From the NCBI RefSeq assembly GCF_000307105.1, contig NC_018645.1, positions 1,128,578 to 1,192,577 on the forward strand: a stretch of DNA of 64,000 nt. The letters run 5' to 3'. This document shows positions 1-64,000 of this stretch, one piece after another. The notes beneath the pieces are model-generated. The model was not told the DNA's origin. It saw only the letters and a program-made list of their open reading frames with translations, and made no database searches. The first letter of the stretch is position 1, and each line of letters starts with the position of its first letter. The translations under genes were made by a program, and so were the position numbers. The DNA comes from Desulfobacula toluolica Tol2 (lineage in GTDB: Bacteria > Desulfobacterota > Desulfobacteria > Desulfobacterales > Desulfobacteraceae).

Positions 1-1154
1 AGAAACCGGGCGTATTTGGTGCCGTCTTTCATCAAAATTTTCACTCTGGCACCAAAACCGATTCGCGGGTCAAGTGAGGTGTGGATCTTTTTGCACAGGG
101 TTACAAGTCGCGGGGAGTTGACTTTTTCATCGGTAAATTTAGCCAGAGTGACATTGCCTTCGGCCAAGGCCAGGGCAGCCAGAAACCATACGCTGAATTT
201 GCCTTCAACACCTATTTTGGGGGCTTTTATGGTTGCGGCTGTTGAGGCCACAGGGCCGATTTCAAGATCAATGCGGTCCACATTTTCAATATCAATATTT
301 TCTTGAGTCCTGATCTCCTCCAGGAGATTCATCGTCGAATGCGTTCAGGCTCATGTGGGGTAAGGTTTTATACTCAACCGGTTAATATGAAATTTTTGCC
401 CCAGCTGATCAAGCATGATTGCTTGGTCAGGTGTCTCGGTCAGCACATCAAGCAGTCCCAGTTCCCCTTCAAGCATATTCTGGGAAGCGGTAAATCCCAT
501 GGAAGCCAGTGATGCAGACATTATGCCTTCCATGGAGACTTTGCCGGCATGAAAAGGTTTGCACATGGTTCCAAAGACTTGCCGCAGTCCGCTGGCCTGG
601 GTGCCGCAGATGCCAAAGGCGGTAACCAGTTGATCGGCATTGAGTCCCATGAGTTTTGCCGCGCCGGCAGTGGCTCCGAAAGTGCCGGCTGTGGCTGTAG
701 TGTGCCAGCCTCGCTGGTAATGATAGTCTCCCAGGGCTAATCCTATGCGGATGCACACATCAACTCCCAGAACCATGGCGGTGATAAACTCCCTGCCGCT
801 GGTGTTGAATTTTTCCGCCAGTGCCAGGATCGCCGGTACGCAGGCGGCAGAGGCATGGATGACGGTTTCATCATGATAGTCGTCAAAATCAAGAGCGTGG
901 CCGATCATACCGTTGGCCAGGGCGGCGTTGGCTATATCTGTTTTAAGTGATGAACCAATGACGCTTGCTTCCGGTTTTCCTCCAACGGCCATAACATAAT
1001 GCATCATGACTTTGGAGCCAGGGTCAGTGGTGCCGGCTAATGCCACTCCCTGCCAGTCAAGAAAACACTCCTTGGCTTTGTTAACTACAGGTTCAGGAAG
1101 GTCTTCAAACCGTGTGGCACATACAAATTGAGCTAATCTTCGGGTAAGTTCCAT
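1..1154 (-). CDS. MmgE/PrpD family protein, 3'-truncated by window edge, two in-frame TGA codons (candidate selenoprotein)
   Basis: MmgE/PrpD proteins include 2-methylcitrate dehydratase and cis-aconitate decarboxylase-type enzymes. The ATG at 1154 follows an AAAGGA ribosome site. The first 267 codons carry the family N-terminus, including GHALDFDDYHDE and the Gly/Ala-rich helical core. At the motif normally read as KPYP-S/C-C-x-x-TH the frame reads K-P-Y-P-T-TGA-Ala-TGA-T-H-S-T (TGA at 351-353 and 345-347). It then stays open in the same frame to base 1 with typical C-terminal sequence (GVEGKFSVWFLAALALAEG, then KFTDEKVNSPR). There is no frame change. The first TGA aligns with a position that is commonly Cys. 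A 6-bp hairpin with a UGGA loop lies 17 nt after the second TGA. Selenocysteine at one or both sites is the favoured reading; a nonsense pseudogene is the alternative. The 3' end lies outside the window. Confidence 0.8.
313..328 (-). promoter_or_regulatory. SECIS-like hairpin downstream of in-frame TGA codons
   Basis: Read on the minus strand this is a perfect 6-bp stem (AUCUCC/GGAGAU) closed by the tetraloop UGGA. The loop lies 23-26 nt after the second TGA and 29-32 nt after the first. Bacterial SECIS elements sit inside the coding region just after UGA. They have a short stem and a small loop with a G among its first two bases, about 16-37 nt from the UGA, and this hairpin fits that description. 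A second short pairing (CCUG with CAGG) could close a lower stem across a large bulge. The function is inferred from position and shape only. Confidence 0.5.
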
Positions 1155-1177
1155 CGCTATTGTTTCCTTTCATTTTC

Positions 1178-2857
1178 CTATGGAGTTTGATGTGGCGGAT
1201 TTTGGTTTCTCAATTTTTTGTTCTTACTTTTAATATACCAGGCATTATGGCCGTAAAGTTTATCAGCACACGTTTGACACAGGCCATGGGTGAACAATAC
1301 ATCGGAATGACTTTCAATATAGTCTTCCAATTCATTCCAATCCCCTTTATCATTGCGGATTTTGTTACAGTTAGAACAAATCGGGAGTAAACCGCTTAAC
1401 ATTTTAACGTTATCAAGAGCTTTTTGGAGTTCTTTGATCAATTTATTGTGTTTTTCCTCTAACCGTTTTCGTTCCTGAATTTCTTTTGTAAGGTCTTTAT
1501 TGGTATCTGACAGTGCTTTGGTTCTTATTTCGATCAGATGTTCTAAATTCTGCTGATAATTTTTTAAATCAAGCAGGTTTTTTTTAAGTTCGAATTCCAT
1601 GAATGCAAATGCATCAGCAAGTTGCTTTATCTCATCATTCCTATCATTTGCTCTGATAGATTTCAGCAATGGATCGTCGTGTAATTTAAAATTACTGTTT
1701 GCCAGATTTTTTGCATATTGCGTCAGATCTGCAAGCGGAGACGCTATTTTTTTGCTGATAAAAACAGCAAAAGCAATTCCAATCATAGAAAACATCAAAA
1801 TGATGGCAGAGTGTCTGGCAGCAATTGCAGAACCTGGTTTTTTTAATGTTTGGTTATCAACAAAAGCTGCAACATACCAGTCCATGGATTTAAAATAATC
1901 TACAAAAGCGCTCTGGGTCATTTGCTTTTGGTTCTTATTGGGATATGGATATTCAACAGGCTGGCTAAAATTACCGGTTGATTTTTTTAAATAATTTTGA
2001 ATTGATGGGTTAAGCGTCATTCCGGACAGCTTTAAATCAATATCTTTTAAATTCGAAGTATGGAGGATAACTTTTCCATGGCTGTTAAAAATGATAATTC
2101 CGCCAACATTGCTCAGACTTACCTGACCCAGTATTTTGTTTAGCTTTGAAAGGATCAGTTTCTCTTTTGCACAAGAAATTTTTTCAATATAACCCATTTC
2201 CAAGGCTGTCCCGATGATCCATTTCCATTGGGGATAATACATGAAAAATCCTATCTGCTTTACAGGTTTCATATCTTCAAGCCGTGGCCACATAAAAACA
2301 GTGAAATTTTTTTTTTCGGTTTTTAAATTTTCCCGGACCAGTTGCAATGCATCTCTTTTCTTGAGATCTTCGAATCCGGACCAGTTTTTCCCCACCATCT
2401 CTTTGCTTGGATGTGATAATCCGGTCAAATTCAAATCATAAACAAAAAAATAGTTGTTCTTCTTATACCGATATTCCTCTATGTTTTTCAGACACAGCTC
2501 TTTAGCTGTCAGTTCGGTTAAAAATCCGGTTTTATGAAGATCATAAAATGAATTGATCATTAACAAAAGGTTTTTGCCTGTGTTTTCCATAAGTGACCGT
2601 TGTGTTTTTATGGAATTGATTTCATACGATAGAAGATCATTGTATTCAGAATCAATGATTCGTATTGTTGACGAAAGTGTTTCTTTGCTCAGTTTATGAT
2701 AATGAGCGGTTAGTTCCCGTTGATAATTTTTTGTCGTAATAAATGTGAACACCATTGAAGTGAAAACCATAAGGCCGATAATAAGGGTGAGAATCTTTGA
2801 TCTTATGGTTCTGAGGCGCGTTTTCTTTTTTAATATTGATAAATTCATTGAGTGCAT
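1178..2857 (-). CDS. Membrane sensor with Cache domain, HAMP, coiled coil and C-terminal Cys4 module
   Basis: This protein of about 559 aa probably senses a ligand outside the membrane. It has a transmembrane segment near residues 20-40 (ILTLIIGLMVFTSMVF) and a large extracytoplasmic double-Cache-type region with WKWIIGTALEMGYIEK. A second membrane segment near 345-365 precedes a HAMP linker and a long coiled coil. There is no kinase, GGDEF or methyl-accepting domain. The C-terminus instead carries LPICSNCNKIRNDKGDW and HGLCQTCADKLYG, a paired CxxC module that recurs in the response regulator at 52384-53052. It lies 18 bp downstream of the solute-binding protein gene on the same strand, so the two probably form one signalling unit. 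The start may be either of two ATGs, 9 nt apart. Confidence 0.75.
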   Translation of the reverse strand: MHSMNLSILKKKTRLRTIRSKILTLIIGLMVFTSMVFTFITTKNYQRELTAHYHKLSKETLSSTIRIIDSEYNDLLSYEINSIKTQRSLMENTGKNLLLMINSFYDLHKTGFLTELTAKELCLKNIEEYRYKKNNYFFVYDLNLTGLSHPSKEMVGKNWSGFEDLKKRDALQLVRENLKTEKKNFTVFMWPRLEDMKPVKQIGFFMYYPQWKWIIGTALEMGYIEKISCAKEKLILSKLNKILGQVSLSNVGGIIIFNSHGKVILHTSNLKDIDLKLSGMTLNPSIQNYLKKSTGNFSQPVEYPYPNKNQKQMTQSAFVDYFKSMDWYVAAFVDNQTLKKPGSAIAARHSAIILMFSMIGIAFAVFISKKIASPLADLTQYAKNLANSNFKLHDDPLLKSIRANDRNDEIKQLADAFAFMEFELKKNLLDLKNYQQNLEHLIEIRTKALSDTNKDLTKEIQERKRLEEKHNKLIKELQKALDNVKMLSGLLPICSNCNKIRNDKGDWNELEDYIESHSDVLFTHGLCQTCADKLYGHNAWYIKSKNKKLRNQNPPHQTP

Positions 2858-2875
2858 TTTTACTTTCTATGCTCT

Positions 2876-4045
2876 TTATTCTTTATTTTCTGGGTGGTGA
2901 ATGGTTTCATGTATCTCAAAGGCACCTGCAAGGATGTCAAGGGGTATGCGAAATCCGATCTGTTTTGAGCTTTCAAGATTGACAACGATTTTAAGGGGGC
3001 TTTTAAATTCCTGTGGAAGATCTCCAGGTTTTTTGCCATTCAATATTCCGGCCAAAATTTCAGTATAGAATCGTGCGTCGGCCTTGAAATCAGACCTTCC
3101 AGCACCCATTAAAATTCCATATTTTACCAAATCATAGCGTGTTTGAGCAAAAGTTGCCACTTTGTTTTCGAATAGAGGCATTAAAAGTTTGTTGAGATTT
3201 TTTTTTGTCAATCCAGCATAATCGGTGATATACATTGAATCAATTTTTTGGGCAAGCTGCTCATAACATTTTACTAATTCAGCTTCTTCATGAGATGTTC
3301 CTGAAGCCTGACCGGGCAGATGACATTCAATGATTTGGAACCCAAGTTCCCGTGATAAGTTTTGCACATCCTCTACAGCAGAATAAGATCTGCCATCTAA
3401 ATCATTCTCATAGGCTATGCCCAATTTTTTGAAACCTGTTATCTTATGAAACAAGCGCAGCTGACGTTCGGATTTATTGGGATCTATCCAGGCATGTATG
3501 TGATCAAATCCGGAATTTTCAACACTTTTTATAATGCCGGAACGAATTGCATTGGAAGCCGATAATACCATGGTGGGAGTGTTGTGCTGATTGTTTGCAA
3601 GATCTTGACCGGCCCATGTGCCAAAAGCAAGCATCAGATTGATATCTTTAGATTCATTCAAACGTTTTATGATGTCATGTTTTAAACTTTTACGTTTTGC
3701 ATCACACCATTCAGCAGACCAATAGGCATCAGACACAAATTCAAGATAGTTGCTTTGAATTTGCGTGGAAAGAAACTTCCATAATGTTTTGGTTTCAATT
3801 TCATCCCGACATTCAGGAATGGATGAGTGCTGTATCCAACCCGCATCCATAAGTGTTTTTGTTATTGATTTTAGAATAGACTGGTAATTGGCATAGGGCC
3901 CCCCCTCAAGATAGCCAATGCGCCATTTTTTACCTTTGTTTGTGATGGGGGTAGTCTCAAATGGCATTTGAGCCCAGGCATCAATCAGAAATACGGTTAA
4001 TACAAAGTATAGACCAATGACAGTTAAAGTTATGACCCTATTCAT
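2876..4045 (-). CDS. ABC-type periplasmic substrate-binding protein (COG2984-like)
   Basis: This is a 389-aa exported protein. The ATG at 4045 is preferred over an ATG 21 bases upstream because a GGGAG site sits 5 nt before it and the signal peptide (MNRVITLTVIGLYFVLTVFL) then starts at residue 1. The mature part resembles uncharacterised ABC-type periplasmic components (KWRIGYLEGGPYANYQSILK; a conserved LMLAFGTWAGQDLA segment; MGAGRSDFKADARFYTEILAG near the C-terminus). No permease or ATPase gene is nearby. Its only same-strand partner, 18 bp downstream, is a Cache sensor, which suggests that it delivers a ligand to the sensor rather than to a transporter. Confidence 0.75.
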   Translation of the reverse strand: MNRVITLTVIGLYFVLTVFLIDAWAQMPFETTPITNKGKKWRIGYLEGGPYANYQSILKSITKTLMDAGWIQHSSIPECRDEIETKTLWKFLSTQIQSNYLEFVSDAYWSAEWCDAKRKSLKHDIIKRLNESKDINLMLAFGTWAGQDLANNQHNTPTMVLSASNAIRSGIIKSVENSGFDHIHAWIDPNKSERQLRLFHKITGFKKLGIAYENDLDGRSYSAVEDVQNLSRELGFQIIECHLPGQASGTSHEEAELVKCYEQLAQKIDSMYITDYAGLTKKNLNKLLMPLFENKVATFAQTRYDLVKYGILMGAGRSDFKADARFYTEILAGILNGKKPGDLPQEFKSPLKIVVNLESSKQIGFRIPLDILAGAFEIHETIHHPENKE

Positions 4046-4368
4046 TTTTTCTCCCGGCTTTGGCAATAAGTCCGATAAATTGCTAAATGAATTTGTAATT
4101 CAATTTAATTTATAAGGCACGAAGTCAAAATTAAATCGTCCGAATTATACATGATAGCAGAGTATGTCAACCGCTCATTTTTCAATTTCCGCCCATTTTT
4201 CAATTTCAATGATTAGGCAGATCTTAACTCGCTATGTTTTTTGCATGGCTTTTTTTGTTAAGCCAAACTTTTTTTGATAGCATTTTTTTACGATATTAAC
4301 AACTTTCGAATTGCATTCCAACTTTCGGATTGACTTTCCAGGTCATTGGTCTGAGGCTCAACTTTTTA
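4046..4368. other. Intergenic region with two small tandem duplications
   Basis: No gene is visible. Two near-perfect 18-bp units lie head to tail at 4172-4189 and 4190-4207 (17 of 18 identical). A 13-bp unit, AACTTTCGRATTG, is repeated at 4301 and 4320. The AT-rich stretch next to 4046 probably holds the promoter of the solute-binding protein gene. No convincing terminator for lon was found. Confidence 0.6.
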
Positions 4369-6774
4369 TCATTCAAGTTGATTTTTAAATGCGATTTTAA
4401 ACACATCTTTGTATTTGTCAGCAAAATGAAACTCGATACCTTCTTTGATGTGCGCAGGAAGTTTTTTTATCTGAGTCATACTCCCTTCAGGTATTATAAT
4501 CTCATTTATTCCTGATCGTTTTGCGGCAATGATTTTTTCTCTGATACCACCGACAGGAAGCACCTTGCCTGTAAGCGTAATTTCTCCTGTCATGGCAAGA
4601 GGTCGATTGATTGCTTTTCCGGTTGCAAGTGATACGAGTGCCGTTGCAATGGTGATGCCTGCGCTGGGGCCGTCCTTTGGGGTTGCTCCTTCCGGCACAT
4701 GAATATGGATAAATGCTTTGTCAAAATATTTTTTATTGATGTTAAACAAGCCCATGTTTGCCCTGACATGACTGTAGGCAATGGCTGCTGACTCCTGCAT
4801 AACTTCACCGAGTTTTCCCGTTAGTTTAAATCCCGGTTTTTTTTCATGAATTCTTACAGCCTCAATGGAAAGGGTTGCTCCTCCCATCTGGGTCCAGGCA
4901 AGGCCGGTTACGACACCAACTCCTGACATCTGTTTTTCATGTTTAAAAGTCGGTGACCCAAGTAACTTGTCTAACGATTCGATATTAATCCTGATTTTCT
5001 TTTTCTTTTCTTTCAATATGGTTACAATGCTCTTTCTGATTATTTTATTTAAGAGTTTTTCAAGATCTCTGACCCCTGCTTCCCTGGCAAATCCTTCAAT
5101 CAGATACCGGATAGTCGGATTCGTAATGGTGATCACCTTTGAAGTCATGTTGTTCCGCCTTAAGAGTTTTGGCCACAGGTGTTTTCTGGCAATCTGAATT
5201 TTTTCTTCAGTGATATAGCCGGAAAGCTTGATTTTGTCCATCCTGTCCAGAAGCGGTCTTGGAATGGTATCAAGCTGATTTGCCGTGCAAATAAACAAAA
5301 CTTTTGACAGATCCATCCGAAGATCCATGTAATGATCCATAAATTCGACATTCTGTTCCGGGTCAAGCACTTCAAGCAATGCAGATGCAGGATCTCCCTG
5401 GTAAGAGACCCCGATTTTATCAACTTCATCGAGCATGATTACAGGATTGGATACTTCTGTATCTTTTAATGCCTGAACCAGTCTTCCTGGCAATGCGCCC
5501 ACATAAGTTCTTCGATGCCCTTTGATTTCAGCTTCATCTCTCATTCCGCCAAGGCTGAAGCGGTAAAATTTTCTTCCAAGGGCTTGTGCAATTGATTTTC
5601 CAATGGAGGTTTTACCGACACCCGGAGGCCCTACAAACAGGATAATGGAGCCTGCAATATCTTTTCTGTAAATTCCGGCAGCGAAAAATTCTATTATTCT
5701 GTCCTTTACATCACTTAATCCAGCATGGTCCCGGTCAAGAACTTTCTGGGCCAGATCAATATCGATATTGTCCTTGGAATGGATTCCCCAGGGAAAAGAC
5801 GTGACCCAATCCAGGTAATTTCGAGTGACCCCATATTCCGCAGATCCTATCTCCAGCACTGATAGTTTTTTGATTTCATCATCAAAACGCTTCACCACCT
5901 GGTCTGTTGGAAAAAGTGCTGCAAATCTTTTTTTAAATTTATCCACATCCGATGTTTTATCATCTTTGAGCAGTCCAAGTTCCTTTTGAATTGCACGCAT
6001 TTGTTCTTTTAAGAAAAATGTTCGTTTGTTGTCTTCCATCTGATGGTTGAGATCTTTTTTGATTTTATTTTGAAGTTTTGCAATTTCAATCTCTTTTTGC
6101 AGCATCATCATTGCTTTTTTCATTCGATCCATAACAAGAGGTAACTCTAAGATTTCCTGTAATTCATCTCCTGAAGCCATTGTAATGCCTGTGGCAAAAT
6201 CCGTCAGTGGTGCCGGTTTATCCGGACTGAACATTGACAGGAATAGTCTTACTTGTTCCGAGTATAAAGGGCTCAATGCGAGCAATTGTTTAATGGAGTT
6301 AATAATTGAAATGGCATAGGCTTTTAATTCAATTTCATTTTCCTCAATTTTTTCAAAATATTCTACCTGAACTGCAAAAGGCGGTTTATCAGAAAGAAAT
6401 TTTTTTATTCGGAATCTTTCAAGTCCCTGGGCAATAAATTGAACACTTTCTTGAACTTTCACTATATTCTCTATTCTGACAACACAACCGACTTTGGGAA
6501 AATCTTCTTTATAAACGTCTTTGCTTTTTATCTTTTTTAAATAAGCCAGGCCCAAAAGGCTTTTCGCCTGACTTGATACCTTGTTCAGCGTTTCTTCCCA
6601 TAGTTTCTTATTGACCATAAGAGGTTGAACTTGTCCGGGCATGTGGGGACGTCCTGTAATGGGGAGAAGATACAGCATATCAGGCTTTGTTTCTTGTTTG
6701 ATTAATTGCCCCTTTTTGTTTTCATCCCTATTTTCAACTGTTTTTGGTACAATGGGCCTGTTTTCATAAGTCAT
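4369..6774 (-). CDS. lon: ATP-dependent protease LonA
   Basis: Lon is a cytoplasmic AAA+ serine protease that degrades misfolded and regulatory proteins. The 801-aa product has the usual LonA length and order: an N-terminal LON substrate domain (about 30-220), a coiled-coil linker, an AAA+ module with Walker [10 protein letters not shown] near residue 390 and Walker [10 protein letters not shown], and a C-terminal protease domain. The catalytic Ser is in KDGPSAG and the catalytic Lys in [13 protein letters not shown]. The ATG at 6774 follows a GAGGTGAG ribosome site. It is transcribed alone, divergently from the CheB/CheR fusion. No clear heat-shock promoter was seen. Confidence 0.97.
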
Positions 6775-7273
6775 AACTCACCTCATAAAAAAAAATTAAT
6801 ATGAAACTAATCGGCCAGTTTGTTCTGATTGATTTCAAAGCGCACTTTTTTCGGACATTAAAATTTTTTTTCCATCCCTTTAGAAAATTAGAGTTTCAAC
6901 ATTTGTGCCGTAACTGCAATTATATGCACATCACATCACAACTGCTTGATTTGTTAAAATAATTTCCTTATTGAAAATGCCTGTTAAGCACTGCCAATTG
7001 TTGAAAAAACGGTCACATGCGCTCAAAAGGTCATATTTAACCTAATTCAACAGCATTCCGCATCTGTCATTGCAAGATTCCCGGTATGAAATAAAACATC
7101 CTTATTCATATTTATTCTTCTGGAAATTTTGCAATATCCGATTGTTTGATATAATTTGAATTGTTAAATATTGGGGCAGTCAATCTTTATGCATGTTATT
7201 GTTAAGTTCAAGACTAAAGTATTTCGATTATAGTAGCCTTAACTTTTTTTACCGCTCATTTGAGGTAGTGAAT
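6775..7273. other. 499-bp divergent intergenic region
   Basis: No gene or RNA is recognisable between lon (minus) and the CheB-CheR fusion (plus). The stretch AGGTCATATTTAACCT at 7029-7044 closely matches the core of the palindrome at 23623-23656 (AGGTCATATATAACC). It may be a binding site for the same or a related regulator. The promoters of both flanking genes must lie here, but none has a clear consensus. Confidence 0.5.
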
Positions 7274-10222
7274 ATGCCGACAAAGAAGAAAAAAGTACTT
7301 ATAGCCAAAGAAAAATTTTTGGAAACAGTTGATCAAGAGAAAAAAATCAAAAAAAGCGACCGTTTCTTCATCGTCGGGATCGGTGCTTCAGCCGGTGGTC
7401 TGGAAACCCTCAATGTTTTTTTTTCCATCATGCCGCCCGACAGTGGTATGGCATTTGTGATCATTCAGCATTTGAGTCCGCAGCACAAAAGCATTATGGC
7501 ATCGCTTCTGGAAAAGCAAACTCGTATGGCTGTCAAGCAGATTGAAGATGGCACAAAGGTTTTGCCAAACCATGTTTATCTGAATCCCCCGGGCAAAAAT
7601 GTGGCCATGTTCAATCGCAGCCTTCATTTAATAGAGCCGATGAAAACTGGTGTCATTAATATGCCGGTTGATTTCTTTTTCAGATCCCTGTCGGAAGATC
7701 AGAAGGGAAAAGCCATCGGCATCATCCTGTCAGGGACGGCATCAGATGGAACACTGGGAATTAAAGCGATCAAAAGTGAAGGGGGAATGGCCATGGTCCA
7801 GCAGCCGGACACGGCAAAATACGATGGCATGCCCAGAAGTGCTGTCGAAACCGGGCTTATTGATTTTGTCCTTCCGGTTGAAAAAATGCCGGAAGCGTTA
7901 ACCCGGTATACACAGCATCCATACCTTGGATTACCGGACAAAATCAAAATCACAGACTCTCCGAATAAAAATTATATTCAGAAAATTTTTGCTCTGATCC
8001 GCAGCAAAACCGGCCACGATTTTTCCCACTACAAACCAAACACCATTTCCCGCAGAATTGAGCGCCGTCTTGCCGTTCATCAGATAACAAGGTTGTCTGA
8101 CTATATTCAGTTCATTCAGAAAAATCCCGTTGAAATAGACACTCTTTTTAAAAACCTTGTCATAGGGGTAACCAGTTTTTTCAGAGACCCGGAAGTCTTT
8201 GAAGTCATTGAAAAAGAGGTGATTCCAAATATGTTAAAAGACAAACCACCGGACTCGACAATCCGTTTCTGGGTTACTGGCTGCTCAACCGGTGAAGAGG
8301 CATATTCACTGGCCATAATTGTTTCTGAAATAATGGATAACATCAAAAAATATTTCAATGTCAGAATTTTTGCCACGGATATTGATCCTTCTGCCATAGA
8401 CATTGCCCGTCGGGGAATTTACCCGGAGAATATCTGTGCGGATATTTCCCCTGAACGTTTATATCAATTTTTCACAAAAACCCATGATGGTTTTCATGTT
8501 AAAAAGCAGATCCGGGACATGATTGTTTTTTCAATTCAAAACGTCATTAAGGACCCGCCATTTTCACGATTGGATCTGGTGAGCTGCCGGAATCTTTTGA
8601 TTTATATGGACAGCACTCTCCAGAAAAAAAATATTCCTCTGTTTCATTACACCTTGAATCCGGGAGGCATATTGTTACTGGGAACATCAGAGAGTATTGG
8701 GGAACATACGGATCTTTTTGAGCCGTTCAACAGTAAATTGAAAATTTTTATACGGAGTAAATCCTTTGTGGGCAAAGGGATAGATTTTTCCGGTAAAATC
8801 TACCATGATGCACAGCCGGGAATCAAAGCGGATGAAGATGTACATCTGTCTGCGAAAACGGATATTCAAGCCGTTATTGAAAGAACGATTCTTGATGTCT
8901 ATGCTCCTGCCGGGGTTTTGATAAACGACAAATATGAAATTCTTTATTTCGCAGGAATAACAGCCAAATACTTATCACCGCCCACTGGAAAACCAAGCTT
9001 TAATGTACTGGATATGGCCTGCGGAGATTTAAAAAACAAACTGACAATAGCCCTTCACAAAGCAGCTCAAAAGAAAACGGCCACGGTCTGTAAGGATGTG
9101 AAAATTAGCCGGAATGGTACTTTTTGTAGTATCGACATATTGATTCGACCGATAACAGACCAGGGGCTGCCAAAAGGATCTATGCTGATCATGTTTGACG
9201 ATAAAATTCCTGCAGATGCGTCAGGTGAAAAAACAATGGGAGCTGTCAAGACCCGAAAAAAAAGTATGGCCCTGCAAAGTCTTGAGCAGGAGCTTCAATC
9301 AACCCGGGAATATCTTCAGGCAACAATTGAGGAGCTGGAAACTTCCAATGAAGAGCTTAAGTCAGCCAATGAAGAACTGCAATCTTTTAATGAGGAGATA
9401 CAAAGCTCCAATGAAGAGCTGGAAACCTCCAAGGAAGAGCTTCAATCTACAAACGAGGAACTGGCAACAGTCAATGCGGAGCTTCAAACTAAAGTAGAAG
9501 AGTACTCCAAGACCAGAAATGATATGAACAACCTTCTGGCTGCTACTGAAATTGCCACACTTTTCATTGATACGAACCTGTGTATCAAAAACTACACCCC
9601 TGCTGCCGACAACTTAATAAATCTGATCCGGACCGATATCGGCAGGCCGCTCGATGACCTCAAAACTTGTTTTGGGGATGTCAATCTTGTAGGTTTGGCC
9701 AGAAATGTCCTCAAAGATCTCAATACCATTGAAATAGAAATCTTGTCTTTGGATGATATCTGGTATACCTTGAAGATGATTCCCTATCGGACGGTTGAGA
9801 ATCTCATTGATGGCGTGGTGATGACCTTTATCAATGTAAACAAAATAAAACAGGCGGACAAATTCAGGCGGCTGGCAACAGTTTTGGAGGATTCTAATGA
9901 TGCCATTACCGTTCTGGGCCTAAACGGTGATATACGGGCCTGGAACAAGGGTGCGCAGGCAATGTACGGCTGGACTGAATCTGAGGCGCTTAAAATGAAT
10001 ATCAGCGAATTTCTGCCCAAGGACAAACAAGGCGAACTGAATTCGATCATTGAAAAATTAAAAAGACATGAACCCATCCCCCCATTCAAAAGCAGGAGGA
10101 AGACAAGTACCGGGAAAAATCTGGAGGTATGGTTGACTATCACGGCTTTAATGGATGAAACAGGTCAGCCCATTGAGATTGCAACAACAGAAAGGAATCT
10201 TGCTTGGTTGATCGAAAAATAA
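7274..10222 (+). CDS. CheB-CheR fusion chemotaxis-type protein with coiled coil and PAS domains
   Basis: The 982-aa protein joins a methylesterase and a methyltransferase. The N-terminal CheB-type domain (about 20-205) has GIGASAGGLE with the catalytic Ser, QHLSPQHKS with the His, and SGTASDGTLG with the Asp. The CheR domain (about 220-480) has the SAM-binding WVTGCSTGEEAYSLA and ATDIDPSAI. A long heptad-like coiled coil built on repeated NEELxS units (about 690-750) and two PAS domains follow. No receiver or kinase domain is present. The ATG at 7274 has GAGG 8 nt upstream and is preferred to an earlier in-frame start. The histidine kinase gene begins 11 nt downstream, so the two are co-transcribed. 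Such fusions are known in signalling outside classical chemotaxis. Confidence 0.88.
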   Translation: MPTKKKKVLIAKEKFLETVDQEKKIKKSDRFFIVGIGASAGGLETLNVFFSIMPPDSGMAFVIIQHLSPQHKSIMASLLEKQTRMAVKQIEDGTKVLPNHVYLNPPGKNVAMFNRSLHLIEPMKTGVINMPVDFFFRSLSEDQKGKAIGIILSGTASDGTLGIKAIKSEGGMAMVQQPDTAKYDGMPRSAVETGLIDFVLPVEKMPEALTRYTQHPYLGLPDKIKITDSPNKNYIQKIFALIRSKTGHDFSHYKPNTISRRIERRLAVHQITRLSDYIQFIQKNPVEIDTLFKNLVIGVTSFFRDPEVFEVIEKEVIPNMLKDKPPDSTIRFWVTGCSTGEEAYSLAIIVSEIMDNIKKYFNVRIFATDIDPSAIDIARRGIYPENICADISPERLYQFFTKTHDGFHVKKQIRDMIVFSIQNVIKDPPFSRLDLVSCRNLLIYMDSTLQKKNIPLFHYTLNPGGILLLGTSESIGEHTDLFEPFNSKLKIFIRSKSFVGKGIDFSGKIYHDAQPGIKADEDVHLSAKTDIQAVIERTILDVYAPAGVLINDKYEILYFAGITAKYLSPPTGKPSFNVLDMACGDLKNKLTIALHKAAQKKTATVCKDVKISRNGTFCSIDILIRPITDQGLPKGSMLIMFDDKIPADASGEKTMGAVKTRKKSMALQSLEQELQSTREYLQATIEELETSNEELKSANEELQSFNEEIQSSNEELETSKEELQSTNEELATVNAELQTKVEEYSKTRNDMNNLLAATEIATLFIDTNLCIKNYTPAADNLINLIRTDIGRPLDDLKTCFGDVNLVGLARNVLKDLNTIEIEILSLDDIWYTLKMIPYRTVENLIDGVVMTFINVNKIKQADKFRRLATVLEDSNDAITVLGLNGDIRAWNKGAQAMYGWTESEALKMNISEFLPKDKQGELNSIIEKLKRHEPIPPFKSRRKTSTGKNLEVWLTITALMDETGQPIEIATTERNLAWLIEK

Positions 10223-10233
10223 GTGAGAACAAG

Positions 10234-12396
10234 ATGGGCAATAAGAAAGAAATTCCGGATAATTCTGAACTCAGGCAAAGAGCCGAAAAGGCATTGAAAG
10301 TATCATCTGTTAACAATGACTGCCCTGTTGAATTTTCTCCTGATGAAATGAAGACTCTGATTCATGATCTTGAGGTTCATCAAATCGAACTGGAAATGCA
10401 GAACGATGAACTGAGAAGATTCCAGGCGGAATTGTACACTGAACGAGCTCGCTATTTTGACTTGTACAATATGGCCCCGGTAGGCTTTTTTAGCATCAAC
10501 GAGCAGAAGCTGATCTTTGAATGCAATCTCACCGCTGCCAAAATGCTGGGAACAACCCGGAGTACTATTGTCAAACAGCCTGTCACCCGGTTTATCCTGA
10601 AAGAAGATCAAGACATATACTATCTGCATAACAAACAGCTTTTTGAAACCGATGTTCCGCAGGAGTGTGATCTCAGGATGCTGAAAAATAACGGCTCGGC
10701 AATTTGGGTGCGCTTGGCAACAACCGTTGTGCAGAATTCCGAAGGCATCACATCAAGGCGAATGGTGATGAGCGACATCACCGAGCGCAAAAAGGTTGAA
10801 AATATCCTGAAGGAAAGGGAAACTTTTCTTAAAACGCTGATCAATGCGATACCCATACCGGTTTTCTATAAAGACAAAAAGGGTCGATATCTTGAATTCA
10901 ACGAAGCGTTTGAAGTTTTTTTTGGGAAAAAGAGGGAAGATCTGATAGGCAAGTCCGTATTTGATATCAGCCCAAGGCATTTGGCGGAAAAATATACTGC
11001 ACAAGACAATGAGCTGTTTGCGATCGGTGGTAAACAGCAATACGAATCTCAGGTCAAAAATACAAATGGCAAACTGCGGGATGTGATCTTCAGCACATCT
11101 GTTGTTCCGGGCAACAAGGGCTCTTTTATCGGCCTGATCGGAGCAATATTGGATATCACGGACCGAAAGAGAGATGAAGAAGATATCAGTAATTTACGCA
11201 ATTATCTTTCCAATATTATCGACTCCATGCCCTCGGTGATAATCGGAGTGGACAAAGATGGTCGAGTGAACCAATGGAACCATAAAGCACAAATAATAAC
11301 AGGGATATCAAAAGAATCAGCAAAAGGACAATTATTTGAAAAAGCCTTCCCGCTTCTTTCAAGTGAGTCAGAGCGTTTAAAACAAGCCATTAGCATGAGG
11401 AAAATATGCTCAAATCCACGGCAGTTCAGAAAAGAGGAAGATCAGGTAATATTTGAAAATATCACCATCTATCCTTTGACGGCTAACGGGCGGGCAGGTG
11501 CGGTTGTCAGGGTTGATGATGTTACGGAACAAGTTAAATTGGAAGAAATGATGGTTCAGTCAGAGAAGATGCTTTCTCTTGGCGGCTTTTCAGCCGCTAT
11601 GGCCCATGAGATCAATAATCCTTTGGCCGGTGTTATCCAAAATACAAATGTATTGTCAAATCGATTAACCATGAAGGATATGCCTGCCAATATAAAAGCG
11701 GCGGAATCATCCGGAACAACAATGGAAGCTATTCATGAATTCATGCATGCCCGTAAAGTTCCCCGAATGCTTGAGGCGATAACAGAATCGGGTTTAAGAA
11801 TTGCTGATATAGTGAGAAATATCCTGAGTTTTTCACGAAAAAGCGACTCTTTTTTTTCAACTCATAACCCAAAAGTTCTTATGGAAAAAATTTTGGCATT
11901 GGCTTCATCAGGCTATGATTTAAAGAAAAAATTTGACTTTAAATCCATTGTTATTGAAAAAAAGTATGAAAAGGATCTGCCAGTGATTGTCTGTAGAGGA
12001 AGTGAAATTCAGCAGGTTTTATTGAATGTTTTTAATAATGGTGCATATGCCATGTTTGAAAAACAATTTTCAGAAAAGGATTATCAACCAAAATTTTGTC
12101 TCAAGCTTTCAGAAGAAAGAGAATTCAATATGCTACGGATTGAAGTTAAAGATAATGGGCCTGGGATTGATAAAGAGACTTGTAAAAGGATTTTTGAACC
12201 TTTTTTTACAACAAAACCGATTGGTTCTGGTACGGGTCTTGGCTTGTCTGTCTCTTATTTTATCATAACCAAGAATCACAATGGAACAATGGAAGTTGAA
12301 TCTGAATTAGGAAAAGGCACTAATTTTATAATTCGTCTGCCGATGGGCGCTTGCAGCATCAAAGACAAACATCTGTTCGGCCTCGGAGAATTTTAA
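10234..12396 (+). CDS. PAS-domain sensor histidine kinase
   Basis: This is a soluble histidine kinase of about 720 aa. An N-terminal helical segment (FSPDEMKTLIHDLEVHQIEL) precedes three PAS domains. The HisKA box AAMAHEINNPLAG holds the phospho-His and is followed by a roughly 50-residue insertion before GLRIADIVRNILSFSRKS. The HATPase_c domain has N, G1 and G2 boxes (NVFNNGAYAMF, DNGPGIDKE, GSGTGLGLSV). No membrane segment is seen. The ATG at 10234 is preferred to an upstream TTG inside the previous gene. It is co-transcribed with the CheB-CheR fusion, which probably supplies its input. No cognate receiver gene is adjacent. Confidence 0.88.
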   Translation: MGNKKEIPDNSELRQRAEKALKVSSVNNDCPVEFSPDEMKTLIHDLEVHQIELEMQNDELRRFQAELYTERARYFDLYNMAPVGFFSINEQKLIFECNLTAAKMLGTTRSTIVKQPVTRFILKEDQDIYYLHNKQLFETDVPQECDLRMLKNNGSAIWVRLATTVVQNSEGITSRRMVMSDITERKKVENILKERETFLKTLINAIPIPVFYKDKKGRYLEFNEAFEVFFGKKREDLIGKSVFDISPRHLAEKYTAQDNELFAIGGKQQYESQVKNTNGKLRDVIFSTSVVPGNKGSFIGLIGAILDITDRKRDEEDISNLRNYLSNIIDSMPSVIIGVDKDGRVNQWNHKAQIITGISKESAKGQLFEKAFPLLSSESERLKQAISMRKICSNPRQFRKEEDQVIFENITIYPLTANGRAGAVVRVDDVTEQVKLEEMMVQSEKMLSLGGFSAAMAHEINNPLAGVIQNTNVLSNRLTMKDMPANIKAAESSGTTMEAIHEFMHARKVPRMLEAITESGLRIADIVRNILSFSRKSDSFFSTHNPKVLMEKILALASSGYDLKKKFDFKSIVIEKKYEKDLPVIVCRGSEIQQVLLNVFNNGAYAMFEKQFSEKDYQPKFCLKLSEEREFNMLRIEVKDNGPGIDKETCKRIFEPFFTTKPIGSGTGLGLSVSYFIITKNHNGTMEVESELGKGTNFIIRLPMGACSIKDKHLFGLGEF

Positions 12397-12423
12397 AGTA
12401 TAACAACTGCACACCGCAGCAGG

Positions 12424-12615
12424 TTATTTGCCAATGTGAAATCCTTGAAAGAAATCAAACACGCCGAACAGGTTGCACACCCATAGTGCTACAGCAACCA
12501 CCATGACGATGTTCAGGATCTGCTTGATCTTCCTGTCCATCGGGATATAAGCATTTACAACCCACAGCAGTGCCCCGATAATTGCTAAAGTGATTACGAA
12601 CTGCATAAGATCCAT
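12424..12615 (-). CDS. Thivi_2564-type small membrane protein
   Basis: This 63-aa protein starts at the ATG at 12615, which has GGGAG 8 nt upstream; a start 33 nt earlier is less likely. It has two hydrophobic helices (MQFVITLAIIGALLWVVNAY and ILNIVMVVAVALWVCNLFGV) joined by a short basic loop with PMDRKIKQ. The pattern matches small bacterial inner-membrane proteins named after Thivi_2564, whose role is unknown. It converges on the histidine kinase gene, with 27 bp between the stops. A decayed copy of its central part lies at 14812-14842. Confidence 0.7.
   Translation of the reverse strand: MDLMQFVITLAIIGALLWVVNAYIPMDRKIKQILNIVMVVAVALWVCNLFGVFDFFQGFHIGK
12509..12539. repeat. 31-bp segment duplicated at 14812-14842
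   Basis: This stretch inside the Thivi_2564-type gene matches 14812-14842 at 29 of 31 bases in the same orientation. It encodes the MDRKIKQILNI segment. The distant copy has lost the rest of the gene. Confidence 0.8.
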
Positions 12616-12736
12616 GATCTGTTCTCCCTTTGTTAAATTGATATTCAATGGTTACAATCAAAATTCATTATTTGACTTGTCAGGGTCAGGGAAAAGGTCC
12701 AAAAGACATAGTGCCCCAAAAAGACCTTCGTGCCGG

Positions 12737-12780
12737 TATTTTCCTGTCCTGCGCTAAAACGATACCGTGAACTGTTTTAA
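12737..12780 (-). pseudogene. Decayed fragment of the acyl-CoA ligase GNAT domain
   Basis: This intergenic stretch matches 14990-15033, inside the GNAT domain of the ligase gene, at roughly 90 percent of bases. On the minus strand it encodes VHGIVLAQDRKI, against VHGIVLAQNRNM in the intact gene, and then degenerates. It has no start and is not a functional gene. With the duplicated Thivi_2564 segment it indicates an old local duplication followed by decay. Confidence 0.65.
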
Positions 12781-12788
12781 ATGTCTGT

Positions 12789-14015
12789 CTATTTTACAGG
12801 ATAAATCTCAACACGTCGGTTCAATGCCCGGCCTTTATCTGTCTTGTTGGAAGCTACCGGTTTGGAAAATGCAAATCCCTGGCAAGCCAACCGGTTTTTC
12901 TCTATCCCCTTGTTTGTAAGATATGTCTTTACTGCCTCGGCACGTCTCAGGGACAGGACATCATTATAGGCTTTGGTTCCAATATTGTCTGTATGACCAT
13001 TGATGTTAATAAAAACTTCAGGATTGTTTTTTAAAAATTCTGCAATATTGTCAAGGAACTCAAAGGCCGAGGGTTTGACAACAGCTTTATCAAAATCAAA
13101 ATAGGCCTCATCAATCACCCAGGCACCTTGTGCATTCAAAGTTTCGGTTATGGCTGGGGCAGGCTTCTGTGTTACAGGAGGACATCCGTCAGCATTTACC
13201 ATGGTTCCATGAGGGGTTCCCGGACATTTGTCCATATTATCCGTAACGCCGTCATTGTCACTGTCTTTGGGAGCCATCGGCCTAATTGTTTTTTGAGTAA
13301 GGAAAACATCTTTGACAAACCGTGCCATGCCGTCACCTGTCAAAAGCGTATCCGCATTTGTGGCAAATCCGCATTCACCCATACCGGAGATTTTTTCCAT
13401 GAGATCTGTTCCTTTGTTATTATCCCCAATAATGACAGGATAATAGCAAAGTCCTGGGCCCAGCTGATTCTTAAGTGCCTGAGCCGCTGCCAGGGTTATG
13501 GAATGCCCCATTCCGTATGCTTCCTGGCCGTCACTGATAATAACCATTGCGGTTTTGCCGGAAACGCCATTGAGATCCTGCCCGGCTTCAGTCAAAGCCG
13601 AATGCATGGGACTTGTTCCTCCAGAGGTTTTTATCAGATTCAGCTTTTCTTTCAGTGCCTTTGTGGAATAGGGTTCCATGCCGTAAAAAAGAACCGTATT
13701 TTTTTCAGATACAGCCTTGTCATGACCAAAAGATCTAAGGCCTCCGTTTTGCAACAGTTCCGGCAGGGTCAGATTCAGGCGGTTTATTATTTCAAGGGCA
13801 ATGATAAATTTTTTATTCCCCATGTAATCATCATCCATAGAGCTTGATGCATCCATAATAATCAAAAAATTATCCACGGCAGAAGCATATTCGTTTGAAT
13901 CAAATTGGGTTGCGGTAAAGTCCGGAATAGAATGAACCTGCTGTCGGGCATAACACCCGAACAGGAACAAAGTTCCCAATAATAACGGAATTATTTTCAT
14001 ACTGAATACTTTCAT
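12789..14015 (-). CDS. Outer-membrane lipoprotein with VWA and OmpA C-terminal domains
   Basis: The 408-aa precursor has a lipoprotein signal (MKVFSMKIIPLLLGTLFLFG followed by Cys-21). A von Willebrand A domain (about 45-240) has the MIDAS pattern DASSSMD and a TSGGTSPM segment. A short thrombospondin-type calcium repeat (DSDNDGVTDNMDKCPGTPHG) links it to an OmpA-type peptidoglycan-binding domain (about 300-408) with NINGHTDNIGTKAYNDVLSL and RRAEAVKTYL. It is probably anchored in the outer membrane and bound to peptidoglycan. The ATG follows AAGGAG at 8 nt. Family members act in envelope integrity or adhesion; the specific role is unknown. Confidence 0.88.
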   Translation of the reverse strand: MKVFSMKIIPLLLGTLFLFGCYARQQVHSIPDFTATQFDSNEYASAVDNFLIIMDASSSMDDDYMGNKKFIIALEIINRLNLTLPELLQNGGLRSFGHDKAVSEKNTVLFYGMEPYSTKALKEKLNLIKTSGGTSPMHSALTEAGQDLNGVSGKTAMVIISDGQEAYGMGHSITLAAAQALKNQLGPGLCYYPVIIGDNNKGTDLMEKISGMGECGFATNADTLLTGDGMARFVKDVFLTQKTIRPMAPKDSDNDGVTDNMDKCPGTPHGTMVNADGCPPVTQKPAPAITETLNAQGAWVIDEAYFDFDKAVVKPSAFEFLDNIAEFLKNNPEVFININGHTDNIGTKAYNDVLSLRRAEAVKTYLTNKGIEKNRLACQGFAFSKPVASNKTDKGRALNRRVEIYPVK

Positions 14016-14213
14016 GGTGATTCTCCTTTTTATGTTGTTTTCTTTATTTTACAGATCTGATATTAATCTATAGATTAAGAAATTGCAGTCTGTTTGCAGG
14101 TTAATTAAATGTGCAAAGATTCCCATCAGCAATATTCCTCATTTTTATTCTATGTGTTCTTTGGCTGTTTCCAGAGCAAGTTTTTCATCCTTTTACAGAC
14201 ATCGTAACTTTAT

Positions 14214-14399
14214 TCAGATTTTTTTTTCATGCTCGCCATGTGTCCCGTGAGAAAAATTCAATCGGGCAATCCGCATACCGACTGCAATCAATTTGCGAAT
14301 CATCCCGGGTGTGTCACTGATGGTGCAGACGATTTTTATTTTGGGTATGGTAAGTACCTGACCAAAATTAATTCGGTATTTTTGATTTCGATTTAACAT
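14214..14399 (-). pseudogene. Truncated pyruvate kinase N-terminus
   Basis: This 61-codon frame reads KIKIVCTISDTPGMIRKL and then AVGMRIARLNFSHGTHGEH. That is the start of pyruvate kinase (KIVCTIGP...MLxKLIxAGMxVARLNFSHG). It is a few residues short after CTIS and stops directly after GEHEKKI, next to a nine-A run. None of the three frames downstream continues the family sequence, so more than 85 percent of the gene is missing. Its ATG overlaps the stop of the BON gene (TAATG). It could still be translated as a short peptide, but it cannot be an enzyme. Confidence 0.75.
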
Positions 14400-14716
14400 T
14401 AATTTTTGATGACAAGGCTGTTTTTAACCGATTGAACGCCCCTTACCGAGCGTGCGACTTCCACCGCTCTGGCAGAGGCCTTGGCTGAATTTACAAACCC
14501 GCTCAGCTGTACCACTCCCTTGAAAGTTTCAACATTGATCTGGAGTACCTTGAGTTCAGGGTCATTAAATATTTTTGTCTTGACCTTGGTGGTCAGCACG
14601 CTGTCATCTATATATTCGCCTGTGCTTTCCTTTTGATATGTTCCGGCACACCCGGCAACAAAGACAAACAGAAACAGTCCGATGAAAAAACATCTGATGA
14701 AATTTAAATTTCTCAT
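14399..14716 (-). CDS. BON-domain lipoprotein
   Basis: This 105-aa precursor starts at the ATG at 14716, which has GGGAGGAATT directly upstream. The signal peptide ends in a lipobox (FLFVFVAGCAG). One BON domain follows, with the typical DDSVLTTKVKTKIFNDPELK and VVQLSGFVNSAKASARAVEV. BON proteins such as OsmY and Kbp-like proteins bind membranes or other envelope components and are often stress-induced. The gene sits between stress-type genes and gene debris. A pyruvate-kinase fragment overlaps its stop codon. Confidence 0.85.
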   Translation of the reverse strand: MRNLNFIRCFFIGLFLFVFVAGCAGTYQKESTGEYIDDSVLTTKVKTKIFNDPELKVLQINVETFKGVVQLSGFVNSAKASARAVEVARSVRGVQSVKNSLVIKN

Positions 14717-14811
14717 AATTCCTCCCTTAAATAGTATGATTCTTTTTTTGCGATTCCCGGAATCCTTTTTCCGGGCGGTTTTTTGGCTCTCACAGTGTTT
14801 ATATTTCAATA

Positions 14812-14842
14812 ATATTCAGAATCTGCTTGATCTTCCTGTCCA
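14812..14842 (-). pseudogene. Remnant of a Thivi_2564-type gene
   Basis: On the minus strand this stretch encodes LDRKIKQILNI and then runs into a stop a few codons later, copying the centre of the gene at 12424-12615. Neither hydrophobic helix is complete. It lies between the BON gene and the acyl-CoA ligase gene, in the same order relative to GNAT sequence as the scraps at 12509-12780. Confidence 0.6.
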
Positions 14843-14892
14843 ATCGTAAAAAACCATCCGTTATGGCAATATAGGTTTTTCTCCCAGAAATA

Positions 14893-17562
14893 TCATGATA
14901 CGTTATCTCCCAGATGGATGACCAGTTGATTGTCGCTGGAGCCAGGCTCCCTGCTGATGTCAAACCCCAGTTTTTTCCCCAGCGCCAGCATATTCCTGTT
15001 CTGCGCTAAAACGATGCCGTGAACTTTTTTTAATCCATGTTTTTGAGCAATAGACAGACATTTTTTCAACAGGTTTGAACCAATGCCCTTGCCTTGCCAG
15101 GTATCTCCCACCAGAATGGCAAATTCACCGGTCTCTCCATCTGGTTCATTGATGATTCTGGCTACCCCCAGCAGGATATCGGTTTGAGCATCTTCATCCA
15201 GGGCGACCAAGGCAATCTCTCGATCATAGTCAATCTGGGTGAACCGGGCCAGAAGCTTGGGCTTTAACTCTTTTAATCTTCCGAAAAAACGGAAATAAAT
15301 CGTTGTAGGGGTAAGTTTTTTGAATAATTCCGTAAAAATAGGGGCGTCCTCCGGCTTGACCGGCCGAATAAAAATTCTGCGGCCGTCGCTGCTTCTCATA
15401 TGAGACTCATTTTCTTCAGGGTATGGACCGATGACCAGATGCAGGGAGGACGGCACATCAATGGGGGAAATCCGTATTCTTGCATCCACTGCTGCAGGAC
15501 TGCCGTCCTTGATCAGAACAGGATTCATGTCCAGTTCGGCAATTTGAGGGAAATCAATCAGAAGTTGGGAGAGCCGGATGATCATTTCTTCGAGTTTTTC
15601 CATGTCTGCGGCCGGCCGGTTCCGAAATCCTTTTAATAACGCATATACTTTGGTTTCCTGCATGAGGTGCCGGGCAAGAAGGCGATTCATGGGAGGAAGC
15701 CCGAGAGACCTGTCTTTTAAGGCTTCGGTATAAATTCCGCCCATTCCGAACAGGATCACCGGGCCGAAATTGGGGTCACGCTTGGCACCCAATAAAATTT
15801 CAAAATCAGGGTTAGGCAAATAGGGCTGGATTGTTACGCCTTCAATTTTTGCATCAGGGTTATACCTGGCGGCTGAGGAAATAATCCGGTTGTAGGCTTG
15901 GGAAACATCTTTATCGCTCCGCAAATCAAGCTGGACACCGCCGGCATCGGTTTTGTGAATGATATCGGGGGACATGATTTTCATTACCAGGGGGAATCCT
16001 GTTTCCCGGCCGATACTCAAAGCCTCTGATTCTGTCTTTGCAGTTTTTATCCTGATCATGGGCATGCCATATGCCCTGAGAATTTCTGCGGCATCTGCTT
16101 CGGGTATGAAATCTGTTACTCCGGTGATAAGACTGCTGGCTTTTTCAGGGTCAAAATCCATATTCCCGATTATTTTGGGAGGAACTTCCAAAAGCATTTC
16201 AAGATTTTTCGCATATTCAACCATATATAAAAACGCCCGAACCGCCCGTTCCGGAGTATCATAGGTCGGAATCCCGGCTTCATTCAGCGCATTAACAGCC
16301 GCCTCTATTTGTTTGCCGCCCATCCAGCAGGCAAAGACCGGATATTTGCGGCTGCTAAAGGCACTGATAAGAGCTTGGGCCACTGAAAGCGGATCAGTCA
16401 CGGCCTGGGGTGCCAGAATAACCAGGATGCTATCCAGATTATTTGAATTAAAGCAGACCTCCATGGCTTGACCAAATCTTCGGGCAGATGCATCCCCAAG
16501 GATATCGATGGGGTTATCCCGGCTCCAGAAAGGCGGCAGGAACGCGTCAAATGCTGCCATGGTTTCAGGATCAAGTGCTCCAGGATTTTTTCCATACTTG
16601 GCAAGGGTGTCCGCCGCCATTACACCCGGACCTCCGCCATTGGTAAGAATTGCAAGCCTGGGGCCCATTGGAAGCGGTTGCTTGGCCATGAGCTCTGCAC
16701 AGTCAAAAAGCTCTTCAATAGACTCCACCCGCACGATGCCGGCACGCTTGAAGGCTGCGTCATAAACCGCATCTTCTCCTGCCATGGCACCTGTGTGAGA
16801 GGCTGCAGCCTTGGCACCTGCAGGACTCCTGCCGGATTTAAGCACAATAATGGGTTTCACACGGGACACCGAACGGGCAGCACTCATGAATTTGCGAACA
16901 TTTGTCAGGTTTTCAATATACAATAAAATGCTTTTTGTTGTTGGGTCATTACCGAGATAATCAATCATGTCTCCGAAATCGATATCCAGCATGGAACCGA
17001 TGCTGACAAAATGGCTGAATCCAATGCGCTCCTTAAAGGCCATATCCAGAATGGCTGAACAGATGGCACCGCTCTGGGAGACGAATCCCAGGTTCCCGGT
17101 CAGGGGCATTTCAGATGCAAAACTGGCATTCAGATTTATACCGGGCCGGAGAATTCCCATGCAATTGGGTCCCAGTATTCGAAGCCCGCCGGCAGAGGCG
17201 GCATGTTGTATCTTGGTTTCTATCTCTCTGCCCTGTTTGCCGATTTCCTTTCCTCCTGCAGAGATAATGATCGCGCTCCTTACCTTTTTTTCAATACAGT
17301 CATGCACTATATCAATGGTGCTGTGAATGGGTGTGGCTATAATGGCAAGGTCTACCTCTGTATCAAGATCGCGAATGGATTGAACACATTCATGTTCGTG
17401 CAGTGTCTTATGTTTGGGATTCACCGGCAGCAAACTTCCGGAAAATCCCCCGCAGATAAGGTTTTTCATCAATGCATTGCCAATGGTTCCAGGCGTTTCA
17501 CTGGCACCCACCACTGCGATCCTGTGTGGATCAAAGAGGTTTTTCAGGTTATATTGTCCCAT
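14893..17562 (-). CDS. NDP-forming acyl-CoA ligase fused to GNAT acetyltransferase
   Basis: The 889-aa fusion starts at the ATG at 17562, after a GAGGA site; an earlier in-frame start is rejected. The N-terminal CoA-binding domain has DPHRIAVVGASETPGTIG. A succinyl-CoA-ligase-like domain carries the phospho-His loop KAAASHTGAMAGEDAVYDAA. An ATP-grasp domain (about 480-700) has MKIMSPDIIHKTDAGGVQL and GMGGIYTEALKD. A C-terminal GNAT domain (about 725-880) has the acetyl-CoA loop GDTWQGKGIGSNLLKKCLSI. This architecture is that of Pat/YfiQ-type protein lysine acetyltransferases, which modify and regulate acyl-CoA synthetases. Whether the ligase half is catalytic here cannot be told from sequence. 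Confidence 0.87.
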   Translation of the reverse strand: MGQYNLKNLFDPHRIAVVGASETPGTIGNALMKNLICGGFSGSLLPVNPKHKTLHEHECVQSIRDLDTEVDLAIIATPIHSTIDIVHDCIEKKVRSAIIISAGGKEIGKQGREIETKIQHAASAGGLRILGPNCMGILRPGINLNASFASEMPLTGNLGFVSQSGAICSAILDMAFKERIGFSHFVSIGSMLDIDFGDMIDYLGNDPTTKSILLYIENLTNVRKFMSAARSVSRVKPIIVLKSGRSPAGAKAAASHTGAMAGEDAVYDAAFKRAGIVRVESIEELFDCAELMAKQPLPMGPRLAILTNGGGPGVMAADTLAKYGKNPGALDPETMAAFDAFLPPFWSRDNPIDILGDASARRFGQAMEVCFNSNNLDSILVILAPQAVTDPLSVAQALISAFSSRKYPVFACWMGGKQIEAAVNALNEAGIPTYDTPERAVRAFLYMVEYAKNLEMLLEVPPKIIGNMDFDPEKASSLITGVTDFIPEADAAEILRAYGMPMIRIKTAKTESEALSIGRETGFPLVMKIMSPDIIHKTDAGGVQLDLRSDKDVSQAYNRIISSAARYNPDAKIEGVTIQPYLPNPDFEILLGAKRDPNFGPVILFGMGGIYTEALKDRSLGLPPMNRLLARHLMQETKVYALLKGFRNRPAADMEKLEEMIIRLSQLLIDFPQIAELDMNPVLIKDGSPAAVDARIRISPIDVPSSLHLVIGPYPEENESHMRSSDGRRIFIRPVKPEDAPIFTELFKKLTPTTIYFRFFGRLKELKPKLLARFTQIDYDREIALVALDEDAQTDILLGVARIINEPDGETGEFAILVGDTWQGKGIGSNLLKKCLSIAQKHGLKKVHGIVLAQNRNMLALGKKLGFDISREPGSSDNQLVIHLGDNVS

Positions 17563-17614
17563 GTGTTCTTCCTCGTATAAATTATCAAAAAAAGGATGCT
17601 TAAAAAGACTACCC

Positions 17615-17629
17615 ACAATACTGCTGCCA
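17615..17629 (-). promoter_or_regulatory. Possible weak sigma-54-type promoter for the acyl-CoA ligase gene
   Basis: The minus strand reads TGGCAG-N5-TTGT about 50 nt upstream of the ligase ATG. The -24 GG and the spacing match the sigma-54 consensus, but the usual GC at -12 is GT. The evidence is weak on its own. The neighbouring operon has a perfect sigma-54 site. Confidence 0.3.
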
Positions 17630-17743
17630 ATACTTTTTTATTGTATTTTCATTGAAAAGGGTTGAATGCAATGCTTTCATATCTTTTCTACTGCAAACGC
17701 CCTTACGATGGTGCCATCAAAAGGGCGTTCGAGGGCAAAGGTC

Positions 17744-17823
17744 TTATTTGACCAATATTTCTCTTGGTTTTGCTTCAAGTGCCTTGCGCAGTGTCAAAGA
17801 CAGTACCCCTTCCTTCTTAATAA
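17744..17823 (-). pseudogene. Hsp20 (alpha-crystallin) C-terminal remnant
   Basis: Directly downstream of the SPFH gene the minus strand reads KKEGVLSLTLRKALEAKPRE and ends ILVK-stop. Small heat-shock proteins end in the same way (GVLTLTLPK...EAKPKxIxVK). Nothing of the rest of an alpha-crystallin domain is visible, and no start codon fits. This appears to be the tail of a deleted hsp20 gene. The sequence just after its stop (TCAAATAAGACCTTT) recurs at 23611-23626. Confidence 0.5.
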
Positions 17824-17826
17824 ATT

Positions 17827-18852
17827 TTAATTTTTTGACAAAGCCTTTACCCCCAAAGTTTCAATCAACCGATTGATGTTTGTGGTTTTCAGGTTCATTC
17901 CCCCCTCGGACACCGGCAGCAGTATGATCCGTTTTCCTTCAAGCGCTTCGGCTATTTTCAATTTCACTATGATCTCGCCGCCTTCTCCTGCCAGGGCGTT
18001 GTTCATTTCCCGGATGCCTTTGGCTTCGGCAATCCCTTCTGCTTCAATGGCCTGGGCAAGAAGCTGCTGCTGCTCCTGGTAAACATCAGCCTCAATCTTG
18101 TCCTTAAGGTATTGGCCGTCAGCATCTGCAACCATCTTATTGACCTCGCCCCTGGCTTCTTCCAGTTTTCGCTTGTATTCTTCAAGTGCTGCGTGCTGGG
18201 CGGATTTGTTTTTCTCCACCTGCTGATCAGCCACTTTCTTGTCCTCTATTGCCTTTGTGTATTCCGCGTTGAACCGGTAGTCGTTGGTGAGCACTTTTTC
18301 CACAACAATTCCCATGGGTCCAAGGATTTTGTCCAATGCTGCTTTGGCCTTGTTAGACTGAGTTTCCCTGGCCTCTGCAACATAAAAGGCTTCTGTTTTA
18401 AGCTCCCCGAAAATATCCCTTGGTTTGCTTCTGGCAACGGTCCTGACAATGGTATCCCGCAAAATGGTATCGTCCCTTGCTACATACTGAAGAATATAAG
18501 GGGCCTTTGCGGCATCAATACGGTAGGCAATGATCACGTCAAGGCTGATATCATTTCCGTCGGTTGTTTTAAATAACAGGTCATCCTGACTTCTGCGGTC
18601 TCCACGGGTTTTGGAGAACGTCATCTCCAGATTCTGCAGCTTGGTGTCAAACACATGCCAATCATTGATAAACGGCAGAAAAAAATAGGTGGAACCCTGG
18701 GCATATACCCGGTTTTCCACGCCTTTGGGCGCAAACAGTCCGATTTTACGGCTCCTGACCCCCACCTCGGTTTCTCCTGTGGTATGAGGCATACAGCCGG
18801 TGAAAGTAAATAAAAGGATCAGGTATATGAATAAAATTAACAAGCGGTTCAT
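17827..18852 (-). CDS. SPFH/prohibitin-domain lipoprotein
   Basis: The 341-aa precursor has a lipoprotein-type signal (FIYLILLFTFTGC). An SPFH domain (about 30-210) has GSTYFFLPFINDWHVFDTKL and RSQDDLLFKTTDGNDISLDV. A long charged helix (about 215-290) follows, typical of stomatin/prohibitin/HflK oligomers. SPFH proteins build membrane-associated rings that organise proteases or microdomains. Its ATG overlaps the stop of the next SPFH gene by 4 nt (ATGA), so the two are translationally coupled and probably form a hetero-oligomer. Confidence 0.85.
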   Translation of the reverse strand: MNRLLILFIYLILLFTFTGCMPHTTGETEVGVRSRKIGLFAPKGVENRVYAQGSTYFFLPFINDWHVFDTKLQNLEMTFSKTRGDRRSQDDLLFKTTDGNDISLDVIIAYRIDAAKAPYILQYVARDDTILRDTIVRTVARSKPRDIFGELKTEAFYVAEARETQSNKAKAALDKILGPMGIVVEKVLTNDYRFNAEYTKAIEDKKVADQQVEKNKSAQHAALEEYKRKLEEARGEVNKMVADADGQYLKDKIEADVYQEQQQLLAQAIEAEGIAEAKGIREMNNALAGEGGEIIVKLKIAEALEGKRIILLPVSEGGMNLKTTNINRLIETLGVKALSKN

Positions 18853-19949
18853 TTTTCACCTCTCTTTCGAACGTCGAACAATTGAAGTGTATTGTTTAAA
18901 TCCAATGGGTTGACCCCGTGAGCCCCGTCACTGGGAAGGATGATCAGATCAAGTCCCTTGTATGCCTGGGCCATCTTCAATCCCACCATACGATCTGAAC
19001 CAATTCCTTTTAAGGCAGCATTTTTCAGACGCACCCGTTCGGCTTCGGCAAGCTTTACCAAAAGATCGGCATTGGCTTTAATGCTGCGGACATAGAGATC
19101 CTTTTCCGCGATTTTCCGGGTGACATACGCCTTTCCATTTTCCATTTCAACTGCAGCAATCACCATGCCTTCCTGCACAATCTTTTTGAGCTGCGCTTCT
19201 TCTTTTGCGGCTCGGGCGGCGGCTCGATTAGTAAAGACCATCTGGTCCTGGAGTTTTTTTGCCTCAATATTTTTCTGGATTTCCGGGCTGTATTTAAAAT
19301 AACGCACCAGCACCTGATCCACCTCAATCCCCTTTAGATTTAATTCCATGTTGAGTTGGTACTTGGCTTCTTCAGCTTTTTTCACCCGCATGGGACTGTT
19401 GTAAAATTCTTCGGTTGTCAGCTTTCCCAGAGTCTCTTTCAAGGCAGGTTCGGCTTTGGGAATAATGCCGTTGTCTTCATACAGGGTTCCCGGACCTATG
19501 GTGGTAAACACAAGGTAGGGGTCCTTGATGTGGTAAAGCATGGACACATCCACATCTACAAAAAAACCATCCGAAGTCTGGATGTGTGCGGCCCTGTCTT
19601 TTCTGGCCCCACCTGCGGCGGTTTCGGGAAAATTGGTCAGTTCCAGTACCTGGATGCCTTTGGGCAGGCGATACATCTGCTGCAGGCCAAAAGGCATTAC
19701 AAAGGTGAGTCCGGCATGATAAATCTGCTTTTGAACACCTCTGTTCAAGCCCACCCGTACCACTTTGATGCCATATTCATCCGGTTGTACATACACAAAT
19801 AAAAATGCAAAGCATAGATACGCAATGGCAGCCAGTACAAGCAGAATTTTTAAGGCCTTTCCAGGACGTAGAAATTTTGATAATTTGCCACCTCCCTCTT
19901 TAATTTGCTTCATATAAATTGATAGGTTATCCGGCTGGATATTTATCAT
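18849..19949 (-). CDS. SPFH/prohibitin-domain membrane protein
   Basis: This 366-aa protein has one N-terminal membrane helix (ILLVLAAIAYLCFAFLFVYV, about 34-53) after a basic cytoplasmic tail. An SPFH domain has PDEYGIKVVRVGLNRGVQKQ and a conserved DGFFVDVDVSMLYHIKDPYL. A long Ala/Glu/Lys-rich helix extends to about residue 300. It begins 47 bp after the radical-SAM gene with a GGAG site and overlaps the second SPFH gene by 4 nt. The pair looks like an HflK/HflC- or prohibitin-like complex, but no protease gene is adjacent. Confidence 0.85.
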   Translation of the reverse strand: MINIQPDNLSIYMKQIKEGGGKLSKFLRPGKALKILLVLAAIAYLCFAFLFVYVQPDEYGIKVVRVGLNRGVQKQIYHAGLTFVMPFGLQQMYRLPKGIQVLELTNFPETAAGGARKDRAAHIQTSDGFFVDVDVSMLYHIKDPYLVFTTIGPGTLYEDNGIIPKAEPALKETLGKLTTEEFYNSPMRVKKAEEAKYQLNMELNLKGIEVDQVLVRYFKYSPEIQKNIEAKKLQDQMVFTNRAAARAAKEEAQLKKIVQEGMVIAAVEMENGKAYVTRKIAEKDLYVRSIKANADLLVKLAEAERVRLKNAALKGIGSDRMVGLKMAQAYKGLDLIILPSDGAHGVNPLDLNNTLQLFDVRKRGEK

Positions 19950-19996
19950 GGGGTGTTACTCCTTTTATAAAGATACCGTCTATGCAGGCGGTTTTT

Positions 19997-21475
19997 TTAA
20001 TAAATATATCGTTCGCATATTTTCCTGTAATGATAGCCAAATATGGATAGAGTGATTGCGGTTGACATACACCTGGGTTTTCGAATCAACGTCCAAATGA
20101 TGAGATACCAGTAATGAAAGCGCTCTTTACCGAAAACACCGAGCTTTACTGCTGAACGGAAAATGGATAAAAACCGCTGAAGATCCAAAGGCTCAACCAC
20201 CTCAGGTGGTTTGAGTTCTTTTAACAGGGTTCGGACCCGCCGGTAGTAGTATTTGGGCGAATAAATTTGTTTCATGATCATTTGATACCCGTTCAAAAGC
20301 GTGTCCATTCCCATTTGCGGAAGAATATTGGTCGTGCCGTCCACATTATCTCCGGAAAATTGTTCTGACAAACGGTTCTGCCCTTGAAGCCGTTCAAAAA
20401 GCCGGGTTCCCGGAATGGCCTGGAGCATTCCAACCATTGCCGTCACAATCCCGCTTTTTTGAATAAATTCGATCTGTCGCTGAAAAATAGAGGGTTTATC
20501 ACTGTCGAATCCCACAATGAAACCACCCATGACCTGCAGCCCTGATCGGTGGATAATGGAAACACTGTCCAGCAGATCTCTGTTTCTATTCTGGTTTTTT
20601 TGACATTCGCTCAAAGCAACCTCATCCGGGGACTCGATCCCGATAAACACAGAATCAAAACCGGCTTTTACCATCATGGATAAAAGTCTTTCATCATCTG
20701 CCAGGTTGATGGAAGATTCCGTAAAAAAAATGCACCCTTTTTTATCCTTTCGCCACAGGGCCAGGGCAGGCAGAAGTTGTTCTTTTAAAAACCGTTTGTT
20801 GCCGATAAAATTATCATCAACAAAGAAGATACTGCCCCGCCAGCCCAGCGAATAAATAATATCCAGTTCCAGAATGATCTGGTCTGTTGTTTTTAACCGG
20901 GGTTTGTGGCCGAACAGGGCTGTTACATTGCAAAAATCACAGTTGAACGGGCAGCCTCTGGAAAACTGGATATTCATGGATGCATATCGCTTGATATTTA
21001 TTAGATTCCATAGCGGAAAAGGCGTTTGGGTAAGATCACAAAACCCTTCGGCCCTGTAAATTCTTTTGGGTTGATGATTTTCAAGGTCTGACAAAAAACT
21101 TGGCAATGTCAGTTCGGCTTCATCAAGGACCAGATGATCCACTGTCTTGAACGCATCCGGCTCCGATGTAAAAAGCGGTCCGCCTGCAACAATGGTTGCA
21201 TTCAAGGACTTACACCGGTCTATGATCCGGCTGGTGGATTTGCGCTGAACCGCCATACCGCCGATGAAGACCAGGTCTGCCCATAAAATATCCTCGTCTT
21301 TCAAGCGGTCGACATTCATGTCCTTCAGACGTTTAGACCATTTTTCCGGTAACAGGGCTGCCACAGTGAGAAGCCCCAGTGGCGGAAACGCAGCTTTTTT
21401 CCCGATAAAACCAATAGCGTATGTAAACGACCAGAAGGTTTCGGGAAATTTCGGGTAAATCAGCAGGATATTCAT
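19997..21475 (-). CDS. B12-binding radical SAM protein (DUF4070-type)
   Basis: This 492-aa enzyme starts at the ATG at 21475, preceded by AAGGAGGAG; a start 111 nt upstream is rejected. An N-terminal cobalamin-binding Rossmann domain (about 1-140) has PPLGLLTVAALLPEKW and GGPLFTSEPDAF. The radical SAM domain follows with FSRGCPFNCDFCNVTALFG, the CxxxCxxC 4Fe-4S motif. A C-terminal extension resembles DUF4070, as in hopanoid- and methylation-type enzymes such as HpnP. The substrate is unknown. It starts 1 nt after the stop of the ABM gene, so the two are tightly coupled. Confidence 0.85.
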   Translation of the reverse strand: MNILLIYPKFPETFWSFTYAIGFIGKKAAFPPLGLLTVAALLPEKWSKRLKDMNVDRLKDEDILWADLVFIGGMAVQRKSTSRIIDRCKSLNATIVAGGPLFTSEPDAFKTVDHLVLDEAELTLPSFLSDLENHQPKRIYRAEGFCDLTQTPFPLWNLINIKRYASMNIQFSRGCPFNCDFCNVTALFGHKPRLKTTDQIILELDIIYSLGWRGSIFFVDDNFIGNKRFLKEQLLPALALWRKDKKGCIFFTESSINLADDERLLSMMVKAGFDSVFIGIESPDEVALSECQKNQNRNRDLLDSVSIIHRSGLQVMGGFIVGFDSDKPSIFQRQIEFIQKSGIVTAMVGMLQAIPGTRLFERLQGQNRLSEQFSGDNVDGTTNILPQMGMDTLLNGYQMIMKQIYSPKYYYRRVRTLLKELKPPEVVEPLDLQRFLSIFRSAVKLGVFGKERFHYWYLIIWTLIRKPRCMSTAITLSIFGYHYRKICERYIY

Positions 21476-21476
21476 C

Positions 21477-21809
21477 TTATTCTCCTCCTTGGGCCCTGGC
21501 CTCTTCAACAGCGGCCATTCCTTGAACACCGGCTTTGGTGTGAATCCGGACAATTGGCGGTTTTTGTAAAAGAGGTTTTGTTCCAAGCAAAACTCCGAAT
21601 CGAAGCGATTTTAAATGACGGTTCAAATCTTTTTGGGTTGTCCATTCTTCCATTATACAAAAACTGTTTTTGTCTTTGATGTCACAAAAGATAGCGTAGC
21701 TTTTGCAGCCTTTTTCTTTTTTAACAGGTTCGATCAACGAAAGAAGGGTCTGTAAAAGTTCCATTTGCTTTTCGGCACGCACGTTTAGCGTTATTCTGAC
21801 AACGATCAT
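21477..21809 (-). CDS. ABM-family (antibiotic biosynthesis monooxygenase-type) protein
   Basis: This 110-aa protein has a ferredoxin-like ABM fold. Near the start is VVRITLNVRAEKQMELLQTL, then EKGCKSYAIFCDIKDKNSFC and MEEWTTQKDLNRHLKS, the typical EExW and H pattern of YgiN-type quinol monooxygenases and heme-degrading relatives. The ATG at 21809 has GAGGTGATCGTA upstream. It is embedded in the putative sigma-54 operon between the HCP-like gene and the radical-SAM gene. Members often protect against quinone or redox stress; the substrate here is not known. Confidence 0.75.
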   Translation of the reverse strand: MIVVRITLNVRAEKQMELLQTLLSLIEPVKKEKGCKSYAIFCDIKDKNSFCIMEEWTTQKDLNRHLKSLRFGVLLGTKPLLQKPPIVRIHTKAGVQGMAAVEEARAQGGE

Positions 21810-21935
21810 TACGATCACCTCATAAATTAGTGTTAATCTGTACTGGAAACCATTTTTTTTGATTTTGTTTCTCTTTTTGTGTCAGCTTTTCTTTTTTTTT
21901 GCTCTTCCCGCTTTCCTTTGTCTTTTTTTTCCTTG

Positions 21936-22037
21936 TCACCAATAATTGCCTCTTTTCTTTAAAGTGTTAATCTGTTTGTCTCTGTCACAGACGGTTTTGA
22001 TAATTTTTATTTTTTCGGCCGTTTGCGTTTTTTTCAT
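21936..22037 (-). CDS. Possible small Lys-rich peptide coupled to the HCP-like gene
   Basis: A 33-codon frame starts with an ATG that overlaps the stop of the HCP-like gene (ATGA). It encodes MKKTQTAEKIKIIKTVCDRD and then KQINTLKKRGNYW. Downstream the DNA is extremely A/G-rich on the coding strand. Another frame stays open through a K/E/D/R-rich stretch into the ABM gene, so a frameshift or a longer charged protein is possible. A 12-bp direct repeat (AGTGTTAATCTG, 21829 and 21962) brackets the A/G-rich part. There is no recognised family, and coding status is uncertain. Confidence 0.35.
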   Translation of the reverse strand: MKKTQTAEKIKIIKTVCDRDKQINTLKKRGNYW

Positions 22038-23437
22038 ACCGGCTGAATCTGAACGCTGTCAGGCGCGGTGACCGGCTTGATGTCGAATGATTTGACCAGC
22101 GTTCCCAATATATTCTCAGACAAGAAAGCAGGAGCAGATAATCCCGGCAGGATGTCAGCCACATTCAAAACCGCGTTTTCAGCAAGACCAACCATGACCT
22201 CGCCTTGCACTTTGTCTTCCAAAAATCCGGGCAGGGAAAGCGATTTGTCAATTAAAGGCTGGAAGCTGAATCCGGAAATATGATGAATACCAGGCCAGCC
22301 AACCATTCCCGATGTAAAAATATTGTTTTGGATTGTTTTTTTGGGCCTTTGACTGCAACGGGTGGTCATTAATATTGCTCCCGGAAAAGTTGAGAAGTCC
22401 GATATCTGTTTTAGCCGGTCGACACCAAACTGACCGAAAAAATGGCTGAATTTTTTTAGTTTGGGGTATGCATGGGCACAAAGCATCTCTCCGTGAGTAT
22501 AGACTGTGATTCCTTTTTCTTGAGTCTGTTTGAGAAGATGCTCAAGATTTTTGAGATCATAACCTGATACAAGGATTGCTTTACCTTTCTTAACCCCAAA
22601 CTGTACTTTTGTCGGAATCGGACGCCCATAGGCTTGTATCATGCCTGAATTGAGCATCTCTACTGCCATTAGAACGATTTTTCCGCATTTAAGTGAAAGC
22701 TTAACCCCGTCCTCAAGGGTCAAGTCTGTCCGTTGAACAGCGGCTAATCCTTCATGAATAAATGCATAAACACGATCATCTTCCTGATCAATTCTAAGGG
22801 CGTGATCCGCATAGGCACTCAGCCATTTTATCCCGTATAGAGCGGTTTGCTTGAGCAATGCAATATCCGGTGTATCTGACCGGTAATTTTGCATCCCGAC
22901 CGATTCTCCTATTTTGATCATTTTCTCAAGGCCAGATGAAGGCATAAACCGGGCAGGGCCGTCAGGCAGGAATCCTTCTATCAAATTGGTTCGAATTTTT
23001 AATTTAAGGGTATCTCGAAGTAAAACTGCTTCATGAATCAGCTTGAAAAATCGATCAGGATCATAGTTGACATCGGTCAGTGTTGAGAAAAGGGCTTTGA
23101 CGGTAAACCTGTTTATCCTATGATCGGTAATGTCTGATTTTTGTCCGAATAGAACAACCTGTGACAATCCAGTCAGCACATAGATTAAAAGATCCTTTAA
23201 TGCCGTTACATTCGGTTTTTCAGCAATGAGCGGTGCAGTGCCGGCGACATCTGATACAGGTCTGATTTTCATCATATCAAATATCGGCACCTTTTTTACC
23301 ATATCATTATCAACAGCTTGCTCCATAACTAATTTCATGTTTTCTCCACAGCACATAAGGTTTCCCTCTCCACCACGGAGCACTTCAATCTGACTGCCGC
23401 AAACGTCACAGTTGTATTTTTGATCTGTTTGTTTCAT
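22034..23437 (-). CDS. Desulforedoxin-domain protein fused to truncated hybrid-cluster-protein (Hcp) fold
   Basis: The 467-aa protein starts with a desulforedoxin-type Fe(Cys)4 domain (YNCDVCGSQIEVL and NLMCCGENMKLV). It continues with the helical and central domains of Hcp/hydroxylamine reductase (GMQNYRSDTPDIALLKQTAL, THGEMLCAHAYPKLKKF, SGMVGWPGIHHISGF). It then jumps to the extreme Hcp C-terminus (GLSAPAFLSENILGTLVKSF), skipping the domain with LGGCDGAR and the remaining Cys/Glu ligands. The cluster His in SGHDL is Tyr here (VSGYDLKNL). One Glu (GEM) and one Cys (MTTRCS) survive. It cannot build the canonical hybrid cluster. The ATG follows AAGGA. It is first in a sigma-54-type operon. Confidence 0.82.
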   Translation of the reverse strand: MKQTDQKYNCDVCGSQIEVLRGGEGNLMCCGENMKLVMEQAVDNDMVKKVPIFDMMKIRPVSDVAGTAPLIAEKPNVTALKDLLIYVLTGLSQVVLFGQKSDITDHRINRFTVKALFSTLTDVNYDPDRFFKLIHEAVLLRDTLKLKIRTNLIEGFLPDGPARFMPSSGLEKMIKIGESVGMQNYRSDTPDIALLKQTALYGIKWLSAYADHALRIDQEDDRVYAFIHEGLAAVQRTDLTLEDGVKLSLKCGKIVLMAVEMLNSGMIQAYGRPIPTKVQFGVKKGKAILVSGYDLKNLEHLLKQTQEKGITVYTHGEMLCAHAYPKLKKFSHFFGQFGVDRLKQISDFSTFPGAILMTTRCSQRPKKTIQNNIFTSGMVGWPGIHHISGFSFQPLIDKSLSLPGFLEDKVQGEVMVGLAENAVLNVADILPGLSAPAFLSENILGTLVKSFDIKPVTAPDSVQIQPV

Positions 23438-23498
23438 TAGTTTTTCCTTTTAAATGATACGATTTGCTGGGGGTAAAACCTTCAATAAAAGGATATAA

Positions 23499-23514
23499 CG
23501 CAATCATTGTGCCA
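23499..23514 (-). promoter_or_regulatory. rpoN-dependent promoter: Sigma-54 (-24/-12) promoter of the HCP-like operon
   Basis: The minus strand reads TGGCAC-AATGA-TTGC, an exact match to the sigma-54 consensus with correct spacing. Transcription would start about 50 nt before the HCP-like ATG. The gene immediately upstream encodes a sigma-54 activator, which supports the call. Confidence 0.8.
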
Positions 23515-23601
23515 GGTGTGTAACCTTTGGCTCACTTCTCCTATCATATTGATTTATTAAGATAAATCACTTGTGGGGGTTTGTTTTGATACGATGCTGT
23601 C

Positions 23602-23620
23602 AAGACCAGGAAAAGGTCTT
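23602..23620. promoter_or_regulatory. Inverted repeat AAGACC-N7-GGTCTT
   Basis: Two 6-bp arms are separated by 7 nt, about 95 bp upstream of the sigma-54 promoter. It is adjacent to the larger palindrome. Related sequence (AAAGGTCTTATTTGA) occurs at 17737-17751. It could be an additional activator site or part of a dispersed intergenic sequence. Confidence 0.4.
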
Positions 23621-23622
23621 AT

Positions 23623-23656
23623 TTGATTAATAGGTCATATATAACCCATTAATCAA
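23623..23656. promoter_or_regulatory. 34-bp palindrome, probable upstream activating sequence
   Basis: The left arm TTGATTAATAGGT and right arm ACCCATTAATCAA (12 of 13 pairs) are separated by 8 nt. It sits about 120-150 bp upstream of the sigma-54 promoter and between the operon and its probable activator gene. That is where a Fis-type sigma-54 activator normally binds. The inner part resembles AGGTCATATTTAACCT at 7029-7044. Confidence 0.6.
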
Positions 23657-23704
23657 TTGATCTGACAGAACGACAGTCAATAAATGGCAGGACAGGATTA
23701 AAAA

Positions 23705-25204
23705 TCAGGGTTTGACGATGTTAAGCTTTCGCATACGGGCGCGAAGGGTGCTGCGGTTGAGACCGAGAATCTGGGCGGCGCTGTTGGCACCACTGACTTT
23801 CCAATTGGTCTGCTCAAGCACGTCCAAGATATAATCGCGTTCCAACGCCTTCAGTGTTTTTTGATTTTTACTTAAATGTTTATAAGACTTGTCAAGGTCA
23901 TCAACCAGGTGCAGTTTTGGGCCCGAAGAATTTATCACAGCGCGCTCAAGGACATTTTCCAACTCGCGGACATTGCCGGGCCAGTGATAGTTTTGTATTG
24001 TACTCATTACGTTTTGGGGAACAAGATCAACGGTTTTTCCCAGCCGTCTGGATATTTTTTGGACATAATAATCAACAAGCAGGGGGATATCGGTTACTCT
24101 TTCTCTAAGTGGGGGCATTGTAATCGGGAACACATTCAACCGATACCACAGATCTTTTCGAAAACGCCCCTTTTCAACTTCTTCTTCGAGATTTCGATTT
24201 GTGGCCGCAATAATTCTTGCGTCCACTTTGATGGTTTTTGAACTTCCCACCCTTTCAAATTCACCATCTTGAAAAACACGAAGCAGTTTAGACTGCAATT
24301 CCAGAGGCAGTTCACCTATTTCATCCAGAAAAAGGGTAGCACCATCGGCAATCTCAAATCGCCCCAGCTGCAGGCGGTTAGAACTGGTGAATGCCCCTTT
24401 TTCATGACCGAACAATTCACTTTCGATAAGATTCGGAGGCAATGCCGCACAATTGACTTTTACCAGCGACCTGTTTTTTCGCTTGCTGAAACCGTGAATT
24501 GACCTGGCAACCAGTTCTTTACCTGTTCCGGTCTCCCCAAGGACCAGTACGGTGGTATTGCTGTCCGCAATCTGCTCAACTTTATACAGGACGTATTTGA
24601 GCCCGTCGCTGTTGCCGATAATATTCTCATGATTATGTTCAAGCTTGATTTCTTCTTTCAGGTACGCCCGCTCTGCTTCCAATTGTTCTTTGAGCGCTTT
24701 TATTTCACACAGAGCGGTTTCTGCGGCATGCTTCCCCTGTTCCGCCTCTTGTTTCGCAGTAGCAAGCTGCGCAGTACGGTTTTTAACGATTTTTTCAAGA
24801 TGTCGTTTATAATATTCCTGTTCGGTTACATCTTCAATAGCCAGCAGAATCAACTGGGTATGTTTTGTGTCTTTGTAAATCCTTCTGGCATTGAGACGCA
24901 TAACCTTAGTCCCTATTATTTCAAAATCATGTTCCACTTCAAAATTATTGAATACGGTATTTTGGGGAAGAATTTCTTCAAGCAGTTCCTTGAGTTTGGG
25001 GATATTCCATTGCCGGTTGCCAAGATCGTATATTAATACCCCTTCGGTATTTTCAGGTTTCACACAAAACGTCATGTAAAAGGAGAGATTGGCTTTAACA
25101 ACCTTTAAATCAGGATCAAGCAGCAAAAGAGGCTCGCGGATCGAATCCAGGAATTTGGTGAAAATATCTAAAAAGGCTTTTTGCTCAAAAAAAACTTCCG
25201 GCAT
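23705..25204 (-). CDS. Sigma-54-dependent transcriptional activator (PAS-AAA-Fis)
   Basis: This 499-aa regulator starts at the ATG at 25204 with AAGGA 7 nt upstream. A PAS domain (about 10-120) and a coiled coil (about 125-185) precede the AAA+ domain. That domain has Walker A GETGTGKE, Walker B TLFLDEIGE and the sigma-contact loop KGAFTSSNR. The loop is usually GAFTGA; Ser/Ala variants occur in FhlA-like regulators. A Fis-type helix-turn-helix ends the protein (ILGLNRSTLRARMRKLNI). The PAS domain suggests an intracellular redox or small-molecule signal. It lies directly upstream of the HCP-like operon with its sigma-54 promoter and is the probable controller. Confidence 0.92.
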   Translation of the reverse strand: MPEVFFEQKAFLDIFTKFLDSIREPLLLLDPDLKVVKANLSFYMTFCVKPENTEGVLIYDLGNRQWNIPKLKELLEEILPQNTVFNNFEVEHDFEIIGTKVMRLNARRIYKDTKHTQLILLAIEDVTEQEYYKRHLEKIVKNRTAQLATAKQEAEQGKHAAETALCEIKALKEQLEAERAYLKEEIKLEHNHENIIGNSDGLKYVLYKVEQIADSNTTVLVLGETGTGKELVARSIHGFSKRKNRSLVKVNCAALPPNLIESELFGHEKGAFTSSNRLQLGRFEIADGATLFLDEIGELPLELQSKLLRVFQDGEFERVGSSKTIKVDARIIAATNRNLEEEVEKGRFRKDLWYRLNVFPITMPPLRERVTDIPLLVDYYVQKISRRLGKTVDLVPQNVMSTIQNYHWPGNVRELENVLERAVINSSGPKLHLVDDLDKSYKHLSKNQKTLKALERDYILDVLEQTNWKVSGANSAAQILGLNRSTLRARMRKLNIVKP

Positions 25205-25304
25205 TGATGAATCCTTCACGTCGTAGTCATAATAGAATAATCTGATCACAAAATTTTGTCAAAAAAAAATCTGAGCAAGCAAAAAAAAAAAAAATGAATT
25301 ATTT

Positions 25305-27920
25305 TCAAGTTGGCAACGTGATCGTCTGTCGGTATCTTTCCATTATTTGACCCATGACAGGTTCGAGTTCATCAGGCTGAATGACGAGCAGGTCACCCTT
25401 TTTTACCTTTGAAAAAATATAATCCACTGCTTTTTCAGGGTCTTGAATTATTTCAATATTTTCTTTGCTGAATCCACCCCTGATGAGTCCCTCATAAACC
25501 AGTTTTGGGGTTTCTCCCAAAGGTCTGTTACGGGGATCGAAATCAGTCAGCATAATATAATCGTACACCAGAGCCAGCGCCTTTCCATAATCTATCAGTT
25601 GTTCATTTGTCCGGTTGCCTGTTCCATGGGATAAACCAATCTTTCTTCCTGGTGATAGGCGGGGTAATAACCTTGCCAATGCACGGGCTGAATCAGTATT
25701 ATGGCCGTAATCCAATAAAACCTTATATTTTTGGAAATCGAATAAATTCATTCTGCCCGGATTCTGGTTTGCCGATGGATAAAATGTCATGATTCCGTTT
25801 CGAATCTGTTCAAGGGTCAGCCCAAGTCCGTGAAGGGCACCAATGGCGGCAAGGGCGTTGGCCGTGTTGAAATCAATGATACCGCCAAATGTAATGGGAA
25901 TCTCTTCGAGTGTGCAGACGATGATATCCAATACCATCGTTCTGATAACAGCATTTCTCCCATCCAGGATGATAACGGTTCCCCCTTCCCTTATATGCTT
26001 TTTTATCTTCGGGTTTTCGGGGTCTAAGGAAAATAAAATTATGTTTCCGCGGGCTCGTTCAAGAACACTCATTGAAGCATTATCATCTGCGTTCAAAACA
26101 GAGGTTCCCGTTTTTTTGACCACTTCTACCACTGTTGATTTTACCATGCATAATTCGTCCTGGGATTCAATCCAGTCTGTTCCAAGGTGATCCTCTCCAA
26201 TATTTAACAATACTCCTACGTCCACTTCATCAACACCAAGGCCTCTGCGTACAATTCCACCACGGGCTATTTCCAGAACAATGTGGTCTACTGTTGGTTC
26301 CCTGACAACAATTCCGGCCCCCTCCGGCCCGCTGTAATCGCCTGTTAAAATTGAATTTCCATCAATTGCAATCCCGGTTGTGCAGGTCAGGCCGACTTTT
26401 TTCCCCGAATATTTCAATGTATGGGCAATGAGTTTACAGGTAGTGGTTTTACCATTTGTTCCTGTTACAGCCAAAACTGGAACTTGGATATAACCTTCAG
26501 GAAAGAGCATATCTACTATGGGTTTTGCCACGTTCCGGGGCCGACCTTTTGTGGGTTCCAGGTGCATCCTGAATCCCGGAGCGGCATTTACTTCAACAAC
26601 TTTTATGCCGGATGGCCCAAGGGGTTGAGATATGTCCTCGGCCAGAGCGTCTATGCCAACGCAATCCAATCCGATGATACGGGCAGCCCGTTCCGCCATA
26701 AGCCGGATATCCGGGTTCACCTCATCTGTAACATCAGTGGCAGTCCCTCCCTGGCTGAGATTGGCTGTGGCCTTAAGATAAACGATCTGTTTTTCTTGTG
26801 GAACGGAATTTATAGACAGCCCGTTCAAGGATAAGAGCCTTTCAGTCATTTCGTCAACTTCGATTTGTGTCAGCACTTTTTCATGTCCAAATCCACGAAG
26901 CGGATCTGAATTTACCTGTTTAATCAGATCGTTGATGGACGATTTTCCGTCACCAATGATATGGGCTGGTTCCCGCCTGGCTGCCGCAATAAATTTTCCA
27001 TCTATAACCAAGAGCCGATAATCTCCACCATGAACATATTCTTCAACAATCACGTCGGGGTGGTAAGCTTTCGCTGCTTGAAAAGCCTTCTTTAATTGAT
27101 CAGGATTGGTAATATTAATCGTAGACCCGTTGCCATGATTCCCCACATCCGGCTTTACAACAACAGCCGTGCCGATTTCATTAAACGCATCCATGGCCTC
27201 ATCCTGGGTTGTAACCACCCGTCCGTTGGGAACCGGTATCCCTGCTTTCTTTAGATACACCTTTACTGCTGTTTTTTCATCGGCGGTTTCCACGGCAATG
27301 GCAGAAGTGTTACTGGTTATGGAGGCTTGAATCCGTTTTTGGCCGGCACCATAACCCAGCTGGATATGGCTGTCTTGATTCAGTCGAATAAAAGGAATGC
27401 CTCTGGATTTTGCTTCTTTAACAATACTCCAGGTGGTGGGACCAAGCATATCTTCTTCACGCAGAACCTTGAGATCGGATACGATCTTGTTGACATCGAA
27501 CTCCTTGCCTTCCGCAACCGCTTCGAACAGGGATACGGCATCTTTGGCCGCCTTTAATCCTGCGGATTCGACAAGATAGCGGAAGACAATAATATATGTT
27601 CCTTTTTGGGGTGTACTCAGCGATTTCCCATATCCAACTTCCATTCCAGCCAGACATTGAAGCTCAATGGCAATGTGTTCAATAATATGACCGGCCCAGG
27701 TTCCGTTTTGAAGTCTCTGGATAAATCCGCCGGGTTTTCCAATGGAACAACCGTGCGACTGAAGTGTTGGAATAAGCGTTAATAAACGATCTGAGAATCC
27801 CTTTATTTTATCCGAAGGTCGGCTCTCATACTCATTGATATCCAAAACCATGAAGATAGCTGTATGGCGAGTATGCCGATTTGGACCTCGCAGTGCCCGT
27901 AACTCTTTTATGTCAATCAT
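25305..27920 (-). CDS. cphA: Cyanophycin synthetase
   Basis: CphA polymerises L-Asp and L-Arg into cyanophycin, a nitrogen and carbon store. The 871-aa length is standard. An N-terminal domain and a central ATP-grasp domain (about 210-460; VVVKPDVGNHGNGSTINITN) add one substrate. The C-terminal Mur-ligase-like domain has the P-loop TGTNGKTTTCKLIAHTLKYS and adds the other. It is the last gene of a minus-strand cassette with cphB 10 bp upstream and an isoaspartyl peptidase gene before that. All three steps of cyanophycin turnover are therefore encoded together. Confidence 0.95.
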   Translation of the reverse strand: MIDIKELRALRGPNRHTRHTAIFMVLDINEYESRPSDKIKGFSDRLLTLIPTLQSHGCSIGKPGGFIQRLQNGTWAGHIIEHIAIELQCLAGMEVGYGKSLSTPQKGTYIIVFRYLVESAGLKAAKDAVSLFEAVAEGKEFDVNKIVSDLKVLREEDMLGPTTWSIVKEAKSRGIPFIRLNQDSHIQLGYGAGQKRIQASITSNTSAIAVETADEKTAVKVYLKKAGIPVPNGRVVTTQDEAMDAFNEIGTAVVVKPDVGNHGNGSTINITNPDQLKKAFQAAKAYHPDVIVEEYVHGGDYRLLVIDGKFIAAARREPAHIIGDGKSSINDLIKQVNSDPLRGFGHEKVLTQIEVDEMTERLLSLNGLSINSVPQEKQIVYLKATANLSQGGTATDVTDEVNPDIRLMAERAARIIGLDCVGIDALAEDISQPLGPSGIKVVEVNAAPGFRMHLEPTKGRPRNVAKPIVDMLFPEGYIQVPVLAVTGTNGKTTTCKLIAHTLKYSGKKVGLTCTTGIAIDGNSILTGDYSGPEGAGIVVREPTVDHIVLEIARGGIVRRGLGVDEVDVGVLLNIGEDHLGTDWIESQDELCMVKSTVVEVVKKTGTSVLNADDNASMSVLERARGNIILFSLDPENPKIKKHIREGGTVIILDGRNAVIRTMVLDIIVCTLEEIPITFGGIIDFNTANALAAIGALHGLGLTLEQIRNGIMTFYPSANQNPGRMNLFDFQKYKVLLDYGHNTDSARALARLLPRLSPGRKIGLSHGTGNRTNEQLIDYGKALALVYDYIMLTDFDPRNRPLGETPKLVYEGLIRGGFSKENIEIIQDPEKAVDYIFSKVKKGDLLVIQPDELEPVMGQIMERYRQTITLPT

Positions 27921-27930
27921 TCATATTCCT

Positions 27931-28752
27931 CTATTTTATTGTGGAAGTTAAAAATTGTCGTTTCTTGAAATCATACCCATATCCGTTCACTAACGAATGA
28001 ATTCTAACATTCTCAACGGCAATGGGCTCACCCGGCTTAATATCCATAATGTTTGAATGCCCGATATCTCTGCCGTCCACGATAATGACCTGTCCTGTAC
28101 CCACCGCCTCGGCAACTCCGTCCCCTTTGAGAACCACTGCTGAATCTTCTCCGATACCGACCCCTATACAGGTTGGATTGGTTGTAATAATCTGCATCAG
28201 GCGTCCAATACGACCTCTTGCCATAAAATGGGTGTCAAAAATAATTTTTTCAACAAAACCAAATCCTGATGTGGTGAGGACGCTGCCTTTGAATAAACCG
28301 TCCTCACTTTTTCCTTCATAGATCATGGTATCTGAAAACACGGTTGCCCCTGCGCTGGTTCCAGCGATAAGAGCCCCTGCTTCAAGCCGGCTTTGAACGG
28401 CGGCAAGGACTTGTGATCCTCCCAATATCGTTGTCAGTCTTAATTGGTCGCCACCTGTAATAAAAATCAAATCGGTATTTTCAAGACTTTTGACCAATTT
28501 TTTATCGTTTGCCTGGGTTCTTTGTGTTATGTTCAATATTTCAATGCTGGAAGCGCCGAGCTTGGTAAATACCGTATGATACTCTTTGCCCCGTTGCTCG
28601 GGATCTTCACTTGCCGTAGTGATAACGCCAACTTTATAATCGGTTTTTCCAATTTCCCGTACAACCCTTTTGAGGACGACCAATTCATTTGCTTTATCTT
28701 CATTCCCGCCAATTGCAATCAGACGTCCTAAAAAAAAAGGATTCAATGCCAT
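27931..28752 (-). CDS. cphB: Cyanophycinase
   Basis: CphB is a serine peptidase of the S51 family that cuts cyanophycin into beta-Asp-Arg dipeptides. The 273-aa frame starts at the ATG at 28752, 2 nt after the peptidase stop; an upstream ATG would overlap that gene. The nucleophile motif GTSAGATVFSDTM and GGDQLRLTTILGGS are present, and IGVGIGEDSAVVL lies near the C-terminus. Its place between cphA and the isoaspartyl peptidase gene fits the pathway. Confidence 0.93.
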   Translation of the reverse strand: MALNPFFLGRLIAIGGNEDKANELVVLKRVVREIGKTDYKVGVITTASEDPEQRGKEYHTVFTKLGASSIEILNITQRTQANDKKLVKSLENTDLIFITGGDQLRLTTILGGSQVLAAVQSRLEAGALIAGTSAGATVFSDTMIYEGKSEDGLFKGSVLTTSGFGFVEKIIFDTHFMARGRIGRLMQIITTNPTCIGVGIGEDSAVVLKGDGVAEAVGTGQVIIVDGRDIGHSNIMDIKPGEPIAVENVRIHSLVNGYGYDFKKRQFLTSTIK

Positions 28753-28754
28753 AA

Positions 28755-29555
28755 TTATCTGATCTCCATAAGATGAGAGCATGCCATGCCATTTCGGGAA
28801 TTTAATGCGAATTGAGTCTGGGTTAAGATGATCAGTCCGATATCAACCCGGTCATCAAACAGTCCCATGGCTTTTAGTGCCGCTTTTTTGGGGCTAATAT
28901 TATTTTCCAGCCAGCCGTATACTTCCTTTGCCAGGATTTTAAGTGCTATGGATTCACCATCTCCGGTACAGGCGACAGCACCTGATGGACCGCAAAAAAG
29001 ACCGCATCCAGGCAAAGGCACGTCACCAACACGTCCGATAGCTGCTTTTTCCAAACCTCCTGAACTTAAGGCGGCAGCAAATATTGTCCCATCAAAGGCA
29101 ATAGCACCCACCGTATCACAGGAAGAAGGCAGTGAAATGCTACGATCCATATCCCCCATCGGTATCATGGGAATATTGTTTTCATCTGCAAAGGCTTTCG
29201 CGCCATCACCAACAATGAGAAAATGCGGGGAATGCATCAATACCCCCAGGGCTAAATCAACAGGGTTTTGAATGCCTTCGACACAGGCAACCGCCCCAAA
29301 TTTGCCGATACTTGTCATACATGACGCATCCAACTGAATTGTGGTGTTATCGGCCCGGATTTGAGAACCGATTCCGGCATTAAACCGTGGATCATCCTCT
29401 AAATATCTCACCGCTTGAACCACTGCATTTAAAGCTGTTTGTCCATTTGCCATTAAATTCATTCCTATTTTTGCAGCAGTCTTGGGACCATCGAAATTTT
29501 GTGGGTCCGAACCTGCACCGCCATGGGTTAAAATGGCCCGTTGAAAAATTGACAC
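28755..29555 (-). CDS. iaaA: Isoaspartyl peptidase / L-asparaginase (Ntn-hydrolase)
   Basis: This enzyme hydrolyses beta-Asp dipeptides and so completes cyanophycin degradation to Asp and Arg. The 266-aa precursor has LTHGGAGSDPQNF at the N-terminus. The autocleavage site lies before Thr in SCDTVGAIAFDG, with GRVGDVPLPGCG and GDGESI further on. It starts with GTG, preceded by GGAGG at 6 nt. It is shorter than the E. coli enzyme (about 320 aa), but both subunit halves are represented. It is first in the cyanophycin operon. Confidence 0.9.
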   Translation of the reverse strand: MSIFQRAILTHGGAGSDPQNFDGPKTAAKIGMNLMANGQTALNAVVQAVRYLEDDPRFNAGIGSQIRADNTTIQLDASCMTSIGKFGAVACVEGIQNPVDLALGVLMHSPHFLIVGDGAKAFADENNIPMIPMGDMDRSISLPSSCDTVGAIAFDGTIFAAALSSGGLEKAAIGRVGDVPLPGCGLFCGPSGAVACTGDGESIALKILAKEVYGWLENNISPKKAALKAMGLFDDRVDIGLIILTQTQFALNSRNGMACSHLMEIR

Positions 29556-29677
29556 TCAAAACCTCCGATTTTTATTAAAGAATAAAGGAATAGTTCTTTG
29601 ATTTTTATTGTATGATAAGCTTATTAATTCTACTATGCAAGGTAATATGATGAACCGACTGAAAGGACAAAGGATAC

Positions 29678-30775
29678 ATGAGAAAACGTCAGAAAGACGC
29701 TATTTTAATTTCATTTTTCAAAGAAAAAGAAAAATATGAAAAACTGGCCGAGTATATTGTTTCTCTGATCGGAGATGATCCTTCAGCACCGAAAGAAAGC
29801 CTTCATACAATTAAATACCGCATAAAAGATAAAATTCGACTCATAGAGAAAATAGATGAAGAGAACAAAAAACCTGAGAATAAGGCAGCAGCTATCACAC
29901 AAAAAAATTTTCAGAAAAAAATCGAAGACCTGCTGGGTATCAGACTGATCTGTCTTCGACTTTCAGATATCGACAGAGTCAAAACGTATCTTGAACTATT
30001 GGCGGATGAAAAAATATTGAGATTCATCCGGGAACCGGATCATAAAAGATCATTCATACTTCCAGTTGATCCCGGAAAGACAATTCCCGAGGGTCTTGAT
30101 CTTCGATACAGTGGATACTCATCCATTCATTATCAAGTCGAACTGGGAGAGAATTCAGGTGCTGACGATGAATTGAAAGGGCTTCAGGTTGAGTTTCAAT
30201 TGAGGACTATTCTTGAGGAGGCCTGGGGTGAAATTGATCATAAATACAGATATGTGTTCAGTCGAAGGGGAGATGACCTTCCTGACTATATACACACGGG
30301 CTTTTATAGCTTGAGCGCTTACCTTCAGGCTGCTGCCCTTCAAGCAGAGCATATATGCCGCCAAGCAGAGGCGCATAGGTTAGCAAAAACCCGAAAAGTT
30401 AAAAGCAAGGTTGTCCAAGTGCCTGTTCAGGAAACCATAACCCCTGCATTTCCAGTTTTGCTGAAAAAGACTTTTGGCTTTAAACCTACGGTCAGAACGC
30501 TCACATATTTAGAAAAACGTTTCATGGAGTCAGGATACACAGGACTGCCTCAAGATATTTTTAAGAAGATTTTTACAAACGAAAGACTGTTGGAATTTAA
30601 AGCTATTTTTATTGAAGTTGTGAATCATGAACCTTTTGAGAATAACAGCAAGAAAAATATTGATGTGATAAATGCCGTAAATTTTATACTATCCATTGAA
30701 ACTCAAGGCAAACGGGTTGCAAAAGAAGGGCTGAAATCAGTCTTGATAAGGAAGAAAAAGCGATCAAGGTGGTAG
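29678..30775 (+). CDS. RelA/SpoT-domain (p)ppGpp synthetase-like protein
   Basis: This 365-aa cytoplasmic protein has a nucleotidyltransferase domain of the small alarmone synthetase type. It includes KIEDLLGIRLICLRLSDIDR, RYSGYSSIHYQVEL and the EFQLRTILEEAWGEIDHKYR motif. No HD hydrolase, TGS or ACT domain is present. A C-terminal extension of about 130 residues (from about 235) has no recognised domain and is mainly helical and basic. The ATG follows AGGATAC. It is divergent from the cyanophycin operon. Synthesis of (p)ppGpp or a related alarmone is inferred from the domain. Confidence 0.82.
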   Translation: MRKRQKDAILISFFKEKEKYEKLAEYIVSLIGDDPSAPKESLHTIKYRIKDKIRLIEKIDEENKKPENKAAAITQKNFQKKIEDLLGIRLICLRLSDIDRVKTYLELLADEKILRFIREPDHKRSFILPVDPGKTIPEGLDLRYSGYSSIHYQVELGENSGADDELKGLQVEFQLRTILEEAWGEIDHKYRYVFSRRGDDLPDYIHTGFYSLSAYLQAAALQAEHICRQAEAHRLAKTRKVKSKVVQVPVQETITPAFPVLLKKTFGFKPTVRTLTYLEKRFMESGYTGLPQDIFKKIFTNERLLEFKAIFIEVVNHEPFENNSKKNIDVINAVNFILSIETQGKRVAKEGLKSVLIRKKKRSRW

Positions 30776-30907
30776 TGGAATTTATAACGTGAATGTGTGG
30801 CTTTTCTGGCAAAAATCAAAACACAATATAGTATTATCCATTGGGGCTGTAGAACTGGCTGTGAAAGGTTCATGGAGGTCTTTGATGGCTGAATTTGTTT
30901 CGGGCAT

Positions 30908-30952
30908 AAAAAAAAGGGTTTGAACTTTTCTTTCGAAAAGGCTCAAACCCTT
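30908..30952 (-). terminator. Rho-independent terminator of tRNA-Leu
   Basis: The minus strand forms a long stem (AAGGGTTTGA with TCAAACCCTT, extended by further pairs) followed by a run of eight T. It lies 10 bp after the tRNA 3' end. Confidence 0.85.
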
Positions 30953-30961
30953 GTTATTAGC

Positions 30962-31048
30962 TGGTACCGGAGGCGAGACTTGAACTCGCAAGGGCTTGCG
31001 CCCGGAGGATTTTGAGTCCTCTGCGTCTACCAATTCCACCACTCCGGC
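30962..31048 (-). tRNA. tRNA-Leu (CAA)
   Basis: An 87-nt cloverleaf with CCA encoded at the 3' end. The acceptor stem GCCGGAG pairs with CTCCGGT. The anticodon arm is GAGGA-CTCAAAA-TCCTC, giving anticodon CAA. The long variable arm (GGGCGCAAGCCC) is typical of leucine tRNAs, and the T arm has GTTCAAGTC. A terminator follows. Confidence 0.96.
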
Positions 31049-31114
31049 ATGAATCGTTTTCTTATTTAAGGTAAAATATGAACTTTGTCAATGAATTTAT
31101 GCTGTATTGTGATA

Positions 31115-31759
31115 TCAATTTGTCAGGATTTTTTTGATCTGGTCAGCCGTAACTTCTCCTTCCCGGAGAATATGAATATTTGAACCGGTAACATCTACAA
31201 TGGTTGATCCGGTTCCTCCCTTTAGAATGCCGGCATCCAATACCAGATCCGCCTGGTCAATCACAGCAGTATCCAGCCGGTCGGTCCGGCTGCAGCCTGC
31301 CTGCCCGGACAGATTTGCGCTGGTGCCGGTAAGGGGAACGCCCATTAATTCAACAAGGGCCCGGGCAACCGGATGCACGGGGAGTCTCACTCCTATCTTG
31401 CCTGTGTCGGCAGTTAATAGAGTTGGAATATTATTTTTGGCTTCAAACACAAGGGTCATATTTCCGGGCCAGAATGTGTCCATAAGTTTTTCAGCCGGTT
31501 TTGAGATGGATTTGACCAGATCCTTAAGCATTGCCCTGTAAGGGATAAGGACAAGAATAGGGTTGTTCAACGGCCGCTGTTTTAAGTCAAAAACTTTTTT
31601 TACGGCTTTTTCATCCAAAGCCCTGGCTGCAATTCCATAAAGACATTTGGCCGGGAAAATGACGACTCCATTGTTCCGGAGTATTTTCCCGGCTTTGATA
31701 ATGTTTTCGGGTTCCGGATTTATCGGATCAACAGCAATTATTTTATTTGCATCATGCAA
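31115..31759 (-). CDS. tsaC: L-threonylcarbamoyladenylate synthase (TsaC/Sua5-YrdC family)
   Basis: TsaC makes threonylcarbamoyl-AMP for the t6A37 modification of tRNAs. The protein of about 214 aa has KxR in [34 protein letters not shown] and GTSANLSGQ. The usual PTDTxYGL motif reads PAKCLYGIA. No ATG fits. The best start is a TTG at 31759 overlapping the stop of purDE, since any longer frame lies inside that gene. The start is uncertain. The close link to the tRNA gene is probably coincidental. Confidence 0.82.
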
Positions 31760-33515
31760 ACGACTGCGCCTTTTTATTGACCTTGTCAGCCATTTCCTGT
31801 TTAAAGGCTGAAAGTTTTTCCGCAAGCAGGGGATTTGAGACCGCAAGGATCTGGGCGGCAAAAATACCGGCATTATATGCCCCTGGTTTTCCAATGGCCA
31901 TGGTGGATACCGGAATTCCCGGAGGCATCTGTACGGTTGCCAGAAGGGAATCCATTCCCTGGAGTGCGGATGAGTCTATGGGAACACCCAAAACAGGCAG
32001 TGTTGTATGGGCTGCAATAACACCTGCAAGGTGGGCGGCGTGACCTGCTCCGCAGATGATAACTTTAATCCCTTTTCTTTTTGCTTCACTTGCAAATTCG
32101 GTTGCCCTGTCAGGGGTACGATGGGCGGAAGCCACTGTGACAGTGTAGGGGATATCAAATTTTTTCAGTATGGACAATGCCTTTTCCATGACCGGGAAAT
32201 CAGAGTCGCTTCCCATGATCACTCCCACTTGGGGAGGTATGGACAGCCGTTGTAAAGCCTTTGCCCCGATATCTTTTCTGTAAAAATGATTGTTAAAAGA
32301 AATCTTTTCACACGCTTCATATGCCTTTTCAATGGCTCTTTTGACGGTTTGGCCCAGGGAGGTTACCCCAAGGACTCTGCCGCCTGCCGTCACGACTTTT
32401 CCTTCTTTTAGTGCAGTGCCTGCATGAAAGACAACCGTATCTTGAACCTGGCCGGCTTCATCAAGACCTAAGATCTCTTCTCCTGTTTCATAGGAGCCGG
32501 GATAACCGCCTGAAGAAACTACAACACACATGGCAGCTCTCGGGTCTATTTGGGTGGAGTGCTGGTGCAGGGTTCCGTCACAACAGGCTTCCATCAATGG
32601 TACAAGGTCATTTTTAAGTCTCATGAGAATGGGCTGTGTTTCAGGGTCCCCCAGTCTTGTGTTAAACTCAAGGACTTTTATCTGGTCTTTATCCACCATA
32701 AGGCCTGCATAAAGGACTCCTTTAAAAGGTGTGCCTTCTTTTGCCATGCCTTGAACAGCCGGGATCATAACCTCGTTCATGGCTTTCTGGCGAAGCATGT
32801 GATCCAGAACCGGTGCAGGGGAGTATGCGCCCATGCCGCCTGTATTGGGGCCTTCATCATTGTCAAAAATTCTTTTGTGATCCTGTGATTCTGGCAATGG
32901 CAAAACGGTTTTTCCGTCTGTTAATGCAATAAAAGAGGCTTCTTCCCCTTTGAGGCATTCTTCTACAACCACAACAGCACCGGCCTCTCCAAATGCGTTT
33001 TCATTGATCATGGCATCAATGGCCTCATTGGCCTGATCAAGGGTGGAACAGATGATCACGCCTTTTCCTGCTGCAAGGCCGTCTGCTTTAACCACGCATG
33101 GTGCCCCAAGGGCTTTGGCATAGGTTTTGGCTTTGCCGGCATCAGTGAATGCCTTTCCTGCGGCACAGGGGATATTGTACTTTTGCATGTGCTGTTTGGA
33201 AAAGACTTTGCTGCCTTCAAGTCTTGCAGCAGCTTTGCTGGGACCGAACACGTTTAACCCCTTTTCCTGGAAAACATCTGCAATGCCTTTTACCAGGGGG
33301 CCTTCCGGGCCTACTACTGTCAGATCAATTTCATTTTCCAGGGCAAAAGCAGCCAATGCGTCAATATCGTCGGCATTGATGGGGACAGATTGTGCAAGCG
33401 TTTGGGTGCCAGCGTTTCCCGGGGCGCAATATATTTTTTCCACCATCGGGCTTTTTGATATTTTCCATACCAGCGTATGTTCACGGCCACCACCACCAAC
33501 CACTAGAATCTTCAT
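31752..33515 (-). CDS. purDE: Fusion of GAR synthetase (PurD) and AIR carboxylase (PurE)
   Basis: The 587-aa protein joins two steps of purine synthesis. Residues 1-425 are phosphoribosylamine-glycine ligase ([44 protein letters not shown]). Residues 430-587 are the class I N5-CAIR mutase ([43 protein letters not shown]). Such a fusion lets PurD and PurE be made in equal amounts although they act at non-adjacent steps. The gene overlaps ddl by 4 nt (ATGA) and tsaC at its 3' end. No frameshift is seen at the junction. Confidence 0.93.
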
Positions 33516-34471
33516 GTTGATCTCCTTAGATTTTGTTTTGTATGTTCTTTAATTGAAAGTTGAATGAGTCTGTCTAAGAGTTCTGTAAACGTGTATCCTG
33601 CAACCTGTGCAGACTGGGGATAAAGGCTGGTTGCGGTCATTCCCGGAATTGTATTGGTTTCAAGAACCAATAATTCAGTGTTGTGAAGGATCATGTCCGT
33701 CCTGGAATATCCTTTCAGAAAAAGCGCCTTGTGCGCTTTGACGGCAAGTTCCTGGACTTTTTTTCTTGTTGTTTCATCAATGCGGGCCGGGCAGATTTCT
33801 TTGGTTTCTCCGGCGGTATATTTTGCTGTGTAATCGAAAAATTCATGATTTTTTCCAGGAACGATTTCAATGACCGGCAACGCTTCAAGTGTGTCATTGC
33901 CCAGAACACCACAGGTCAGTTCAATACCTTTGACATATTTTTCTATGATGATGCAGTCGTCATGGGCAAATCCCAAAGCAACTGCTGATTCCAGGTCTTT
34001 AGCCTGTTTGACAAGGCTCATTCCCACGCTTGACCCGGCACAGGCCGGTTTTACTACCAGCGGCAGGTCCATGGCTTCCACAATGGCTGAAAAGTTGATT
34101 TTGTCAGTCAGTGAAAAAGACAGATATGAGGGGGTGGGAACCTTTGCCCCTTCATAAAGTCTTTTGGCCACAAGCTTGTTCATGGCCATTGCACTGCCTA
34201 ACACCCCGGCACCTTGATAAGGAATGTCAAGCAGGTCTAAAAGTCCTTGAACAGTTCCATCTTCACCAAAGGGGCCGTGCAGGATGATCAGGGCGGCATC
34301 GATTTGTTCCGCATCAATAACAAGCTGTTTTAAATCGGTTTTGGGATCATACAAGGTGATATCATACCGGCTCTTGTCAAGGGCATTCAATACTTGTTTG
34401 CCGCTGCTAAGGGAAACCTGTCTTTCTGAAGACACACCACCGGATAAAAGCGCCAACCTGATTTTTTCCAT
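33512..34471 (-). CDS. ddl: D-alanine-D-alanine ligase
   Basis: Ddl joins two D-Ala for peptidoglycan. The 319-aa protein starts at the ATG at 34471 with GGAG 6 nt upstream. It has LLSGGVSSERQVSLSSG, HGPFGEDGTVQGLLDLLDIP, the ATP-grasp KPACAGSSVGMSLVKQ and LVLETNTIPGMTATSLYPQS. Length and motifs are normal. It overlaps purDE and follows the SHOCT-like gene by 14 nt, so it is in one operon with both. Confidence 0.93.
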   Translation of the reverse strand: MEKIRLALLSGGVSSERQVSLSSGKQVLNALDKSRYDITLYDPKTDLKQLVIDAEQIDAALIILHGPFGEDGTVQGLLDLLDIPYQGAGVLGSAMAMNKLVAKRLYEGAKVPTPSYLSFSLTDKINFSAIVEAMDLPLVVKPACAGSSVGMSLVKQAKDLESAVALGFAHDDCIIIEKYVKGIELTCGVLGNDTLEALPVIEIVPGKNHEFFDYTAKYTAGETKEICPARIDETTRKKVQELAVKAHKALFLKGYSRTDMILHNTELLVLETNTIPGMTATSLYPQSAQVAGYTFTELLDRLIQLSIKEHTKQNLRRST

Positions 34472-34485
34472 TGTCAACTCCTGAT

Positions 34486-34977
34486 TTATCCCTGGATAAG
34501 GTTTTGTTTTGCCTTCTCAAATTCTTCCCGGGTGATGAGATCTTTTTCAAAAAGTGCGGTCAGTTCAAGAATTTTTTGTTCGGTCCTGTTGACGGCGTCT
34601 TCAATGAGCAGTCTGTTCGGATGTGCTGGCATGTGATGGCCGATGCGAAGTGCATGATTGTCTTTCGGAGTTATTTTAAAAGATGCAAGTCCCCCCATGA
34701 GCTTGACTTCAACTGTTCTGTCCTGAAACTCCGGCATGGACAGGATATCTTTAATGTCAGTTGTGCTGTTTTTCATCCGCCGGTAGAAAATCCAGGCAAT
34801 GGATAATACTAAAATGCCGATACCTGCCATTATCCAGGGAAGATAGTGATATACACCTTTGAACAATATTATGGAAACCCCCACGCCTGCCAGTAAAAAA
34901 ACATGTAACAGCAAAATGAAATAGGCAGTGAAAATACTTTTGAAAAGTCCGTCTTTATCTTTGTTTTTAAAATTCAT
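34486..34977 (-). CDS. Two-helix membrane protein with SHOCT-like C-terminus
   Basis: This 163-aa protein has two hydrophobic helices (AYFILLLHVFLLAGVGVSII and YLPWIMAGIGILVLSIAWIF) followed by a cytoplasmic domain. The C-terminus ILELTALFEKDLITREEFEK resembles a SHOCT oligomerisation segment. No known enzyme domain is seen. It overlaps the DUF1992 gene by 4 nt (ATGA). Confidence 0.65.
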   Translation of the reverse strand: MNFKNKDKDGLFKSIFTAYFILLLHVFLLAGVGVSIILFKGVYHYLPWIMAGIGILVLSIAWIFYRRMKNSTTDIKDILSMPEFQDRTVEVKLMGGLASFKITPKDNHALRIGHHMPAHPNRLLIEDAVNRTEQKILELTALFEKDLITREEFEKAKQNLIQG

Positions 34978-35345
34978 GATATCTTTTTAATTAAATTCTC
35001 CCTATATGCATCGGTCAGAATTGGAGAGCATTGTCTGTCTCCCCTTGTGGTGTTTAGTTTTGTTAAAAGGTAGTTGAGTTTTTTTTGGATTTTCATCCTT
35101 TCCGGGGAATCAATCTGTGCTGCTTCAAGCAATTGTTCAGTCTGTGTAATCTTTTTTTTAATTTCAACTTCAGGGGGAAGAAACCCTGCATTTTTAAGTA
35201 TTTTGTGAGCAAGACGAAACTCCTCCGGAACATGCTGATCCTCAAACTTCAATGGTTTGTTTTTGCCTTCCAGATTGTCAAACGCACCTTCTTTCTGGGC
35301 TTTTTTTATTCTTTCTTCAACAATTGCTTCAAATCCCGGAATCAT
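34974..35345 (-). CDS. DUF1992 (DnaJ-homologue subfamily C member 28-like) protein
   Basis: This 123-aa protein has the DUF1992 signature: VEERIKKAQKEGAFDNLEGK, KPLKFEDQHVPEEFRLAHKI and LKNAGFLPPEVEIKK. There is no J domain. The biochemical role is unknown. It is first in the operon that continues with the SHOCT-like protein, ddl, purDE and tsaC. Confidence 0.8.
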   Translation of the reverse strand: MIPGFEAIVEERIKKAQKEGAFDNLEGKNKPLKFEDQHVPEEFRLAHKILKNAGFLPPEVEIKKKITQTEQLLEAAQIDSPERMKIQKKLNYLLTKLNTTRGDRQCSPILTDAYRENLIKKIS

Positions 35346-35378
35346 AAAATTTTATTTACTCCTGTTCTTAAATTATAG

Positions 35379-35394
35379 TATCAAATATTTGATA
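35379..35394. promoter_or_regulatory. 16-bp perfect palindrome TATCAAATATTTGATA
   Basis: It lies in the divergent region between the DUF1992 operon and the GerMN/EF-G genes. The size and symmetry suit a dimeric repressor or activator site. A partly similar TATCAGATATCA follows at about 35478. No regulator is identified. Confidence 0.4.
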
Positions 35395-35454
35395 TGCAAT
35401 TTTTTAAGCTTATAATTTTATTAAACCCTTAACCGATTTGCAAGGGATATTTTC

Positions 35455-35483
35455 TTGACACCTATCAGGCAATACTGTATCAG
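35455..35483 (+). promoter_or_regulatory. Possible sigma-70 promoter for GerMN/EF-G
   Basis: A perfect -35 box TTGACA lies 17 bp from TATCAG, a 4-of-6 match to the -10 box, about 40 bp before the GerMN ATG. Confidence 0.4.
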
Positions 35484-35522
35484 ATATCATTTTAAGGTAA
35501 AGTATCCATCAAGAGTGTAAGC

Positions 35523-36068
35523 ATGAAATCCAGGCAAAAAAGATTTATTTTATTTGTTTTTCTGACCGGTTTTTTGCTGTCAGGTGTGTGTGTTGCACAA
35601 AACGGCATGGAAGTGGATGAGGATGGGATTTTGGCTTATGAAGATCTTTTTGAGGGCTTTGTTTATTATGCAGACCAGCAGAAAACCGGCTTGAAATCAG
35701 TAAACATAAGATTTTCTTCAACACTGGATTCGCACCAGCTGGGCCGGGAAATCATAAAAGCCCTGATTGCAGGTCCTTCACTGCCTTTGCTTGAGCCAAC
35801 CTGGCCAAGAGATGCAAAAATAAATTCTTTTTTTATTACAGATGACGGAAAAGCATATGTTGATCTGTACCTGGAAAAGGAAATGATTGAAAATATGGAT
35901 ACCGGGTCAGAGTTGCTGGCCATATATTCACTGGTGAATTCCCTGACCTTGAATATTCCAAAAATAAAAATGGTTAAAATACTGATTCAGGGTAAGGATG
36001 CCTTGACCCTTGCCGGTCACATCGACCTTGAATTTTTTTATCAAACAAATATGATGATTGTGAAATGA
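35523..36068 (+). CDS. GerMN-domain exported protein
   Basis: The 181-aa precursor has a signal peptide ([19 protein letters not shown]). One GerMN domain (about 50-165) has [31 protein letters not shown] and [19 protein letters not shown]. GerMN domains occur in sporulation protein GerM and the lipoprotein LpqB. In Gram-negatives they are found in envelope proteins of unknown role. Its stop overlaps the EF-G start by 4 nt (ATGA), an unexpected coupling of an envelope protein with a translation factor. Confidence 0.8.
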
Positions 36069-38095
36069 GCAAAAAAAAAAATATCAGTCAGTTTAGAAAT
36101 ATAGGGATCATGGCCCACATTGATGCGGGTAAAACCACTGTAACGGAAAGAATTCTTTACTACACTGGAAAATCTTATAAAATCGGGGAAGTTCATGATG
36201 GAGAAGCGGTCATGGACTGGATGCAGGATGAACAGGACAGGGGTATTACAATCACCTCTGCTGTGACCACATGTGAATGGGGAAAATCTCTTATCCAGAT
36301 TATTGATACTCCGGGCCATGTGGATTTTACTGTTGAGGTGGAGAGAGCATTGAGAATCCTTGACGGTGCTGTGGGGGTTTTTTGTGCCGTGGGCGGTGTT
36401 GAGCCTCAATCCGAGACAGTATGGCGTCAGGCAGACCGGTATTCGGTGCCCAGGGTGGCCTTTATCAACAAAATGGACAGGACAGGTGCGGATTTTTTTG
36501 CCGCTGTCAGATCCATCAAAGAAAAACTGGCTGCAAATCCCGTGATGCTTCAATTGCCCATGGGGGCGGAAGATAATTTTTCCGGTGTCATTGATTTGGT
36601 TCATATGCAGCAGATCAAATGGGTTGATCAAACCCAGGGAGCCGAGTATTCAACAGAAGATATTGCCCCTGAATTTGAAGATATTGCAGCAGACTATCGG
36701 GACAAACTGCTTGAAGCCATATCCGAAGTCAATGATGAAATAATGGAAAAATATCTTTCAGAAGAAGATATTTCCGCTGTAGAGTTGATCAGCGCCATAC
36801 GGTCTGCTACCATTTCAAGGCGGATAGTACCGGTCTTTTGCGGGAGTGCGTTGAAAAATAAAGGCATTCAGCCGCTGTTGGACGGCATTGTAGCATATCT
36901 GCCCAGTCCCCTGGATGTTCCCCCGGTTAAAGGACTGCATCCGGATACGGAAGAAGAACTGGAATTTTTACCCAAAAAAAACGGTCCCCTGGCTGCCTTG
37001 ATTTTTAAAGTTTCCATGATTGAAGGCAGAAAACTTTCTTTTGCAAGGATTTATTCCGGCAGAATTGAGGCAGGGTCAGAGGTGTTTAATCCTCTGTTGA
37101 AGAAAAAAGAAAAATTGTCCAGAATTCTTCAAATGCATGCCAACAAACGAGAGCGGCTCAAAGAGGCAACAGCCGGTGATATTATCGGGATTGTCGGTCT
37201 CAAGGATTCCGGAACCGGGGATACCCTGTGTTCACAGGACTATCCTGTTTTTCTTGAAAAAATGGAATACGAAGATCCTGTTATTTCCATTGCCATTGAG
37301 CCCAAAACCCATGCCGACCAGGAAAAACTTGATACAGTGCTTGAAAAGTTCACTATTGAAGATCCGACCTTAAAGGTGAGCAAGGATGAGGAGACTGGCC
37401 AGACCATTCTATCCGGTATGGGCGAACTCCATCTTGAGATTATTATTTCAAGGATGCTCAAAGAGTTTCAAACCAATGTGAATGTGGGAAATCCTCAGGT
37501 AGTGTATAGGGAAGTTGTTACAGCAAAGGTAAAAGGCAGTGCTGTCTTTGAAAGAGAAATTTCCGGAAAATCTCATTATGCAAGTGTCAGTATCAGCCTT
37601 TCACCGTTAAACCGGGGTGAGGGTGTTACATTTGAATCAAAAGTCACGGAAGACAAGGTTCCTGAACAGTATATTCCTGCCATTGAAAAAGGCATCCGTG
37701 AGAGTTTGGACGGCGGATACCTTAAAGGATATCCCTTGGTTGATGTCGCAATTGTGCTGGAAGACGGAGGATTTGATGAGCGAAGTTCCGAGCTTGCTTT
37801 TTCCGTAGGCGCGTCCATGGCATGCAAGGATGCGTTGGAAAAGGCGTCTTTAGGTCTTCTTGAACCCATCATGGAGGTTGAAGTATTTGTTCCTGATGCC
37901 CACATGGGGGATGCCATATCCGATCTTAATGCAAGAGGGGGGAAGGTGGAATCCATTAATCCCAAGGCAGGCATTCAAATTGTCAAAGCTGTGGTGCCAC
38001 TGGCTAAAATGTTTGGATATTCCACGGCACTTAGATCTGCAAGCCAAGGCAGGGGGACTTTTTCCATGCAGTTCTCCCGATTTGACAAAGTTTAA
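36065..38095 (+). CDS. fusA: Elongation factor G paralogue
   Basis: EF-G is the GTPase that drives ribosome translocation. The 676-aa protein has all five domains. The G motifs are AHIDAGKTT (G1), RGITITSA (G2), DTPGHVDF (G3), NKMD (G4) and SALKNKG (G5). Domain IV has GEGVTFES and domain V ends with [20 protein letters not shown]. It is slightly short against about 690 aa. It is not next to rpsL/rpsG/tufA, so it may be a secondary EF-G (EF-G2 type) with a recycling or stress role. Confidence 0.93.
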
Positions 38096-38131
38096 TAAAT
38101 TTTGACAAGTTTTAATGATCTTTTATAAGGT

Positions 38132-39571
38132 TTAATGCTGTTCTTTTTCCCGGTTTTTGGAAAATTCTTTTTTCAATTGATGGAGGCGGTCTTTTGCCTT
38201 TTTGATGTCGTCCTTATCCTTTAAATGTTCTAATGCCTTGTTTAAATGGATAATAGCGGTTTTATTATTGTTAATTTCAGCATAATACAGGCCCAGATAA
38301 TAATGGGAAAGGCCTTTTTTCTTTTCAAGGGACAAAATATTTGCCAGGTGGTAGTATGCTTTGGGATAAGTTTCAGGTGCCTGGTTTAAAACATTATTGA
38401 AAAGATCTTTTGCCGTTGACAGATTACGCAGTTCAAGGTGTGCTGCAGCCTGATGAAATTTGGCCATCACCCCCATGACAGGTTCTGACTCAATTCCTTT
38501 AAGGGTGTTGAGTGCTTTTTGGGGCTCACCATTCATCAGATAGATCCTGCCCAGTTCAACAAGGATCATTGGATCGAAAATATTGATGGAAAGCGCTTTT
38601 TTCAGATGAAAGATAGCTTGTTCTCTCATGGATTTTCTGGCATAAACAAGACCCAGACCATAATGGATAGCGGCAGCATCAGTGCCTGAAGGGTTGTCTT
38701 TTAATTGGGTATTTAATGTGTTAAATGTGGGTTTAATTTCTGCATAAAGCCCTAAAAGTCTGTATTTTACCATATTAAATCTGAAATCAGTATCGCAGTC
38801 AGCCTTGTTTTCAGGCGGGATATAGTCGGATAAAATAGTTTCAACATGGGCAATCCTGCTGGCTGTTCCAGGATGGGTTTTGACATAATCCGGTATTCCT
38901 TCTGTTCCCCGAAAGTCCAAGGCCCTTATTTTCATCAGGCCTGATTGAAGACCTTCTGGTGAGAAACAGCTTCTTTTTAAAAACATAATCCCTTTTTCAT
39001 CGGCTTCTGTTTCATTTTCCCGGGTAAAGGCGAGCATGGCAGTCTGGCCGATGGCCATGGACCCTTTCATAAGTGTGGCACCGGCATCACTATCGGAACC
39101 TGATTGGCTGCCGATGATGGCACCTGCCAGCATTCCTGCAAGGCTCCCGATACTGATAAATTTTGAGCGGTCAATGGATTCGGATACATGACGGCTGGCA
39201 GCATGGGCAATCTCATGTCCAATGATGCCTGCAAGCTCATCAATGGAATCAAGGGATGTAATCAACCCCCGATAGGCAAAAATATGGGCACCCGGGCCTG
39301 CAAATGCATTAAAAACGTCATCGTTTACAATGTAAAATGAATATTTAAAGGGCTGGGGCGGCAGAAAAGACAGAATATGGTTGCCAACCTGTCTTATCAT
39401 ATGATTGGCAATGGGATCATTCAATATCTTCTGCTGCTTTTGTATCATTGTCATGAATTTTTTGGCAACTTCATTTTCTTCCGGAATGGATATGGCAAGA
39501 CTGTTGCTCAAAGGAAATGAAAAGAACAAAAGAAAGCTTAAAAAAATAAAAAAAGATTTAATGGGATTCAT
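38132..39571 (-). CDS. M48 metalloprotease with TPR repeats (BepA-like)
   Basis: The 479-aa precursor has a signal peptide (FFIFLSFLLFFSFPLSNSLA). The peptidase domain has the zinc motif GIIGHEIAHAASRH and the third ligand in ENETEADEKG. From about 270 to the end it is built of TPR helices. BepA-type proteins act in the periplasm on outer-membrane protein assembly (LptD and BAM clients). It converges on the EF-G gene with 36 bp between the stops. Confidence 0.9.
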   Translation of the reverse strand: MNPIKSFFIFLSFLLFFSFPLSNSLAISIPEENEVAKKFMTMIQKQQKILNDPIANHMIRQVGNHILSFLPPQPFKYSFYIVNDDVFNAFAGPGAHIFAYRGLITSLDSIDELAGIIGHEIAHAASRHVSESIDRSKFISIGSLAGMLAGAIIGSQSGSDSDAGATLMKGSMAIGQTAMLAFTRENETEADEKGIMFLKRSCFSPEGLQSGLMKIRALDFRGTEGIPDYVKTHPGTASRIAHVETILSDYIPPENKADCDTDFRFNMVKYRLLGLYAEIKPTFNTLNTQLKDNPSGTDAAAIHYGLGLVYARKSMREQAIFHLKKALSINIFDPMILVELGRIYLMNGEPQKALNTLKGIESEPVMGVMAKFHQAAAHLELRNLSTAKDLFNNVLNQAPETYPKAYYHLANILSLEKKKGLSHYYLGLYYAEINNNKTAIIHLNKALEHLKDKDDIKKAKDRLHQLKKEFSKNREKEQH

Positions 39572-39588
39572 AAAAAAAGGTATTTCAG

Positions 39589-40122
39589 TTAAATGATTAT
39601 AAATTCGGCATGTTCCATTGCAATCTCAATCCGGAAACTGTAATTGCCTATTTTAAAAGACAATCTACGGTTTTCGCCGTAATCGGAATCAATGACAAGG
39701 GTGATGGAGCTGTTCAGGGTAAGGGCTTTGGGTTGTCCCAAGACGGTATTCAGGTTGTAGTGTTCTTCAACTTCCTGGATCAGATGACCCATGACCTGGT
39801 TGGTAATCTCGCCGATGGTATCCGTAACTTCCGGGGAGGCAACTGTTGAGGCAAGTTCCTCTTTGGGCATTCCCATGGCCGTCATATAGGATTCATAGAT
39901 TGCAAATGCGGCATCAGCTGAAAAGTTCATCACCACAAGTCCATTATAATCTCCATTGAACTGGACAAAACAGGTCAGATCGGGTTTCATGGAAATTTTA
40001 GGTGTTTTCTGGATGGTTGAAGAATAGGTTATATTCTGTTTGGTGGTGGCTTCAAGGGTCTGTCGGGCAGATTTTAAAAATATTTTTGAGATTTCATCAA
40101 TGGATATTATTGGTTTGGACAT
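39589..40122 (-). CDS. CheX-like / DUF3334-type protein
   Basis: This 177-aa cytoplasmic protein resembles the CheX/CheC phosphatase fold. It has the conserved TDTIGEITNQVMGHLIQEVE helix with the ExxN pair and a beta-rich FVQFNGDYNGLVVMNFS segment. Relatives dephosphorylate CheY or are uncharacterised (DUF3334). No chemotaxis genes lie beside it. Its start is 432 bp from the next gene on the plus strand. Confidence 0.65.
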   Translation of the reverse strand: MSKPIISIDEISKIFLKSARQTLEATTKQNITYSSTIQKTPKISMKPDLTCFVQFNGDYNGLVVMNFSADAAFAIYESYMTAMGMPKEELASTVASPEVTDTIGEITNQVMGHLIQEVEEHYNLNTVLGQPKALTLNSSITLVIDSDYGENRRLSFKIGNYSFRIEIAMEHAEFIII

Positions 40123-40554
40123 AGTGTCTCCTTATTCTTTTTTTTATATGAAAGTCTTCACAAATCCAAACAGTGACTTTCATGTTTTGTCTTGGGCAAA
40201 CCAGGATGAAATACCAGTTCTGCCCGTGGCAGTTTATATGAAACGAAAAATGACTTTTAATTATCAATAATATCTAATGAAAAGTCAAAAGGTTTGTTAT
40301 CTTTGACCCCGTCCTATCCAATTCTTTGCTGATATAATTAAAATTCTTTGAAAAATAAGACAGTTAAGTGATGACAGTTAACTGTTATGATCTGTTTGAT
40401 TCAGGGACTTTTTTATAGGAAATAAACGTTTAATCAGTGAAATTAAATTATATGCTTAAAAGGTAATATTTTCTATCGACAGGGCCCATAAAATATGTTT
40501 GAATAAACCGCTTTTTGCAAAAAAAAACAGTTAATTTTTTTTGATGAGGAAATC
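40123..40554. other. 432-bp divergent intergenic region with repeat copy A and a small palindrome
   Basis: No gene is seen. It holds copy A of the 85-bp repeat (40147-40242), a 12-bp palindrome ACAGTTAACTGT (40374-40385), and GACAGTTAA twice, 14 bp apart (40359 and 40373). The last group could be an operator for the cyclic-nucleotide-binding protein gene downstream. Confidence 0.55.
40147..40242 (+). repeat. 85-bp interspersed repeat, copy A
   Basis: It begins ATGAAAGTCTTC and ends GCCCGTGGCAG, 85 bp later. ATGAAAGTC and GACTTTCAT form a 9-bp inverted repeat, and CTGCC-CGT-GGCAG a second hairpin. Read in frame it gives MKVFTNPNSDFHVLSWANQD and stays open for about 40 codons. It is the only copy in a divergent region. 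Confidence 0.85.
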
Positions 40555-41004
40555 ATGGGCGATCTTAAAGACATTCTAACCACATCATCAGTTTTCAGTT
40601 CTCTTGAAAAAACTGATATTGAAAGGCTGGAAGCACTTTTTGACAGACGTGAAATACATCCGGGAGATATCCTTGCACAAGCTGAAAATAAGGCAGAGTA
40701 CTTTTTTCTATTAGGAAAAGGAACTGTTCTGCTGGCTATGGATAAAGGCAAGGGTGTTGTTTTGAAAACACCCGGGGATTTTATCGGGATGGAACTCTTG
40801 TCTGTCAAGGGGATATATAAAACCACTTTAAGCGTCCTTGAAAAAGGATATGTGTTTGCGGTGTCGCGGAATGATTTTTTAACCGTTATCAGGGAGGATT
40901 CGGCTTGTGCAGAGGCCATTATGAATGCCTGGCAGGTGTATCTTGATAACACCGCATCATTTGCAAAAAATATTGAAGACATAAGTCTTCCTGAACAATT
41001 TTAA
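40555..41004 (+). CDS. Cyclic-nucleotide-binding-domain protein
   Basis: This 149-aa protein consists of one CNB (CAP_ED) beta-roll: SSVFSSLEKTDIERLEALFD, AEYFFLLGKGTVLLAMDKGK and GDFIGMELLSVKG. It has no helix-turn-helix, so it is not a standard CRP regulator. The canonical phosphate-binding Arg-Ala pair is not evident. The ATG follows GAGGAAATC. It is 13 bp upstream of OadG and probably co-transcribed with the sodium-pump genes. Confidence 0.75.
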   Translation: MGDLKDILTTSSVFSSLEKTDIERLEALFDRREIHPGDILAQAENKAEYFFLLGKGTVLLAMDKGKGVVLKTPGDFIGMELLSVKGIYKTTLSVLEKGYVFAVSRNDFLTVIREDSACAEAIMNAWQVYLDNTASFAKNIEDISLPEQF

Positions 41005-41017
41005 TGGAGGTATACGT

Positions 41018-41479
41018 TTGTACGGAATAGAAGCAATTAATGCCAACAACGGGTGGGCTATTTCCATTGTCGGTGTATCAATCGTATTTTCAGGCCTGGT
41101 CACGCTTTCTTTGGTGATCTCTAGACTCTACAAGGTTCTTGCCTTGTGGGAAAACCCTTCTTTGATCAAAGAGTTTTTTTCGGCAAAAAAGCCGGAAGAT
41201 GATTTTGAAGAAGTATCGATAGATATACCAGCGGAAATGAAGGTAGAGGATATCAAGGATCTGGCTGGTTTTAAGGAGGTTGCCAAACAATTTGCTCTTC
41301 TTGTGAGGACCATGGAAGATCATTTTTCATTGTCCAGGCTGCTTCATCTTGCCAAGACCAGTGATTTAAAAGATCCCCATGAGAATTTGAATAATCTTCT
41401 GGCAACACGGATAATTATTTCCGATGGAGCAGGGCTTTTCACCTGGGATAAAGAGCGGTTTGATAAAGCTGTTTCATGA
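41018..41479 (+). CDS. OadG-type gamma subunit of a sodium-pumping decarboxylase
   Basis: This 153-aa protein has an N-terminal membrane helix (ISIVGVSIVFSGLVTLSLVI) and a charged tail, as in OadG/MmdD subunits that assemble the pump. It starts with TTG, preceded by a strong GGAGGTATACG. The C-terminal half (KEVAKQFALLVRTMEDHFSL) is longer than in most OadG and has no known domain. The beta subunit gene follows 42 bp later. Confidence 0.75.
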   Translation: MYGIEAINANNGWAISIVGVSIVFSGLVTLSLVISRLYKVLALWENPSLIKEFFSAKKPEDDFEEVSIDIPAEMKVEDIKDLAGFKEVAKQFALLVRTMEDHFSLSRLLHLAKTSDLKDPHENLNNLLATRIIISDGAGLFTWDKERFDKAVS

Positions 41480-41521
41480 CGGAATTGATCTGAAGGAATT
41501 GATAAGTTAAGAGGACATAAT

Positions 41522-42649
41522 ATGGATGCGTTATTTTTAGATTTTTTTCAAAACACAGGTTTTTATCTGTGTGATTACCGTAATATTATCATGATCGTTG
41601 TTGGGCTGGTGTTTGTCTATCTCGGCATTGCCAAGGATTATGAACCATTGCTTTTAGTGCCCATCGGGTTTGGTATGCTGGTTGGAAATATTCCGATTTT
41701 TATTGGGCTGGGATTAGGGATTTATGAACCCAATTCAGTGCTTCATTATCTGTATTTCGGTGTTACCCAGGGTATTTATCCCCCGCTCATTTTTCTGGGG
41801 ATCGGTGCTATGACTGATTTTTCAACTCTGTTGGCCAGGCCGGTTCTTATGCTGCTGGGTGCGGCTGCCCAGGCAGGTATTTTTATTACATTTTTAGGGG
41901 CACTGGCCCTTGGGTTTGAGCCGCTTGAAGCTGCTTCCATCGGTATTATCGGTGGCGCTGACGGTCCTACCGCTATATTTTTAACGGCAAAACTGGCACC
42001 GCATTTGATTGGCCCCATTGCCGTGGCTGCCTATTCTTACATGGCTCTGGTTCCCGTTATCCAGCCGCCGATCATGAAGCTTTTGACAACCCGCAAAGAA
42101 CGTCTGATTCGAATGGAAGAACCAAGGGATGTTACAAAAAGAGAAAAAATTATTTTTCCTGTTGTTGCATTTCTTCTTTGCTGCTTTATAGCACCTGCCG
42201 CCCTTCCGCTGCTTGGAATGCTCTGTTTTGGAAATGTTTTAAAAGAGGCTGTTGTAACTGAAAGGCTTGCCAATACGGCAAGAAATTCACTCATTGATAT
42301 TGCCACCATACTATTGGGACTTACAGTTGGTGCCAGTACCCAGGGTGATGTTTTCCTTACTCCAAGTTCAGTTGGTATATTTGCTCTTGGCGCGTTTTCA
42401 TTTGCCTTGGCAACCGCATGCGGCCTGCTTTTTGCAAAATTCATGAATCTGTTTTTAAAATCCAAGATCAATCCGTTGTTAGGCGCTGCCGGAGTTTCTG
42501 CCGTACCGGATTCAGCCCGTGTTGTTCAAATCGTTGGTCAAAGAGAAGATCCGACTAACTTTTTGCTGATGCATGCTATGGCACCCAATGTGTCCGGTGT
42601 TATCGGCTCAGCCATTGCTGCGGGTGTATTATGGAGCCTGATGCTTTGA
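41522..42649 (+). CDS. oadB: Sodium-translocating decarboxylase beta subunit
   Basis: The beta subunit decarboxylates carboxybiotin and pumps Na+ outward. The 375-aa integral membrane protein has about nine helices. It has the conserved ASIGIIGGADGPTAIF motif with the Na+-binding Asp, and GAAGVSAVPDSARVVQ near the C-terminus. No alpha (carboxyltransferase) or biotin-carrier gene is nearby, so the substrate (oxaloacetate, methylmalonyl-CoA or glutaconyl-CoA) cannot be told. A terminator follows. Confidence 0.92.
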   Translation: MDALFLDFFQNTGFYLCDYRNIIMIVVGLVFVYLGIAKDYEPLLLVPIGFGMLVGNIPIFIGLGLGIYEPNSVLHYLYFGVTQGIYPPLIFLGIGAMTDFSTLLARPVLMLLGAAAQAGIFITFLGALALGFEPLEAASIGIIGGADGPTAIFLTAKLAPHLIGPIAVAAYSYMALVPVIQPPIMKLLTTRKERLIRMEEPRDVTKREKIIFPVVAFLLCCFIAPAALPLLGMLCFGNVLKEAVVTERLANTARNSLIDIATILLGLTVGASTQGDVFLTPSSVGIFALGAFSFALATACGLLFAKFMNLFLKSKINPLLGAAGVSAVPDSARVVQIVGQREDPTNFLLMHAMAPNVSGVIGSAIAAGVLWSLML

Positions 42650-42692
42650 TTTAAATTTGATTTTTTTTGACCGGGAACATCCGGAATTTTAG

Positions 42693-42730
42693 CGGGTGCA
42701 AAAATATCTTGTTTTTGCACCCGTTTTTAT
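42693..42730 (+). terminator. Rho-independent terminator of the sodium-pump operon
   Basis: A perfect 12-bp stem (CGGGTGCAAAAA with TTTTTGCACCCG) with a 7-nt loop, followed by TTTTTAT, lies 44 bp after oadB. Confidence 0.9.
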
Positions 42731-42832
42731 TCCGGCCAATAATGTTTTAATTGCCTTGTGCGGGTGAGGATGATATCACCGGAGTAAAGGCAAATAAAAC
42801 AATATGAAATTGTAAAATTGAAGGTGCTATGA

Positions 42833-43291
42833 ATGTTGTCACAAGAGCGTAAACAGATTATTGTATCAAAAGAAGATGCTGTTTTCTGGATGGATAAAAA
42901 CGGTAACTGGAATAATGAACACGGAAAATTTGAACACCCTAAAATCATAAAATATTTTAATTCATCCATAAAAAAAGATGAAAACGGGTACTATGTTCAT
43001 CAGGTAAGCGATGAGGTTGAAGAAAAAGTATATTTTAACTATGAAGATACAGCACTATTCGTGGTTGATATAAAAGAAAAAGAAGGAATGTTTTTTGTTT
43101 TAAATAACAATGACACAGTTGAGTTTGATTCGGAACAACTTTTTATCAAAGATGATAACCTCTATTTTCAAACTTCTGAACACAGGGTTAAATTTACCCC
43201 GCGCGCATTGTTAAAAATCTCAAAATTCATGGAAGAAAAAAATGGGCAATTGTCTTTTGTCATAAACGGCAAGACTCATCATGTTGAATAA
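42833..43291 (+). CDS. Conserved DUF1285-like protein
   Basis: This 152-aa cytoplasmic protein is rich in beta strands and charged residues. WMDKNGNWNNEHGKFEHPKI, IKKDENGYYVHQVSDEVEEK and VYFNYEDTALFVVDI resemble DUF1285 proteins. No catalytic motif stands out and the function is unknown. The ATG follows AAGGTG. Repeat copy B lies just downstream. Confidence 0.6.
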   Translation: MLSQERKQIIVSKEDAVFWMDKNGNWNNEHGKFEHPKIIKYFNSSIKKDENGYYVHQVSDEVEEKVYFNYEDTALFVVDIKEKEGMFFVLNNNDTVEFDSEQLFIKDDNLYFQTSEHRVKFTPRALLKISKFMEEKNGQLSFVINGKTHHVE

Positions 43292-43330
43292 ACACATAGC
43301 TAAGACCGTTTTCTCGTATGGCTGTTTTTA

Positions 43331-43425
43331 CATGAAAGTCTTAAAAAATTAATAAAGCAACTTTCAATCTTTGTTGTGGGCAAACCAAGGTGAACGAACA
43401 AGTCTGCCCGTGGCAGTCATATGAA
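43331..43425 (+). repeat. 85-bp interspersed repeat, copy B
   Basis: It has the same start, end and exact 85-bp spacing as copy A. Two in-frame stops (TAATAA) interrupt the reading frame early, so this copy cannot encode the peptide. It lies between convergent genes. Confidence 0.85.
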
Positions 43426-43511
43426 AGAACTTCTAACTTGTTGGAAGTAGATCTCTTTTGTTTGTTGTGGCAGTTTAATCTGCCATGGCCGTTAGTTGGT
43501 ATTTGTTGAAA

Positions 43512-43847
43512 TCATCTGCGACGTATCGTATCTACAATAAACGGGGTACATCGAATCGCGATGCTCTGTTTTTTTACCCAGATACGAACCATTGAAACAG
43601 ATTCACCTTCCAGGTTGGCGATGCTGGGCAGTTCTTCAGCAAAGGCAATATCTTCAACTCTGAATTCATAATAAAAGGTGTTGTCCGTAAACGGGTCGGC
43701 AATTAAAATTACCCTGAATTTCTCATATGGATGTTTTCGGGGGGAACCGGAAAATGGGATATGATTTCGTTTATCCAGTGTGTCGGGTTTTCGGTAGGCC
43801 TGAAGCTCAAATTTTTCTTTGAGTTCAAGAAAATTAATAATGGACAT
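43512..43847 (-). CDS. Conserved hypothetical protein
   Basis: This 111-aa protein has no recognised domain. ILIADPFTDNTFYYEFRVED and EGESVSMVRIWVKKQSIAIR form a compact alpha/beta pattern that I associate with small uncharacterised proteins of sulfate reducers. There is no signal peptide or membrane helix. It is transcribed convergently with the DUF1285-like gene. Confidence 0.65.
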   Translation of the reverse strand: MSIINFLELKEKFELQAYRKPDTLDKRNHIPFSGSPRKHPYEKFRVILIADPFTDNTFYYEFRVEDIAFAEELPSIANLEGESVSMVRIWVKKQSIAIRCTPFIVDTIRRR

Positions 43848-43908
43848 GAGGACTCTCCTCCTAATCTAAAGTCTAAAATTTCATAGAACTAATATATCAA
43901 AAAATAAT

Positions 43909-43947
43909 GGACGGGGTAAAAAATACAGACAATTTTTTACCCCGTCC
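43909..43947 (-). terminator. Terminator downstream of the DUF362 gene
   Basis: A perfect 16-bp inverted repeat (GGACGGGGTAAAAAAT with its complement) and a 7-nt loop. On the minus strand it is followed by ATTATTTTTTG. It also sits just upstream of the small hypothetical gene. Confidence 0.75.
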
Positions 43948-44003
43948 AATGTATATTTGATTTTTTTTAGAAAATTGCGAATCTAAGATGTAATTGTCTT
44001 TCA

Positions 44004-45146
44004 TTATCCGTGATTTGACTGCTTATATGAGAGTGTTTCTAATTTGATCAGTTTATATTTTCGAGTGCCCAGTTTAAGTTTTTCAGCATACTCCAGTTGA
44101 TGCTCCCAGTCAACAGATGGATAAAGTCCTTTGAATTTGTCCTCACCCGGATTCAGGTTTGTCGCAAGAACAGTTCCGGGAAGAGCTTGCTGCTGGTTGA
44201 CAAGGTCTGCACTTGCCTGATCAATGGCTACGGGGTCTGTAGATGCAAGGACTCCGATGTTGCTGACAATAGGGGACTCAGTATAAGACAGGCAATCGCA
44301 TTTAGGAGCAATATCAGTAATAAAATTGATGAAAATTTTTTTATTTTCTTTGTTTTTAAGAACCCCCATAGTGTATTCCATCATTTTTTCCAGGAAAACA
44401 GGAACCGTCTGGTTCCAGTTGATATTTACAGATTCAGTCGGGCACCTGACAATGCATTCACCGCACCCTATACATTTTTTTTTGTCAATGTAGGCTTTTT
44501 TTTCTTTCAGGGATATAGCTCCGGAAGGGCAGTGTTTTTCACATTCGCCACATCCTATACATGTTTTTCTTTTTATTTTGGGGCTCACATTGGAATGCTG
44601 ATCAAGCTTTCCCCGTCTGGAGGCACATCCCATTCCCAGATTTTTGAGAGTTCCGCCAAATCCGGAAAGTTCATGGCCTTTAAAATGGGCCACTGAAACC
44701 AGTGCGTCCGCATTGATGATTTCAGAGCCTATATAGACCTGTTTGCAGTGTTTCTGGTCAACAGTAACCGGTGTCTCGCCTTTTCCCCTTAACCCGTCGG
44801 CAATAATAATGGGGGTTGCGTCCATTGAGGAATAAGAAAATCCGTTTTCAATGGCAGTATGAATGTGAGACACCGAGTCTGATCGCGTTCCCACATACAG
44901 GGTGTTGGCATCGGTAAGAAAGGGGGTTGCCTTAAATTCTTTGATGGTTTGGATGATTTTCCGGATAAATACCGGTCTGATATAAGCTGTATTGCCCTGT
45001 TCTCCGAAATGGATTTTTACGGCGGTCAGATCTTTTTCGTTTAAACATTTTTCAATACCGGCAGTTTTGATCAGTCTTGAAAGTTTTTGGGGAAGATTTT
45101 CTCTGGAAGTGGCCTCTAAATCCATAAAAAATATATCGGCAGTCAT
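44004..45146 (-). CDS. DUF362-family protein with 2[4Fe-4S] ferredoxin domain
   Basis: This 380-aa protein has a DUF362 core (FMDLEATSRENLPQKLSRLI, HFGEQGNTAYIRPVFIRKII, SVAHFKGHELSGFGG). An inserted ferredoxin domain (about 190-245) has CIGCGECEKHCP and CIGCGECIVRCP, binding two 4Fe-4S clusters. DUF362 proteins are common in anaerobes, and their reaction is unknown; electron transfer is inferred. The ATG follows CAGGAGA. It is monocistronic. Confidence 0.87.
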   Translation of the reverse strand: MTADIFFMDLEATSRENLPQKLSRLIKTAGIEKCLNEKDLTAVKIHFGEQGNTAYIRPVFIRKIIQTIKEFKATPFLTDANTLYVGTRSDSVSHIHTAIENGFSYSSMDATPIIIADGLRGKGETPVTVDQKHCKQVYIGSEIINADALVSVAHFKGHELSGFGGTLKNLGMGCASRRGKLDQHSNVSPKIKRKTCIGCGECEKHCPSGAISLKEKKAYIDKKKCIGCGECIVRCPTESVNINWNQTVPVFLEKMMEYTMGVLKNKENKKIFINFITDIAPKCDCLSYTESPIVSNIGVLASTDPVAIDQASADLVNQQQALPGTVLATNLNPGEDKFKGLYPSVDWEHQLEYAEKLKLGTRKYKLIKLETLSYKQSNHG

Positions 45147-45401
45147 TTTTTTTCTCCTGACAGAGGGGTATATGGTTCGGTTGTGAGAATATATTGTTAA
45201 TTTGATTTTGTTCCATACAATCTCTTATTAAATACGTTAATCAGTTGATAATTACAATATAAAAGCATGCTTCAAGCATGGCAACGAGTTTTATTTGTTT
45301 GACATCTTAAATAATAATTATTAATTGATCGTGGTGGTATGAAAATAGAAATGTGAACGAGAATGGGAAAGATCAATTTAAAAAAATGAAAGAGAGACAT
45401 T

Positions 45402-46805
45402 ATGGGTGGTTTTTTCGGCTGTGCTTTTAAAAGGTCGTGCAATAAAGAGCTTTTTTATGGGACAGATTATTTGTCACACTTAGGAACCAAACGCGGTGGC
45501 ATGGCGACTGTGGATAAAAAAGAATTTCAGAGGACAATTCATAACCTTGAAAATGCATATTTCAGATCAAAATTTGAGTCGGATATTGATAAACTGACCG
45601 GAAATATGGGAATAGGGGTCATCAGTGATACCGATTCCCAGCCGATTATCATTCATTCTCATCTTGGAAAATTTGCTGTTGTTACAGTGGGTAGAATTTC
45701 AAATCTTGATGAGCTTGCCCAGCAAGCATTTTTACAGAATATTCATTTTGCGGAAACCAGCCAGGGTGATATCAATCCCACAGAGCTTGTAGCAATTCTG
45801 ATCAGCCAGAAAGAGTCTTTTGAGGAAGGCATTGCAAATGCCCAGTCAAAGATTAAAGGGTCCTGTTCAATGCTGATTTTAACTGATTCAGGAATCTATG
45901 CTGCAAGAGATAAGTTGGGCAGAACTCCCATTGTGATAGGCAAAGGCGAGGATGCCTATGCAGCCAGTTCCGAATCAAGTGCATTTTCAAATCTTGGTTT
46001 TGAGGTGGAGCATTATGTCGGCCCAAATGAAATCATAAAAATAACACCCGAAGGGATTGAACAGGTTCAGCCGCCGGGTAAAGAGATGCAGGTTTGTTCA
46101 TTTTTATGGGTATACTATGGCTATCCGGCATCTTCTTATGAAGGAATTAATACGGAAAAGGTAAGGTATAATTGTGGTGCGGCCCTGGCCAAAAGAGAAA
46201 CTGAAAACGTGGATCTTGTAGCGGGTATACCTGATTCCGGTATCGGACATGCCATTGGATTTGCCAATGCCAGCAAGGTTCCTTTTATGCGGCCTTATGT
46301 GAAGTACACGCCCACCTGGCCCAGAAGCTTTATGCCCCAGAACCAGGACATGAGAGATCTTGTGGCCAGGATGAAACTGATTCCCGTAAGAGAACTTATT
46401 GAGGGAAAGCGTATTATATTTTGTGATGATTCTGTTGTAAGGGGCACCCAGTTAAAAGAAAATACACAGATTTTATATGAATATGGTGCAAAGGAAGTTC
46501 ATATGCGAGTTGCCTGCCCAAGCCTTATACACCCCTGTGAGTTTTTGAATTTTTCAACCTCACGATCAACCCTTGACCTTGCGGGCAGGAAAGCTATTTA
46601 TGATATTGAAGGAACTGAAGATATTGATTTGACAGATTATGCCGTGGATGGATCTGAAAAACATTCAGCCATGATCGGCAGAATTATTGACCGGTTAAAC
46701 CTGAGCAGCATCAGGTTCCAGAAACTGGATGATCTGGTTGCTGCCATTGGTCTTCCCAAAAATAAACTTTGTACACACTGCTGGGATGGCTCCAGTCATT
46801 TTTAG
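45402..46805 (+). CDS. Amidophosphoribosyltransferase-like protein lacking the glutaminase Cys
   Basis: This 467-aa protein is related to PurF, which makes phosphoribosylamine from PRPP and glutamine. The phosphoribosyltransferase domain is intact (RIIFCDDSVVRGTQ). The Ntn glutaminase domain begins MGGFFGCAF, where PurF has Cys as residue 2. That Cys is the nucleophile, so glutamine hydrolysis by the normal mechanism is not possible. The nearest Cys is residue 7. The rest of the domain is well conserved (HLGTKRGGMA). It may use ammonia, or have another acceptor. Confidence 0.85.
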   Translation: MGGFFGCAFKRSCNKELFYGTDYLSHLGTKRGGMATVDKKEFQRTIHNLENAYFRSKFESDIDKLTGNMGIGVISDTDSQPIIIHSHLGKFAVVTVGRISNLDELAQQAFLQNIHFAETSQGDINPTELVAILISQKESFEEGIANAQSKIKGSCSMLILTDSGIYAARDKLGRTPIVIGKGEDAYAASSESSAFSNLGFEVEHYVGPNEIIKITPEGIEQVQPPGKEMQVCSFLWVYYGYPASSYEGINTEKVRYNCGAALAKRETENVDLVAGIPDSGIGHAIGFANASKVPFMRPYVKYTPTWPRSFMPQNQDMRDLVARMKLIPVRELIEGKRIIFCDDSVVRGTQLKENTQILYEYGAKEVHMRVACPSLIHPCEFLNFSTSRSTLDLAGRKAIYDIEGTEDIDLTDYAVDGSEKHSAMIGRIIDRLNLSSIRFQKLDDLVAAIGLPKNKLCTHCWDGSSHF

Positions 46806-46908
46806 ATATTAAGTGTGTTAGATTTGTGTTTCTTATAGATTTTGTCCGGAACAAGGATGTTAAAACAAGGTGAGCAACATCAGTATAAATATAAAGAGTG
46901 CAGATACA

Positions 46909-48456
46909 ATGAACAAAGACGAACTGGAAATTTTGGCAGCCTTGCGCGGTTGTATTCCTTTTTTGGAAAAACTTGCGGACCGGTCCGAACTTCTGGCTTG
47001 CCTGCCGGATCAAGAACGGATTGCCCTGATCACTGCGGCCGGAAAAATATCCAGACCTGACCGGGCGGAAATTAAAAAACGCAAAAAAGACAGAAAACGA
47101 CAAAAGCGCCTTGCCATTGTGGAAAAAGAGCGTCGGATGAGAGCGGGTACAGGGATTCGCAAGGCCAGGCAATCTGATGTGTTTACCGCTCCGCGACAGA
47201 TTTCATTCCAGGAAAGGCAAACCGATAAAAAAGCAAATGAACAGCATCTGGAAACACCGAGGAACTGCTATGTGTGCAAAGCTGAATTTACACGGCTGCA
47301 TCATTTTTATGATGCCATGTGCCCGGAATGTGCGGAACTCAATTATCAGAAACGTTTCCAGACGGCATCCTTAAAAGGGCAGGTGGCATTGATAACAGGC
47401 TCACGGCTAAAGATCGGTTACCAGGCCACCTTGATGATGCTCAAGGCCGGGGCAAGGGTGATTGCCACCACCCGTTTCCCCAACGACTCTGCCCTTCGGT
47501 TTTCCAGGGAGCCTGATTTTTCCCAATGGGGACACAGGCTCCAGGTTTACGGGCTGGATCTTCGCCACACCCCCAGTGTGGAGTTGTTTTGTGATTATAT
47601 CAAGCAAAACTATCAGCGCCTGGATATTCTCATCAACAATGCAGCCCAGACAGTAAGGCGGCCACCCGGGTTTTATGCCCATCTCATGGAAAATGAAACA
47701 GCAGCGGTGACCCAGTTGCCAAAGGATGCCCAGTCACTTCTGGGTCAGTACCAGACCTGTATTTCCCGGCTGGAATACGGGCAGACAGAAAATGTGGGTA
47801 CGGAAAAGGCACTGCCTGTTACCTGGAACGGCACTGCGCCCGGCGTGGGTTTGCGCATGTCTGCCCGGCTGTCCCAGATTCCTTATTCCTATGATCATAC
47901 CCTGGATGTGCCAAAGGCCTTTCCCGCAGAAAAGCTGGATGCAGACCTCCAGCAGGTGGATCTTCGGAAAACCAATTCCTGGCGGTTGAGGCTGGGGGAT
48001 ATCCAGACTTCGGAAATGCTGGAAATTCAACTGGTCAATTCCGTGGCTCCTTTTGTTTTGTGCAATCGGCTGGCAGACTTGATGAAACAGGATTACACAG
48101 GGCAAAAACACATTGTCAATGTTTCTGCCATGGAAGGCAAGTTTTTGCGGTTCAAAAAAGGCAGCCGACATCCCCATACAAATATGGCAAAGGCTGCATT
48201 GAATATGCTCACCCATACGGCAGCAAGTGATCTGGCTAAATACGGGATTTTTATGAATGCAGTGGATACAGGCTGGGTAACGGATGAAGATCCTGCTGTC
48301 CTGGCAAGACTCAAGCAGGATCGCCATGATTTTCAGCCTCCTTTGGATATTGTGGATGGTGCGGCAAGGATATGTGACCCGTTTTTTCACGGGATATTGA
48401 CGGGTAAACACTGGTGCGGGAGATTTTTAAAAGATTATTTCCCAATTGACTGGTAG
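46909..48456 (+). CDS. Atypical SDR-family protein with N-terminal Cys4 zinc-type motif
   Basis: This protein of about 515 aa has a basic N-terminal region and a CxxC pair (CYVCKAEF and MCPECAEL). A Rossmann SDR domain (about 155-515) follows, with [18 protein letters not shown] and [17 protein letters not shown]. The cofactor motif differs from TGxxxGIG. The catalytic YxxxK is replaced by HTNMAK, lacking the Tyr. Normal SDR catalysis is therefore doubtful. A GTG start 39 nt upstream is also possible. It follows the PurF-like gene by about 100 bp, on the same strand. Confidence 0.72.
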
Positions 48457-48505
48457 CAGCGGGTTAATCAAATACAGCTAAAACTACAATGGTTTTGTTT
48501 GCCAA

Positions 48506-48539
48506 AAGGGCAAGAGTGATACTCTTGCCCCTTTTTTTT
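48506..48539 (+). terminator. Rho-independent terminator of the PurF-like/SDR genes
   Basis: The stem GGGCAAGAGT-GAT-ACTCTTGCCC is followed by CTTTTTTTT, 50 bp after the SDR stop. Confidence 0.92.
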
Positions 48540-48595
48540 GCAATACCCTCTTTTGCAATGGCCTCAAGGGTCTGTTTTGTAGTGGTGTTGTTTTC

Positions 48596-48687
48596 TATGA
48601 AAGTCTTCAAAAACTCAAACAAAGACTTTCAATTTTTGTTGTGGGCAAACATGGATGAAAGGCCAGGTCTGACTGTGGCAGTTATCC
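48596..48687 (+). repeat. 85-bp interspersed repeat, copy C
   Basis: It has the same 85-bp length as the others. In frame it encodes MKVFKNSNKDFQFLLWANMD and continues ERPGLTVAVI. Its right end supplies the stop codon (TAA on the minus strand) of the cytidylate-kinase-like gene. Confidence 0.85.
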
Positions 48688-49416
48688 GAATTTTTGTTTG
48701 TATGCACACGCCACTATTTGGGCGGCCTGATCTGCCTCTGTAATATAGTCCCGGTTGATTACCAGGTCAAATTCTTCGGCAGGCGCTTCTTTTTTCTGAT
48801 AAACAGTTTTAAAAAATTGATGTTGTTCATTGTCAATTATCTTTAACTGTTTTTCAGCCTTTGACGGGTTCATATCCATCATTTTGGCAAGACGTTCCAC
48901 CCGGTATTCATTGCTGCATATAAATCTTACAGCTAAAACACTATTACGGGGCAGGATCAGATGGGTTCCCCTGCCCACGAAAATGGTTGGCTCGGTATTG
49001 GCCAGGGCTGTGACTGTCTTTGCCAATTGTCTTGCATAATCACTTTTGATAAAGGTTTTTTCATGGATGAGCATGGAGAATAATTCGCTCATTTTACCGG
49101 GATAGCGTTCATCATAAAATGCAATTATTTTTTGAGTCAGTTCGGTATCTTTTGCCATATGTTCCAGAATTTCTCTGTCAATCACACGATATTGGATGAT
49201 TTCAGACAGAAGGTCTGCAATTTCCAGGGCACCCACTCCAATTTGCCGTGAAAAACAAATACTATTGTATACTGCTGGTTTTTTTTCTTCCTGTTTTTTA
49301 TTCTCCTGATCTTTGCTCCATTTTTTGATATTAGAATCTGTCCAGGCTGATATACTCAGTCTTTTTTTACCATAATATCCAGGTTTATAAACGGTTTCTT
49401 TTGAACTTTGAGTCAT
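48682..49416 (-). CDS. Cytidylate-kinase-like protein
   Basis: This 244-aa protein starts at the ATG at 49416 after AAGGAG; earlier starts are rejected. It has a CMP-kinase-like P-loop region (SICFSRQIGVGALEIADLLS), YRVIDREILEHMA and GRGTHLILPRNSVLAVRFIC. It is longer than Cmk at its N-terminus and lacks a normal GxxGxGKS. These cytidylate-kinase-like proteins are common and uncharacterised. The 3' end is overlapped by repeat copy C. Confidence 0.75.
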   Translation of the reverse strand: MTQSSKETVYKPGYYGKKRLSISAWTDSNIKKWSKDQENKKQEEKKPAVYNSICFSRQIGVGALEIADLLSEIIQYRVIDREILEHMAKDTELTQKIIAFYDERYPGKMSELFSMLIHEKTFIKSDYARQLAKTVTALANTEPTIFVGRGTHLILPRNSVLAVRFICSNEYRVERLAKMMDMNPSKAEKQLKIIDNEQHQFFKTVYQKKEAPAEEFDLVINRDYITEADQAAQIVACAYKQKFG

Positions 49417-49698
49417 TGTTTTCTCCTTCCAGGAATAAATATTTGCTATCCTAAACATACTGATTTTTTTTGGCATTTGTGATTGATAAGAGCAATAACA
49501 ATACCAGGCCTGTAGAATAATTGAAAAAATCAAGCAAACAAATTCCGGATGACGTCGAACCGCTGATGACAGGAGATAAAAGTTTTGAAAAAGAAATCAT
49601 CATATCAAAAAAGTATGACTTGGCAAGTCAGGTAACTTAACATACTGGAAAGCAACCTGACAAGTTTTTGTGCTTTCAAGCAATTGCCACATGATTGT

Positions 49699-51576
49699 TT
49701 ATTTCATGGTTTGCAACAGCCTGAAAAGGGTTCTTCTGGCAAGGATGTCACCTGAAATAAATCCAACGACTTTGTCTTCTTCAACAATGGGCATTGCAGA
49801 AATTTCATGATGTTCCAGCTTTCGGATACAGTCAATAATGGTGGCATCAGGATGGTTTGTGATGACATCAGCCGTCATGACGCGGGTTAAAGGGGAATCC
49901 ATGGACAGGTTTGATGCCATGGCCTGGGTAATATCCCAGTTGGTCACTATGCCGACGAGTTTGCCTTTTTCAGATATGACATTGACAATGGGAACATGAG
50001 CATCTATCAATAAACAGGCCGCATCGGTCATGCTTTTGTCTACACCGATTGTGGGGGCGTTTTCCATGATATCCCGGGCGGTTCGTGATTTTTCCATGGT
50101 GGCAATCCGCTGGACACTGATCTGTTCTGCAATTTCACAAGGCAGGCTGTCGGCATCCTTGCAAAGGCCGTCAATGAGTTCTTTCATGTTTCGCCGGATA
50201 ACGGTTTCAAGTTTTTCAACTGCAGCTTTTCTTCGGCGTTCCGCAAGCATTTCAAATTCATCACGGTTTTTTTCAAGCCAGCCGTCAATGGCGCTTGAGT
50301 TGCCTAAAATATTTTTTGGAATCAGCAGGTGATCAGGTGTGGGGATAATTCTTTCATGAGCTGCATAGATGACTCCACCCGAGTTCACCAGGTAATCTGT
50401 TGCAATCAGGACTCCTTTATCCCTGTATACATGACGTTCCATTCTCTTGCGCTCGGCTTTTCTTGTCGGGTTCGGCGAATAGGTGTTGGCCCCTTCGACA
50501 ATGATCTGCCAGGTGCCCATTCTGTCGGTTGTCATGGCGGGGTTGGTTGAGGTATCCACATCCAGGTAATTGAAGACTGGTGAGGCGGGAATCAGGCAGA
50601 ACGCAGATTCGGTTAAAAGGTTGTTGCAGGAGTTGGAAAAGACCATCCGGTTTAAGTCAGGGTGCTTTTTGTGCAGGACGTGATCATGGAAATATTTTTG
50701 TGTAACAGTGGCAGATTCTTTCCACATGTCAAACAACTGTTTCCAGGGAAGACCATCTGAATTTAAAAGATAACCGTTTTCGTCACTGATTCCTTTGATA
50801 ACAGGACAGTTGTCCTGGTCATACTCATGGAAAAGTCTTGCCACGTTGGCACCCACAGCACCGAATCCCTGGATGAGAATATCCAGGTCAGACGGTTTGG
50901 GAATGACCAGGTTTTTAAACTGGGGCAGTTGTTTCAACCGGGGAAGGTGTTCAAGCAGCGCTTTTGTGGCCACAACAATGCCGCTGGCGGCCCCTCCCAG
51001 TTCATCAATTCGGTTGCCGCCCATATCTGCCGGTTTTGAGACCACATTGTTCAGGCCGTTTTCAATGGCAAAGGTTTTCATATCCGAATCATTGGTTCCC
51101 ACATCCGGCCCTGGGATATATATTTTTTTGTACCGCCGTAACAGCTGTCCAAATCCTTTGATGACCGCATATCGCTCTTTTTTGCTGAGATTTTCAGGCC
51201 GGACAATACCTGATTTGCCGCCGCCAAAGGGAAGATCAGCAGCGGCATTTTTAAGGGTCATGCCCCTTGCCAGGTTATGGATGCAATCCGGTGTGATGTC
51301 CGGCAACATTCTTGTTCCGCCCATGGAGGGCTGTCCCATGGCAAGGTTGTCCACCACAAGAAATCCGCCGATCTCCACCGAGCTATCTTCATTCCACATG
51401 CACGATACCAGACGTGGCCCCAGACGGTCCACTTTAATCCCCAAGCGCTGAAGACGGTCAACATCCAGAGGGCCGAACTCAAGAAACCTGAACGGCCCGT
51501 CCTTGATCAGGCGGTTTTTCCAGATAAGATCGGGCAGGGCATTATGAAGAAACTGATGCATTCTTGTTGGAATCAT
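49699..51576 (-). CDS. Glu/Leu/Phe/Val dehydrogenase fused to a CBS domain pair
   Basis: Residues 1-480 form an amino-acid dehydrogenase: MGGTRMLPDI, the catalytic-Lys region KNAAADLPFGGGKSGIV, GPDVGTNDSDMKTFA and the NAD-binding GFGAVGANVARLFHEYD. Residues about 495-620 form two CBS motifs (ARDIMENAPTIGVDKS, GKLVGIVTNWDI, TRVMTADVITNHPDATIIDC). CBS pairs bind adenosyl nucleotides such as AMP, ATP or SAM. Allosteric control of glutamate-type dehydrogenase by energy charge is inferred. The total of 625 aa is about 200 longer than typical GDH. The downstream stretch 49534-49698 holds only a weak inverted repeat (GTCAGGT/ACCTGAC). Confidence 0.9.
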   Translation of the reverse strand: MIPTRMHQFLHNALPDLIWKNRLIKDGPFRFLEFGPLDVDRLQRLGIKVDRLGPRLVSCMWNEDSSVEIGGFLVVDNLAMGQPSMGGTRMLPDITPDCIHNLARGMTLKNAAADLPFGGGKSGIVRPENLSKKERYAVIKGFGQLLRRYKKIYIPGPDVGTNDSDMKTFAIENGLNNVVSKPADMGGNRIDELGGAASGIVVATKALLEHLPRLKQLPQFKNLVIPKPSDLDILIQGFGAVGANVARLFHEYDQDNCPVIKGISDENGYLLNSDGLPWKQLFDMWKESATVTQKYFHDHVLHKKHPDLNRMVFSNSCNNLLTESAFCLIPASPVFNYLDVDTSTNPAMTTDRMGTWQIIVEGANTYSPNPTRKAERKRMERHVYRDKGVLIATDYLVNSGGVIYAAHERIIPTPDHLLIPKNILGNSSAIDGWLEKNRDEFEMLAERRRKAAVEKLETVIRRNMKELIDGLCKDADSLPCEIAEQISVQRIATMEKSRTARDIMENAPTIGVDKSMTDAACLLIDAHVPIVNVISEKGKLVGIVTNWDITQAMASNLSMDSPLTRVMTADVITNHPDATIIDCIRKLEHHEISAMPIVEEDKVVGFISGDILARRTLFRLLQTMK

Positions 51577-51703
51577 ATTTTATATCCTTATTTTTGTCTC
51601 CAAACCAGGACAATAAATTTGACTGTTTGTATAAATTAGAGTAAATGCAGAACAAAGTTAATTTAAAAATAACCAAGTTTGTTAAAAAAATAAAGGGTTT
51701 TAA

Positions 51704-52396
51704 TTGAAAAATCAGAGGGGTAATCCTGGTATTGAACGGTTGAAAAAAATCTATTCGCTTTACGATGATGCAATTGACCATATGGAAGGAGTCTGCCAAA
51801 AAAAATGTTCCTCCTGCTGCACCTGTAATGTCACTCTGACAAGCCTTGAAGCCGATTTTTTGTTTGGCGCTTTGACCCTGCTGGAAAAAAAAGCGCTTCA
51901 GGACCGAATCAATCGTCATTTTCCAGAAAAAAGATATATTCCAAAAATGACCACAAACAGTTTTGCCCGACTGTGCATGGAAGGCAAAGAAATTCCTGAA
52001 GAAGAAAATGATCCTTCCTGGGGAAAATGCCCCTTGCTTGTGAATGACCTGTGTTCCATATATGAGGTCCGCCCCTTTGGCTGCAGGGCGCTGATGTCCC
52101 GAGTTCATTGCAGTGAAAAAGGGTATGCACAGGTTCCGCCCATTGTCTTGACCCTCAACAACCTGTTTTTACAAGCCATAGAGCATATGGATGAAAACGG
52201 GTTTTCCGGGAATTTATCCGATATGCTGACCCAGTTGCTTCCGGATAACACTTCTGTTAATTTTTCAGATCCCGCCAAAATACATGATAACGGCAGGTTT
52301 GTGTTCAATGAAAAAATTCCGGTTCTGATGATTCCGCCCGAGCATCGGGAAAATGTCAGGCCTGTTTGGGAGAAGCTTTATTATTATTTTTGCTGA
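51704..52396 (+). CDS. YkgJ-family cysteine-cluster protein
   Basis: This 230-aa protein has the cysteine pattern of zinc/iron-chelating YkgJ proteins: CQKKCSSCCTCNVTLTSLEA, CPLLVNDLCSIYEVRPFGC and SRVHCSEKG. The function is unknown. No ATG precedes the conserved region. A TTG at 51704 with AAAGGG upstream is the probable start. Its 3' end overlaps the convergent response-regulator gene by 13 bp. Confidence 0.78.
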   Translation: MKNQRGNPGIERLKKIYSLYDDAIDHMEGVCQKKCSSCCTCNVTLTSLEADFLFGALTLLEKKALQDRINRHFPEKRYIPKMTTNSFARLCMEGKEIPEEENDPSWGKCPLLVNDLCSIYEVRPFGCRALMSRVHCSEKGYAQVPPIVLTLNNLFLQAIEHMDENGFSGNLSDMLTQLLPDNTSVNFSDPAKIHDNGRFVFNEKIPVLMIPPEHRENVRPVWEKLYYYFC

Positions 52397-53052
52397 TTTT
52401 TAATTTCAATATACCATTCTTCTTCGCCATATAATTTTTCTGAGCATTCAGGACACAGCCCATGGCTGAATTCTGCTTCCGAGTGATTTTGAATATACTC
52501 TTCTATTTGATTCCAGTATCCTGAATCGTCCCGGATTTTTTTACAGGAAGCGCAAATAGGAAGAATTCCTTTTAACGTTTTGATTTCATCCAGGGCGGAC
52601 TGCAGTTTTGTATTTATTTGCTCCAAATGGTTGTTCCGGTTTTTAAGATCTTTTTTTAATTTTTGAAGGGTCAGGTGGGTTTTTATTCTGGCCAGCAGCT
52701 CTTTTTCCTGAAATGGTTTTGTAACATAATCCACACCACCGGCAGAAAAACTTTTCACTTTGTCCTCCAAAGTATCCAGGGCACTGATAAAAATGATGGG
52801 AACATCTTTTAATCTTTTGTCTTTTTTTAATTTTTCCGCCACCTGATATCCGTTCATCACCGGCATCATGATATCCAGTAAAATTAAATCCGGTGTTTTT
52901 TTCCGGGCAGCAGTAATTGCCAGTTCACCGTTTAATGCAGGGCGGACGTTGTAGCCTTCATCCCCTAAGATTTTGACCATAAATTTTAGATTTTCCTGTG
53001 TATCATCAACTACAAGGATGTTTTTCCTGGATGCTGAAATTTTATTCGTCAA
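52384..53052 (-). CDS. Response regulator with C-terminal Cys4 module
   Basis: The 222-aa protein has a receiver domain (NILVVDDTQENLKFMVKIL, phospho-Asp in LILLDIMMPVMNG, Lys in YVTKPFQEKELLARI), a coiled coil (about 125-165) and no DNA-binding domain. The C-terminus has LKGILPICASCKKIRDDSGY and FSHGLCPECSEKLYG, the same paired-CxxC module as the Cache sensor at 1178-2857. It starts with TTG after GGAG and overlaps the histidine kinase stop. The output of the module is unknown; metal binding is inferred from the cysteines. Confidence 0.87.
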   Translation of the reverse strand: MTNKISASRKNILVVDDTQENLKFMVKILGDEGYNVRPALNGELAITAARKKTPDLILLDIMMPVMNGYQVAEKLKKDKRLKDVPIIFISALDTLEDKVKSFSAGGVDYVTKPFQEKELLARIKTHLTLQKLKKDLKNRNNHLEQINTKLQSALDEIKTLKGILPICASCKKIRDDSGYWNQIEEYIQNHSEAEFSHGLCPECSEKLYGEEEWYIEIKNQQK

Positions 53053-55600
53053 TATGATGCTCCTTTTCCAGAATCAATAAAATTTTTCCATATTCAAATT
53101 GTTCGGCCAGAGCTTGAAATTTTTTGGCAAGACGGATGTCTTCACTCTTCAAACGGATGATCATCAGGTTGATCAAGTCCATATCCGCCTGCTGTACAGC
53201 ATCTTTCAACTCTTCGCGTATTGCGGGTGAAAGTGCCATGGACCGGGAGCGCCAGAACATAGTGTTTTTCTTTTTTATTCCTGCAACTTCGGATTTGTAA
53301 CCTTTATGGGTGCCGGTCTTGCTGTCTTCTTTTTCAGACGGATTTAAGGGATCTGAATTTGACCGGACCATTCCTGCTGGAATATCAAAAAAAAATCGAG
53401 ATCCTTTTCCCACAGTGCTGTTAATAAAAAGTTGACCTCCCAGGACTGTCACAAGTTTCTCACTGATGGTCAACCCCAGGCCGGTACCTTCCTTTTTATG
53501 GCGCCCTGCTGATGCCTGTTCAAATGCCAGGAAAATGGAGTTGATATCTTTTTGTGCAATTCCAATGCCGGTGTCAGCCACTTCAAAAAAGAGCCGGATC
53601 TCTTGCCCGGACTGTTTCCCGGGTATTGCCGTATCCTGCTTCGTCCCGATCCTGACGCATACCTTACCGTTTTTCGTAAATTTCAATGCATTGTTGACAA
53701 GGTTGATCAGAATCTGGCGTAATTTCATCTGATCAGTTTTGATAAAACGGGGGACTGCCGCCGTACATTCAAAAAACAGATGTATCCCCTTTTTAGACGC
53801 TATCAGGCCCAGCATGGACTTGATTTCATCCAGGAGTCCATAAAGATCAAACACCATATTGTCAATGTTCACCCGTCCGGCTTCGATGGCAGAGAGGTCA
53901 AGCGTTTGGTTGATCAGCATCAGCAGGTGTCTGCCGCTGCGATTAATAATGTCAATGGACTCTTTTTCATGGGAAAGAAGAGTTTTATTTTTTTTTAACA
54001 TATTGGAGAATCCAAGTATTGCGTTGAGCGGAGTACGAAGTTCATGGCTCATGGTGGCCAGGAAATCAGTTTTGGCCTGGTTGGCTGATTCGGCCAAATT
54101 CTTGGCTGTTTTATACTCTTTTGCCCGTTTTTGTTCGGAAATATCCTGAATATTGCCTTCAAAGTATCTTACCGATGCATCTTTTCCCCTTACAACGTGG
54201 GCATTGATGGATACATCCATAACTGTCCCGTTTTTATGATAAAATTGGGTTTCAAAATTTTGAACAATTCCAAAGGAATGTAGAAGATTATTAAGTTTTT
54301 GCTGATCTTCCGGCTTAACGTAAATTTGTTTAAAATTTTTAATTGATTTTCTCAATTCTTTCTGGGATACAAATCCCAGAATACGAAGAAAAGAGGGATT
54401 GCTTGTCATCACTTTTCCTTTGAAAGTGATTTGAAAGATTCCTTCATGGGCATTGTTAAATATGTTTCGATATTTTGCCTCGGTTTTTTCTATTGTTTCA
54501 TTCATGGATTGAAGATTGTGAATTTGTTTCTTAATGGCATTTTGCATATGGTAAAAACTTTTGGCAAGAACTCCGATTTCATCGGCTCGATCCACGGGTA
54601 AAGGCTGATCCCATTGGCCTTGAGCCAGGTTTTTTGCCATGCGGCTTAAGCTGAGAATGGGCCGGGTAAATGTTTTTGCAGTAAAATAACTCATTACCAG
54701 GGCTATGATAAAAACCATAATGGCTGAAAACAGGAGAATTTGCAGGGTATCTTTTTTGTTATGGGTCAATACTTGTTCATCAACCAGGACAGTAAAGATA
54801 CCAATAGTGGTTTTAAATTGATTTTTCATGGTTTCATAGCTTGTAGTGTAACGCCTGCCCGCAATCCATTCACCGGATCGGGTCTGGATCTCGTCCAGGG
54901 AATGGATATCAGTCAGTGCCGTGGGCCATATTTTTGTCAATGAAATTCCATGGTTTTGCTGGATACTGCTGACAATATCCCCCTGCCGATTCCATTGCAG
55001 GGTCACCTCAGCCTTGATCTGTTCTTTAAATGCCTGCATCAGTCTGTCATTAAACGGGTAAGTGACAACTACAATCCCGGTAAGCTCAAGTCTGGACATA
55101 TCCATTATGGGTATCATGCTTTTCAGGGTTAATCCGCTGGGATAGAGAAAATAATCGGAAATTTTTTCCAGCCCAAGGCCCTGTTCAAGGATGGGATCAG
55201 TTGACGCCGTCAGATAGGCATCAATTGATCCGCTTTCCGTATGGCTCAGGGCAATTCGTTTTTTATCCGGATTAAACACCTCCACAATGGCAGTGTACCA
55301 GAGATCTCTTTTTGATTCCAGGAATTCCCGGATACCAGTGGGGTGATCAAATTGTTGTATTTCCTTGCTCTGGGCCAGGAGTTCCGCAATGTTTTGAGAT
55401 CGACTCTCATAGTGCATCAGCTCACGTTTGAGATCCTCCATGGACCGCCGGCTTTGCTCTTGAAGTCCCTGTTCAAGCCGTTCCAGAGAGAACCACATGC
55501 CAAGGGATATGGACATAGCTGTGGGGATAAAGATAATGACAAGAAAAATCAGTATCAATTTTTTTTGAATGGAAAAAAAGGCGTCAGTCAATCCAGGCAT
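53042..55600 (-). CDS. Membrane sensor histidine kinase (sensory-HAMP-PAS-HisKA-HATPase)
   Basis: This kinase of about 852 aa has membrane helices near residues 15-35 and 280-300. Between them is an extracytoplasmic Cache-like region. A HAMP domain (PVDRADEIGVLAKSFYHMQN) and a PAS domain follow. The HisKA box is DFLATMSHELRTPLNAILGF. HATPase_c has NLVNNALKFTKNG, DTGIGIAQKD and KEGTGLGLTI. A C-terminal helical tail follows. An in-frame TTG 18 nt upstream is an alternative start. It overlaps the 3' end of the solute-binding protein gene and the 5' end of the response regulator gene. The three thus form one signalling operon. Confidence 0.9.
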   Translation of the reverse strand: MPGLTDAFFSIQKKLILIFLVIIFIPTAMSISLGMWFSLERLEQGLQEQSRRSMEDLKRELMHYESRSQNIAELLAQSKEIQQFDHPTGIREFLESKRDLWYTAIVEVFNPDKKRIALSHTESGSIDAYLTASTDPILEQGLGLEKISDYFLYPSGLTLKSMIPIMDMSRLELTGIVVVTYPFNDRLMQAFKEQIKAEVTLQWNRQGDIVSSIQQNHGISLTKIWPTALTDIHSLDEIQTRSGEWIAGRRYTTSYETMKNQFKTTIGIFTVLVDEQVLTHNKKDTLQILLFSAIMVFIIALVMSYFTAKTFTRPILSLSRMAKNLAQGQWDQPLPVDRADEIGVLAKSFYHMQNAIKKQIHNLQSMNETIEKTEAKYRNIFNNAHEGIFQITFKGKVMTSNPSFLRILGFVSQKELRKSIKNFKQIYVKPEDQQKLNNLLHSFGIVQNFETQFYHKNGTVMDVSINAHVVRGKDASVRYFEGNIQDISEQKRAKEYKTAKNLAESANQAKTDFLATMSHELRTPLNAILGFSNMLKKNKTLLSHEKESIDIINRSGRHLLMLINQTLDLSAIEAGRVNIDNMVFDLYGLLDEIKSMLGLIASKKGIHLFFECTAAVPRFIKTDQMKLRQILINLVNNALKFTKNGKVCVRIGTKQDTAIPGKQSGQEIRLFFEVADTGIGIAQKDINSIFLAFEQASAGRHKKEGTGLGLTISEKLVTVLGGQLFINSTVGKGSRFFFDIPAGMVRSNSDPLNPSEKEDSKTGTHKGYKSEVAGIKKKNTMFWRSRSMALSPAIREELKDAVQQADMDLINLMIIRLKSEDIRLAKKFQALAEQFEYGKILLILEKEHHIDE

Positions 55601-57152
55601 TTTTAAACCGAATCTCAATCAATACCTGCTCAATGGCATGGATGGTCTTTTGGAAGGCCAGTATGGATTTTGCGTGAACCAACGGCACCCAGGGAGCATT
55701 TTCATGGATAATTTTTTGTGCATTACGATATAAAACAGACCGCTTTTCCTTGTTCATGATCTGCTGGGCACGGACCAGCAGATCATGGGAGCGGTCATTT
55801 TTGAAAAAAGCGAAATTACTTGAGTTGGGTTTTACAGCATTGTCCTTGTCCAGGAGTACATAAAGAAAGTTATCCGGATCACCATTGTCGCCTACCCATC
55901 CGAAAAGAACCATTTCATGTTCTCCATTGAAAACTTTTTTAAGATACTCTTTCCAGGGCCAGGTTGCCAGAGTGACTTTTATGCCCACGGCAGCCAGATT
56001 GGCTTTGATGGCCCGGGCAATCTCCGGGGGCTGGGGCATATAAATATTGGGTTTGGGAGGATACCAGAGCTTTGTTTTGAATCCGTTTTCAAAACCGGCT
56101 TCTCGTAAAAGCTGTTTTGCTTTTTTTGGATTATACTCATAATCAATGATATCGTCATTATGGGACCAAAGGGTGGGGGGAATGGGGTTTTTGGCCGGTA
56201 TACCCAGATCCTGGAAAAAGAATTTCACCAGATTTTTTTTGTTAACAGCATGGTTGACGGCCAACCTCACCTTTAGCTGATCAAAGGGTTTTTTGTCCAT
56301 ATTCATGGCCATATATCCCACATTGAGACCCGGTTTCATATCCAGAGTCAATTGATCACTTTTTATGATTTTTTTCAAGATATTAGGATCCAACCCGTCC
56401 ATGGCATGGATGGCGGATGTATTTAATGCCAGCAGCCGGCTTTTATTGTTTCTGATGATTTTAAATATCACTTGATCAAGAAACGCCGGTCTGTCCCAAT
56501 AGGTGTTGTTTTTTTTGATGATGATCCTGTCACCCGGAACCCATTCCTTGAAAATAAACGGGCCGGTCCCCACTGCGGTTTTTTCAATATCACCGTTCAT
56601 TTTTTTAACGGTTACCGGGTTTACGATAGCAGAGGGAATCATGGCAAGGTTTGCCAGAAAAGGGGCATAAGGTCTTTCCAGAGTTATTTTTACGGTATGG
56701 GCATCCAGTGCGGTAACAGTTTGTATATACTCATACATGAATCCTGCATAGTGACAATTTTTTTGGTGATATGTGTGGGTCGGGTCAAGTTGCCGCATGA
56801 TGCTGAACACCACTGCATCTGCTGTCAGTGGGGTGCCGTCGTGGAATAAAACATCCTTTCTCAGGTGAAAAATCCACTGGGTATTTTCTTCCAGGGTTTT
56901 CCAGGATGAGGCCAGGGCAGGTTCAATGGCACCTGAATCATCTTTATACCTCACCAGTCCTTCAAAAATATTTGCTGCAACCTTCCAGGATTCCGTGTCG
57001 GAAATTTTGGCCGGATCAAGGGTGATAGCATCCTCACCGCGGCCAAAAACAAGGGTCCCCCCCATTTTAGGAGACTTTTCTGCCAGGGTTATGGGCGCAA
57101 AGATGGTGATGGCAAAACAGATGGCAAAAAATTTAATCAAAGTTTTTTTCAT
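55584..57152 (-). CDS. Family 5 extracellular solute-binding protein (peptide/nickel type)
   Basis: This 522-aa exported protein has a signal peptide (FFAICFAITIFAPITLAEKS) and the SBP_bac_5 fold: FGRGEDAITLDPAKISDTES, WIFHLRKDVLFHDGTPLTAD, VGTGPFIFKEW and RLAVNHAVNKKNLVKFFFQD. Relatives bind oligopeptides, nickel chelates or other solutes. No permease or ATPase gene follows. Instead the next genes encode a histidine kinase and a response regulator, so a sensory role is more likely than transport. The ATG at 57152 is preferred to a GTG 9 nt upstream. Confidence 0.88.
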   Translation of the reverse strand: MKKTLIKFFAICFAITIFAPITLAEKSPKMGGTLVFGRGEDAITLDPAKISDTESWKVAANIFEGLVRYKDDSGAIEPALASSWKTLEENTQWIFHLRKDVLFHDGTPLTADAVVFSIMRQLDPTHTYHQKNCHYAGFMYEYIQTVTALDAHTVKITLERPYAPFLANLAMIPSAIVNPVTVKKMNGDIEKTAVGTGPFIFKEWVPGDRIIIKKNNTYWDRPAFLDQVIFKIIRNNKSRLLALNTSAIHAMDGLDPNILKKIIKSDQLTLDMKPGLNVGYMAMNMDKKPFDQLKVRLAVNHAVNKKNLVKFFFQDLGIPAKNPIPPTLWSHNDDIIDYEYNPKKAKQLLREAGFENGFKTKLWYPPKPNIYMPQPPEIARAIKANLAAVGIKVTLATWPWKEYLKKVFNGEHEMVLFGWVGDNGDPDNFLYVLLDKDNAVKPNSSNFAFFKNDRSHDLLVRAQQIMNKEKRSVLYRNAQKIIHENAPWVPLVHAKSILAFQKTIHAIEQVLIEIRFKNAWID

Positions 57153-57485
57153 ACATATCACTCGGTGAAATATAATAAACTCAATTTTCAGACTTAATCG
57201 CTATCATACGCGTCAAACTTGCATTTATCAAAATATATCATCAAACCTGCAAAAAAAAACGCAAGAATACAAGCCAGATCCCATTTATCAGCATCTTTTG
57301 TTATTTTGCGTTTCTATATGAAATTTTTTCATTAAATCATAATACCGCTGGAATATCAACTTAATTGGTAGCTGAGTTGAGCCGTTATGGGGATAGAAAC
57401 TTGACTTTAAGATGTTAATTATATTATTTATCTGGATCATAAAAAGAAAAATAGTAACCGTTTATAATAAATTTAAGGAAAAATT
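57153..57485. other. 333-bp divergent intergenic region upstream of purH
   Basis: AT-rich DNA without a gene. TTGACT at 57401 followed by TATTAT at 57422 could be a promoter for the split purH genes, although the 15-bp spacing is short. No PurR-like operator or riboswitch was recognised. Confidence 0.4.
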
Positions 57486-58169
57486 ATGGGCAAGAATGTG
57501 GTCGAAAAAATTGATGACCAGGTGAAAATCAAGACCATTCTGGTGAGCGTGTCTGATAAATCCGGTTTGGACACCTTTATTCCGGGGCTGGTCGATTTGA
57601 ATCCGGAGATTTTGATCCTGTCAACCGGCGGAACCTATGGCAAGATAAAAGAGATTTTAGGGGAAAAAGCCGATACATGTTTAAAACAGGTGTCTGACTA
57701 TACAGGCCAGCCGGAAACTCAGGGGGGACTTGTCAAAACCCTTGATTTTAAAATTTATCTGGGTCTGTTGACGGAAACCTATAATGCTGCCCACCAGGAC
57801 GATTTAAAAAGAACAGATGCCCGTGCCATTGACATGGTAGTTGTTAATCTCTATCCGTTCAGTGAAACCATTGCCAGGGAGGGTGTAACCTGTGAAGATG
57901 CCAGGGGTAATATTGATATTGGCGGCCCTACAATGATCCGTGCATCTGCCAAAAATTTTATCCGGGTGGCATCGGTGGTTGATCCTGCCACATATCCGGC
58001 TATACTGGAAAATCTTAAAGTCAATAACGGAGCTTTATCTCTTGAAGACAGGTTTGGGCTTGCCCAGAAAGCGTTTGAGCATACAGCAATCTATGACCGC
58101 ACCATTGCTGATTATTTGGCCGCAAGATCTATCAACGACATTAAATCATGCTATACATCAGGAGAATAA
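57486..58169 (+). CDS. purH: IMP cyclohydrolase (N-terminal half of PurH as a separate protein)
   Basis: This is the final step of IMP synthesis. The 227-aa protein corresponds to the MGS-like cyclohydrolase domain of PurH: ILVSVSDKSGLDTFIPGLVD, GGTYGKIKEI, QGGLVKTLDFKIYLGLLTE, VVVNLYPFSETIA and GNIDIGGPTMIRASAKNF. It ends cleanly with a stop 3 bp before the next ATG. The formyltransferase half is a separate gene, so this is a true split and not a frameshift. Confidence 0.92.
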   Translation: MGKNVVEKIDDQVKIKTILVSVSDKSGLDTFIPGLVDLNPEILILSTGGTYGKIKEILGEKADTCLKQVSDYTGQPETQGGLVKTLDFKIYLGLLTETYNAAHQDDLKRTDARAIDMVVVNLYPFSETIAREGVTCEDARGNIDIGGPTMIRASAKNFIRVASVVDPATYPAILENLKVNNGALSLEDRFGLAQKAFEHTAIYDRTIADYLAARSINDIKSCYTSGE

Positions 58170-58172
58170 ACC

Positions 58173-59423
58173 ATGTCCAAAGATCTCAAACAAATGTATA
58201 AAACAATTATGGATGATCATTTCACCCCGCAGCTGGAGGTCTCTTTTGTGGATGGTGACAACCGGCAGACCCTGTTTTATGAAAAGGTGTCATGGGTAAT
58301 TGACGGGGTTAACAAGGGGTTGCGTTATGGTGAAAATCCAGGACAGGAAGCGGCACTTTACCGGCTTGTCAACGGAAATCTCGTTTTGGGGGATGCCCGA
58401 ACCATTGTTCCTGGCAAATATCTGGTGTCTGACATTGAACTGCTTCAATCCGGCAAGCATCCTGGTAAAACCAATCTGACCGATTCAGACAATGCATTGA
58501 ATATTTTGCGATATTTTACAGATACCCCCTGTGCCGTGATTGTCAAACATAACAACCCCTGCGGGGCTGCAAGGGCACAGAGTCTTGAAGATGCATATAA
58601 CAAAGCTTATATGGCAGACCGCGTGGCTGCTTTTGGCGGCACTATTGCGTTGAACAAAGCCGTGGATAAAGCTACGGCCGAGGCTATTGCCAACCAGTAT
58701 GCAGAAGTTGTGGTGGCCCCGGAATTTGAAGACGGGGTAATTGACATCCTTGGTGCCCGGAAAAACTTGAGGGTGATCCGGATCAATGCCATTGATAAAC
58801 TTCAGAATTTTATCGGCGAACGGGTCATTGATTTTAAAACCCTTATGGACGGAGGTATGGTAGCTCAGTGGTCTTTTGTACCCCAGACCCTGTCTGAAAA
58901 AGACCTGGTTATAGCATCCACTGAATACAAGGGAAAAACATACACTGTCAACCGTGAACCCACCCCACAGGAATACGAAGACATGCTGTTCGGGTGGCTT
59001 GTGGAATCAGGAATTACCTCCAATTCCGTGATTTATGTGAAAGACAATGTCACTGTCGGGATAGGCACTGGTGAGCAGGACAGGGTGGGGGTGGCGGAAA
59101 TCGCTGTGGACAAGGCTTATCGGAAACTGGCTGACCGGTACTGCTTTGAACGGTATCAGGTCTCTTTTGCGGATTTAACTGATGCTGATAAGAAAGCCCA
59201 GATTGAAAAAGATGTGAAGGATGTCAAAGGCGGTCTGATCGGATCTTCCATGGTGTCTGATGCATTTTTTCCTTTCCGGGATGGTATTGACGTGGGACTG
59301 CGGCAGGGAATCAAAGCTGTGGTTCAGCCCGGCGGATCTTTGAACGATTACCAGTCCATTGAAGCGTGTAATGAAAATGATGCGACAATGGTTTACACGG
59401 GGCAGAGAAATTTTAAACATTAA
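58173..59423 (+). CDS. purH: AICAR formyltransferase (C-terminal half of PurH as a separate protein)
   Basis: This 416-aa enzyme transfers the formyl group to AICAR. It has NKGLRYGENPGQEAALYRL and the catalytic VIVKHNNPCGAARAQS (Lys-His). Further motifs are AFGGTIALN and GIGTGEQDRVGVAEIAVDKA, and it ends with AVVQPGGSLNDYQSIEACNE. The ATG follows GGAGAATAAACC, its own ribosome site, 3 bp after the cyclohydrolase stop. Together the two genes replace bifunctional PurH. Confidence 0.93.
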   Translation: MSKDLKQMYKTIMDDHFTPQLEVSFVDGDNRQTLFYEKVSWVIDGVNKGLRYGENPGQEAALYRLVNGNLVLGDARTIVPGKYLVSDIELLQSGKHPGKTNLTDSDNALNILRYFTDTPCAVIVKHNNPCGAARAQSLEDAYNKAYMADRVAAFGGTIALNKAVDKATAEAIANQYAEVVVAPEFEDGVIDILGARKNLRVIRINAIDKLQNFIGERVIDFKTLMDGGMVAQWSFVPQTLSEKDLVIASTEYKGKTYTVNREPTPQEYEDMLFGWLVESGITSNSVIYVKDNVTVGIGTGEQDRVGVAEIAVDKAYRKLADRYCFERYQVSFADLTDADKKAQIEKDVKDVKGGLIGSSMVSDAFFPFRDGIDVGLRQGIKAVVQPGGSLNDYQSIEACNENDATMVYTGQRNFKH

Positions 59424-59533
59424 GAATTAAGGCTTGGTATTTCATTTGTTTGGAGCCGGAATTTTAACAACAAAAAATTTTGGCTCTATTCTCTTCACCC
59501 AAAACTCAGCACCTAAAACCCAATGTAAATTTA

Positions 59534-59626
59534 TATGAAAGTCTTCAAAAATCCAAACAGTGACTCTAATGTTTTGTTGTGGGTAAATATGAGCGAAAGA
59601 CAAGGTCTGCCCGTGGCAGTTATAAA
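59534..59626 (+). repeat. 85-bp interspersed repeat, copy D
   Basis: It is closest to copy A at its left end (MKVFKNPNSD in frame), with the same 85-bp spacing and the same GCCCGTGGCAG end. The frame is open. As with copy C, its right end supplies the minus-strand stop codon of the flanking gene, here the RNase II-type gene. Confidence 0.85.
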
Positions 59627-61599
59627 AATAAAGACAACTGATCTCTTCTGGCGTCGGCATGTTGTATGGTAACCTGAATGATATCCCCGTGCTTGAGTTT
59701 GACGCCGCTTACAGGAAGCTTTGCTTCATACATGAATTCCTTGATCAGCACGTTATAATGATCTCTGTGACAGTCAAGCACAAGTGCTTCATAAGTGTTG
59801 CCCCTCTTGGATTCCAGGTACTTGATGATCCAGTATCGCTTTCTTGACGATTGTATCCGGCCTGCATTGGCAATGGCTACAGAAATGGACTGGATAATTG
59901 TTTCAAGTTCGGTCTTGGTATAAGCTTTGTCATATCCGAAAATGGACTTTATCTGACGCTGGGTCAGCAGATCATGATATCTTCGTATGGGGGAGGTTGC
60001 AGTGGCATAGGCTTTGACACCAAGACCTGAATGACTTTCCGGCTCGGTTCCGATTATGGCCCGGCTCAATTGTTTTCTTTGCATGAAATTTAAGATCAAA
60101 GAGGTTTCAATGCCTTTGAAGAGACGTTGTTTCGGTTGTGCCTGGGATCGGAAAACAGCCGGGACATTATTGGCTGATAAAAATTCTGCCATCAGGGAAT
60201 TGGCAAAGATCATCATTTCAGATATCAGCATGCGGGAAGGATTTTCCCGGTCAATTTTTAAATATCCAATCTCCTGATTTTCCTCAATCCATACATTTAC
60301 TTCCGGCAGGGTAATTTGAGTTGCACCGGCCTTAAGTCTTTTTTCCCGCAGGCGGATGGCAATTTTATAAAGAGTGGTAATGGGATCGTCCTTGCCGTTT
60401 AAAAGGTTTGCTGCAGAATAGCTCATCTGCTTGTGAACCTTTATGATGCTGGGAACAATTTTGTAATCCTGGATTTCAAAAAACCGGCTTAGTTTAATAA
60501 TTGTACTGATACCCGGTCGTATTTCGTTTTCTTTCAGGCTGCAAAGATCCTCGGAAAGATTGGGCGGAATCATTGGAAGTTTGTCGTCCGGCATGTAAAT
60601 GGAACTTGCACGCTCCCGTGCCGCAAGATCAATTGGATCATCGGATTTAATATAGGCATCCACATCAATAATATGGATGCCCAGCGTATATCCTGATTCG
60701 GTATTTTCAAGGCTGATGGCATCATCAAAATCAAGTGTGGACTGTCCGTCAATAGTGATCAACGGAAGGTCCGTCAAATCTTTTCTTAACGGATCATCAA
60801 AAAAATTCATCCGGGTGCGGGCAAGATTTTTTGCCTGTTCCATTACATTTTTGGAAAAGGCAGTGGGAATTTGCATGGTCAGCAAATCGACATTTATATT
60901 TTGATCCCAGATGCCGGCTTTTACAAAGACATTAAACAATTGATCAGGTGAATTTATAGAAGATTTTTTGATGATCTGTTTGGCAGTCATGTAGGAAGAG
61001 CAATTGTTGTTAAACAGGTAATAGGATTTTAAAATATCAATAATTTCCTGATCACACTCAGTGTTGCTGCCGTTTTTATTGTTCAAGACATCATTGATCC
61101 AGACTGCGCCTTTTCGAATCAGGATCTCTTTTTTCGCCGCCTCTTTTATCTGTCTTTTTTTAGCTTCAACCTGTTGAGGGGTATACGGGCTGAAAATCGT
61201 CTTGTTGAATTTAAAATACAGGCTGTCATAAAAAAAGGCCCGGATAACCGCTGCTTCATGGTCGCAGGTCAGGGGGGGATCAAAGCAGAAAAGGGTCATG
61301 GTCGAAATATCAATGTCTTCCGACTCTTCATGAAGCAGTTCCCATAGTTCCCTGATGTTGATGGTTTCAGATAGTTTTTTGCGGTTTTGCGTTAGCTGTT
61401 TTAACTGGATAACGATGCTATCCCTTGGTACATGGGTATCGAGACATGTATGTGATACATGCGATAATCTTTTTTCGGAAAAATTGACTTCCCGATTGTT
61501 TTCGGTCAGTAATTTTAATTTGCCTTTTGTTTCCTGTATGATAACCGCTGAAATAATTTTCTGCTGGTCAATATACTCTACAATATTCCCTGTATTCAT
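59620..61599 (-). CDS. RNB-domain exoribonuclease (RNase II/R family)
   Basis: This 3'-5' exoribonuclease of about 659 aa has an RNB domain (about 290-590). It has PLITIDGQSTLDFDDAISLE with the metal-binding Asp residues, RERASSIYMPDDKLPMIPPN, YATATSPIRRYHDLLTQRQI and a C-terminal S1-like region. The N-terminus (GNIVEYIDQQKIISAVII) is a small beta-barrel. Upstream in-frame starts exist without a good ribosome site, so the start is uncertain. The stop codon lies in repeat copy D. Confidence 0.9.
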   Translation of the reverse strand: MNTGNIVEYIDQQKIISAVIIQETKGKLKLLTENNREVNFSEKRLSHVSHTCLDTHVPRDSIVIQLKQLTQNRKKLSETINIRELWELLHEESEDIDISTMTLFCFDPPLTCDHEAAVIRAFFYDSLYFKFNKTIFSPYTPQQVEAKKRQIKEAAKKEILIRKGAVWINDVLNNKNGSNTECDQEIIDILKSYYLFNNNCSSYMTAKQIIKKSSINSPDQLFNVFVKAGIWDQNINVDLLTMQIPTAFSKNVMEQAKNLARTRMNFFDDPLRKDLTDLPLITIDGQSTLDFDDAISLENTESGYTLGIHIIDVDAYIKSDDPIDLAARERASSIYMPDDKLPMIPPNLSEDLCSLKENEIRPGISTIIKLSRFFEIQDYKIVPSIIKVHKQMSYSAANLLNGKDDPITTLYKIAIRLREKRLKAGATQITLPEVNVWIEENQEIGYLKIDRENPSRMLISEMMIFANSLMAEFLSANNVPAVFRSQAQPKQRLFKGIETSLILNFMQRKQLSRAIIGTEPESHSGLGVKAYATATSPIRRYHDLLTQRQIKSIFGYDKAYTKTELETIIQSISVAIANAGRIQSSRKRYWIIKYLESKRGNTYEALVLDCHRDHYNVLIKEFMYEAKLPVSGVKLKHGDIIQVTIQHADARRDQLSLFL

Positions 61600-61690
61600 G
61601 ATTTCGACCATAGCAGGAAGGGGGGGGATTGTCAAATAACAGGTACTTGAAAATCTTGAAAATTATCGGAACATATTATAAAACAATGCC

Positions 61691-62311
61691 ATGAAAAGCA
61701 AAGGAAAAAAACACTTGAACAAGCGGAATAAAAATGATCTGCCTGTTTTTGATTCCAATCATGATTTTTTAAAAGAATTTGAAAAAAAGGGGAATTCAAA
61801 GACAGGTGGTCGGGAAAACAGCCTTGATTGCGGTGAAAAAAATAAAGTTGACAAACATGGGATGCCGTTGCTGGATGACCTGTCTGTAGAACATGATTCT
61901 GCTGAGGTTTCAAGCAGGGAAGAGTTTATCCAATTACTGGAAGCCTCTTTTAAAAAAGGGAAAGAAAAACCGGTAAAAAAACCGCCACCAGTGCCTGTCA
62001 AAAAAAGACTGAAGAGGTATCCGCCGGTTGAAATTGAGTTGGATCTTCACGGTTATACTGCCATTGGTGCCCAGGTCAAAACCAGATCTTTTATCCATAC
62101 CAGCAAGCAGCAGGGAATTTTTACCGTAAGAATTATTGTTGGAAAAGGTCTTCATTCAGACATAGGGCCTGTGTTGCCCGATGTTGTAGAGGACGTATTG
62201 CAGGAGTTGAAACAACAGGATCTTGTGATCGGGTATGAATGGGATAAAAAAAAGAAATCAAAAAGCGGTGCCGTGATTGTGTATATAAAACACTTTGAAC
62301 GGTTTGAATGA
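61691..62311 (+). CDS. Smr-domain protein
   Basis: This 206-aa protein has a charged, low-complexity N-terminal half and a C-terminal Smr domain (about 115-206). The domain has IELDLHGYTAIGAQVKTRSF, VRIIVGKGLHSDIGPVLPDV and KSGAVIVYIK. Smr domains are endonucleases found alone or in MutS2. HGKG-type variation is seen here as VGKGLHS. It is divergent from the RNase II-type gene. Confidence 0.87.
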   Translation: MKSKGKKHLNKRNKNDLPVFDSNHDFLKEFEKKGNSKTGGRENSLDCGEKNKVDKHGMPLLDDLSVEHDSAEVSSREEFIQLLEASFKKGKEKPVKKPPPVPVKKRLKRYPPVEIELDLHGYTAIGAQVKTRSFIHTSKQQGIFTVRIIVGKGLHSDIGPVLPDVVEDVLQELKQQDLVIGYEWDKKKKSKSGAVIVYIKHFERFE

Positions 62312-62314
62312 TTA

Positions 62315-63331
62315 TTATTTTCTTAACTGGTACTTTTTAACCGCCTGATTGTGGGCCTGGATTGTTTTTGAAAATTGATGGGTAGTATCTTTTTTGGATA
62401 CAAAAAAAAGATATTCGGTTTGTGCCGGATATAAGGCTGCCTGCAATGACAGGGCACCGGGATTGGCAATGGGACCTATTGGAAGCCCTTTGATTTGGTA
62501 GGTATTATACGGGGTGACTGTCTTCAGGTGTTTTTTTTTAATGTTGCCGTCAAAATTTTTTATACCGTATATAACGGTTGGATCACTTTGCAGGCGCATG
62601 TTTTTTTTCAAACGGTTGTGAAATACAGAAGATATCAAGGGCCTTTCCGATGCATCTCCTGTTTCTTTTTCAATAATGGATGCAAGCGTGACAATGTCAT
62701 GGACGCAAAACCCCATGGCTTTTGTCCGGGTCTGCCATTTTTCAGTAAAAACGGTTTTAAAATGTTCGACCATAGTTGTAATGATATCCTCACAGGATGC
62801 AGCATTAGGAAAAAAATAGGTGTCCGGGAAAAGATATCCTTCAAGGGTTGTGGATTTTATGCCTATAGAGCGGACAAATGATTTGTCACGACAAAGTGCC
62901 ATAAATCTTGACTGAGTACAAAAATCAGCCGTTTCAACCAAAGCGGCTACCTCTCGTATATTCAGGCCTTCCGGAATGGTAATTCTGTGTAATTTGATTT
63001 TGCCTGTTAAAAAAATTTCAAGGATTTGTTCCGGTGATTTAGACCCGGACAGGCTATATTCCCCGGCCTGAAGCTTTTTATCGGCTTTTTTTAATTTTGT
63101 GAAGACAATAAAATATGTTTGACTGGATATGACGGCTTCTTTTTCAAGGTTTCTGGCAATGCTCTTAAGGCTTTGACCGGGTTTGACAGTAAACAGCTTT
63201 TCTTTGGCCAAAGGGTTGAAGGGTGTTTTAATAAAAGAGGAGATTTCAAGAAAAAAAAATCCCGCACAGCCAAACAGGCAGACAAAAAAAATGAAACTGA
63301 ATATGATAATTTTTGATTTAGTTTTGACCAT
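62315..63331 (-). CDS. mltG: Endolytic murein transglycosylase MltG
   Basis: MltG cuts nascent peptidoglycan glycan strands at the inner membrane. The 338-aa protein has one N-terminal membrane helix (IIIFSFIFFVCLFGCAGFFF). It has a LysM-like segment and the YceG domain with EGYLFPDTYFFPNAAS, the catalytic-Glu region LASIIEKETGDASERPLISS, VFHNRLKKNMRLQSDPTVIY and TPYNTYQIKGLPIGPIANPG. Length and motifs are normal. It converges with the Smr gene, 3 bp apart. Confidence 0.93.
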   Translation of the reverse strand: MVKTKSKIIIFSFIFFVCLFGCAGFFFLEISSFIKTPFNPLAKEKLFTVKPGQSLKSIARNLEKEAVISSQTYFIVFTKLKKADKKLQAGEYSLSGSKSPEQILEIFLTGKIKLHRITIPEGLNIREVAALVETADFCTQSRFMALCRDKSFVRSIGIKSTTLEGYLFPDTYFFPNAASCEDIITTMVEHFKTVFTEKWQTRTKAMGFCVHDIVTLASIIEKETGDASERPLISSVFHNRLKKNMRLQSDPTVIYGIKNFDGNIKKKHLKTVTPYNTYQIKGLPIGPIANPGALSLQAALYPAQTEYLFFVSKKDTTHQFSKTIQAHNQAVKKYQLRK

Positions 63332-63350
63332 ATTATGTTGTGATCCATAA

Positions 63351-63386
63351 CAATAAAAGGGTATCTGTTCAGATACCCTTTTATTG
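63351..63386 (-). terminator. Terminator of the glutamate-synthase-like gene
   Basis: A perfect 17-bp inverted repeat (CAATAAAAGGGTATCTG and its complement) with a 2-nt loop centre lies 37 bp after the stop at 63424. The pairing is unusually long. Confidence 0.75.
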
Positions 63387-63423
63387 TTATTAAGCTATTT
63401 TATTTTAAATTACAGTATATAGT

Positions 63424-64000
63424 TTAGTTGGCTTTTGCCATTGGAAAATCAGTATCCGGGTTATAGCAGATCCTGCAGCAGTTCAAACATCTTTCCGATT
63501 CTTTGAGAGCCTGTTCTTCAGGTAGAACAAGATCAACTTCAATCATGGAATCAAGCCGCTGATCAACATGAATTTCCGGCATTTTTGCTCTGGGGCTCTT
63601 TTTGATACCATCCACTTTTGAAAAAATGGATTCTGGAATGTGCTTTTTCTGTAAAGAATTGGGTACCGGCTCAACAGGTTCACCTTTCAGGTGCAGATCA
63701 ATGGACCGGGCAGCACGTCTTCCGCCGCCAATAGCCTCTACAACAAGGGAAGCGCCAGTAGCTGAGTCGCCCCCTGTAAAAATATATGGTATTGAGGCCT
63801 GAAGAGTTGCCGGATCATTATCAATGGTATTCCATCTGGTTATTTCCAGTTCCTTCATCCTTGTATGGGGATCAAGTTCCTTAAAGGAGGTCTCCGGGGC
63901 CTGGCCAATGGCTGAAATAATCATGTCCACATCCAGAAGGGTTTCAGAACCTTCAATTGGCTCTGGGCGTCGTCTGCCGCTGGCATCCGGTTCTCCCAGC
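63424..64000 (-). CDS. NAD(P)H-dependent glutamate synthase small-subunit-like oxidoreductase (5' part outside window)
   Basis: The frame is open to the window edge and begins there with LGEPDASGRRRPEPIEGSE, typical of GltD/GltA-like proteins, then DMIISAIGQAPE. The FAD/NAD site PYIFTGGDSATGASLVVEAI and GGGRRAARSIDLHL follow. The C-terminus has ERCLNCCRICYNPDTDFPMA, a short Cys cluster. Only about 190 residues are visible. Whether it is glutamate synthase, an NfnB-like subunit or another ferredoxin-linked oxidoreductase cannot be decided. An internal ATG at 63930 is not the start. Confidence 0.87.
   Translation of the reverse strand, partial: LGEPDASGRRRPEPIEGSETLLDVDMIISAIGQAPETSFKELDPHTRMKELEITRWNTIDNDPATLQASIPYIFTGGDSATGASLVVEAIGGGRRAARSIDLHLKGEPVEPVPNSLQKKHIPESIFSKVDGIKKSPRAKMPEIHVDQRLDSMIEVDLVLPEEQALKESERCLNCCRICYNPDTDFPMAKAN

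Follow-up and report, generated by a model that had tools for sequence, protein, structure and literature searches.

Selenocysteine is known mostly from redox enzymes, and selenolates are stabilised at the starts of helices. Bacterial proteins that carry more than one selenocysteine (Sec) have been described, including peroxiredoxin-like or metal-binding proteins with a UxxU motif, rhodanese- or DsbD-like proteins with a UxxxxU motif, and double selenoproteins such as MbdU (PMC13188914). All of these have folds other than that of MmgE/PrpD. An inventory from 2026 lists 119 prokaryotic selenoprotein families and subfamilies (PMC13188914); no MmgE/PrpD entry was found in its table or among its main-text terms, and the table holds UxxU, CxU and UxC motifs and no UxU that we could find. 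A term search of a 2022 review for MmgE, PrpD or dehydratase found none of these (PMC9312934). Within the open-licence literature no Sec-containing MmgE/PrpD was found, and the UXU motif with selenocysteine was met there only in an account of animal SELENOP (PMC11818150).

The closest described relatives by fold of the protein reported here are IRG1 of Bacillus subtilis (PDB 7bra and 7e9d) and iminodisuccinate (IDS) epimerase (2hp0 and 2hp3), which have the same fold and about 30% identity to it. Both are without Sec. According to the docking account for IRG1, residues D91, H102, K200, K266 and C271 hold two of the substrate carboxylates, H151 holds the third, and Y146 takes part (PMC7347537). 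A further relative, 2-methylcitrate dehydratase (PrpD/MmgE), belongs to the same superfamily and has the same fold. Here we describe an MmgE/PrpD gene which very probably encodes an intact selenoenzyme, both of its UGA codons being read as Sec by the normal bacterial route with the help of one downstream hairpin.

The window, that is the whole stretch of 64,000 nucleotides from Desulfobacula toluolica Tol2 that was analysed, covers positions 1128578–1192577 of a one-contig genome of 5.2 Mb. The in-window part of the gene occupies positions 1–1154 of the minus strand, with its ATG at 1154–1152. Read to its end outside the window, the frame is 446 codons long, is free of TAA and TAG and contains two internal TGAs, and it finishes at a terminal TGA, codon 447, which lies past the window edge at G000:C1:1128391-1128393 (L002:4394-4392). 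A preliminary description, made from the window alone, had reported two TGAs one codon apart in a frame that stays open, with MmgE/PrpD C-terminal sequence, to the window edge. Both observations were confirmed: the TGAs are at 353–351 (codon 268) and 347–345 (codon 270) of the minus strand, the MmgE/PrpD sequence continues to the terminator, and the missing 3' part contains no extra stop or frameshift. Around the pair the frame reads K-P-Y-P-T-TGA-Ala-TGA-T-H-S-T-M-N-L-L-E-E-I, with a single Ala codon between the TGAs. A genome-wide code in which TGA means Trp is not supported, since the gene itself terminates with TGA. A scan for frames of at least 60 codons on both sides of a TGA found 15 others in the window, the longest of which (minus strand, 10755) is antisense to a 730-aa ORF at 10204–12396 and is probably due to chance.

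The readthrough protein matches both Pfam domains of the family (MmgE_PrpD_N, 262.6 bits; MmgE_PrpD_C, 110.1 bits; cut-off 32.1 for each), and it is the single PF03972 match found in the genome. It does not score as a PrpD equivalog: an NCBIfam search returned PrpD models only, all far below cut-off (53.9, 32 and 22 bits against 950, 575 and 458). A structure model based on 23 aligned sequences has a mean pLDDT of 93.3, and the folds that it matches best are those of B. subtilis IRG1 and IDS epimerase (TM 0.89–0.91); complete chains of 2-methylcitrate dehydratase give TMq 0.78–0.84. With IRG1 chain positions set to the published numbering by H102, the active-site residues of IRG1 and IDS epimerase, including the Lys and Cys columns, are common to the Sec protein. 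In its own numbering the catalytic residues D91, H100, Y146, H151, K199 and K263 are kept, K263 aligning with Lys266 of IRG1. Fold and catalytic residues both place the protein in the MmgE/PrpD superfamily. The first TGA falls at the position of IRG1 Cys271 and the second at that of Ala273. In the model, helix 269–285 starts just after residue 268, so both Sec residues would sit at a helix start.

How widespread are these TGAs? Overlapping sets of genomes were searched, comprising 97 relatives, 86 genomes of the family, 389 of the order, 395 of the phylum and 85 of the order of G467, and one further scan of genome contigs gave 15 loci. At the cut-off of each search, carriers were found in 7 of 389 genomes of the order, 2 of 395 of the phylum and 3 of 85 of the order of G467. 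TGA is present at column 270 in 11 distinct loci, five of which also have it at column 268. The double arrangement, U-A-U, is found in five distinct genomes (the window, L086, L063/L089, L064/L087 and L065/L088; L131 was left out as a duplicate of L086, 1300 of 1300 bases being identical). In the six loci with the second TGA only, the first column is Cys in three (C-A-U; L110, L132 and L090), Pro in two (P-L-U; L024/L091 and L066) and Ala in one (A-G-U; L102). Every one of the 16 stops in the two columns is a TGA, with no TAA or TAG. The C-A-U copy at L090:3959-5158, from a MAG, looks decayed: some 57 residues are missing at its N-terminus, His151 is replaced by Arg, and the frame contains a TAA. 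Stops also occur in two rows outside those examined, G207:C261 (one TAG) and the 75-residue fragment G006:C78:20861 (one TGA and one TAA). G181:C41 was taken to be the other end of the gene on G181:C274, as both pieces reach contig ends.

Homologues were compared in 91 non-redundant rows (matches above 150 bits that start no later than model position 70 and extend at least to 330, identical or contained sequences having been removed; L132 was found after the tree was made and is outside these rows). Column 268 is Cys in 74 rows, Ala in 8, Sec in 5, Pro in 2 and Gly in 2, which bears out the earlier remark that the first TGA falls where relatives usually have Cys. Column 270 is Sec in 10 rows, to which L132 adds a further TGA, and Cys in none. 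The Cys/Sec exchange therefore holds for column 268 only. Homologues with aligned TGA or Cys, whose absence the preliminary description had named as a refutation, do exist: four other genomes have TGA at both columns and Cys is usual at 268. Cys at 270 was seen in 0 of 91 rows. The acid/base residues matching those of the window protein are kept in nine of the ten Sec270 rows, the exception being L090 with its Arg at 151.

The other four U-A-U proteins are 67–71% identical to the window protein on both sides of the TGAs. In all 11 pairs compared, ten among the five U-A-U genes and one between the two P-L-U genes, pN is 0.09–0.27 against a pS of 0.62–1.02 before and after the TGAs, with pS near saturation. 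By this measure, sequence downstream of the TGAs is translated and under selection. In-frame TGA kept among homologues, within coding sequence under selection on both sides, is one mark of a selenoprotein gene, and it is what was found here.

A maximum likelihood tree of the 91 rows places nine of the ten Sec270 rows in one clade (99/94); its sister group is a pair of rows that read C-G-G and C-G-F (100/98 for both together). Within the Sec270 clade, P-L-U is sister to the other seven rows. These comprise a nested U-A-U clade (100/99) and, next to it, two C-A-U rows that the tree leaves in no fixed order. L102 lies elsewhere in the tree, and at least two changes are required by well-supported branches. 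This locus (L102:4592-5911) is a separately derived MmgE/PrpD with one in-frame TGA at column 270, in the context K-Y-H-A-S-A-G-U-N-H. By these comparisons, Sec at column 270 would have arisen at least twice, the second time in another MmgE/PrpD branch with a hairpin of its own. Of the two TGAs, the second is found more widely, and by the tree it is the older Sec position. An ancestor with Cys268 may have gained Sec270 together with the hairpin, giving C-A-U; one line would then have lost Cys268, and in another Cys268 would have been exchanged for Sec, giving U-A-U under a hairpin already present. Such a stepwise path from C-A-U to U-A-U seems the simplest.

Downstream of the second TGA, at 312–329 of the minus strand, is a SECIS-like hairpin. 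It has a stem of seven positions, six of which are paired in the window and the basal A and C of which are unpaired, with the loop UGGA at 322–319. The perfect 6-bp hairpin reported earlier, AUCUCC-UGGA-GGAGAU, was recovered at 328–313, its loop being nucleotides 23–26 after the second TGA. The loop follows the second TGA at 22 nt and the first at 28 nt. The bacterial SECIS (bSECIS) model, as given in the 2026 inventory, has a loop of 3–9 nt, a stem of 4–16 bp, a G in the first two loop positions, a distance of 16–37 nt from the UGA and an energy of -7.5 kcal/mol or lower (PMC13188914). The UGGA loop, the six pairs and both distances lie within this geometry, so that one common hairpin is at an allowed distance from both TGAs. 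In energy, the bare stem of the window reaches -6.2 kcal/mol and its 40-nt fold -8.2, against the published -7.5. The five U-A-U loci range from -6.2 to -7.1 for the bare stem, short of -7.5, and from -8.2 to -10.4 for 40-nt folds, a measure by which several non-Sec relatives likewise reach -7.5. On bare-stem energy, -7.5 is reached by six of the 11 Sec loci, the five U-A-U loci not being among them. A loose bSECIS match at or below -7.5 kcal/mol was found in 1 of 81 non-Sec homologues at the same place and at 99 of 2730 codons picked at random from these genes. Because random codons can pass the loose model and the bare stem of the window does not reach -7.5, a bSECIS-like hairpin alone is weak evidence; it is conservation that counts. 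An Rfam search with 301 bases around the motif gave two low-scoring matches to animal RNA families, both below their gathering scores.

A hairpin of 6–7 pairs with a UGGA or UGGU loop, 22 nt from the TGA of column 270, is present in 10 of the 11 Sec270 loci, and L102 has a different bSECIS-like one, with 8 pairs and a GGCU loop 17 nt after the TGA (-12.0 kcal/mol). Among the five U-A-U genes only, the hairpin codons (residues 273–280) rank first of 354 eight-codon windows for synonymous conservation, the same codon being used in 59 of 66 same-residue comparisons against 23.1 expected. The pairing and covariation analysis covered the nine loci that align without gaps (L102 and L132 being outside), and there 96.8% of stem cells are paired, against 22–62% in slid controls. 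At the base the pair is G-C in four loci and A-U in three, and two loci, including the window, leave it open; at the top it is C-G in seven and A-U in two. Two stem pairs have changes on both sides. A shuffle control gave a mixed outcome. The observed figures for paired cells, for cells with both sides changed and for the covariation score were reached by 6 of 500 shuffles. Two other measures are unexceptional: 213 of 500 shuffles have at least as many pairs with both sides changed, and 452 of 500 at least as many further pair types. As the sequences are related, the covariation in the hairpin amounts to few events.

The preliminary description had proposed a search for selA, selB, selC and selD, and all four are present in the window genome (selC, 76.5 bits; selB, 358.7; selD, 360, with an internal TGA of its own; selA, 605.6). 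Each was also found in 10 of 10 carrier genomes tested (G000, G006, G133, G155, G157, G181, G372, G467, G777 with L086 and G778 with L090; G799, with L132, was outside this test), the selB match in G157 covering 324 of 581 positions. Ten genomes with non-Sec relatives had selB in nine, selC in nine and selD in ten. The machinery is therefore needed but not diagnostic, since genomes with non-Sec relatives mostly carry sel genes too. Two tRNA-Sec matches above the Rfam cut-off were seen in each of G053, G116, G133, G155 and G705, and two selB matches in G053, G116, G133 and G705.

Is the gene instead a decaying MmgE/PrpD with two nonsense mutations, perhaps linked to a nearby IS66 element? Or is it a split gene, with termination at the first TGA, a fresh start just downstream, and the N- and C-terminal domains made as separate polypeptides? 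Decay might be suspected from the mobile sequences just beyond the 3' end and from the decayed look of the relative L090. Past that end and outside the window, a CRISPR-like array (L002:3819-4170; five copies of a 34-nt repeat at 65–66 nt spacing and a partial sixth) lies between the gene and the IS66 element; it was shown by a repeat search, and a tandem-repeat search found none. The IS66 transposase and TnpB-like genes are at L002:1502-3426, about 1 kb from the gene end. Against decay, the gene has no other stop or frameshift, and the same two TGAs recur in four further genomes with purifying selection on both sides, which agrees with the earlier argument that two nonsense mutations would be an unlikely way to decay. 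We regard a pseudogene as the most improbable reading of all. Almost as improbable is a split gene, for which one could cite that the U-A-U genes have an in-frame ATG at codon 275 and that in L024, L110 and L132 a GTG stands directly after the TGA. However, the six codons that follow the TGA in L066, L090 and L102 include no ATG, GTG or TTG, and the break would fall inside the active-site motif K263–H272. Nor would a split account for the use of TGA at 16 of 16 stops, for the hairpin, or for two stops one codon apart, which would be purposeless.

The selenoprotein reading, which the preliminary description had put forward with the possibility of two Sec residues, is supported by the TGA pair in four further genomes at about 70% protein identity, the kept hairpin and the sel genes. 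None of the three refuting outcomes named in that description (a genome lacking sel genes, homologues lacking aligned TGA or Cys, further damage in the 3' part) was observed. Its basis is comparative, and consists of the kept TGAs, the Cys/Sec exchange at 268, a hairpin with changes on both sides, purifying selection and the machinery. Under this reading tRNA-Sec, SelA, SelD and SelB would decode both UGAs, with Sec inserted at each and one hairpin serving the two. Sec268 would stand in place of the active-site Cys of the family, and Sec270, two residues further along in the first turn of helix 269–285, would supply another selenolate. The predicted reaction is acid/base in kind, a dehydration, an epimerisation or a decarboxylation of a small di- or tricarboxylate, which the selenolates may bind or activate.

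Two readings of the chemistry keep the gene as a double selenoprotein. In the one we tentatively prefer, a U-A-U pair served by one SECIS, built stepwise and with Sec270 having arisen twice, would take part in non-redox chemistry at the helix start, through acid/base or covalent catalysis; this is possible rather than probable. Alternatively, and in our view unlikely though to be taken seriously, the two Sec residues may form a redox switch (a diselenide) or a metal site instead of serving acid/base catalysis. Most uncharacterised selenoproteins probably serve redox functions, according to the 2026 inventory (PMC13188914), cadmium binding has been ascribed to the UXU motif of animal SELENOP (PMC11818150), and in the model both residues are at the start of a helix. 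On the other hand, the acid/base residues persist in nine of ten Sec270 rows, and a pair is not always needed, since the two P-L-U loci and the A-G-U locus carry one Sec only, with a residue other than Cys at 268. A diselenide or two-ligand metal site would therefore not be general, and may hold in U-A-U.

The genes around the carriers are compatible with a role in organic-acid metabolism, and do not fix the substrate. TRAP transporter genes are near carriers L086, L105 and L108, fumarase and fumarate-reductase-like genes near L086 and L108, and a second MmgE/PrpD gene near L087 and L088. A carboxymuconolactone-decarboxylase-family gene (L107:7232-7618) ends one base before a Sec-MmgE/PrpD gene. 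In the window, a gene for a dCache sensor-like protein (1178–2857, minus strand) lies upstream, 23 nt before the ATG, and is preceded on the same strand by a gene for an ABC-type substrate-binding protein (2876–4066).

Comparison strongly supports a selenoprotein gene with two Sec codons in MmgE/PrpD, a family absent from the 2026 selenoprotein inventory as far as its table and main-text terms show. Gene callers that stop at TGA would split such genes in two. The locus would also be a direct test case for the use of one bacterial SECIS by two UGAs a codon apart. The active site of a lyase/isomerase superfamily whose fold is known would contain selenocysteine, apparently at two positions, and the natural series at the two positions (C-A-U, U-A-U, P-L-U, A-G-U and the non-Sec forms) would make the value of each selenium measurable.
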